Positions 1 through 38,040 of a DNA stretch of 38,040 bases are shown piece by piece. The stretch spans positions 1 through 38,040 of the forward strand of contig DUOG01000025.1 in the NCBI GenBank assembly GCA_012838945.1. Reading direction: 5' to 3'. The notes under the pieces were generated by a model. That model did no database searches. It saw nothing but the letters and a program-made list of their open reading frames with translations, and was not told where the DNA came from. A program made the position numbers and the translations under genes. Position 1 is the stretch's first letter. Each line of letters opens with the position of its first letter. The stretch is from Acholeplasmataceae bacterium (GTDB lineage Bacteria > Bacillota_I > Bacilli_A > ML615J-28 > CAG-313).

Positions 1-324
1 AGGACGTATTTCAATAATATAATACAATCCTACCAATAAAATCGCTGCTAGTATAAGTGATCCACTTAAGATATTATGAATGGTCCTTTGTCTTGTAAAA
101 GTACAAGAATCATCAACCGACTTATCATTAAAATATTCATCTAGGTCCCCAATTTGCTTGATTGTTAATTGATAAGCTTCGCGACTAGACTTCCCTGAAG
201 CAATTAAACCATCATAGATTTCTTCAGAATTGACGATTACTTCTTCTAAAAAAGGATCACAATCTACATCATATCGACTTGCGCGTGCTTTCTTAATAAT
301 CAGTTTTTTAATTTTCTTCTTCAT
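1..324 (-). CDS. HAAS/DUF1700-type membrane protein, C-terminus outside the window
   Basis: The first 108 residues of a protein run off the left window edge. After a very basic N-terminus (KKKIKKLIIKKARASR), residues 25-65 form a short helical domain containing EEIYDGLIASGKSSREAY and QIGDLDEYF. This resembles the HAAS/DUF1700 ('permease prefix') module, which typically precedes membrane segments in proteins encoded next to PadR regulators. A hydrophobic helix follows at about residues 86-105. The ATG at 324 overlaps the 3' end of the padR-like gene by 17 bases, so the two are co-transcribed and probably translationally coupled. By analogy with such pairs, it may be a membrane protein whose level is set by the PadR repressor; its actual function is unknown. 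The family call is from motif resemblance only. Confidence 0.7.
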   Translation of the reverse strand, partial: MKKKIKKLIIKKARASRYDVDCDPFLEEVIVNSEEIYDGLIASGKSSREAYQLTIKQIGDLDEYFNDKSVDDSCTFTRQRTIHNILSGSLILAAILLVGLYYIIEIRP

Positions 325-655
325 TGCCTTCACCAATAATTAATTTTTTTATATAATCTAATATTGTCGGTGCATCTTTTCTAAAGTCATGTATATGTCT
401 TAATCCCCTTGCGGTGATTTTATAGTAAATTCTTTTCACACCTTTTTCATTAAACCAATCAAATGGTTCAATCATTTTATCTTTAGTAAGTCTTTTTAAA
501 GATAAATACAATGTGGCTTCGGTTAAATTAAAAGTATCATCACTTTCCGTGAGGATAATTTTTCTAATCTCATAGCCGTATGAATCTTGTTTTTCTAAAA
601 TTGATAAAATAACATACTCAGTAAATCCCCTGATGAATTCACCATAATTATACAT
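308..655 (-). CDS. PadR-family transcriptional regulator
   Basis: A small winged-helix repressor of about 115 residues. The N-terminal part (GFTEYVILSILEKQDSYGYEI) is the classic PadR opening, followed by LTEATLYLSLKRL for the recognition helix and a wing ending in KRIYYKITARGL. It carries the short C-terminus of small PadR proteins, with no long coiled coil. I chose the ATG at 655 because AAAAGG lies 9 bases upstream. An in-frame ATG at 676, with AGGGA upstream, is possible but would leave almost no leader after the predicted promoter. The gene overlaps the downstream HAAS-type gene, the usual PadR/effector pairing. Autorepression is likely because an inverted repeat spans its own -35 box. 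The ligand or signal cannot be told. Confidence 0.85.
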   Translation of the reverse strand: MYNYGEFIRGFTEYVILSILEKQDSYGYEIRKIILTESDDTFNLTEATLYLSLKRLTKDKMIEPFDWFNEKGVKRIYYKITARGLRHIHDFRKDAPTILDYIKKLIIGEGNEEEN

Positions 656-695
656 TTTAACCATCCTTTTAACCATCCATAGTTCCCTATGCTAT

Positions 696-724
696 ATTTT
701 ACCATCATATAGACATAGAGTCAA
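696..724 (-). promoter_or_regulatory. Promoter of the padR-like gene
   Basis: On the minus strand there is a -35 TTGACT (719-724), a 17-base spacer and a -10 TAAAAT (696-701), preceded by TG to give an extended -10. Predicted transcription starts near 689. No other promoter is visible for the padR/HAAS pair. Confidence 0.75.
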
Positions 725-737
725 CAAAAAACTATGT
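713..737. promoter_or_regulatory. Candidate PadR operator (inverted repeat)
   Basis: ACATAG (713-718) and CTATGT (732-737) form a perfect 6-base inverted repeat separated by 13 bases and straddling the -35 box. PadR-type repressors often bind palindromes with ATGT/ACAT ends in their own promoters, so this is a plausible autoregulatory site. Its assignment is inference. Confidence 0.45.
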
Positions 738-793
738 GAAATTTTGTAAGACAATTACTGTCTATTAGTATACAATATTTTTCAATATAAGGC

Positions 794-832
794 AAAAAAA
801 ATCCCTTATAAAAATTTTACAAGGGATTTTTT
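794..832 (-). terminator. rpoBC terminator (possibly bidirectional)
   Basis: A hairpin with 12-base arms (796-807 and 821-832) has the core ATCCCTT/AAGGGAT and runs of A/T on both outer sides. On the minus strand the U-run follows the stem, as expected for Rho-independent termination after rpoC. It lies 38 bases beyond the rpoC stop. Confidence 0.85.
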
Positions 833-869
833 CATAGTTCATATATTTAAAACTAAATGTAACTTCTAA

Positions 870-3800
870 TTATTCAGCAACAAATTTATTGACAGTAATG
901 TTAGAAGGTTCATCATATTCCAGCTCGACTTCTTCAATTAGACCTGTACCAGCTGGAATAATGCCACCAATAATGATGTTTTCTTTTAATCCTTCTAGAT
1001 GGTCTTTCTTACCTCTAATAGCCGCTTCGGTTAACACTCTTGTTGTTTCTTGGAAGGAAGCCGCCGATAAGAATGAATCTGCTTTAAGAGAAGCTCTTGT
1101 AATACCCAAGATTACTGGTTTAATGATTGGGATTCGTTTACCTTGGTCATACATATCTTTAATATATTTTAAGATATCTGGTTTAGAGACAAAGGTTCCA
1201 GGTAATAAATCAGTATCTCCTTCATCAACAACAACAACTTTTTGAAGCATTTGTTTAATGATGATTTCGATATGTTTATCAGCAATCTCAACCCCTTGGG
1301 CACGATAAACCTTTTGTACTTCTCTTAGGATATAACTTTCAACATTACGAACATTAGATACTCTAATTAGTTCTTTAGGATTAATCATACCTTCAACTAA
1401 TGGATCACCTGGTTGAATTTCTTGCCCAACTCTAACAATTGGACGTTTACCGCTGTCAGTTAAATATGACTTATCATTGTTTGGAATTGGACTTTCAATG
1501 ATGATTTCATAACGTTGGTCTTGTTTTTGATTAATCTCTTTTACTTTACCTTTAATTTCGGAAATGATTGCTTTACCCTTTGGATCACGTGCTTCAAATA
1601 ATTCTTGAATACGTGGTAAACCTTGAGTAATGTCATCACCTGCTGCAACCCCACCAGAGTGGAAGGTACGCATCGTTAACTGAGTACCTGGCTCACCGAT
1701 TGATTGAGCAGCAACGATACCGACAACTTCACCTTTTTCTACAACATCTGTAGTAGAAAGGTCTGAACCATAACATTTAACGCAAACACCGTTAGGTGAA
1801 TCACAAGTTAATAAAGTACGTACTTCAACTGATTTAATACCACTATCGATAATCTTATCAGCAATTTGATTATTGATGAAGACACCTTTATCAACAACTA
1901 GTTCATTATTATTGTTATAGATAGGTTTAGAAGTAAAGCGTCCTAAAATACGTTCACGAAGTTTCACGTATTCAGTTCCATCACGAGCAACTAATGCGGT
2001 GACGACAACGCCTTTATCGGTACCACAATCTTCATTGGTAACAGTAATGTCATGACTTACGTCAACTAATCTTCGAGTTAAGTATCCAGATTCAGCTGTC
2101 TTTAAGGCCGTATCGGTAGAACCTTTACGAGCACCGTGAGTCGAAATAAAGAATTCAGACATACTTAAACCTTCACTAAAGGAAGCACGAACTGGGATTT
2201 CCATTGATTCCCCACTCGGACGAGCCATTAATCCACGCATACCAGCTAACTGAGTAAAGTTACCTGTGTTACCACGAGCACCTGAATCAGCCATCATGAA
2301 GATGTGATTGCTGGTGGCACGGTCTTTCATCTTAACGCGAATACTGTCTTCAATATAATTACGAGACTTGGTCCAAACTTCAATATTAGACTTAGCTCTT
2401 TCTTCTTCGGTACTTGTTCCTAACTTGTATCCTTCTCTGTTTTTATGGTATTTGTAGTCTGCTTGCGAAAGGATATTTTCCTTAGTTTCTAACAGTTCTA
2501 CGTCAAAGATTGATACAGTTATTCCCGCAACCGTTGAATATTTAAAGCCTAAATCCTTCATTCGGTCAAGTGCTTTTGAAGTCTCTGCCAAACGACATTG
2601 ATGGAAAATCTCACTAATAATATTAGCTAAGAACTTCTTATTAAAGGCCGGATTTAAGTTTTCAAAGGTTGGATATAATTTATCAACATCATCAGTACTT
2701 AAATCTTTTACTAAATCTTGATAGATTGAACTGATATCATTGATGTAACGAGCGTTACAATCATTACGTAAATCAGCTGTATGTTCGAAGAAATGGAAAC
2801 TTTCATCACCAATTTTATCTTCGATCATCTTAACATCTTTTACATAAATCTTTTCAATATCAGTCCATGAAGTCAAACGCAAGTCGCCTTCAATTGCCTC
2901 TACATCACTAACTTGATTTTGAATCGCAGCATCAGATTTTTCTTTTTGGCTACGAATATACTTTTTAATTTCTGTGCCAAGAGCCTCTTTGTAGATGCGA
3001 TCTTTATCTTTAATAACATCTTGATAGTATGTTTCAATAGCCTCGATGGCTTCTTCAGCGCCATCAGTCGCTTTTAAATCTTCAATGTAGCGCATTATTT
3101 CTTTAGCTTTATGCTTAGCTTCAATGCGTAAAATGATGTCTTGTTCAGTATGATAACGGGCATTTAATGCATCGATTGCTAATTGATAAATTCCGGATCT
3201 TGGGCCAATATTTACTCGTCCAATTTCCTTATTATAACGGTCTTTAGCGATATTAAAGATCTCATCATTTTTCGGATCTTTTTGGAAATACTTCAAGATA
3301 TCGCTATTAGTTTTATAACAGCGTTCTTCAATTACACTCAAGTCAAGTTGACGAATTGCCTCTTTAATATTAGCTCCCTTTTCAACAAAGTATTTGTCAG
3401 GAGTACCAACTTTTAAGTTTTCAATAGTTGCCTCATTTACAAATGGGAACTCTTCAAATTTCTCTTCAGCATTTTCTTCGTTTTTAGGGAAAATAGTATT
3501 AAAGATAATTTTTCCGTAAGTTGTAATTAAGTATTTTTCTTGTTGTTCTTTAGTAAAACGAGAACAATTGAGAGCACGTGCCGGTAAGGCAATACGTGAA
3601 TGAAGAGTTATTTGATTGTTCTCATAAGCAAGTTCAACTTCATTTATGTCCTTAGCAACCCATCCATCTTTCTCAACATTTGGTTCTTCAATAGTTAAGT
3701 AATAGTTTCCAAGAACCATGTCTTGTGATGGAGTAACGACAGGTTTACCATCTTTAGGCGCCAAGATATTTTTAGAAGCAAGCATTAACAAACGAGCTTC

Positions 3801-5669
3801 TGCTTGAGCTTCTTCTGATAATGGAACGTGAACTGGCATTTGGTCACCGTCAAAGTCGGCATTGAACGCAGTTGTTACAAGTGGGTGCAAGCGAATAGCT
3901 TTACCTTCAACAAGCTTTGGTTCAAATGCTTGGATACTTAAGCGGTGTAATGTTGGAGCACGGTTTAATAGAACCGGATGCTCAGCAACTATTTTCTCTA
4001 AAGCTTCCATAGCTTCAGGAGCACCTTTTTCAATCAACTCTTTTGCTCGTTTAATACCTGCTCTTGGTTGTTCCGGATTGTTTTCATCACGTTTACGTAA
4101 CATACTAATGATAAACGGTTTAAATAATATTAGAGCCATTTCACGTGGAATACCGCATTGATACATCTTTAGGTCAGGACCAACAACGATAACCGAACGA
4201 CCTGAATAGTCAACCCGTTTACCAAGTAAGTTTTGACGGAAGCGTCCTTGTTTACCACGAAGCAAATCGGATAATGATTTCAATGGACGGTTTCTATCAA
4301 CAACTACCTTTTTATTACGTTTTGAGTTATCAATTAAAGCATCAACTGCTTCTTGTAACATACGTTTTTCGTTTTTAGTAATTAAGTTTGGTGCACGTTG
4401 TTCAAATTGTTTCTTCAAACGATTATTACGGTTAATAATACGACGGTATAAATCGTTTAAGTCAGTAGTCGCAAAACGACCACCATCAAGTTGAACCATT
4501 GGTCGTAGATCAGGTGGGATAACTGGAACAACATCCATTACCATCCACTCTGGTTTATTTATTCTGGTTGATACAAAAAGAGTTGTATATTTGTGGCCAG
4601 GAGCGGCCCCAATTGAAGTGATATTATTATATTCACTAAATACATCTTTCGTCCAACCAATGATTTTACCAGAATCACCTTTTTCAAATTTAGGACTATA
4701 AGTAGCCTCAATTTGAACTTCTACGATATCTTTATTATCTGGATTCTTTGGTAATACGCGACCAACATAACGTTTGCTTTCGCTTGTAAAATTATTTGAA
4801 TGACCAGACATGGATTTATTGCTGGAAGATACACGCATCTCTAGCGTTAATACCATCTCTGATAAAATATCATAAGCTTTATCAATTTTAAAGCGGAGAC
4901 AGTTTGGTTGAGTTGGACCAGATCCGCGATAAAATTCTACATAAGTATCAATTCCAGTATCTGTAGAAACCGGATTAGTAATATATCCAATTTCATCAGC
5001 ACGCAAGAATGATTCAACAATATCAAGTCGCTTAATAATTTTTTCACGACGTTGTTTTGTTGCACCCTTGATTTCATTACGAAGTTGTTTTGACAATTCT
5101 TCTAAATCAAGGTCTTGCAATAATTTTTTAATTGCTTCAGCACCCGTAAGGGCTTTAAACTTGATTCCATAGCGTCGTTGATAGCTACTATATTCTTGTT
5201 CAGTTAAGATTTGCTTTTCAGTCAATTCTTCAACGTCGCCCGGATCAGTGACAATATAAGAAGCAAGATAAACAATATCTTCGACATCGCGAGTTTTCAT
5301 ATCAAGTAAAATCGCGATCTTACTTGGAGTATTTCGTAAATACCAAGTATGAACAACCGGAGCAGCCAAGCGAATGAAACCCATTCGCTCGCGGCGTACT
5401 TTAGATTCGGTTAATTCAACTTTACATTTTTCACAAACTCCACCTCTATCACCAGTTTTGCGGGATTTGCCACAAGCACATTGATAGTCTTTCATTGGAC
5501 CAAATATAATTTCACAGAAAAGACCATCACGTTCTGGTTTTAAGGTTCGGTAATTTATTGTTTCATGCTTTTTAACTTCTCCTAAGTTGCCGTCTACTTT
5601 TCGACGACACCACTCAATAATTTGTTCCGGAGAAGCGATTCCAATTTGCATGTAATCATATTTTCTCAT
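870..5669 (-). CDS. rpoC: DNA-directed RNA polymerase subunit beta-prime, with two large insertions
   Basis: This is the catalytic beta-prime subunit. Visible landmarks are the N-terminal zinc site (C64, C66, C79, C82), the Mg-binding NADFDGDQM at 603-611, the bridge helix near 1126-1150, the trigger loop region near 1173-1200, the second zinc site (C1215, C1289, C1296, C1299) and the conserved [16 protein letters not shown] near 1325-1340. At 1599 residues it is about 400 longer than the Bacillus protein. The excess falls in two blocks: residues about 223-368, after the RLDIVESF helix, and about 772-1003, between [11 protein letters not shown] and [13 protein letters not shown]. All conserved motifs flank the inserts intact and the frame is open, so the protein should be functional. 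It starts at ATG 5669 behind AAAGAGGTGA, 17 bases after rpoB, and shares the rpoB promoter. Confidence 0.98.
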
Positions 5670-5686
5670 CTATAACTTTCACCTCT

Positions 5687-8600
5687 TTATAATCCCTGTT
5701 TGCGGGCAGGCGCCACAAAGTCTTCTACTAAACTCTTGTTTGCTACATCTTCTTTAGTTTCACTATCAATGAGACGAACACTTAATCCTAGACCTTGAAG
5801 TTCTCGAATAAGAACTCGGAAACTTTCTGGGATTCCTGGTTTAGGAATTGGAGCACCATCACAAATAGCTTTATAAACCTTATTACGGCCAATCATATCG
5901 TCAGATTTGATTGTCAACATTTCTTGAAGGGTATGAGCAGCACCATAGGCTTCAAGAGCCCAAACTTCCATTTCCCCAAAGCGTTGACCACCGTTTTGTG
6001 CTTTACCACCCATTGGTTGTTGGGTAACTAAAGTATATGGTCCTTCACTACGAGCATGGAGTTTATCGTCAACCATGTGAGCAAGTTTAATCATATACAT
6101 TACTCCAACAGATATTCTACTGTCGAATGGTCGACCAGTACGGCCATCATATAATCTAATCTTACCATCTTCACTCATACCAGCTTCTTGCATAATCATC
6201 TTTAAGTCATCAAGATTTACCCCATCAAAGACTGGAGTAGCAACATGAATTCCTAATTTCTTAGCAGCCATACCTAAGTGAATTTCTAATACTTGACCGA
6301 TGTTCAAGCGTGATGGTATCCCTTGTGGGTTAAGCATAATATCGATTGGTGTACCATCTTCCATATAAGGCATATCTTCAATTGGAAGAATATTAGAAAT
6401 AACACCCTTATTACCGTGGCGACCAGCCATCTTGTCACCTTCAGTAATTTTACGTTTTTGAACAATATAGACTCGAACAACTTCGTTAACTCCTGGTGGT
6501 AATTCAGCACCATCCTTACGAGTGAAATGTTCAATCTTACAAACAATACCGCCACCGCCATGTGGAACTTTCAAGGAAGTAACTCGAACATCTTTACTAT
6601 TGTCAGAGAATAAAGCTTGACTTAAGCGTTCCTCTGGAGTAGGTTCAGTTTGGCCTTTAGGGGTAATCTTACCAACTAAAGTATCTCCTTCTTTTACTTC
6701 AGCACCAAGGCGAACGATACCATTTTCATCAAGATTAGCAATTGATTCTTTGCTTTCACCATCAAGGTCAGCAGTAATCATTTCTTTACCGAGTTTAGTA
6801 TCACGTACCTCAATTTCATATTCTTCAATATGAATTGAAGTGTACACATCATCTTGAACTAAACGTTCACTCATAATAACCGCGTCTTCAAAGTTATATC
6901 CATGCCATGTCATAAAAGCAACAACGACATTTCTTCCTAGCGCAAGTTCACCTTGATCCATTGCAGGACCGTCAGCTAAAATGTCACCAACTTTGATTTT
7001 ATCATTGACATTAACGATTGGCTTTTGGTTGACGCATGTAGAATGGTTAGAACGTTCATATTTAATCATTGAATACTCATGATTTTTTCCTTCATTGTCT
7101 TTGACAATGATCTTTAATCCATCGACATAAGTAACGACACCCTCAACATCAGCAATCAAAGCAACGCCACTATCTTTAGCAGCTTTGTATTCTATACCTG
7201 TTCCAACAAACGGAGCTTCCGCTTTTAAAAGAGGAATAGCTTGACGTTGCATGTTGGCCCCCATGAGCGCACGGTTCGCGTCATCATGTTCTAGGAAAGG
7301 AATACATGCGGTTGATACTGAAACGATTTGTTTAGGTGAAACGTCAATTAAATTAACTTTGGTTAAATCATCGATTTCATCAAAATCACCATTATGACGA
7401 ACCATAACTTTTGAACCAACTAGTTTAATCTTACCGGTTTTTTCATCTTTAACCATTGGACTATTTGCTTGCGCAATATAGTATTTTTCTTCTTTATCGG
7501 CAGTATAATATCTGATTTCATCAGTAACTATTGCTTCTTTGATCTCATTACCATTTTCATCAATCCTTGTTTCAGTCTTAACTACTAGATAAGGAGTTTC
7601 AATAAAACCATAGTGATTAACTCGAGCATAAGTAGCTAGTGAGTTAATCAAACCGATATTTTGACCTTCAGGTGTTTCAACCGGACAAATTCGTCCATAG
7701 TGAGAGTTGTGAACGTCACGCACTTCAAAGCCAGCTCGATCACGAGATAAACCACCTTGACCAAGGGCTGAAAGACGACGCTTATGGGTCAACTCTGATA
7801 AAGGATTGATTTGATCCATAAATTGAGATAACTGACTACTACCGAAGAATTCACGAATGGTTGAAGTAAGTGGTCGAATATTAATTAAGTTTTGTGGCAT
7901 TACAGTTCGTGGATCAACCGATGTACTCATGCGGTCACGAACATTCTTTTCAAGTTTGGTAAGCCCAATTCTAAATTGATTTTGAAGTAATTCACCAACT
8001 AAACGTAAACGACGGTTTCCTAGATGGTCAATATTATCAGTTGAACCAATTCCATCATGTAAATTTATATAATAAGAAATTGCGGCTAAAATATCAGACA
8101 AGTTGATATGATTAGCTTTTTCCGATTCAGTAACTTCTATTCCTATTCTTTGGTCATTACCAACTAATCGAACAACTCGTTTTTCACCGTTTTCTTCTTT
8201 AACTACATCTAAAACCTCTAATACAACACTTGTACCATCGAGCATTAAATCATACTCAAATTCTTTTCTAATGGCGTCTCGACGAGCAGCTAAGATATCA
8301 TAGGTGTTTTGTTCTGGGTCATCACTATATTGAATCTTTGTCCCAGCCGTTAAGATAACCTCACCTGTATGTTGATCAATAATATCGTTAGCAAGCTCAT
8401 ATCCGACTGCTCGAGCAATAACATCAAGTTTTTTATTTACTTTATAACGACCTACATCGGCTAAATCATAACGTCTAACATCAAATAGTCGACTCGCAAT
8501 AAACTTACGAGCAGTATCAGCAGTCGTTTTTTCACCTGGTCTTAGTTTATCGTATAATTCTCGAACACCATCATCTTGGCCAAAAGTTGAGTCTTTCGCA

Positions 8601-9271
8601 AAGGTATTAGTCATAAATTCTGATTCGCCAAATAAGGCAACGATATCAGCATTGCTACCTATACCAAGTGCTCGGATAAAGGTTGAAAGGGGAATTTTCT
8701 TTGAACGATCAAGTTTTGCATACCAAATATCTTTACTCCCTAGTTCAAATTCAATCCATGCTCCACGAGTAGGGATGATTTGACCAGAGTAGATCTCTTT
8801 CCCAGATTTCTTTTCGATCGTAGAAGAGAAAAAGACACCTGCAGATCTAATAATTTGCGTAACAACTACTCGTTCTGATCCATTAATAATAAAAGTACCC
8901 CATGGAGTCATCCAAGGAAACTCACCCATAAAGATTTTGTCTTCTTTAATTTCACCGGTATCTTTATTAACTAAACTAACATTAATTTTCAGCGAACGAG
9001 CATAATTTACATTATGTTTTTTCGCTTCTTTAACTGTATATTTTGGCTCATCAAATTCATAATCACCAAAATACAGTTCAAACTTTTCCCCGTCACTATG
9101 ATCTTTAATGGGGGAGATCTCCGCCAATAGTTCTTTTATTCCTTGCTTAACTAGCCAATCAAAAGAACTTGTTTGAACCTCAATTAAATTTGGTAATTCA
9201 ACATTAGTTTGAACTCGCGAATAATTACGTCTTACTCGCTTTTTTCCATATTGAATGTTTTTCCAGCTCAA
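5687..9271 (-). CDS. rpoB: DNA-directed RNA polymerase subunit beta
   Basis: The beta subunit forms the active-site cleft with beta-prime. I place the start at a TTG codon at 9271, giving 1194 residues (Bacillus about 1193). AGAGGTGG lies 7 bases upstream, and the protein then begins SWKNIQYGKKRVRRNYSRV, as in homologues. An in-frame ATG at 9334 would add 21 residues, but these are encoded by the leader hairpin and have no ribosome binding site. The rifampicin pocket (FFGSSQLSQFMDQINPLSEL, about residues 475-494, then THKRRLSALG) keeps the Asp, His and Ser positions that mutate to resistance in E. coli. The His that is Asn in naturally resistant mycoplasmas is retained here, so sensitivity is predicted. 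The C-terminal PMGGKAQNGGQRFGEMEVWALEAYGA motif is present. Confidence 0.97.
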   Translation of the reverse strand: MSWKNIQYGKKRVRRNYSRVQTNVELPNLIEVQTSSFDWLVKQGIKELLAEISPIKDHSDGEKFELYFGDYEFDEPKYTVKEAKKHNVNYARSLKINVSLVNKDTGEIKEDKIFMGEFPWMTPWGTFIINGSERVVVTQIIRSAGVFFSSTIEKKSGKEIYSGQIIPTRGAWIEFELGSKDIWYAKLDRSKKIPLSTFIRALGIGSNADIVALFGESEFMTNTFAKDSTFGQDDGVRELYDKLRPGEKTTADTARKFIASRLFDVRRYDLADVGRYKVNKKLDVIARAVGYELANDIIDQHTGEVILTAGTKIQYSDDPEQNTYDILAARRDAIRKEFEYDLMLDGTSVVLEVLDVVKEENGEKRVVRLVGNDQRIGIEVTESEKANHINLSDILAAISYYINLHDGIGSTDNIDHLGNRRLRLVGELLQNQFRIGLTKLEKNVRDRMSTSVDPRTVMPQNLINIRPLTSTIREFFGSSQLSQFMDQINPLSELTHKRRLSALGQGGLSRDRAGFEVRDVHNSHYGRICPVETPEGQNIGLINSLATYARVNHYGFIETPYLVVKTETRIDENGNEIKEAIVTDEIRYYTADKEEKYYIAQANSPMVKDEKTGKIKLVGSKVMVRHNGDFDEIDDLTKVNLIDVSPKQIVSVSTACIPFLEHDDANRALMGANMQRQAIPLLKAEAPFVGTGIEYKAAKDSGVALIADVEGVVTYVDGLKIIVKDNEGKNHEYSMIKYERSNHSTCVNQKPIVNVNDKIKVGDILADGPAMDQGELALGRNVVVAFMTWHGYNFEDAVIMSERLVQDDVYTSIHIEEYEIEVRDTKLGKEMITADLDGESKESIANLDENGIVRLGAEVKEGDTLVGKITPKGQTEPTPEERLSQALFSDNSKDVRVTSLKVPHGGGGIVCKIEHFTRKDGAELPPGVNEVVRVYIVQKRKITEGDKMAGRHGNKGVISNILPIEDMPYMEDGTPIDIMLNPQGIPSRLNIGQVLEIHLGMAAKKLGIHVATPVFDGVNLDDLKMIMQEAGMSEDGKIRLYDGRTGRPFDSRISVGVMYMIKLAHMVDDKLHARSEGPYTLVTQQPMGGKAQNGGQRFGEMEVWALEAYGAAHTLQEMLTIKSDDMIGRNKVYKAICDGAPIPKPGIPESFRVLIRELQGLGLSVRLIDSETKEDVANKSLVEDFVAPARKQGL

Positions 9272-9300
9272 TTTTTTTCCACCTCTCAAAAAACTATAAA

Positions 9301-9334
9301 ATACATTTTTTAAGTTCCAACTTAAAAAATGCAT
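9301..9334 (-). promoter_or_regulatory. rpoB leader hairpin
   Basis: A near-perfect inverted repeat has 16-base arms (9301-9316 and 9319-9334) with one G-U wobble and a tiny loop around GGAA. It lies about 10 bases after the predicted transcription start and 30 bases before the rpoB start codon. It could stabilise the mRNA 5' end or act as an attenuator; the stem is followed by UUUUAUAGUUUUUU. A different structured element before rpoB (Lacto-rpoB) is known in lactic acid bacteria. Confidence 0.6.
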
Positions 9335-9350
9335 TCTATCACATTTTATT

Positions 9351-9379
9351 ATTTTACCATATTAGCGTCAAGCTGTCAA
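9351..9379 (-). promoter_or_regulatory. rpoBC promoter
   Basis: On the minus strand: -35 TTGACA (9374-9379), 17-base spacer, -10 TAAAAT (9351-9356) with an upstream TG (extended -10). Transcription should begin near 9344, leaving a leader of about 73 bases. It gives rpoBC a transcription unit separate from the ribosomal protein genes upstream. Confidence 0.85.
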
Positions 9380-9411
9380 ATAAATAACCTTATAAGATTT
9401 TTTCTTTTAAA

Positions 9412-10014
9412 TTAAAGGTTTTTGATGGCCTGAATAATATAGTATCCTTTATCTCTATTGACAATATTAACTTTGCCAAATAACGTCTTTATTTTTTCTA
9501 GGGCTGACGGCGCTCCTTGAGCTTTCCGTATTACAACCCATAATTCCCCCTTATCATTTAGGTGATCAAAAGCACCTTCAAATATTTCATGCACAACTTT
9601 TTTACCCGCACGAATTGGCGGATTGGTCACAATCAAGTCATACATCTTTGTAACATTTTGAAATGCATAACTTAAAAAAACATTCGCATTAGTAATATTA
9701 TTATGAACAAGATTTCTTTTAGCAAGTTCAAGGGCCCGTTCATTCACATCGATCATGTCAACCAATGCATCAGGGTTATCCTTAGCAATCGCAATTCCAA
9801 TCGGACCATAACCGCACCCTACATCTAATATATGCTTAACATGGGGGGCTATCACTAGAGATTTAAGTAAAGCATTAGTGCCATAATCAACCGTATTCTT
9901 CGAAAAAACACCAGCATCACTTGTTAAGTCTATCAGATATTGTTTGTAATAAAGTGTTATTTTATGCTCATTTTTTCTCAGATTGGGGTTATTTTCAAAA
10001 TATTGCTTACTCAT
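9412..10014 (-). CDS. RsmC/YbxB-like class I SAM-dependent methyltransferase
   Basis: A 200-residue protein of the RsmC-like (MTS) rRNA guanine-N2 methyltransferase family. The SAM-binding motif DVGCGYGPIG is at 64-73 and the catalytic-type NPPIR at 131-135. It corresponds to Bacillus ybxB, which sits in the same place between rplL and rpoB. E. coli RsmC methylates 16S rRNA G1207; this short version lacks the N-terminal pseudo-methyltransferase domain and its exact target is not shown. The start ATG at 10014 follows AAGGTGG. A terminator hairpin lies only about 10 bases before this ribosome binding site and no promoter is visible in between, so expression probably depends on read-through from rplJL. 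Confidence 0.85.
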   Translation of the reverse strand: MSKQYFENNPNLRKNEHKITLYYKQYLIDLTSDAGVFSKNTVDYGTNALLKSLVIAPHVKHILDVGCGYGPIGIAIAKDNPDALVDMIDVNERALELAKRNLVHNNITNANVFLSYAFQNVTKMYDLIVTNPPIRAGKKVVHEIFEGAFDHLNDKGELWVVIRKAQGAPSALEKIKTLFGKVNIVNRDKGYYIIQAIKNL

Positions 10015-10037
10015 TTTTAACCACCTTTTTAAATGGG

Positions 10038-10064
10038 AAAAACCTGAGCTGAAAACTCAGGTTT
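10038..10064 (-). terminator. rplJL terminator
   Basis: On the minus strand, AAACCTGAG pairs with CTCAGGTTT (10056-10064 with 10040-10048) around a 7-base loop, followed by further U residues and CCC. The tail is short, so partial read-through into the methyltransferase gene is plausible. Confidence 0.8.
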
Positions 10065-10083
10065 AAAAAGAACCTTAAATTAT

Positions 10084-10455
10084 TTATTTAATTTCTACTT
10101 CGGCTCCAGCTTCTACTAAGCGAGCTTTAATTGGTTCTGCTTCTTCTGGAGAGATGTTTTCTTTAATTGGTTGTGGTGCAGTATCAACAAGTTCTTTAGC
10201 TTCTTTTAATCCTAAGCCTGTTAATTCACGAACAGCCTTAATAACGTTAAGTTTAGAAGCACCAGGGTTCTTTAAGATAACGCTAACTTCGCTTGGGCCT
10301 TCTTCAACAGCGGCAACAGCAGCGCCAGCAACAGCAACAGGAGCAGCGGCAGTAACGCCAAACTCTTCTTCAATTGCCTTTACTAATTCATTTAACTCTA
10401 AAATAGACATTTCTTTAATCGCAGCGATAAAATCTGCAGTAGTTATTTTTGCCAT
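10084..10455 (-). CDS. rplL: 50S ribosomal protein L7/L12
   Basis: This is the 123-residue stalk protein that recruits translational GTPases. An N-terminal dimerisation helix ([20 protein letters not shown]) is followed by an Ala/Val/Gly-rich hinge at about 35-50, then the globular domain with [20 protein letters not shown] and [10 protein letters not shown]. The ATG at 10455 follows AAGGAGG, a strong ribosome binding site consistent with the multi-copy stalk protein. It lies 18 bases after rplJ and is co-transcribed with it; a terminator follows 20 bases after the stop. Confidence 0.98.
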
Positions 10456-10473
10456 TATAAATATCCTCCTTAA

Positions 10474-10959
10474 TTATTCTTTTTCTGCTACTTGGCTAAG
10501 AGCATAAGCCAAATTGCGAACTGGAGCTAAAATTACACTTAGTAACATAGAAATCATACCATCCTTGTTTGGTAGTGATGCTAATGTTTGTAATTCGTTT
10601 GCTGATGTGATCTTACCATCAACAACTCCAATTTTAACTTCTAATTTTTTATGTTCTTTCACAAAGTCAAATAAAACTTTGCTTGCGGCTACCTCATCTT
10701 TAGAAAAAGCAGCAGCATTTGGACCAACTAAAGTGCTAGTTAAATCTGAATATCCAGCTTTTTCAGCAGCCCGCTTTAAGATGTTATTCTTAATAACTTT
10801 TAGTTCGCAGTCTTCCTTATGGAGTTTAACTCGTAAATCAGTAATTTCTTCAACGGTTAATCCTAGGTAATCAACGAACACAACTGAACCAGCCTGTTTA
10901 ATCTTATCTGTGATTTGTTCAACTTGTTCAATTTTTCTAGCGATAGTCGCTTCATTCAT
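10474..10959 (-). CDS. rplJ: 50S ribosomal protein L10
   Basis: L10 anchors L7/L12 dimers to the 50S stalk. The 161-residue protein begins with a helix and then SVVFVDYLGLTVEEITDLR, and has KVIKNNILKRA and LVGPNAAAFS as in the family. The C-terminal helix that binds L7/L12 (about 130-158) is present. The ATG at 10959 is preceded by CAGGAGGTG. A structured L10 leader lies upstream, so the L10-L7/L12 complex very probably represses its own translation. Confidence 0.97.
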   Translation of the reverse strand: MNEATIARKIEQVEQITDKIKQAGSVVFVDYLGLTVEEITDLRVKLHKEDCELKVIKNNILKRAAEKAGYSDLTSTLVGPNAAAFSKDEVAASKVLFDFVKEHKKLEVKIGVVDGKITSANELQTLASLPNKDGMISMLLSVILAPVRNLAYALSQVAEKE

Positions 10960-10965
10960 GGTTGA

Positions 10966-11085
10966 TTCACCTCCTGAAAGTAAATATTCCTTTTACCGTA
11001 ACGATAAAAGGAAATACAATTCCAATCTATCCTCGGTAGGAAATTAAGCCTCTTAGGCACCTACTGTCTACGGCAGTTGACTTCT
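10966..11085 (-). promoter_or_regulatory. Ribosomal protein L10 leader RNA
   Basis: About 120 bases of leader RNA before rplJ contain the Firmicutes-type L10 leader signature GCCGUAGACAGUAGGUGCC, then GGCUUAAUUUCCUACCGAGG. The stem GUAGG/CCUAC (11060-11064 with 11036-11040) encloses an inner GCC/GGC hairpin. A second hairpin with 9-base arms (10987-10995 with 11005-11013) lies just before the ribosome binding site. In Bacillus this class of leader binds the L10-L12 complex to reduce rplJL expression. Confidence 0.85.
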
Positions 11086-11087
11086 AT

Positions 11088-11116
11088 ATTATAATCATTT
11101 ATTTGTGTTTTTATAT
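11088..11116 (-). promoter_or_regulatory. Possible rplJL promoter
   Basis: A perfect -10 TATAAT (11088-11093) lies immediately upstream of the L10 leader, but the -35 position (11111-11116, ATATAA) is poor. No convincing terminator separates it from rplA, so rplJL may also be read from the rplK promoter. Confidence 0.4.
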
Positions 11117-11145
11117 TTTTAAAAATTTTTTATTTTGATTTTATA

Positions 11146-11847
11146 TTATTTAATAGCAGCTATTGAGTCAGCAGAAATTTTGATTCCTGGACTCATAGTT
11201 GAGGAAATAGCAACGTTTCTCATGTAAACACCTTTAACGGTTTGTGGTTTTACTCTCATCATTTGATCAAAGACAGCTTTAATATTGCCGATCAATTGAT
11301 TGTTATCAAATGAGATTTTACCAACTGGAACTTGGATGTTACCAACTTTGTCAGTACGGTATTCAACTTTACCAGCTTTGAATTCTTTTACAACACGTTC
11401 GATATCATTTGTTACAGTTCCTGTTTTAGGGTTAGGCATTAAACCTTTAGGACCTAAGATTCGTCCAAGTTTACCTAAGTTACCCATCATATCAGGGGTA
11501 GCGATTAATACATCAAATTCGAACCAACCGCCTTTAATTTTTTCAAGATATTCTTCATCACCAGCAAAATCAGCGCCAGCTTCTAATGCTTCTTTGGCTT
11601 TATCGCCATTAGCGATTACTAATACTCGAATATTTTTACCTGTTCCATATGGTAATGATACCGCTCCTCGTAAGTTTTGTTCTGCTTTACGAGGGTCAAT
11701 GTTTAATCTAAATGCTATTTCAACAGTCGCATCAAACTTAGCATAGTTAACTTGCTTTAGAAGATCTACAGCTTCAGTTAATGAATACTGTTTGTTGCGG
11801 TCAACTAATTTTAGCGCTTCTTGATATTTTTTTCCTCTTTTAGCCAT
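11146..11847 (-). CDS. rplA: 50S ribosomal protein L1
   Basis: L1 forms the mobile L1 stalk and assists release of E-site tRNA; in many bacteria it also represses its own operon. The 233-residue protein has full family length, with the N-terminal [20 protein letters not shown], the [17 protein letters not shown] block, [19 protein letters not shown] and the C-terminal TMSPGIKI. The ATG at 11847 follows AGGAGGTAC. A hairpin containing GUGGGAG, resembling the L1 site on 23S rRNA, lies directly before the ribosome binding site; a second copy precedes rplK. Confidence 0.98.
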
Positions 11848-11862
11848 TTAATGTACCTCCTA

Positions 11863-11894
11863 ATGTGGTTAATAACGGATTTACCTCCCACAAT
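11863..11894 (-). promoter_or_regulatory. Candidate L1-binding hairpin before rplA
   Basis: On the minus strand UGUGG (ending in GUGGGAG) pairs with CCACA. An asymmetric GAG bulge and an inner GUAA/UUAU helix complete a hairpin that ends a few bases before the AGGAGG of rplA. GUGGGAG also occurs in the L1-binding helix of 23S rRNA (known from E. coli), so the mRNA may mimic it. The match to the upstream copy before rplK supports a shared ligand. Confidence 0.55.
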
Positions 11895-11925
11895 TAGACT
11901 GTTACCAATCTATATTGCGTTTTTC

Positions 11926-12357
11926 TTAATCTTCAATAACAATTCCCATATTTCTTGCAGTACCTGCAATAATCTTAGCTGCCGCGTCAACGTCATATGC
12001 GTTTAAGTCTGGCATCTTAGTTTGGGCAATTTTGTACAATTGTTCTTTCGTAATCGTAGCAACCTTGTTTTTCTTTGGTTCAGAAGAGCCACTAGTAATT
12101 CCAGCTTCTCTTTTTAGTAAGTCGGAGGCTGGTGAAATTTTAGTAATAAAAGTAAATGAGCGGTCTTCATAAATTGTAACGACTACTGGAATAATACTCC
12201 CCATTTGATCCTTAGTCTTGTCATTAAATTGTTGACAGAATTGTTGGATATTTATACCAGTTTGACCTAGGATTGGTCCAATTGGTGGGGCTGGGTTTGC
12301 TCTACCGGCTTGAATTTGTAATTTAATCACATTTTTAACTTTCTTTGCCTTTGCCAC
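11926..12357 (-). CDS. rplK: 50S ribosomal protein L11
   Basis: L11 sits at the GTPase-associated centre and binds 23S rRNA. The 143-residue protein starts at GTG 12357 ([17 protein letters not shown]). AGGAGG at 12366-12371 is spaced 8 bases from it, whereas another in-frame GTG at 12366 overlaps the ribosome binding site and cannot be used. The Pro-rich switch region [16 protein letters not shown] and the C-terminal rRNA-binding domain ending [14 protein letters not shown] are intact. It is the first gene of rplKA behind a perfect consensus promoter. Confidence 0.97.
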
Positions 12358-12376
12358 GAAACACACCTCCTTTTGG

Positions 12377-12415
12377 TCCGTGATGTGGTTAATTGAATGT
12401 TAATTCTCCCACAAT
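12377..12415 (-). promoter_or_regulatory. Candidate L1-binding hairpin before rplK
   Basis: On the minus strand UGUGG (12410-12414) pairs with CCACA, with an asymmetric GAGAA bulge and an inner UUAA/UUAA helix. CACGGACC follows, just before the ribosome binding site. It shares GUGGGAG and UUAACCACAU with the hairpin before rplA. L1 autoregulation of the L11-L1 operon through its leader is established in E. coli; the application here is inference. Confidence 0.6.
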
Positions 12416-12450
12416 AAATGATAAAATAGCATGTCAATGCACGCTATATT

Positions 12451-12479
12451 ATTATACCCAATTTTGCATTTTATGTCAA
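12451..12479 (-). promoter_or_regulatory. rplKA promoter
   Basis: A perfect consensus on the minus strand: -35 TTGACA (12474-12479), 17-base spacer, -10 TATAAT (12451-12456). It lies just after the nusG terminator and gives a leader of about 85 bases carrying the L1-type hairpin. Confidence 0.92.
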
Positions 12480-12504
12480 GAATAAACTATTTTTATTTTA
12501 CATA

Positions 12505-12540
12505 TAAAAAAGACGCTTTGATCAGCAATAATCAAAGCGT
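12505..12540 (-). terminator. nusG terminator
   Basis: On the minus strand ACGCTTTGAT and ATCAAAGCGT (12531-12540 with 12513-12522) form a perfect 10-base stem around an 8-base loop. CTTTTTT follows. It begins directly at the nusG stop codon. Confidence 0.93.
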
Positions 12541-13089
12541 TTAATTTAACGGTTCAACTTCATCAAATTGTAGTTCGGCAGGAGTTTGGCGCCCAAACAT
12601 ATCAACTAATACTAATACTAATTGGCGCTCTTTGTCAATCTGGTTGACAACACCTTCTTGACCGCTTAAGGAGCCGGCAACAATTTTAACTTTTTGGCCT
12701 TCTTTTACTTTGAGGTCCACTTCTCTTTCAATTCCACATAGTTTCAGAATCGGATTAATTTCTTCCGGTAGTAACGGAACTGGTTTTGCTCCACCACCAC
12801 TAGATCCTAAGAAACCGGTAACCATCGGTGTGTTACGAACCACAAACCATGATTCATCAGTAACGATCATTTCCACAAAAACATATCCAGGATAAACCTT
12901 TTCAATGATCTCTTTTTGTTCACCGTTTTTCTTTTTCTCATAGCGTTTAGTTTCCGGAATTATTACTTGAAAGATATAGTCCTCCATATCCATTGATTTA
13001 ATACGGCGTTCTAAGTAGTTTTTAGCCGCATTTTCACAGCCGGAATATGTTTGAACAATATACCAAGCTCTTTCGTTTTCTAAACCCAT
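12541..13089 (-). CDS. nusG: Transcription termination/antitermination protein NusG
   Basis: NusG binds RNA polymerase at the clamp and couples transcription to translation or termination. The 182-residue protein has an NGN domain (about 6-115; WYIVQTYSGCENAAKNYLE, VYPGYVFVEM, VRNTPMVTGFLGSSG) and a C-terminal KOW domain (about 128-180; VKEGQKVKIVAGSLSGQEGV). The ATG at 13089 is 2 bases after the secE stop, with only GGTG as a weak ribosome binding site, so coupling to secE translation is likely. It ends the rpmG-secE-nusG unit with a terminator. Confidence 0.98.
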   Translation of the reverse strand: MGLENERAWYIVQTYSGCENAAKNYLERRIKSMDMEDYIFQVIIPETKRYEKKKNGEQKEIIEKVYPGYVFVEMIVTDESWFVVRNTPMVTGFLGSSGGGAKPVPLLPEEINPILKLCGIEREVDLKVKEGQKVKIVAGSLSGQEGVVNQIDKERQLVLVLVDMFGRQTPAELQFDEVEPLN

Positions 13090-13091
13090 GT

Positions 13092-13502
13092 TTACACCAT
13101 CAAGTCTATTAATGCTTTAATAACAAGGTCGTATAGAAGAAATACTGCAGAAAGTATTACTACAAAAATAAATACTTGTAATACATTTTGAAAGAACTCT
13201 TTTTTCTTTAAGAAAGAGATTCTTTTGAATTCTAATAATGAAGGCTTATAGAAAGGCCACACAACTAAAAGTAATGATATTGTTCCTAAGGCAACTAAAA
13301 GCCATGCAAAAACTTTTGGATATGAACCAATAAGGAACACCTTTCCAATTGTTAAAGTACCATTAAGAATTAACGCTCCTAAAACAATCGCGAAAATTGC
13401 TAGAAACATCAAAACGATATTTTCATATTTATATTCTTTTGATAAGATTTCTAAAACACGACTTTTCTTTTCTGGCTTAACCGCCTTTTTTGTATCAACC
13501 AT
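13092..13502 (-). CDS. secE: Preprotein translocase subunit SecE, extended three-helix form
   Basis: SecE clamps SecY in the protein-conducting channel. The canonical part is the C-terminus: an amphipathic segment (KPSLLEFKRISFLKKKEFFQNV, given here in two parts: KPSLLEFKRIS and FLKKKEFFQNV) and a transmembrane helix at about 107-129. This form has two extra hydrophobic helices (about 28-47 and 62-83). At 136 residues it is about twice the minimal Bacillus protein; E. coli SecE also has three helices. The ATG at 13502 follows GTAGGAGG, which overlaps the rpmG stop. The position between rpmG and nusG confirms the identity, since the sequence itself is only weakly diagnostic. Confidence 0.93.
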   Translation of the reverse strand: MVDTKKAVKPEKKSRVLEILSKEYKYENIVLMFLAIFAIVLGALILNGTLTIGKVFLIGSYPKVFAWLLVALGTISLLLVVWPFYKPSLLEFKRISFLKKKEFFQNVLQVFIFVVILSAVFLLYDLVIKALIDLMV

Positions 13503-13514
13503 AATAACAACCTC

Positions 13515-13664
13515 CTACTTAGTCTCCTTGTGAATCGTATGCTTATCACAACGTGGGCAATACTTTTTCAAAATAATTCGTGAAGTAGTATTTAATTTAT
13601 TCTTTTTAGTGGTATAGTTGCGGGATAGACATTCCTCACAAACTAGAGTAACTTTTTCTCTCAT
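13515..13664 (-). CDS. rpmG: 50S ribosomal protein L33
   Basis: A 49-residue protein that begins [20 protein letters not shown] and ends with [17 protein letters not shown]. It has two CxxC pairs (C9/C12 and C36/C39), the zinc-binding C+ form of L33. It was read directly from the sequence because it is short. The ATG at 13664 has only a weak GGTG upstream; the stop TAG lies inside the ribosome binding site region of secE. It is the first gene after the promoter at 13690-13718, the normal Firmicutes position before secE-nusG. Confidence 0.95.
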
Positions 13665-13689
13665 TTCATCACCATTCTACTACGCTAAT

Positions 13690-13718
13690 ACTTTATCAAA
13701 TATTGGTTTTTTTGTCAA
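13690..13718 (-). promoter_or_regulatory. rpmG-secE-nusG promoter
   Basis: On the minus strand: -35 TTGACA (13713-13718), 17-base spacer, extended -10 TGATAAAGT (TAAAGT at 13690-13695). It begins 2 bases after the stop of the sigma-like gene. The leader is about 20 bases. Confidence 0.85.
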
Positions 13719-13720
13719 GT

Positions 13721-14254
13721 TTAATTGTTTTTTATTTTCGCCTTGATCCGATCAGTGGCGTTATAAACTTGCTTGACATCCAAACCTAATATCATCGCTA
13801 TTGTTCGGGGCTTACACCCCTTCTTGTGTTTTAGAAAATATACCTTTTTCTCTAAATCAGTTAGATGATAGTCATCAGCTTCTAGGGATGTTATTTCATA
13901 ATTCAAATCTCTTGGCTCTGCTAAAATTGTTGGATTAACATCATCAAGATAAACCGTATTATTAAAATAGTTTTTATTTTTCCTTAGAAGTGTAATGAAT
14001 CGTCTTTGTAATACCAGATCAAAAAACTTATTGAAAGTTTTTGGCGAAGACATTTTATAAGAGTAGATAGCCTTATTTAAGGCTAGCAACCCTTCTTGAT
14101 AAAAATCTTCAACCATCATTGGTTTAATGTTAAATTTGCTGATGCGACTTCGAATTAATGGTTCATATTTTTTGAACATTATTTCTAAGGCGTCATCATT
14201 CCCCTCTCTTATTAAATCGATTAATTCATAATCGTTATATTCGAATACGGTCAT
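13721..14254 (-). CDS. SigH-like sigma-70 family RNA polymerase sigma factor
   Basis: A 177-residue alternative sigma factor with a region 2 (about 20-93: ALEIMFKKYEPLIRSRI, VEDFYQEGLLALNKAIYSY, then LVLQRRFITLLRK) and a region 4 helix-turn-helix (about 131-174: LTDLEKKVYFLKHKKGCKPR, TIAMILGLDVKQVYNATDRI). It occupies the place of sigH (spo0H) between rlmB and rpmG in Bacillus. Length and the spaced regions 2 and 4 fit the SigH-like group, which in non-spore-formers controls competence or is of unknown role. Its ATG overlaps the rlmB stop (ATGA). Which promoters it reads cannot be deduced; the housekeeping promoters here match the main sigma factor. Confidence 0.85.
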   Translation of the reverse strand: MTVFEYNDYELIDLIREGNDDALEIMFKKYEPLIRSRISKFNIKPMMVEDFYQEGLLALNKAIYSYKMSSPKTFNKFFDLVLQRRFITLLRKNKNYFNNTVYLDDVNPTILAEPRDLNYEITSLEADDYHLTDLEKKVYFLKHKKGCKPRTIAMILGLDVKQVYNATDRIKAKIKNN

Positions 14255-14970
14255 TTAGTTACTCGCTTTCGAACAACTTCATAAAATAAGATTCCCGCCG
14301 AAACTGAGGCGTTCAGGGAATTAACTTGTCCATACATCGGAATGTTAACCAGAAAATCACAAGTCTCTTTTACCAGCCTGGATATGCCTTTGCCTTCTGA
14401 ACCAATGACAAGAACAATCGGCATCTGATAGTCTTGCTCCCGAAAATCAGTCGGACCATCCATATCAGCACCAATAATCCAAAAACCTTTGCTTTTTAAA
14501 TCTTCTAAGGTTCTGACTAAATTGGTTACTTCAATAATATCAACATATTCAATGGCACCAGTTGATACTTTAACAACGGTCGCATTGAGACCAACCGAAC
14601 GGTTTTTCGGAATAATTATTCCATCAATCCCACATGCTTCCGCACTTCGAATAATGGCACCAAAGTTATGAGGATCTTCTAGACCATCAAGCATAACGAG
14701 AAACGGTAACTTATCCTTGGTTTTTGCTAAAACATTTTCTAGTGTTTGATATCGATAAGGTTCAACTTCAGCGACTACACCTTGAGTAGCGGGACCAAAT
14801 TTATTAGTCATTTCTTTCGTATTTATAACCACATACTTAATCTTTTCTTTTTGTAAAAGATTAGTAATCGATTGGTCATTGCTACTTAAGTATACCTTTT
14901 CAATCTTCCTTTTGGCTTTGATTGCTTCTTTGAGAGGATTTTTCCCGTAAATGATTGTTTTTTGATTCAT
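14251..14970 (-). CDS. rlmB: 23S rRNA (guanosine-2'-O-)-methyltransferase RlmB-like (SpoU family)
   Basis: A 239-residue SpoU/TrmH methyltransferase. The N-terminal L30e-like RNA-binding domain starts IIYGKNPLKEAIKAKRKIEKV, and the SPOUT knot carries DGLEDPHNFGAIIRSAEACG, VIGSEGKGISRLVKETCD and the C-terminal NSLNASVSAGILFYEVVR. The family methylates G2251 of 23S rRNA in E. coli. The ATG at 14970 follows AGGTGAAATAG and lies 71 bases inside the mrnC gene, a long overlap in another frame. The TGA stop overlaps the ATG of the sigma factor gene, evidence that UGA is read as stop. It is co-transcribed with mrnC and cysS. Confidence 0.92.
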   Translation of the reverse strand: MNQKTIIYGKNPLKEAIKAKRKIEKVYLSSNDQSITNLLQKEKIKYVVINTKEMTNKFGPATQGVVAEVEPYRYQTLENVLAKTKDKLPFLVMLDGLEDPHNFGAIIRSAEACGIDGIIIPKNRSVGLNATVVKVSTGAIEYVDIIEVTNLVRTLEDLKSKGFWIIGADMDGPTDFREQDYQMPIVLVIGSEGKGISRLVKETCDFLVNIPMYGQVNSLNASVSAGILFYEVVRKRVTK

Positions 14971-15358
14971 CTATTTCACCTAACCTTACTTGATTAATGG
15001 CCATCTGGATTAATTCTTCAAGTCTTTCGTTGTTTTGCATTAAATAATGAAAGCCAATAATAGCTTCAAAGCCAGAAGATGTTTGATATTCACTCTTGAC
15101 AACATTTTTTCGATAACTCGAACTCGCACTATTGCGACCACGATTATAAATTGATTTCTCTTCTGGAGTTAACTCATCAAAGATACCATCAATAATTTGT
15201 TGATGGGCATGAGCACTTACATACTTAATACTCAACTTTCGCAAATCATTACTTTTGGTAATTTTATTATCGATAAGATACTTTCTTATTCTTAGTTCAA
15301 AATAGGCATCACCAATATAGGCTAAGTTTGCTCCGTTTAGTATTTCATATGATGCCAT
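14900..15358 (-). CDS. mrnC: Mini-ribonuclease III
   Basis: Mini-RNase III is an RNase III catalytic domain without the double-stranded RNA-binding domain; in Bacillus it matures the ends of 23S rRNA. The core is complete: GANLAYIGDAYFELRIRKYL (catalytic acidic residues), SAHAHQQII, LTPEEKSIYNRGRNS and SSGFEAIIGFHYL. It has 152 residues, slightly longer than the Bacillus enzyme. The extra C-terminal tail (about 128-152, Ser/Asn/Lys-rich) is encoded where the rlmB start overlaps. Its ATG shares one base with the cysS stop (TAATG), implying coupling. It ends at UGA. Confidence 0.93.
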   Translation of the reverse strand: MASYEILNGANLAYIGDAYFELRIRKYLIDNKITKSNDLRKLSIKYVSAHAHQQIIDGIFDELTPEEKSIYNRGRNSASSSYRKNVVKSEYQTSSGFEAIIGFHYLMQNNERLEELIQMAINQVRLGEIDESKNNHLREKSSQRSNQSQKED

Positions 15359-16695
15359 TATAACTTAATACCTAATTGATTAATTTGATCCCGTAAATAA
15401 TCAGCAGTTTGGAAGTCTTTATTGGTGCGAGCTAGTTGCCAATCATTAATTAGGATTCGCTCAGAATCAGTAAGTGGCGTTATCTCTGGTCTAATACCAA
15501 AGATATCAAGCATATATTCATAAGTCGTTAGGGCTTTAGCTAACCACTGATAATCGACTTGAGCATTTCTTAGCTGTTTGTTGATTGATTTAATAAATCC
15601 AAAGATTACGGAAAGGGCATTTGACGTATTGAAATCAGAAGCCATTTCTCTATCAAAATCAACCTTTTCTGGTAAATATTCATTAATAGGAGCAATATTA
15701 TTCAATTCTAATTGGCGATATAAACTAACATAGGCTCGTTCAATTTTTTCATATTCAGTCATCACTTGGATCATCAATTCTTCACTATAGTTAATAATCT
15801 GACGATAGTGATTACTTAAGATAAATAGTCGAACCACTCTTGGATCATATATTTCTAATATATCCTTTAACCAAACAACATTACCGAGTGATTTACTCAT
15901 CTTCTCGCCAGCTAAATCAACTCGAGCATTGTGTAACCAATACTTGGCCAATCCGTGATTAAAGGCCGCTTGAGATTGAGCCATTTCGTTTTCATGGTGT
16001 GGAAACTTTAATTCATTACCACCACCGTGGATATCAATCATATTGCCAAAGATATTATGAATCATAACAACACATTCAGTATGCCATCCCGGTCTTCCTT
16101 CACCAAAAGGACTGTTCCACTTTTGGCCTACTGTTGTTGTTTTCCATAAAACAAAATCATTAGGGTCTTCTTTCTTTTCATTAACGTCAACCCGAGAACC
16201 AGATTCCAATTCATCAAGGGTTTGATTGCTGAGGGCTCCATAATGAGCAACTTTACGAACTCGGAAGAAAACATCGCCATCACTTTCATAGGCATACCCT
16301 TGATCAATTAATTTTTGAATAAAGGAGATAATGCCATCGATATTTTCAGTGACTTTTGGAGCTGCATAAGGTGTTAAGCACCCTAATTTATTAAAGGAAT
16401 CCCAATAAGCATTAATATACTTTTCCGCAATCTCTTTTTCACTCACGTTTTCTTTTTGAGCTTCTTCGATAATGCGGTCATCGATATCAGTAAAATTAGA
16501 AACCATTTTAACTTCATACCCTTGGGCCTCTAAGAAACGACGAACCGTATCAAAAAAGATAACCGGACGAGCATTTCCAATGTGTATGTAATTATAAACT
16601 GTTGGCCCACAGACATACATTTGAACGAGATTAGGAATTAAGGGCTCAAATACTTCCACGGATTTCGTTAATGAATTATAAAATTTTATATCCAT
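15358..16695 (-). CDS. cysS: Cysteinyl-tRNA synthetase
   Basis: A class I synthetase of 445 residues, typical for the family. It has the HIGN signature at 38-41, KMSKS at 265-269, the zinc-site residues C29 and C208 with the FPHHENE cluster at 231-237, and the cysteine-discriminating MYVCGPTVYNYIHIGNARP. The C-terminal anticodon-binding region is present. The ATG at 16695 follows AAGAGGT. It heads a tightly packed cysS-mrnC-rlmB-sigma unit. The usual cysE between gltX and cysS is absent. Confidence 0.97.
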   Translation of the reverse strand: MDIKFYNSLTKSVEVFEPLIPNLVQMYVCGPTVYNYIHIGNARPVIFFDTVRRFLEAQGYEVKMVSNFTDIDDRIIEEAQKENVSEKEIAEKYINAYWDSFNKLGCLTPYAAPKVTENIDGIISFIQKLIDQGYAYESDGDVFFRVRKVAHYGALSNQTLDELESGSRVDVNEKKEDPNDFVLWKTTTVGQKWNSPFGEGRPGWHTECVVMIHNIFGNMIDIHGGGNELKFPHHENEMAQSQAAFNHGLAKYWLHNARVDLAGEKMSKSLGNVVWLKDILEIYDPRVVRLFILSNHYRQIINYSEELMIQVMTEYEKIERAYVSLYRQLELNNIAPINEYLPEKVDFDREMASDFNTSNALSVIFGFIKSINKQLRNAQVDYQWLAKALTTYEYMLDIFGIRPEITPLTDSERILINDWQLARTNKDFQTADYLRDQINQLGIKL

Positions 16696-16714
16696 ACTTG
16701 ACCTCTTTTCATTT

Positions 16715-16741
16715 ATTATACGCTAAAAGCGCATCTTTTAG
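16715..16741 (-). promoter_or_regulatory. Possible cysS promoter with overlapping inverted repeat
   Basis: A -10 TATAAT (16715-16720) lies 20 bases before the cysS start. Just upstream, CTAAAAG and CTTTTAG (16735-16741 and 16723-16729) form a 7-base inverted repeat around ATGCG in the spacer. The -35 position (CACTAA) is poor, so the repeat could be an activator or operator site, or chance. Confidence 0.4.
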
Positions 16742-16805
16742 TGATAATTAAATAGGAAAATTTCAACTTGCGAAATAACGATAAAAGTCACCAATATAAA
16801 GTCAA

Positions 16806-18221
16806 TTATTTTATCATTTGTCGCAAACGATTAAGTGTTTTATCTTTTCCTAAAAGAACTAATGTCTTTCCTAGTTCAGGTCCATGCATATCACCTGTTG
16901 TCGCAATCCTGCATGGCATAAATAACATTTTCCCTTTAACATTCAAGTCTTTTCCTACTTGTTTAATGGCTTGATTAATATTATCTGCATTCCATTCTTC
17001 AATGTTACTAAAGGCATCTAAGAAGCCATTAAGAGTATCATTTACTCCTTCTTCACTTAGAACAGCTTGGGCTTCTTCTGATAGTTCAAGTTGTTCACGG
17101 AAGAATTCATGATATAAACTAACAACTTGAGCACCGTATAAAGTACGATCTCTAAAGAGTAAAATTAGTTCTTTATACCATTCATCTGTGCCTTCAATAC
17201 CAGCTTTGATTAGATATGGTTTAACAAATTCTATATACTCTTCTTCTGATAACTCTTTTAAATATTCACCATTTAACCATTGTAATTTCTTTTCATCAAA
17301 GATACTTCCTGACTTCTTTAAGCCATCAATACTGAACTTTTCAATGAGTTCTTCCATTGTAAATTTTTCTTGATTTTCTTTTGGAGCCCACCCCAATAAG
17401 CAAATATAATTGACAATGGCATGAGGCAAGAAACCACGTTCCACAAAGTCTTCAAAATTAGCATCACCATATCTTTTTGACAATTTGTGAGTTTCATCTT
17501 TCATAATTGGAGAAAGGTGAATATATTTAGGAATCTCCCAACCAAAAGCTTGATACAATAAATTATATTTAGGAGTGCTACTTAAATATTCTTTACCTCT
17601 GATAACATGAGTAATATCCATCAAATGATCATCAATTACATTAGCAAAATTGTATGTTGGCATTTTATCAGATTTAAGGAGAATTTGGTCTTCCAGTTCT
17701 TTAGCATCAACGGTTATTGTTCCATATATTAAATCTTCAAAACTAATGGATCCACTTGTCGGCATCTTTTGACGGATAACATAAGGAAGTCCCGCCTTCT
17801 TCTTTGCTTCAATTTCTTCTTGACTTAAATGTAAACAATGACGATCATAGCGTCTTATGCCATGTTCATCTTGCAAACTTTCAAGTCGTTCTTTATCGCA
17901 AAAACAATAGTAAGCTTCTTTCTTTTCAACTAAAAGTTCCGCATACTTTTCATATAAGGCTTTTCGTTCACTTTGAACATAAGGGCCATAATCACCACCG
18001 ACATCTGGTCCTTCATCATGATTAATATTAGCCATTTTTAATGTTTTAAAAATTTTTTCAACTGCACCTTCAACATAACGTTCAACATCTGTATCTTCGA
18101 TTCTTAAGATAAAGGTACCATTATTTTGACGAGCATAAAAATAAGTATATAGGGCAGTTCGCAAATTCCCTACATGCATAAAACCAGTTGGACTTGGGGC
18201 AAATCTTGTTCTTACTTTCAT
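16806..18221 (-). CDS. gltX: Glutamyl-tRNA synthetase
   Basis: A class I synthetase of 471 residues. It opens MKVRTRFAPSPTGFMHVGNL with the HIGH-type HVGN at 16-19, has HKLSKRYG (KMSKS-type, 246-250), Cys pairs YCFC at 105-108, and the helical anticodon domain at the C-terminus. I use the ATG at 18221, with GGAGG spaced 8 bases upstream, rather than an in-frame codon at 18254 that would add 11 residues encoded partly by the upstream terminator. Whether it is the non-discriminating type that also charges tRNA-Gln cannot be decided here. No promoter is visible between the rpsI terminator and this gene. Confidence 0.97.
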   Translation of the reverse strand: MKVRTRFAPSPTGFMHVGNLRTALYTYFYARQNNGTFILRIEDTDVERYVEGAVEKIFKTLKMANINHDEGPDVGGDYGPYVQSERKALYEKYAELLVEKKEAYYCFCDKERLESLQDEHGIRRYDRHCLHLSQEEIEAKKKAGLPYVIRQKMPTSGSISFEDLIYGTITVDAKELEDQILLKSDKMPTYNFANVIDDHLMDITHVIRGKEYLSSTPKYNLLYQAFGWEIPKYIHLSPIMKDETHKLSKRYGDANFEDFVERGFLPHAIVNYICLLGWAPKENQEKFTMEELIEKFSIDGLKKSGSIFDEKKLQWLNGEYLKELSEEEYIEFVKPYLIKAGIEGTDEWYKELILLFRDRTLYGAQVVSLYHEFFREQLELSEEAQAVLSEEGVNDTLNGFLDAFSNIEEWNADNINQAIKQVGKDLNVKGKMLFMPCRIATTGDMHGPELGKTLVLLGKDKTLNRLRQMIK

Positions 18222-18240
18222 ATAATCTTCCTCCAATTGT

Positions 18241-18269
18241 AAAAATAAGGCCACAAAGCTGTGGCCTTA
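18241..18269 (-). terminator. rplM-rpsI terminator
   Basis: On the minus strand TAAGGCCAC and GTGGCCTTA (18261-18269 with 18246-18254) form a strong 9-base stem around a 6-base loop. TTTTT follows. The U-run ends only about 10 bases before the gltX ribosome binding site. Confidence 0.93.
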
Positions 18270-18296
18270 AAAAACGATTTAACGTTAAGAAATAAA

Positions 18297-18689
18297 TTAA
18301 CGTTTTGAGAATTGTGGTGAACGGCGCGCTTTTTTAAGACCGTATTTTTTACGTTCGACCGCTCTAGGGTCACGAGTAAGTAATCCCGCTTTTTTAAGAA
18401 TTCTACGGTAATCAGAATTAACTTGTAAAAGGGCGCGGCTTATTCCTAAGCGAATAGCTCCCGCTTGTCCACTAATTCCTCCGCCATTAACATTAACAAA
18501 AATATCATATTGCGTGCTTGTTTCAGTTAGATTAAGAGGTTGAAGAACGTCTAATCTAATTGCTGCTGAAGGAATATATTCTTCAAATTGGCGTTTATTA
18601 ATTTCAAACTTACCTGTTCCAGGAACCAATCGTACTCGGGCAATCGAACTCTTACGACGGCCAACGGCTTGATATTGAACTTTTTCCAT
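18297..18689 (-). CDS. rpsI: 30S ribosomal protein S9
   Basis: S9 reaches the P-site tRNA through its C-terminal tail. The 130-residue protein has family length: [59 protein letters not shown] and the ending SPQFSKR. I chose the ATG at 18689; an in-frame ATG at 18701 directly abuts the AGGGAGG and cannot be served by it. Co-transcribed with rplM, with a strong terminator after the stop. Confidence 0.97.
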
Positions 18690-18706
18690 ATTGACTCTCA
18701 TCCTCC

Positions 18707-19144
18707 CTATTTAATCTTCGGTAATGCTTCTGGTTGTTGTGCTTGATGTTTGTGATCAGGACCAGCATAAACGTATAGACGACGATACATATCATCACCT
18801 AAAGGTCCTTTTGGAAGCATACCTTTCACAGCAAATTCAACGATTTTATGGGGTTGATTATCTAATATGTTTTTGGCCGTACGAACATTTAGTCCCCCTG
18901 GATAATGTGAATGACTATAGTACTTCTTTTCAAGAAGTTTGTTTCCGGTTAAAGCTACCTTATCAGCATTAACCACGATAACATAATCTCCTCCGTCAAT
19001 ATGAGGAGTAAATGTTGGTTTATGTTTTCCACGTAAAACAGTAGCAATGTTAGTAGCTAAACGACCAAGAACTTGATCAGTAGCATCTACTACATACCAT
19101 TTACGTTCAACATTTTCTTTCTTTTGCATAAATGTAGTTCGCAT
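18707..19144 (-). CDS. rplM: 50S ribosomal protein L13
   Basis: L13 is an early-assembly 50S protein. The 145-residue protein begins [20 protein letters not shown] and contains [31 protein letters not shown] and [21 protein letters not shown] use the ATG at 19144 behind GGAGGAAAG; an upstream in-frame start at 19204 would add 20 unrelated residues translated from the leader. rplM-rpsI is the conserved pair, transcribed from the promoter at 19256-19284 through a leader of about 105 bases. Confidence 0.97.
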
Positions 19145-19250
19145 ATTGTTACTTTCCTCCAAAATAATAAAATAATTATTTTTCCAATCGTTCATCCGAG
19201 GCAATTACTAGATTAGATAATAGAGGGCCATTTGTGGGTTTAATGTATCA
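19145..19250 (-). promoter_or_regulatory. Probable L13 leader
   Basis: About 105 bases of untranslated RNA separate the rplM promoter from its start. It contains CCUCGGAUGAACGAUUGG before an A/U-rich stretch and the ribosome binding site. Firmicutes commonly have an L13 leader RNA at this position. I could not fold it convincingly by eye, so the assignment rests on position and leader length. Confidence 0.45.
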
Positions 19251-19255
19251 GTAAT

Positions 19256-19284
19256 ATGATACACTATTATGCCCAAAATGTCAA
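19256..19284 (-). promoter_or_regulatory. rplM-rpsI promoter
   Basis: On the minus strand: -35 TTGACA (19279-19284), 17-base spacer, -10 TATCAT (19256-19261). It begins 4 bases from the yitT stop. An inverted repeat, TGTATCA/TGATACA (19244-19263), covers the -10 box. Confidence 0.82.
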
Positions 19285-19287
19285 TTA

Positions 19288-20202
19288 TTAAACTATTGTT
19301 TTTTTATTGAAATTTCCCTCGACCATCGTAACCGATAAAACAGTAATAAAAGCTTTCGGATCTATTTTCCTTACTATTTCAATATATGGTCTAATCTCAT
19401 AAGCCGATGTTAAAACTACTAATATCATTTTATCTTCTAACGTATAACCACCAACGGCCTTATACATCGTTATACCATGATGAAAATGTTGTAATAGTTC
19501 TTTTCGGATCTCTTCATGTTTTGTCGTAATGATCTCAATCCGCATCGTCTTATAAGTATTATATATTTGATTTATCGTAAAGACAAATACTATCAAACGA
19601 ACAATTGTATAAAGTGCTGTTTTTAAATCAAACAAGAATCCCGCTAGAGTAATAATGATAAAATCAATCACAAAGGAATAGCGGGTAAAAGGGACATTTT
19701 TCTTAACTAATAAATAGTTAGCGATAATATCGGTTCCGCCATTAGAACCACCCGTTTTTAAGCAGATTGTTGAGCCAACCGCAGCAATCAATCCACCCAA
19801 GATAGCAAGCAATAAAGTATTGTCTCCTAATCCAGGAATATCTATTGGATTAAAACCTTTGTGTTTTTCTAAGTATTCTAAGATACCAACAAAAATGGAT
19901 TGGAGTCCTACCGCAAGCAAAGTATAAAAGGCAAAGCGACGACTTAGTCCCTTCCAGGCAAAGATAAAAAGTGGCAAGTTTAATAAGGCAATAAAAATAC
20001 CTGTACTAACAGCAATCCCTTTTTCACCTAAAAGACGGACAATGATTTGGGAGATCCCAGTAACTCCTCCAGAGAAAAAGCCACCGAGTTCCAAAAACCA
20101 CACCACCGCAATCGCATAAATAATGCTGCCAATGACGATATGGGTTACTTGTTTAACCCCTTCTTTTTTCCATAATTTCTGAAAAAAACTAATTACTTTC
20201 AT
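19288..20202 (-). CDS. YitT-family membrane protein (DUF161 + DUF2179)
   Basis: A 304-residue integral membrane protein. About six hydrophobic helices (roughly residues 20-200) carry Gly-rich motifs typical of YitT proteins: GGFFSGGVTGISQIIVRL, AVGSTICLKTGGSNGGTDII and ANYLLVKKNVPFTRYSFVID. A soluble C-terminal DUF2179 domain (about 215-300: MRIEIITTKHEEIRKELLQH, GGYTLEDKMILVVLTSAYEI) follows. The family's transport or other role is not established. The gene lies 22 bases after the antiporter gene with a weak ribosome binding site (GTGAGTGA), and is probably the last gene of metG-antiporter-yitT. The ATG at 20202 is the only good start. Confidence 0.88.
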   Translation of the reverse strand: MKVISFFQKLWKKEGVKQVTHIVIGSIIYAIAVVWFLELGGFFSGGVTGISQIIVRLLGEKGIAVSTGIFIALLNLPLFIFAWKGLSRRFAFYTLLAVGLQSIFVGILEYLEKHKGFNPIDIPGLGDNTLLLAILGGLIAAVGSTICLKTGGSNGGTDIIANYLLVKKNVPFTRYSFVIDFIIITLAGFLFDLKTALYTIVRLIVFVFTINQIYNTYKTMRIEIITTKHEEIRKELLQHFHHGITMYKAVGGYTLEDKMILVVLTSAYEIRPYIEIVRKIDPKAFITVLSVTMVEGNFNKKTIV

Positions 20203-20224
20203 TCAATCACTCACTATTTTTATT

Positions 20225-21481
20225 TTATTCAACGAGACCGTCTTTTTTAAGTTCAAAGTCACTTTGACAATTTTTAAACGGGAAAATGGCTTCAAATAAA
20301 ATTGGTGGGATCAAGCAAGTAAGAACACTAGCTGAAATTAATGCTTGAGATAAACTACTCGAAAAGACCCCTAGATGTTCAGCAGCTACCGAAGCAATGA
20401 TTGTACAAGTTACAATAAGCATTGATGGTAGAACCACTTTAGTTTTATACCACTTCAATAAATATAAGAATGGTATTTTAACAACTAATAAGGCGACTGT
20501 TAAGATTAATGTCATTAACAATTCGCTTGGATTTTGAATAATTGTAAAGAACGGTATTTTAGTTCCGAGAATTATAAAGAACATCGGGATAAAGATACCA
20601 TTTCCCATCCCAATCAAACGCTCTTCAATACGTCGATTGAGTCGGGCACCTTTTAAAACCATTCCTGCTAAGAATGATCCCAAAATTAACTCTCCACCGG
20701 TATGTTCTGATAAGAATGTCAGTAATAAAATTACCACAACAATCAATCTAAAACCTAAATTAGTTAACCCAACTGCCGTCTTTCTAAATAATCGTGGCGG
20801 AACATAAGTAAAGAATAAGAAAATTATTACCAAGATTAAGAAGATTGCAAGTAGCAGAATTGGGGAACTATTTCCGGTTACCGGATTAATGATCATATAT
20901 GCTGATAGTAAAACAATACAAAGTAATTCCGATATGATGGAATAAGTTGATATTACTTTTCCAATGGTTGTGTGTGCAACTTTTCCTTGGTGTAAGATGG
21001 GTACAACAATCGAAGCAAAGGTTGATGCTAAACAAATGGTTAAAATAATGATAGCATCAAATTTCTTTCCTAAGAAATGTTCTCCATAAAATCCGCCAAA
21101 GGCCCAGGAAAAGATAAATGATAATAAGTAAATTCCAGCGATTAGTAAAATACTTAACTTAACAACACTAACATCTTTGGTTGGCGCATCATGACTATTT
21201 TTAAAGACCTTGTAATCAATATCTAGTCCACTTAAAAATAGTAAAAAGACTAGTCCAAGGGTATAAACGATATTATTGACACTTTCAAAGCCATGCTGAA
21301 TCGAAAAGTTATTATACCATACACCTAGAATCATACCTATTAATATCTCTAAAACAAAGTTGGGAACAAGACTTAACTTGAAAACTGATAAGACAACCGC
21401 AATTAAAGCACTAATTCCTAATAAGATTATTAGGGGAATAAAAGCATTGGTAATGGATATTTCGGATAAAAAGAGTAACAT
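20225..21481 (-). CDS. CPA2-family cation/proton antiporter
   Basis: A 418-residue membrane protein with about 12 hydrophobic helices along its length. Motifs such as LGLVFLLFLSGLDIDYKVFK, LASTFASIVVPILHQGK, LILGSFLAGMVLKGA and IASVAAEHLG fit the sodium/proton exchanger (Kef/NapA-like, CPA2) family. There is no C-terminal TrkA-N or RCK domain, so this is the bare exchanger. It would exchange Na+ or K+ for protons; the ion cannot be told. The ATG at 21481 is 3 bases after the metG stop, with GAGG lying inside the end of metG, so the two genes are translationally linked. Confidence 0.88.
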   Translation of the reverse strand: MLLFLSEISITNAFIPLIILLGISALIAVVLSVFKLSLVPNFVLEILIGMILGVWYNNFSIQHGFESVNNIVYTLGLVFLLFLSGLDIDYKVFKNSHDAPTKDVSVVKLSILLIAGIYLLSFIFSWAFGGFYGEHFLGKKFDAIIILTICLASTFASIVVPILHQGKVAHTTIGKVISTYSIISELLCIVLLSAYMIINPVTGNSSPILLLAIFLILVIIFLFFTYVPPRLFRKTAVGLTNLGFRLIVVVILLLTFLSEHTGGELILGSFLAGMVLKGARLNRRIEERLIGMGNGIFIPMFFIILGTKIPFFTIIQNPSELLMTLILTVALLVVKIPFLYLLKWYKTKVVLPSMLIVTCTIIASVAAEHLGVFSSSLSQALISASVLTCLIPPILFEAIFPFKNCQSDFELKKDGLVE

Positions 21482-21484
21482 GGA

Positions 21485-23407
21485 TTAATTAACCTCGGCT
21501 CCGCTTGGTAGACTCTTTACTTCAACCACTTCGAGACGATCACCTTTTGATGCACAAAGAATCATACCTTTTGATTGTAAGCCGCGAATCTTAGCTTCTT
21601 TTAAGTTTTCAACTACCACAACAACTTTCCCAATAAGGTCTTGTGGTTCATAATATTCTCTAATTCCTGATACAATTTGTCTTACTTCATTACCTATCTT
21701 TACTTGTAATACAAGTAATTTCTTTGCGTCTGGATGAAGTTGACAATCAATTATTTCACCAGTAACCAGTGATATTTTAGCAAAATCATCGATAGTAATT
21801 TCTTGCTTTTTCTCTACCTCATCCACTTTTTCTTCTGTTTTCTTTTGGTGTTTTGCTTGTTCTTTTTCTGGATCTAATCGAACAAATAATGGTTCGATTT
21901 TTTCTATAACTTTAATATTTGCTAATTTTCCAAATTCTAAAGAATCCCAAGTAATGTCTTCTGCTTTCAATCCTAAAGCTTGATACATCTTTGGAGCTGA
22001 TTCTACTAAAACTACTGACAGCATAACTGCTACAAAACGAAGTACTTCCACTAAATGATACATCACACTATAAAGTTCTTCCTTTTTGCTTTCGTCTTTT
22101 GCGAGAACCCATGGAGTCGTTTCGTCAATGTATTTATTGGCTCGGTTTATTAAGACCCATACTTCATTTAAAGCAAGTTGTAAACGGAAGTTATTTAAAT
22201 AATTATAGAAGTTGTCTTTAGTCTTCTGAGCTAAATCACGTAATTCTTTATCATATTTAGTTACTACTTTTGGATCTTGACGCAACTCTCCACCGAGGTA
22301 TTTATTGACCATCGAAACTGTACGGCTAAGCAAGTTTCCTAAGTCATTAGCAAGGTCAGTATTATAACGTTCTACAAAACGATCATAACTAAAGATACCG
22401 TCATTTCCTAAAGGTAACTCTTTAGTGACATAGTAACGAAGGGCATCAACACCATAATCATTAACGACATCCATTGGATAGACAACATCGCCACGAGACT
22501 TAGACATTTTTCCATCTTTAGATAAAATCCATCCATGAACCATTAACTTAAAGTTAATTGGTACATTTAAAGCCATTAACATAATTGGCCAATAAACCGC
22601 ATGGAAACGTAAGATATCTTTACCAACAACATGGTAAACTCGTTGGCTATTTACCCAATATTTTTGATAGTTACTATCGTCATCAGATAAGTAACCAAGG
22701 GCACTTAAATAATTACTTAGAGCATCAATCCAAACATAGACAACATGCTTTGGATCACTTTTAACTGGGACACCCCAACTAAATGATGAGCGGCTAACTG
22801 ATAAATCTTCCAATCCTGACTCAATAAAAGAAATCACTTCATTACGTCGTGATTCAGGTTGAATAAAATCCGGATTTTCTTTGATAAAGTTCAATAGTTG
22901 TTGTTCATATTTTGATAGACGTAAAAAATAACTCTCTTCAGCAATTAACTTAGTTTCTTTGCCACAGTCAGGACAAGTATTGTTTTCTCCTAATTGTGAT
23001 TTAGTAAAATAAGCTTCACAAGAAACACAGTAGTTACCAGTATATTTTCCAAGATAAATATCGCCACTAGCAACTAATTGTTCAAATATTTTTTGAACTA
23101 CAACTTGATGACGATCTTCTGAAGTTCTAATAAAATCATCATTGGTAATATGTAAGTTTTGCCAGAGCTTTTGCGTTTCAAGGGCAATCCGATCAACTAA
23201 CTCTTGAGGGCGTAGACCTTGTGCTCGCGCTGCTTCTTCAATCTTTTGACCATGCTCATCCATTCCAGTAAGGAAAAAGGTATCTCTTCCTACCAAACGA
23301 TTAAAGCGAGCAAAGACATCACAAGCAATTGTGGTATAACTATTCCCAATATGAACACGACCACTTGAATAATAAATAGGGGTAGTAATATAACATTTGT
23401 TAGACAT
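21485..23407 (-). CDS. metG: Methionyl-tRNA synthetase
   Basis: A class I synthetase of 640 residues. HIGN is at 19-22 and KMSKS at 300-304. A zinc-type knuckle is formed by C127, C130, C145 and C148. The helical anticodon domain is followed by a linker rich in Lys/Glu (about 510-530) and a C-terminal Trbp111-like tRNA-binding domain (about 535-640: FAKISLVTGEIIDCQLHPDA, LIGKVVVVVENL, SKGMILCAS), which normally makes the enzyme a dimer. The ATG at 23407 follows AGAGGAGGG, a strong ribosome binding site. It has its own extended -10 promoter, and the leader is too short for a T-box. Confidence 0.97.
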   Translation of the reverse strand: MSNKCYITTPIYYSSGRVHIGNSYTTIACDVFARFNRLVGRDTFFLTGMDEHGQKIEEAARAQGLRPQELVDRIALETQKLWQNLHITNDDFIRTSEDRHQVVVQKIFEQLVASGDIYLGKYTGNYCVSCEAYFTKSQLGENNTCPDCGKETKLIAEESYFLRLSKYEQQLLNFIKENPDFIQPESRRNEVISFIESGLEDLSVSRSSFSWGVPVKSDPKHVVYVWIDALSNYLSALGYLSDDDSNYQKYWVNSQRVYHVVGKDILRFHAVYWPIMLMALNVPINFKLMVHGWILSKDGKMSKSRGDVVYPMDVVNDYGVDALRYYVTKELPLGNDGIFSYDRFVERYNTDLANDLGNLLSRTVSMVNKYLGGELRQDPKVVTKYDKELRDLAQKTKDNFYNYLNNFRLQLALNEVWVLINRANKYIDETTPWVLAKDESKKEELYSVMYHLVEVLRFVAVMLSVVLVESAPKMYQALGLKAEDITWDSLEFGKLANIKVIEKIEPLFVRLDPEKEQAKHQKKTEEKVDEVEKKQEITIDDFAKISLVTGEIIDCQLHPDAKKLLVLQVKIGNEVRQIVSGIREYYEPQDLIGKVVVVVENLKEAKIRGLQSKGMILCASKGDRLEVVEVKSLPSGAEVN

Positions 23408-23426
23408 AAAAACCCTCCTCTTAACG

Positions 23427-23443
23427 TATGATATTATATCATA
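23427..23443 (-). promoter_or_regulatory. metG promoter with palindromic -10 region
   Basis: An extended -10, TGATATAAT (TATAAT at 23433-23438), lies 25 bases upstream of metG. The -35 region is weak (TGGAAT at 17-base spacing). The -10 is embedded in a perfect 17-base palindrome, TATGATATAATATCATA. The remainder of the gap up to the terminator at 23571 (about 130 bases) holds no recognisable gene. Confidence 0.6.
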
Positions 23444-23570
23444 TCATTGATTTTTATTCCATTGTAATACTAAAAATTGATAACCGTGATTTTTTACTTA
23501 ACCACTCTTTCCTATCAATTCGTTATTATTCTATCCAATTATTACTATCTTAAAGCCAATTATTTATTAA

Positions 23571-23599
23571 AAAAGGGCAGTAAAAAGTTAACTGCCCTT
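23571..23599 (-). terminator. Terminator of the surface-protein gene
   Basis: On the minus strand AAGGGCAGT (the last three codons) pairs with ACTGCCCTT (23573-23581) around a 9-base loop. TTTTTAAT follows. The upstream arm is therefore coding sequence. Confidence 0.92.
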
Positions 23600-25603
23600 A
23601 ACTATTTTCTTCTTCCTGGTAAAATAAACAATAATATAAATTGACAGGATGACCAATACTGCACCCCCAATAATCATCTCAAAATTATTATTAATGAAGT
23701 TAATAATCGGCCCATCACCATTAAAGAGGGCTTTGCTAGAAATCTCAAAATCAATTACTACTTGACTCTCATTACCTGCCTTATCAGAAGCAACAATTAC
23801 TAGTTGGTATTTACCATTTTGAGTGATTGGCATTCCATCATATGATTTCCCATTTAACGTTAAAACCACGTCTACCTTGCCATCAAAGTTATCAGTTACG
23901 ATGTATTCGATTCTTTCTAATTTAGAATAAAGTTGATTAGAGGCAACATTTAAAACCTTAATAATTGGCCGAGTTACATCCAGAGGAACAATCTTTTGAA
24001 AAACAGGTTCACTAACATTCCCCGCATTATCTCTTATGACAAATTTGATATAACCAACATTACCTTTAGATAAGTATTCCTTAAAGTTATCCAATCCATC
24101 AATTAAGGTTCCTTTATCATCTCGATAAAAGGTCATCAATGGTAAATCTTCAATGCCAAAATTATCATAAAAGGTGACACCTTCTAAAGGGTCGAAACTT
24201 TCAATACTCGTATCAAAAAGACAAAGTTCTTCGGCCGCGGATACGGTTGGCCTGATGGTATCAACCACATCTATTTTAAGGGTATAGACTGGAGTTTTAT
24301 TATAGGATTGATCTTGTCCAAAATAATTAACAATTACTCCTTTTCCCATTCGAAGGTGTTCTTCATAGCCATCAATTGCTTGTCCATTCAAATCATAAAA
24401 CGATAAAATCAACTTAGGAGAAGAGTCATAATTATCTCTAATACTAATTAGATCTTCTAAAACAAAACTTTCTACCTCTTCATTTTCCAAGACGATTGAA
24501 TCTAGAACGGATACCAGTGGGGGGGTCAAATCATTGATTCTAATCTCTCGGATGAACGGTTCGGCACGATTGTTGCTGGTGTCGGTTACCTCTACTTTTA
24601 AAAAGGCAACTTGATTACTAGCCAAATAACTTTTAATGTCTTCATTACTAATAACGATATTATCAGGAGTATAGTAGGAATATTTTATGTCTAGTTCGTG
24701 ATATTCACAATAATTATCACTTATGTGAAGATAATCATCAAGTTTTGCGTCTTGAAGTTTATGATCATCAATCTGAATCAACTTAACCCCGCTAATTTCT
24801 GGACTAACCCGATCGATTATTTCAATATATTTAACATCAAAAATAATATCTTTAGTCTTAAAATCTTTTATAATCAAAATAATAATTTGTTGCCCGATTT
24901 GATTAGTATTTACCTGTCTAAAATCAAGACCTATATAAATATCTTTTATATCGCGGTTGAGGATTACAATATCTTCTAATAACTCGCTACTGTTATGAAT
25001 AGGAAAACCAACATCATAAGTATATTGTTCATTCCATGCATATTTTAAACTTTCATAGTATTTTACCTGATAGGGGATATTTTTCCGTTTGGTGTTTTCT
25101 AACACTAAAAACATATTTATTTTCTCATCAAAATCATCAGAGGGATAAAAGACCTCATAGATATTTTCAATCTCAACTAGTGCCTTAAAACTAACCTTGA
25201 GTAGTCGATTATTGAAGGTGGTCAACATATCTTGATAACCTTCATTACTGTTATCCACTTTGGTTATAATATAAAATAATAAGTGATTAGCCTCATTATA
25301 GTATTCTAAAGCTACCTCACTATCTTGAATCGAAAAAATCTGATTGGGAGTTTCATCCTCAACATAACCATTATTCACTTTAATTATTTCCAAAATATCT
25401 GGTACTTCAATTTCTAATGTTACTTTGTACAGATCATAAAAATTACTTATGTTTATTGTTAGTTCAACCGTATCCCCCGCTGTATAACTAATCTGATTAA
25501 AAATAAGCAGGGTTTCAGTTTTTGATCCTTCGGCTGCCACGACTGGCCTTATGCAAAATATGAAAAAGGTTAAAGAAAAGAGCACCACAATTTTTTTAAA
25601 CAT
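23588..25603 (-). CDS. Membrane-anchored surface protein with cohesin-like and Ig-like domains
   Basis: A 671-residue exported protein. A signal peptide (about 1-24, ending VVAA before EG) is followed by a beta-rich domain (about 30-180: YTAGDTVELTINISN, LYKVTLEIEVPDIL, NNRLLKVSFKA) resembling the cohesin fold. A linker domain comes next, then four Ig-like repeats starting near 265, 358, 449 and 544. The repeats recur with the pattern DxTxP(P/I), then 'DN...', ending DNAGNVSEP or DKAGNESQVV. A C-terminal transmembrane helix (about 643-660) is followed by the basic tail TRKKKIVKGS. No LPXTG is present, so anchoring is by the helix. It probably faces outward and may bind polysaccharide or protein; the ligand is unknown. 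It is a single-gene unit with its own terminator. The start at 25603 follows AAGGGG. Confidence 0.82.
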   Translation of the reverse strand: MFKKIVVLFSLTFFIFCIRPVVAAEGSKTETLLIFNQISYTAGDTVELTINISNFYDLYKVTLEIEVPDILEIIKVNNGYVEDETPNQIFSIQDSEVALEYYNEANHLLFYIITKVDNSNEGYQDMLTTFNNRLLKVSFKALVEIENIYEVFYPSDDFDEKINMFLVLENTKRKNIPYQVKYYESLKYAWNEQYTYDVGFPIHNSSELLEDIVILNRDIKDIYIGLDFRQVNTNQIGQQIIILIIKDFKTKDIIFDVKYIEIIDRVSPEISGVKLIQIDDHKLQDAKLDDYLHISDNYCEYHELDIKYSYYTPDNIVISNEDIKSYLASNQVAFLKVEVTDTSNNRAEPFIREIRINDLTPPLVSVLDSIVLENEEVESFVLEDLISIRDNYDSSPKLILSFYDLNGQAIDGYEEHLRMGKGVIVNYFGQDQSYNKTPVYTLKIDVVDTIRPTVSAAEELCLFDTSIESFDPLEGVTFYDNFGIEDLPLMTFYRDDKGTLIDGLDNFKEYLSKGNVGYIKFVIRDNAGNVSEPVFQKIVPLDVTRPIIKVLNVASNQLYSKLERIEYIVTDNFDGKVDVVLTLNGKSYDGMPITQNGKYQLVIVASDKAGNESQVVIDFEISSKALFNGDGPIINFINNNFEMIIGGAVLVILSIYIIVYFTRKKKIVKGS

Positions 25604-25611
25604 AAAATTTC

Positions 25612-25651
25612 CCCTTCATAAAGAGTTGCTTTTATATTATAAAATGAAGGG
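25612..25651 (-). promoter_or_regulatory. Possible promoter and inverted repeat of the surface-protein gene
   Basis: A -10 TATAAT (25636-25641) lies 33 bases before the start, with no good -35. The arms CCCTTCAT and ATGAAGGG (25644-25651 and 25612-25619) form an 8-base inverted repeat around it. In RNA read through from pyk, this would pair away the AAGGGG ribosome binding site. Confidence 0.4.
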
Positions 25652-25681
25652 TAAGAAAAAGAACTCGAAAAATGAAAAGAA

Positions 25682-25704
25682 AAACTAGGATTTTAACCTA
25701 GTTT
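25682..25704 (-). terminator. pfkA-pyk terminator
   Basis: On the minus strand AAACTAGG and CCTAGTTT (25697-25704 with 25682-25689) form an 8-base stem around a 7-base loop. TTTCTTTT follows. It lies a few bases after the pyk stop. Confidence 0.88.
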
Positions 25705-25712
25705 GCTTTCTT

Positions 25713-27146
25713 TTATTCAATGACTTCGATTTTCATCATATTAGTGCTTTTAGATGTATTAAGAGGTGTGCCCGCTGTAATAATTACAACTTCACCTTTT
25801 AAGAGATCGTATCGTTCTTTGGTAACATCTACTGCCTCACTAATAACTAAATCGGTGCTTGACTTTAATTTATGAGTAATTGGATGAACGCCCCAATTAA
25901 GAGCTAGTCCACGACTAACCTGACTAGTAGGACAAAGGGCGATAATCGGTGCTACTGGACGGTATTGAGAAATACTGCGAGCAGTATATCCAGTGCTTGT
26001 TGGACAAATGATGGCGGCAGTGTTTAATTGTAAGGCCGCATCAGCCACACAATAACCAATCATTTTAGTAATTTCTTGATCACGATAAGTCATTGCGAGA
26101 TTTATCATTTCCCGATGGTTAATCGCTTTTTCCATTCTTCGAGCAATTCCATCCATTGTTTGAACCGCTTCAATCGGATATTTTCCATTGGCAGTTTCGC
26201 CACTTAACATAATAGCATCACTGCCTTCTAAGACTGCATTAGCAACGTCACTAACTTCGGCTCTCGTTGGACGAGGATTACGATGCATTGACTCTAACAT
26301 TTGAGTGGCAGTAATAACAAATTTGCCGTACATATGGCATTTTCGTATTATTTCTGTTTGAATAATTGGTACTTCAGTAAGTGGTACTTCTACCCCAAGA
26401 TCTCCCCGGGCAACCATAATACCATCAGCAACCTTAATAATTTCTTCTAAATTGTTTACCCCTTCATGGTTTTCAATCTTGGCAACAATTTTAATATGTT
26501 CTTTGCCTTTGCTTTTTAGTAATTCTCTTAAGTCTAAGACGTCTTGAGGACGACGAACGAATGATGCTGCAATAAAATCAACATTCACATCACAACCAAA
26601 CTCAATATCAGCACGGTCACGTTCCGAAATGAAATCAAGAGTTAGATTAACGCCTGGAACATTTATTCCTCGACGGTCTTTAATATAGGCATCATTTTGA
26701 ACAACACAGACAATCTCTTGGTTTTCAAAATCTTTTTCGATAATATTTAACGTAACGTTACCATCATCAACTAATATTTTTCCACCAATATTCACGTCAT
26801 TGATTAAGTCACTATGGGTTACCGAAAACTTTTGAGCATTCCCAAGAACTTCACTCATCGCAATTCTAACAATTGAGCCTTTGGTAAGGGTTGTCCCACC
26901 AAACTCAAATTTATGGGTTCTAATTTCCGGGCCTCTGGTGTCTAACATCACAGCAATATTAGTCCCTAGTTCCTCATTTAATTTTCTTGCTGTTAGTATC
27001 CTCTTGTAATGTTCTTCATGGTCGCCATGCGAAAAGTTTAAGCGCATAACATTCATTCCAGCTTTAATTAACTGTCGGAATGTTGCTTCATCTTCACTGG
27101 CTGGACCAATCGTACAAACGATTTTAGTATTTCTTAATTGCTTCAT
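25713..27146 (-). CDS. pyk: Pyruvate kinase
   Basis: Pyruvate kinase makes ATP and pyruvate from phosphoenolpyruvate. The 477-residue protein has the N-terminal KIVCTIGPAS, GMNVMRLNFSHGDHEEH, the catalytic-loop VAKIENHEGVNNLEEI, the metal-binding MVARGDLGVEVPLTEVP and the C-terminal regulatory domain from about 350. It lacks the extra phosphohistidine (PEP-utilising) domain found at the C-terminus of Bacillus pyruvate kinase. The ATG at 27146 follows GAGGAG and lies 12 bases after pfkA, forming the common glycolytic pair. Confidence 0.97.
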   Translation of the reverse strand: MKQLRNTKIVCTIGPASEDEATFRQLIKAGMNVMRLNFSHGDHEEHYKRILTARKLNEELGTNIAVMLDTRGPEIRTHKFEFGGTTLTKGSIVRIAMSEVLGNAQKFSVTHSDLINDVNIGGKILVDDGNVTLNIIEKDFENQEIVCVVQNDAYIKDRRGINVPGVNLTLDFISERDRADIEFGCDVNVDFIAASFVRRPQDVLDLRELLKSKGKEHIKIVAKIENHEGVNNLEEIIKVADGIMVARGDLGVEVPLTEVPIIQTEIIRKCHMYGKFVITATQMLESMHRNPRPTRAEVSDVANAVLEGSDAIMLSGETANGKYPIEAVQTMDGIARRMEKAINHREMINLAMTYRDQEITKMIGYCVADAALQLNTAAIICPTSTGYTARSISQYRPVAPIIALCPTSQVSRGLALNWGVHPITHKLKSSTDLVISEAVDVTKERYDLLKGEVVIITAGTPLNTSKSTNMMKIEVIE

Positions 27147-27158
27147 ATTTACTCCTCA

Positions 27159-28118
27159 CTAGGATAACAACTCCACAATATGAGCGAACTTTGCAAGTGG
27201 GGTTTTCTTCATTTCTAAGGCCTCTTTAATATCGATGGCAGTAATTTCATTATTGATGATACCTAAACATTTACCACCTTCACCATTTATTAATAATTCT
27301 ACCGCTTTAACACCTAAGCGACTAGCAAGGATGCGATCACGAGCGGTTGGTGATCCGCCTCTTTGAATATATCCTAAAACAGTAGCTCTAGTTTCAAATC
27401 CAGAGTAAGCTTCTACTTTTTTAGCTAGCTCATAGACATCAGTAATGTGTTCAGTAAAAATAAATAAAGCATGACGTTTATTCATTTCACAGCATTGTTT
27501 TGCGGTGTCAAGAACTTTTTGTAAATCAAAACCTGTTTCAGCGGTAACAACCATTTCAGCACCAGTCGCAAGTGCTGTCGCAATTGCTACATCGCCACAA
27601 TAACGTCCCATTACTTCAACAATTGAACAACGTTGATGAGAATTAGAAGTATCACGTAATTTATCAACAGCATCAACCGCAGTATTGATAGCAGTGTCAA
27701 AACCAATGGTAAAATCGGTAGAAGCAATGTCATTATCGATTGTAGCCGGTAAGCCTATACAATTAATACCCATTTCGGTAAGTCTTAAGGCTCCCATATA
27801 TGTTCCATCTCCACCGATAGTTACTAAGGCTTCAATTCCGAACTTCTTCAATTGTTCTAACGCAACTTGTCTTACTTTTTCATCTTTAAACTCACTTAGA
27901 CGAGCTGATCCTAAAAAAGTTCCACCACGATTTATTTTATCGTTAACTGAATGGTAATCGAGTTTTTCTATTTTACCTTCTACTAAACCTCGAAAACCAT
28001 CATAAACACCATATACTTCAATGTTATTTTTCATTCCAGCTTTAACCACTGCTCTAATAGCAGCATTCATACCTGGAGCATCTCCGCCAGAAGTAAGGAC
28101 TCCAATTCGTTTAATCAT
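27159..28118 (-). CDS. pfkA: ATP-dependent 6-phosphofructokinase
   Basis: This enzyme phosphorylates fructose 6-phosphate. The 319-residue bacterial form has [31 protein letters not shown] (GGDGT, the ATP-type signature), [20 protein letters not shown] (catalytic TIDND), the substrate-binding [10 protein letters not shown] and [14 protein letters not shown]. The length is typical of the PEP-inhibited allosteric enzyme. The ATG at 28118 follows AGAGGTG. It is the first gene of pfkA-pyk behind the promoter at 28175-28203. Confidence 0.97.
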
Positions 28119-28174
28119 TTTTTCACCTCTTAAATATTTTACAAAAGATATTTCTACAATTTTCTTATAATATT

Positions 28175-28203
28175 ATTATACTACATTTTAATACTTTTAG
28201 CAA
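28175..28203 (-). promoter_or_regulatory. pfkA-pyk promoter
   Basis: On the minus strand: -35 TTGCTA (28198-28203), 17-base spacer, -10 TATAAT (28175-28180), giving a leader of about 50 bases. Between this and the queA stop (28204-28295) only A/T-rich sequence without a clear terminator is visible. Confidence 0.8.
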
Positions 28204-28295
28204 ATGATAGAGTGCATCATTTTAGCTTTTCATTAATAATAGTTTTACCAATTTATTTCGAAGTTATGTTATTACTCTTACTATGAAATATTTAT

Positions 28296-29318
28296 TTATT
28301 TTATGAACATTGAGTCCCCAAAGGAAAAGAAACGATAGCGTTCTTTAACAGCCAATTCATAGGCTTTTAGGATAAACTCTTTTCCAGCTAAAGCACTAAC
28401 CAACATAATCAAGGTTGATTTCGGCAAATGGAAGTTAGTAAACAAAGCATCAATCGCTTGGAATTGATATGGTGGGTAAATGAAGATATTTGTTTCTTCT
28501 TTCGTTGCTTCAAACTTGCCATATTTTTTAAAGTTCGCTTCTAAAGTACGAGCAGAGGTTGTCCCCACAGCAACCAATCTTTTTCCTTTAGCTTTTGCTT
28601 CATTTAAGCCTAGAGCTGTTTCTTCATTAAGTTCATAATATTCACTATGCATTTCATGGTCTTCAATGTTATCAACCGTTACTGGTCTAAATGTCCCTAG
28701 GCCGACATGGAGGGTCAAATAAAGAATCGTAACCCCTTTACTCCTTAATTCATCAAGGATTGCTTCGGTAAAATGAAGGCCCGCAGTCGGAGCCGCCGCG
28801 CTTCCATAGTCTTTCGCATAGACCGTTTGATAACGATTTTGATCTTCTAATTTTTTATGAATATATGGAGGAAGGGGCATTGTGCCAATTTGTTCAAGTT
28901 TTTCAATGAAGATTCCTTCATAGTGCATCTTGAAATGGCGAATACCTTCTTCTTTTTCTAAAATACATTCTGCTTTTAAATCATCACTAAACTTAATAAT
29001 AGTTCCTACTTTAACCCGACGAGCTGGTCTAGTTAAAGCTTCCCACACATCTTTTTCTACTTCCTTTAAAAGCAAGACTTCAATAGTGGCTAAAGTATCT
29101 TCTTTAACACCATATATTCTGGAAGGTAATACTTTAGTATTGTTTAATATCAAACAATCATTTTCATCTAGCATCGATACAATATCATAAAAATGATGAT
29201 GGGATATTGATTGTGTTTCTCGGTCAAGCACCATTAGCCGCGAAGCAGATCGATCGGTCAATGGCGTTTGTGCAATTAGTTCTTCTGGTAAGTTATAATC
29301 AAAGTCGTCTACTCTCAT
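28296..29318 (-). CDS. queA: S-adenosylmethionine:tRNA ribosyltransferase-isomerase
   Basis: QueA makes epoxyqueuosine in the wobble position of certain tRNAs. The 340-residue protein is full length: [69 protein letters not shown] and [19 protein letters not shown]. Its ATG overlaps the ruvB TGA stop by four bases (ATGA), the usual ruvB-queA order of Firmicutes. Downstream tgt is not in this window, so the rest of the queuosine pathway cannot be judged. Confidence 0.97.
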
Positions 29319-30313
29319 AATAATGTTCCTTTATCTTTATTTAAGTGTTTATAGGCTTTTTCAGTTGCCATTCGACCTCGCGGTGTCCTGACAATATATC
29401 CTTCTTGTAACAAGTATGGTTCATTTACATCTTCTAAGGTAACTGCTTCTTCGGAGATTGTAGCAGCAAGGGCTTCTAGTCCTACTGGCCCACCCTTAAA
29501 TCGATCAATTAAACAATCCAAATAACGTCGGTCAGTAATATCTAGGCCCCCCTTATCAATATCAAGGCAATCAAGGGCATAGTTAGTTATATCAACCGTT
29601 ATTTCACTCAATTGATCAAACTGAGCAAAATCACGAATCCGGCGGTACAAACGATTCGCGATTCTCGGTGTTCCGCGTGAACGTTGAGCCAGTTCCATCA
29701 CTGCGTCTTCCATTATTGGAAATTCAAAAATAGTTGAAGTTCGTTTGATAATGGTTGATAGTTCTTCTTTAGTATAATAATGTAACTGATGGACAATACC
29801 AAACCGGTCCCTAAGTGGTGCCATTAAGTCACCAAATCGAGTGGTAGCACCCACTAACGTAAAAGGTGGCAAGTCAAGTCTTAGAGTGGTTGCGCCGGTG
29901 TCACGACCAATTACTAGGTCAATGACAAAATCCTCCATCGCTGAATATAAAGTTTCTTCAATAACTTTAGGAATCCGATGGATTTCATCGATAAAAAGCA
30001 CATCCCCTGGAGCTAGTGAAGTTAAAATAGCAGCAAGATCACCAGGTCGGGTCAAAGCTGGTCCAGTGGTAATTTTAATGTTAGTATTCATCTCTGAGGC
30101 GATAATATGTGCCAATGTCGTTTTTCCCAGTCCTGGAGGCCCATAGAGCAAAACATGGTCTAAACTTTCACCTCGTTGTTTTGCGGTGGTAATGAAGACA
30201 TTTAGCATCTCTTTTATCTCAGTTTGTCCCACATAATCTTTTAAATATTTGGGACGTAACTGTTGTTCCTCTTCATCATATTGAATGGCAATTGGGTCAA
30301 TATTTCTTTCCAT
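29315..30313 (-). CDS. ruvB: Holliday junction DNA helicase RuvB
   Basis: RuvB is the AAA+ ring motor that drives branch migration with RuvA. The 332-residue protein has [20 protein letters not shown] (Walker A), [20 protein letters not shown] (Walker B), the [18 protein letters not shown] sensor region and a winged-helix C-terminus ending [21 protein letters not shown] use the ATG at 30313 ([10 protein letters not shown]), with GAGG spaced 7 bases upstream; an in-frame ATG at 30325 has no ribosome binding site. The UGA stop gives the normal C-terminus. ruvA is not upstream in the same operon but divergent. Confidence 0.96.
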
Positions 30314-30353
30314 GTAATTCCTCATTTCTTTTTTAAAAAGTTTTAATCTATGA

Positions 30354-30359
30354 TATAAT
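30354..30359 (+). promoter_or_regulatory. ruvA promoter in the ruvA/ruvB divergent region
   Basis: On the plus strand an extended -10, TGATATAAT (TATAAT at 30354-30359), lies 15 bases before the ruvA start. There is no good -35. The 61-base gap must also hold the ruvB promoter, for which I see no clear boxes. Confidence 0.6.
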
Positions 30360-30374
30360 AATAACGGTGATAAT

Positions 30375-30941
30375 ATGTATAGTTATTTAAAGGGAATCGT
30401 AACTGAAATTGAAGCAACAAGTATAACCCTTGAAGTTAATAATATTGGTTATTTAATCAAGACTCCAAATCCTTTTAATTTTCAAATCGGAAAAGAAGTA
30501 ACCATTTATTCTTATCAACACGTTAGAGAAGATTTAATTGATCTCTATGGTTTTGAAACCAAAGACGAACGAGATTTATTCTTAAAGTTTATTAATGTCA
30601 AAGGTCTAGGTCCTAAAGGTACCCTAGCAATCCTTGCCTCTGGAACCGTCCAAGAATGTCTTAAAGCCATCAATAATGATGATGCTAAATTCTTTCAACG
30701 CTTTCCCGGCATCGGCCTTAAATTAAGTCAACAAATTATCCTTGACTTAAAAGGTAAAATTAACTTTGAAGAACAAGACTCTCCGGAAGTACTTCAAAAT
30801 CAAAAAATGGTTGAACAGGCACTTAAAGGCTTAGGTTATAAGGCTAAAGAAATCAAAACAATGACAACTAACTTACCTTTTAATGAAAATCACTCCGTTA
30901 GTGATTTGATTAAAATGGCCCTTCAACGTTCTATTCTTTAA
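30375..30941 (+). CDS. ruvA: Holliday junction DNA-binding protein RuvA
   Basis: RuvA binds four-way junctions and docks RuvB. The 188-residue protein contains the OB-fold N-terminus ([20 protein letters not shown]), [20 protein letters not shown], the helix-hairpin-helix pair ([18 protein letters not shown] and [20 protein letters not shown]) and the C-terminal RuvB-binding domain from about 142 ([16 protein letters not shown]). This is the only plus-strand gene in the window. A weak GGTGAT precedes the ATG, and the predicted leader is only about 10 bases. The gene ends facing glpK across a shared terminator. Confidence 0.96.
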
Positions 30942-30999
30942 GATATAATTATTATAATATTATTTGACATTTTTAGCAACTAAAGCAATTACCATAAAT

Positions 31000-31033
31000 A
31001 ATCTTTCAATATTTATTTATCTATTGAAAGATT
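31000..31033. repeat. Inverted repeat after ruvA
   Basis: AATCTTTCAATA (31000-31011) and TATTGAAAGATT (31022-31033) are perfect 12-base arms around a 10-base A/T loop. No U-run follows on either strand, so it is more likely an mRNA 3'-end hairpin than an intrinsic terminator. Confidence 0.7.
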
Positions 31034-31060
31034 TAAGGTATATCAACCTTCAATTGTTGA

Positions 31061-31109
31061 AAAAACCTATCTATATGAGTATCAACATACTTCATATAGA
31101 TAGGTTTTT
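31061..31109. terminator. Bidirectional terminator between ruvA and glpK
   Basis: Arms of 18 bases (31061-31078 and 31092-31109) with the core CCTATCTATATGA pair perfectly around a 13-base loop. Runs of T end the stem on both strands. It touches the glpK stop codon and serves both convergent genes. Confidence 0.93.
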
Positions 31110-32599
31110 TATTCTTTAGATTCCCAGTTTTGAGATCTTGAAACAGCTTGATGCCACTTTTTGATGAGTTCACTACGAGTGTCATCATCCATTTCACTTT
31201 GAAACTCTTTTTCAAATGACCAGTTATTTCTTATCTCGTCTAAACTAGACCATACTCCCACCGCAAGTCCCGCCAAGTAGGCAGCACCTAATGCGGTTGT
31301 TTCAAATATTTTAGAACGTCTTACCATCATATTCATAATATCTGCTTGAAATTGCATTAAGAAGTTATTGTTACTGGCTCCACCGTCAACTTTCAAGTGG
31401 TTTATCTTTACCCCAGTATCTTTCATCATTGCTTGAATAACATCATTAACTTGATAAGCAATTGATTCTAAAGCAGCCCTAATGATGTGATTACGAGTAG
31501 TTCCTCGGGTAAGTCCTATGATAGTGCCACGAGCATACATATCCCAATACGGGGCTCCCAATCCAGTAAAGGCAGGTACTAGGTAGACACCGCCATTATC
31601 ACTAGTTTTTGAAGCAAAATATTCGGAGTCACACGCTTCAGTTAAGAAACGCATTTGATCGCGTAGCCACTGAATAATGGCCCCACCAACAAAGACACTT
31701 CCTTCAAGCGCATAGGAAATTTTATTATCTAACCCTATCGCAATCGTGGTAATCAATCCACTTGCACTTTGATACATTTTAGTACCAGTATTCATTAACA
31801 AGAAACAGCCAGTACCATAAGTATTTTTCACATCACCAACATCAAAACAAGCCTGGCCAAAGAGGGCTGCTTGTTGGTCACCAACTACTCCGGCTAGCGG
31901 AATGTCAGTTCCCATAACATTGATGTAATCATATACTTCACTTGAATTTCTTACTTCTGGCAACATGGAAAGCGGAATATTTAAATGCTTACATATTTTT
32001 TCATCCCAGCACAAGTCTTTAATATTATATAGCATCGTGCGTGATGCATTGGTGTAATCGGTGATATGGATTTTACCGCCGGTTAGTTTCCAGATAAGCC
32101 AGGTGTCAACGGTACCAAAAAGCAGATTTCCCTCATCAGCTAGTTTTCTTGCACCTTCAACATTATCAAGAATCCATTTTACTTTGGTTGCGGAAAAGTA
32201 AGCATCTACAACTAATCCGGTGTTTGCTCTAATGTAGTCACCCAATTCTTCATTTAGTTTGGTACAATAATCCGATGTCCTACGACATTGCCAAACAATG
32301 GCGTTATAGATAGGTTTGCCACTTCTTTTATCCCAAACGATCGTTGTTTCTCGTTGATTAGCAATTCCAATCGCGGCCACCTGGTTTAAATTGATTTCAC
32401 TTTCCATCAAGGCCTCAATCATTACCCCATATTGGGATGAATAGATTGCCATTGGATCTTGCTCTACCCATCCTGGTTTAGGAAAAGTTGTTCGTACTTC
32501 TTTTGTATTGATTTGAATAATGTTTTGATCTTTATCAAAAATAATTGCTCGTGAACTAGTAGTTCCTTGATCAAGCGCAATTATATACTTCTTTTCCAA
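31109..32599 (-). CDS. glpK: Glycerol kinase
   Basis: GlpK makes glycerol 3-phosphate. The 496-residue FGGY kinase has [61 protein letters not shown] and [20 protein letters not shown]. Two TTG codons are possible starts; I prefer 32599 ([10 protein letters not shown]), with GAGGAG 6 bases upstream, over 32605, which abuts it. The loop after [10 protein letters not shown] (about 220-232) is short and has no histidine, whereas Gram-positive GlpK carries there the His phosphorylated by HPr. It is the last gene after ffh and the HAD gene; no glpF or glpO is nearby. Confidence 0.96.
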
Positions 32600-32615
32600 G
32601 TTCAACTCCTCACCT

Positions 32616-33320
32616 CTAACCTAATTCTTTTAAAATATGTAATAACTCATAGTAGTTTTGAATATTGATATCAGCTACTTCTTTTTCATCTGGTTCATTC
32701 AAAGCATTATACCAAACGGTAAATAACCCACATTCTTTAGCTCCAGTGATATCAGCTTCATAGTCATTTCCGATCATCCACACATCAGATCTCGGTATGT
32801 TTAGTTTCTTTAAACCCATTTCAAAGAGCCATGGACTTGGCTTTCTAAATAAATAATTACTACTGACAATCACAAAGTCAAGATATTTTAGTAATCCATG
32901 TTGTCTAAGTTTTGCTTTAATTGCCGCATTAGAAAAAGTTGAATTACTAAGGGCCATTACGATAATCCCATTATTAATAAAATAAGATAACATTTCTTTG
33001 GCACCAGGGATTACTTTAGTTTTATCAATCGCCTTTGCCATTTCAATCTCAAGTTTTGAAACAGTAGTATCAATTTCCAAATTTAAAAAATTTATTAAAT
33101 AGCTAAGATATTTACGAAAGTCAACTTCTATACTATCTGAAGTTCTCATATCAAGCGTGGTCTCTTTTAGTTTTGTCGCATAAAACAATAATTCATCATA
33201 GGTAAGAGTACGCTTTTTTAAATGCCGATAGAGAACTTTTATTCCTTCATTAAAGTCAATACTAACATTGCGGATAATAGTATTACCGAGATCAATTAAG
33301 ACCCCTCGTGGTTTCGTCAT
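32616..33320 (-). CDS. HAD-superfamily hydrolase
   Basis: A 234-residue HAD hydrolase, probably a phosphatase. Motif I is [11 protein letters not shown] (nucleophile D10; the second Asp is replaced by Gly, as in the DLGN-type HADs that include E. coli YihX). Motif II is ALSNST, motif III is the Lys in FRKPSPWLF and motif IV is [15 protein letters not shown] helical C1-type cap lies at about 20-100. It starts at ATG 33320 behind GGGGGTAAG, 10 bases after ffh, and ends about 16 bases before glpK. Co-transcription with glpK suggests a small phosphorylated metabolite as substrate, but nothing in the sequence identifies it. Confidence 0.85.
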
Positions 33321-33329
33321 ACTTACCCC

Positions 33330-34730
33330 CTAAAAGCGAAAGTTACCTTTGCCTTTTCCTTTCCCCTTTTTTACTTTACGAGCCATTGGTGGTGCCATTT
33401 TCCCTTGTTGGATTTTACTTAGCTGGCTCTCATCAAGACCCATTAAAGTTTTCATTTGACTTCTCATATCTTCAAAGCGTTGTGTTAGTTGATTCACTTC
33501 TTGATAACTTCGTCCAGAACCTCGCATGATTCTCTCTTTTCGGGATCTACTCTTTAGCAAATCCGGGTGACGTCGCTCTTCTGGAGTCATCGAACCAATG
33601 ATAGCTTCAATATAGGCAAATTGTTTATCATCAATTTCCATGTTTTTGAGTTTACTGCCAAGACCAGGCAACATTCCCAAAATACCTTTTAATGATCCAA
33701 TTTTTTTAATCATTTGGAGTTGTTTTAGAAAATCATTATAATTGAAATACCCTTTTTGAATTCTTTCAGCCATTTTCATCGCATCGATTTCATCGATGTT
33801 TTGAGTGGCTTTTTCAATTAAAGTTAAAACATCTCCCATTCCTAAAATTCTACCAGCCATTCTTTCTGGATGGAAGACTTCAATTTGATCAAGTTTTTCA
33901 CCAACACCGACCATCTTAATCGGAATGTTAGTTAAATATCGTAAGGAAAGGGCTGCACCACCACGGGTATCACTATCAAGTTTGGTTAGTAAACAACCAG
34001 TTACACTTAACTTTTCATGGAATGATAGTGCCACGTTAACTGCATCTTGACCAGTCATTGCATCAATTACTAGTAAGATTTCATCTGGCTTGGCAACTCC
34101 CTTAATTTCCATTAATTCTTCCATTAAGACATCATCAACATGGAGACGACCAGCGGTGTCAATAATAACAAGGTTGTGACCTTTTTGTTTGGCATAACTA
34201 ATTCCTTGTTTCACAATTTCTTGTGGTTTAACATTTTGTCCCAAGGAGAAAGTTTCAATATTTAATTGCTTACCAATGGTAATCAATTGATTAATTGCAG
34301 CAGGACGATAAATATCCGCCGCAATCAATAGTGGTTTCATATTTTCATGTTTTCTTAAATAGTTAGCAAGTTTTCCGGCTTGAGTAGTTTTCCCACTACC
34401 TTGAAGACCAGCCATTAAGAAAACAGTTATTCCGTTTTTATTTAGATTTAAAGGGGCAGCTTCACCACCCATTAATGTCTTTAATTCTTCATGAACAATC
34501 TTTAATACTTGATCACCTGGAGTTAGTGATTTCAATACTCGTTCGCCTAACGCTTTTTCTTTAACATCAGCAATAAAACTTTTGACAACTCGATAGTTAA
34601 CGTCAGCCTCAAGGAGCGAAACCCTAACCTCTCTCATCATTTCTTCAATATCTTTTTCATTAATCCGACCCCGACCAGTTAAGCGGCGGATCGACATCTG
34701 TAACCTTTCACCTAAACTTTCAAAAGGCAT
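33330..34730 (-). CDS. ffh: Signal recognition particle protein Ffh
   Basis: Ffh is the SRP GTPase that binds 4.5S/sc RNA and signal peptides. The 466-residue protein has the N-domain (MPFESLGERLQMSIRRLTGR), G1 MAGLQGSGKTTQAGKLA, the insertion box DIYRPAAINQL, DTAGRLHVDD, TKLDSDTRGGAAL and the GVGEKLDQIEVF closing motif. A Met-rich M-domain (about 325-440) contains SRKERIMRGSGRSYQEVNQL for RNA binding. The basic tail KVKKGKGKGKGNFRF ends the protein. It follows ylxM by 23 bases, in the ftsY-ylxM-ffh order usual for Firmicutes. Confidence 0.98.
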   Translation of the reverse strand: MPFESLGERLQMSIRRLTGRGRINEKDIEEMMREVRVSLLEADVNYRVVKSFIADVKEKALGERVLKSLTPGDQVLKIVHEELKTLMGGEAAPLNLNKNGITVFLMAGLQGSGKTTQAGKLANYLRKHENMKPLLIAADIYRPAAINQLITIGKQLNIETFSLGQNVKPQEIVKQGISYAKQKGHNLVIIDTAGRLHVDDVLMEELMEIKGVAKPDEILLVIDAMTGQDAVNVALSFHEKLSVTGCLLTKLDSDTRGGAALSLRYLTNIPIKMVGVGEKLDQIEVFHPERMAGRILGMGDVLTLIEKATQNIDEIDAMKMAERIQKGYFNYNDFLKQLQMIKKIGSLKGILGMLPGLGSKLKNMEIDDKQFAYIEAIIGSMTPEERRHPDLLKSRSRKERIMRGSGRSYQEVNQLTQRFEDMRSQMKTLMGLDESQLSKIQQGKMAPPMARKVKKGKGKGKGNFRF

Positions 34731-34753
34731 TTCATCAACCTACTTTCGTTTTG

Positions 34754-35077
34754 TTAGTATTCATTTTCTAATTGCTCTATTATTTTTTGGCCTTTTGGAT
34801 CAGTGTGTTTCTTTAATTCATTTAATAACTTCATCACTTCTTGATCACGCTCATATAATTTCAGTTTTTCTTCATAATTATATAAAAGAGTAGTCGCCTT
34901 TTTTAACGCATCAAAAACCGCATTTCGAGAAACGTCTTCCGCTGTCGCAATCTCAGCCAAACTCAAATCATCAAAATAATATAATTCAAAATATTGTTGT
35001 TGTTTTTCTGTTAAAAGAGGTCCATATAAATCATAGTAGATGATTAATTGTTGATTCTTTTCTAACAAATCAGCCAT
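34754..35077 (-). CDS. ylxM: YlxM/p13-family putative helix-turn-helix protein
   Basis: A 107-residue protein resembling sigma region 4: LTEKQQQYFELYYFDDLSLA and EIATAEDVSRNAVFDALKKA form the helix-turn-helix. The UPF0122/YlxM family is always found next to ffh; in Streptococcus a YlxM protein has been reported to act with the SRP pathway. Its ATG shares one base with the ftsY stop (TAATG), so translation is coupled. The name rests on sequence plus position between ftsY and ffh. Confidence 0.93.
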   Translation of the reverse strand: MADLLEKNQQLIIYYDLYGPLLTEKQQQYFELYYFDDLSLAEIATAEDVSRNAVFDALKKATTLLYNYEEKLKLYERDQEVMKLLNELKKHTDPKGQKIIEQLENEY

Positions 35078-36045
35078 TAATCTTCACCTTCAATAAGATC
35101 CATAAATAGTCCATAAATATAGTTTTCTAAATCAAAATATTCTAAGTCATCAATCTTTTCCCCAAGACCAACAAATTTAATTGGAATCTTGAATTGATCA
35201 CGAATTGCAAGGACAATTCCACCTTTTGCGGTACCATCGAGTTTAGTTAATACTACTCCGGTAACATTAGTTGCTTCCATAAAGGCTTGAGCTTGTAATA
35301 AACCGTTTTGACCAGTAGTAGCATCAATAACTAATAATACTTCTTGTGGAGCATCTTCTATTTCGCGATTAATGACACGATATATTTTTTCAAGTTCTTT
35401 CATTAAATTAACTTTAGTTTGAAATCTACCTGCGGTGTCACAAAGAACAACATCATACTTTTCATTGGTAGCTTTTTGTACTGCATCATAAACAACGCTG
35501 GCCGGATCATGAGCATCATAGTTTTTGACAATGTCAACGCCAACTCTCTTAGCCCATACATCAAGTTGATCAATGGCACCAGCTCGGAAGGTATCCCCCG
35601 CCGCAAGCAATACTCTCATTCCTTGATTTTTCAAACGATGAGCGATTTTAGCAATCGTAGTGGTTTTTCCAACCCCATTAACCCCGACAAAGAGAATAAC
35701 ATTAACCTTACCTTTTTCTATATTTAGGTTGGCATTAACAATTTCTCCTTGTAAATATAATTCAAACATTTTGTCAACGATTATTGGCTGTAATTCTAAA
35801 GCAGAATGGAGTCCTTTAACCCTTGGGTCTTTTTTAAGTTCATCAATAAATCTAAGGGTAGTCTCTACCCCGATATCAGCCATAATAAAAACATCAGTTA
35901 AATCATCAAAGAGATCTTCAGTAATTTGGTCATATCCACTGAGTAGGTCCTTAAGCCTTGACATGATCCCGGTTCGAGTTTTTTTCATTCCAATATTATA
36001 TTTTTCATTGCGTTTCTTATTTTTAAATCTTTTAAAAAGTCCCAT
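35077..36045 (-). CDS. ftsY: Signal recognition particle receptor FtsY
   Basis: FtsY is the membrane-associated SRP receptor GTPase. The 322-residue protein starts at ATG 36045 (MGLFKRFKNKKRNEKYNIGM), with AAAGGTGA spaced 5 bases upstream; an in-frame ATG at 36063 would destroy that spacing. The basic amphipathic N-terminus replaces the long acidic A-domain of E. coli and should bind the membrane. The NG domain shows FVGVNGVGKTTTIAKIA, AAGDTFRAGAIDQLDVWAKR, DTAGRFQTKVNLM, TKLDGTAKGGI and FVGLGEKIDDLEYF. First gene of ftsY-ylxM-ffh-HAD-glpK. Confidence 0.97.
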   Translation of the reverse strand: MGLFKRFKNKKRNEKYNIGMKKTRTGIMSRLKDLLSGYDQITEDLFDDLTDVFIMADIGVETTLRFIDELKKDPRVKGLHSALELQPIIVDKMFELYLQGEIVNANLNIEKGKVNVILFVGVNGVGKTTTIAKIAHRLKNQGMRVLLAAGDTFRAGAIDQLDVWAKRVGVDIVKNYDAHDPASVVYDAVQKATNEKYDVVLCDTAGRFQTKVNLMKELEKIYRVINREIEDAPQEVLLVIDATTGQNGLLQAQAFMEATNVTGVVLTKLDGTAKGGIVLAIRDQFKIPIKFVGLGEKIDDLEYFDLENYIYGLFMDLIEGED

Positions 36046-36068
36046 TATTATCACCTTTTCCATTTACT

Positions 36069-36096
36069 ATTATATCATATTATACCACATCTACAA
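36069..36096 (-). promoter_or_regulatory. ftsY operon promoter(s)
   Basis: Two TATAAT boxes lie in tandem on the minus strand (36069-36074 and 36079-36084). The first is an extended -10 (TGATATAAT) paired with TTGTAG (36091-36096) at 16 bases. The second has a weak -35. Transcription would start near 36062-36072. Confidence 0.65.
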
Positions 36097-36114
36097 CAAA
36101 TATTATTAATTAAA

Positions 36115-36129
36115 CCCTTTGAAAAAGGG
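36115..36129 (-). terminator. Weak second terminator hairpin after the small RNA
   Basis: On the minus strand CCCTTT and AAAGGG form a 6-base stem around a 3-base loop, followed by TTTAATTAAT. It may back up the strong terminator just upstream. Confidence 0.45.
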
Positions 36130-36145
36130 AGCAGATTTTGAATAT

Positions 36146-36174
36146 AAAAAGAAAAAGACCGCTGTTCTGCGGTC
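36146..36174 (-). terminator. Terminator of the small RNA gene
   Basis: On the minus strand GACCGC and GCGGTC (36169-36174 with 36157-36162) form a stable G/C-rich stem around AGAACA. TTTTTCTTTTT follows, a textbook intrinsic terminator. There is no open reading frame directly before it. Confidence 0.93.
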
Positions 36175-36285
36175 AAGTATAAAAAGGGAAGTCCTGTGGG
36201 GGGGCCACAGGACAAGGAAGGGGATGGTGAATAATAAAAATTATTCACAACTTTATGTAGGGGATAAGTGTAACTTTTCAGTTAC
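36147..36285 (-). ncRNA. Candidate structured C-rich small RNA, about 140 bases
   Basis: The 238-base gap between topA and ftsY holds a complete RNA gene on the minus strand. A consensus promoter predicts a start near 36285, exactly at the base of hairpin 1 (GUAACU-GAAA-AGUUAC, 36270-36285). Hairpin 2 (GUGAAUAAU-UUUU-AUUAUUCAC, 36227-36248) and hairpin 3 (GUCCUGUGG-CCCCC-CCACAGGAC, 36191-36213) follow, then the terminator stem. The linkers are C-rich and unpaired: CUUAUCCCCUACAU, CAUCCCCUUCCUUG, CUUCCC. There is no ATG, and no start codon with a ribosome binding site. Such exposed UCCC/CCCC runs can pair with Shine-Dalgarno sequences, as in staphylococcal Rsa RNAs; that role here is inference. 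It lacks the SRP RNA, 6S and tmRNA signatures that I know. Confidence 0.78.
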
Positions 36286-36291
36286 GGTAGT

Positions 36292-36320
36292 ATTATAGCA
36301 CACAGTTAAAAAGTTGTCAA
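36292..36320 (-). promoter_or_regulatory. Promoter of the small RNA
   Basis: A perfect consensus on the minus strand: -35 TTGACA (36315-36320), 17-base spacer, -10 TATAAT (36292-36297). It lies about 28 bases after the topA stop and about 230 bases before ftsY. It is one of the two perfect consensus promoters in the window (the other drives rplKA). Confidence 0.92.
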
Positions 36321-36347
36321 CATAAAATGATAAAAAACTACACTAAC

Positions 36348-38040
36348 TTATTTTTCCAACTTACATTTAGGATTACTACAAATAGTAGTGCCATCATCAA
36401 GGGTAACCATAATATTATCGCATTGTGGACACTTCTGTGTAGTTGGGATTCCGGAATATGCAGTCTTACATTTTGGATAGCGACTACATGCATAAAATTT
36501 CTTTCCTTTGTTGCGACCACGGTTAGCAATTCGTTCAACAATTTCACCCTCGCCACAAACTGGACAAGTTACACCAGTAGAAACTGGTTCTTTCTTAGGT
36601 TCTTTTTTGATGTATTTACAATGAGGATAACCGGAACAAGCAGTAAACTCACCAAAAGGACCACGGCGAATAACAAGTTCGCGACCACACTCAGGACAAA
36701 TTTCATCAGTTGGTTTAGGATAAAGTTTAACCATATTATCACGAGCGTGTTCTACTAATGGTTCAAATTGATCATAGAACCTTCTTAGTTCTTCATACCA
36801 AACTAGATTTCCAACACTGATTTCATCCAAGATTTTTTCCATTTTGGCAGTGTACTCAACGTTGATGATTGAACTAAAATATAATTGTAACTGATCACTA
36901 GTTAAGATACCGTGTTCTGTTGGAATGAAGGTACGCTTATCCATCGTGACATAACTACGAAGTCTTAAGGTTTCCATGGTAATTGCATAGGTTGATGGTC
37001 GCCCTATTCCGAGTTCTTCCATCTTACGAATGAGTCTAGCTTCGGTATAACGCATTGGCGGATTGGTGAATTTTTGTTCAGTTTGAAGTTCTTCTAAAGC
37101 AAGAGCATCACCAATATTTAATTCTGGTATTTTTTCAAGTTCTTGTTCTTGGTCAATATTAGTTTCTTCATATATTGCTAGATATCCATCAAAGATAATC
37201 TTCTCACCGTTAAGATTAAAGAGATAATCATTGGCCATAATGTTAACCTTAGTATCTTCGATAATTGCATCACTCATCAATGAAGCAAGAGCACGATTAT
37301 AGATTAACGAATATATCTTATATTCATCAGTGGTTAAGTATTTTTTTACCTTTTCTGGAGTATATTCTAAATTAGTTGGGCGAATAGCTTCGTGAGCATC
37401 TTGCGAATTTTTGCTTTTTTTAGTTTGTTTAACCCCTTTATAATATTTACTTCCATACTTTTCAGTAATAAAATCCTTAGCTTGACTGACAAAATCATTT
37501 GATAAACGAGTTGAGTCGGTACGCATATAAGTAATCAAACCGACACGCTCAGTTCCTAAATCAATACCTTCATAAAGTTTTTGAGCATTCATCATTACTC
37601 GTTTGGCATTGAAATTGTATTTAGCACCAGCATCTTGTTGTAATGTGGAAGTGATAAATGGTGGACGAGATGCTCGCTTTCGATTTTTTTTGGTAATATC
37701 AGTTATTGTATAAGTTGCATTTTCTAAATCTTTTACTACTTTTTCGGTTTCTTCTTGATTGTTTAGTTTAATCTTTTGATCTACTTTTCCATAGAAAGCA
37801 GCTTTAAATGGGAAGTCATCCTTTTTAAGATGGGCAGTAATCTCCCAATATTCTTCTCTAACAAAGGCTTGTATTTCCTTTTCGCGATCAACTACTAATT
37901 TTAATGCCACTGATTGGACACGACCAGCAGATTTAGATCCAAGTCGTTGTTGAAGTAAACTTGACAATCTAAAGCCAATGATGCGGTCGAGAATTCGACG
38001 TGATTCTTGAGCATGAACTAGATCGATGTCAACCGTGCGA
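36348..38040 (-). CDS. topA: DNA topoisomerase I (type IA), N-terminus outside the window
   Basis: TopA relaxes negative supercoils. The open frame continues to the right window edge (RTVDIDLVHAQESRRILDRI at the edge is typical of TopA). The Toprim domain is therefore missing, and about 563 residues remain. The catalytic tyrosine lies in GLITYMRTDSTRLS (Tyr codon near 37529). Also visible are LSAGRVQSVAL-like SAGRVQSVALKLVVDREKEI, the helical gate, RYTEARLIRKMEELGIGRPS and TYAITMETLRLRSYV. Three C-terminal zinc ribbons (CPEC...CKYIKK, CPVC...CKTAYS, CPQC...CKLEK) make the long-tailed form. An apparent start at 37967 is an internal TTG, not the true start. Confidence 0.96.
   Translation of the reverse strand, partial: RTVDIDLVHAQESRRILDRIIGFRLSSLLQQRLGSKSAGRVQSVALKLVVDREKEIQAFVREEYWEITAHLKKDDFPFKAAFYGKVDQKIKLNNQEETEKVVKDLENATYTITDITKKNRKRASRPPFITSTLQQDAGAKYNFNAKRVMMNAQKLYEGIDLGTERVGLITYMRTDSTRLSNDFVSQAKDFITEKYGSKYYKGVKQTKKSKNSQDAHEAIRPTNLEYTPEKVKKYLTTDEYKIYSLIYNRALASLMSDAIIEDTKVNIMANDYLFNLNGEKIIFDGYLAIYEETNIDQEQELEKIPELNIGDALALEELQTEQKFTNPPMRYTEARLIRKMEELGIGRPSTYAITMETLRLRSYVTMDKRTFIPTEHGILTSDQLQLYFSSIINVEYTAKMEKILDEISVGNLVWYEELRRFYDQFEPLVEHARDNMVKLYPKPTDEICPECGRELVIRRGPFGEFTACSGYPHCKYIKKEPKKEPVSTGVTCPVCGEGEIVERIANRGRNKGKKFYACSRYPKCKTAYSGIPTTQKCPQCDNIMVTLDDGTTICSNPKCKLEK

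Follow-up and report, generated by a model that had tools for sequence, protein, structure and literature searches.

The 38,040-nucleotide stretch of Acholeplasmataceae DNA analysed here (hereafter the window) contains, on its minus strand between topA and ftsY, a small RNA (sRNA) gene that, judged from sequence comparison, is an independent gene belonging to an RNA family conserved among Mollicutes-related bacteria. Members of this family were shown to share a predicted promoter of their own, covarying 5' and middle hairpins, a predicted terminator and two near-invariant C-rich segments that fold as single strands. On the best reading, they constitute a new family of C-rich sRNAs that are free-standing and act by base pairing without Hfq, and the RNA probably switches off other genes via their ribosome-binding sites. 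In the searchable papers, no report was found of a conserved trans-acting sRNA in Acholeplasma, Izemoplasma or related bacteria; the present family has a defined layout, is widely distributed and comes with a working covariance model.

Organization of the sRNA gene

The gene, including promoter and terminator, spans 36320-36147 on the minus strand, and in minus-strand reading order the topA stop codon precedes its promoter. The features of this interval are as follows.

36348..38039, minus strand: topA, upstream neighbour, cut by the window end (Pfam Topoisom_bac)
36292..36320, minus strand: sigma-70 promoter TTGACA-17-TATAAT with extended TG (12/12 consensus match)
36270..36285, minus strand: 5' hairpin (stem 1) GUAACU-GAAA-AGUUAC (fold)
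36249..36269, minus strand: C-rich segment 1 (CRR1), ACUUAUCCCCUACAUAAAGUU, unpaired (fold)
36227..36248, minus strand: middle hairpin (stem 2), 9 bp (fold)
36214..36226, minus strand: C-rich segment 2 (CRR2), CAUCCCCUUCCUU, unpaired (fold)
36191..36213, minus strand: stem 3, 9 bp with a CCCCC loop, terminator-like (fold and terminator score)
36175..36190, minus strand: third C-rich/U-rich stretch, UUCCCUUUUUAUACUU (sequence)
36147..36174, minus strand: terminator hairpin GACCGC-GCGGUC with U-rich tail (terminator call)
36087-36079, minus strand: ftsY's own TGGTATAAT, extended -10 (sequence)
35077..36063, minus strand: ftsY, downstream neighbour (Pfam SRP54)

The elements that the first-pass annotation had described are all present. 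The promoter matches the consensus at every position, and the predicted transcription start at 36285 lies 7 nt past the -10 element at the base of the GAAA-capped 5' hairpin, with six bases separating TATAAT from the hairpin. Both further 9-base hairpins, stems 2 and 3, are perfect, the terminator is strong with a 6-bp stem containing 5 GC pairs followed by a U-rich tail, and the exposed C-rich motifs comprise two AUCCCC and one CUUCCC in addition to the CCCCC loop. The minimum-energy structure consists of exactly four hairpins (5', stem 2, stem 3 and terminator) with a free energy of -41.3 kcal/mol as compared to -16.5 +/- 2.8 kcal/mol for dinucleotide shuffles (z = -8.76), and 0 of 200 shuffles folded as well. 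Because stem 3, together with UUCCCUUUUU directly after it, scores as a terminator, the sRNA may have two 3' ends, giving predicted transcripts of about 105 and 139 nt.

Conservation of structure and sequence

Conserved stems and compensatory changes, whose absence from relatives the annotation had named among the observations that would refute it, were found. The 5' hairpin forms in all 63 copies when each is folded singly, while its arms vary widely (GCGCC/GGCGU, GUAACU/AGUUAC, UAGCA/UGCUA and CAAUC/GAUUG). Among 62 divergent copies, identity amounts to 47% in stem 1 and 86% in stem 2, and reaches 93-94% in the unpaired C-rich cores, with the CRR1 core CUUAUCCCYUA 93% and the CRR2 core AUCCCCUUCC 94% identical. 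In this pattern, sequence is maintained in the single strands and only pairing in stem 1. Stem 2 is wholly rewritten in some families, for example as GUGUGUA/UACACAC or GCGAGC/GCUCGC.

In the alignments, 97.7-97.8% of cells are paired as compared to 77% in the shuffled comparison, and changes on both sides were observed in 11 of 13 modelled pairs (5/5 in stem 1 and 6/8 in stem 2). The covariation score of 0.51-0.65 exceeds the 0.14-0.17 of shuffled and the <0.10 of slid controls. These alignments were fitted to the covariance model and hence lean towards it; the single-sequence folds are independent of the model. A promoter matching at least 9 of 12 consensus bases, 5-12 nt from the RNA start, precedes 58 of 63 copies (3% in shuffles), and 87 of 91 copies are followed by terminators. 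These same-layout homologues support the proposal of an unannotated, free-standing C-rich RNA gene.

Distribution among relatives

By DNA similarity, one copy of the sRNA was found in its own genome and further copies in relatives, which have the core in common and retain a promoter and a terminator though the sequences of these differ. A first covariance model, built from 12 sequences, identified the sRNA in 15 of 43 genomes of the order, and a refined model in 67 of 390 genomes of the class at E <= 0.01, where E-values of such purpose-built models are to be taken as rough. A third model revealed more diverged copies directly upstream of ftsY in genomes G002 (156 bases) and G003 (84 bases). 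Scanning named genomes with a pattern yielded 57 loci, under titles covering Mollicutes, Tenericutes, Mycoplasmatota, Candidatus Izemoplasma/Izimaplasma, Acholeplasmatales, metagenome-assembled genomes of Bacilli/Bacillales and two unnamed isolates. Altogether, 91 copies were examined, from six families of the class (those of its own order, Izemoplasma-type, Acholeplasma-type and others), with one copy in most genomes and a range of 1-4.

The presence of the 5' hairpin and both C-rich segments, usually with a promoter and a terminator and often with topA or ftsY as a neighbour, was the ground for accepting weak members of 25-40 bits. One weak match, in G102 (family f20), has neither the second C-rich segment nor a terminator and was discarded as false. 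A stem-3-like hairpin with a C-rich loop occurs at five other loci (L003, L043, L173, L174 and L175), and Izemoplasma copies carry a UUUUCCCUUUUUAUA-like stretch past the first terminator hairpin.

Genomic context

Among relatives, topA is the conserved upstream neighbour, and 39 of 63 copies are followed by ftsY as the next gene. The order topA-sRNA-ftsY on the same strand is found in most Izemoplasma-type genomes and several relatives of the same family. In Acholeplasma-type genomes the sRNA comes after topA, as it does in G005, where the next gene is not ftsY. In family f2 of the same order, the sRNA lies away from the topA-ftsY junction beside unrelated genes, and unrelated neighbours are also found in families f22 and f8 and for the extra Izemoplasma copies. 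Promoter, hairpins and terminator thus relocate together between loci, which argues that the unit is independent of ftsY.

Several loci present further arrangements. In several genomes of family f2 (L100, L091, L083, L072, L073 and L113), the sRNA and an ECF-sigma-like gene (Sigma70_r2/r4, 167-168 aa) are arranged divergently, in some cases with a gene for an SGNH-like hydrolase between them, and the ECF-sigma-like neighbour could bear on regulation of the sRNA. Bacillales bacterium UBA3935 carries two tandem copies about 520 bp apart, each with a promoter (L089, 3847-4430, minus strand), the second with stem 2 rewritten to GUGAGUG/CACUCAC. In G148, a tmRNA gene is found on the opposite strand at a distance of about 340 bp from a copy whose stem is GUGUGUA/UACACAC (L125, 2290-3038), and extra copies with this stem type also occur in Izemoplasma-type genomes (L131 and L132). 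Elsewhere in the window, a Ribosomal protein L10 leader (RF00557) was identified at 10972-11091 on the minus strand (79.2 bits against a cut-off of 44).

Search for targets

Targets were sought mainly in G128, a single contig of 1,496,992 bases with an sRNA copy just past topA at about position 352,870 on the plus strand. Outside the sRNA gene, exact 11-nt complements of CRR2 occur there at five places, three of which lie on ribosome-binding sites, and two of these three precede lipoprotein-like genes. The sequence AAAGGGG is itself Shine-Dalgarno-like, with 26 of its 88 occurrences in this genome preceding start codons, and the number of strong ribosome-binding-site partners in G128 was not above that of CCCC-keeping shuffles. 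Lipoproteins numbered 4 among the top 30 sites of G128 (1.35 +/- 1.06 expected); the prediction of a lipoprotein regulon, fixed in advance, was rejected when neither 400 kb of G053 nor about 210 kb of the window's own genome reproduced the enrichment. Counts of AGGGGAT-N-ATG exceed those of the reversed control in most genomes, an excess which can be explained by Shine-Dalgarno content. 16S rRNA was likewise rejected as pairing partner, with no 8-nt core complement in the 16S rRNA of G128.

Within the part of the own genome covered (about 210 kb), the strongest sites are candidates that precede, as judged by eye, genes for a TrkA-like protein, a V-type ATPase subunit and a HAD hydrolase. The HAD-family hydrolase gene lies in the window itself after ffh (32616-33320, minus strand); CRR1 is complementary to its ribosome-binding site, UUAGGGGGUAAGU immediately ahead of the AUG, and the gene is a possible local target. 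In G128, the strongest CRR1 duplex lies before a CsoR-type metal repressor gene (L270:7832-8089, minus strand), and a heavy-metal P-type ATPase gene is among the top 18 sites (L304:14202-16448, minus strand). For G128 alone, these two sites suggest a possible link to metals. The first candidate targets in this genome are the lipoprotein-like genes L252:6843 and L264:4600, the phosphoglucomutase-like gene L289:4231 and the CsoR-like gene L270:8089.

Proposed mode of action and alternative readings

We consider it probable that the gene encodes an independent sRNA that acts in trans without Hfq, pairing through its C-rich segments to Shine-Dalgarno sequences in the manner of RsaE/RoxS. This mode is inferred from the two near-invariant open CCCC segments, their complementarity to G-rich ribosome-binding sites and the lack of detectable Hfq (0 of 9 genomes, with positive controls). 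By analogy with RoxS, the partners of the C-rich segments would be G-rich Shine-Dalgarno regions in several mRNAs (AAGGGGAU or UAGGGGAUAAGU, for example), and pairing would keep ribosomes from binding and leave the mRNA open to RNases, while the hairpins would protect the sRNA and keep the pairing segments open. The RNA may also have the global role in translation and the high abundance that the first-pass annotation had proposed. More tentatively, and less probably than not, the RNA might be an ancient core sRNA of this Mollicutes-related lineage with its Hfq-less, partly reduced genomes, in which its pairing segments would have stayed almost invariant because it controls one conserved regulon or a universal partner, and with its position between topA and ftsY under selection.

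The annotation had also raised, as less likely, an attenuator leader of ftsY, and this reading is now very improbable. It draws on the position of ftsY, which comes next in the same orientation in 39 of 63 copies and in the more diverged copies, but a complete terminator lies ahead of ftsY, which has its separate TGGTATAAT, and copies located elsewhere (in f2, f22, f8 and the extra Izemoplasma loci, as well as in G005 without ftsY next) have their own promoter and terminator; therefore, the sRNA is not an ftsY leader. Hardly any weight falls on a coding role, be it as the mRNA of a small conserved protein or as an RNA with a dual function. Although the interval is overlapped by ORFs on either strand (57 and 59 codons), the stem 2 loops of close relatives differ in length by numbers not divisible by three and stem arms vary freely provided pairing holds, hence no reading frame is kept, and no conserved small protein was found in the interval.

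A scaffold RNA or one that binds a protein, either titrating or guiding it through the invariant C-rich strands and the GUGAAUA/UAUUCAC stem so that mRNA pairing is unneeded, is an unlikely but more substantial alternative. The near-invariance of 10-12 unpaired nucleotides across several families, and of most of stem 2, goes beyond what short seed pairing to changing targets needs, and G128 revealed no excess of targets over shuffles. However, stem 2 is wholly rewritten in some families, therefore such a protein would have to read only its shape or the C-rich strands, and open C-rich segments are the usual layout of pairing RNAs in Firmicutes. Descent from RsaE/RoxS, which would make the window sRNA a far-diverged true member sharing ancestry as well as mode, also seems improbable. 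The AUCCCCUU core and the C-rich content are common to both, and a sub-threshold RsaE-like RNA of 29.6 bits occurs in another family of the class; on the other side stand the failure of the RsaE model (RF01820) in the class and the different order of hairpins and C-rich regions, both detailed below. The preferred reading thus remains an independent sRNA pairing in trans.

Comparison with known RNA families

The Rfam scan proposed by the annotation returned no significant match: with Rfam 15, neither the window sRNA nor the divergent copies matched any family at gathering thresholds, and the matches obtained by relaxed search were far below the cut-offs, at chance level, and were rejected. For RF01820, the window scored 14.1 bits against a gathering cut-off of 79, and 0 of 390 genomes of the class exceeded the cut-off, while the B. 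subtilis control was found. The sub-threshold RsaE-like RNA lies in G367 (L066, 1501-1583, plus strand), contains UCCCAUUCC with a strong terminator, and is possibly a separate C-rich RNA.

Several other RNAs share part of these features. Listeria LhrC RNAs are multicopy, with several copies per genome and C-rich pairing sites; the present family resembles them in such sites and in occurring in more than one copy, but mostly has a single copy (range 1-4) and gave no Rfam match. C-rich regions have been noted in FsrA and CsfG of B. subtilis (PMC4409812), and these, like the staphylococcal C-rich Rsa RNAs besides RsaE, have them in predicted single strands, but differ from the window sRNA in sequence and layout as far as Rfam can tell, given no match at gathering thresholds. 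The uORFC-13-1 motif is also a structured RNA candidate from comparison of Acholeplasma intergenic regions, but is a cis element confined to positions upstream of aroF (PMC8632094), and the main text of that report, whose screen included Acholeplasma, names no topA or ftsY motif.

RsaE/RoxS of Staphylococcus and Bacillus is the nearest known kind by content. It is induced by nitric oxide through ResDE/SrrAB, and without an intact third C-rich region it neither binds ppnKB nor blocks 30S binding (PMC4409812). Like the window sRNA, it is free-standing and has a strong terminator, the AUCCCCUU core and several CCCC regions that are unpaired and could pair with Shine-Dalgarno sequences; the resemblance to C-rich trans-acting RNAs of Firmicutes noted at the outset is supported by own promoter and terminator and by conserved unpaired CCC(C) segments. 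However, lineage and gene neighbours differ, and in the consensus of RF01820 a single long 5' hairpin is followed by C-rich regions (UCCCAUCCCCUUUGU) and the terminator, whereas the window sRNA has a short hairpin, C-rich segment, hairpin, C-rich segment, hairpin, C-rich stretch and terminator, and it fails membership. Since no earlier description was found in the main texts of openly readable papers and membership in RsaE/RoxS fails, the sRNA is rated as a new RNA family, though one of a kind already known.
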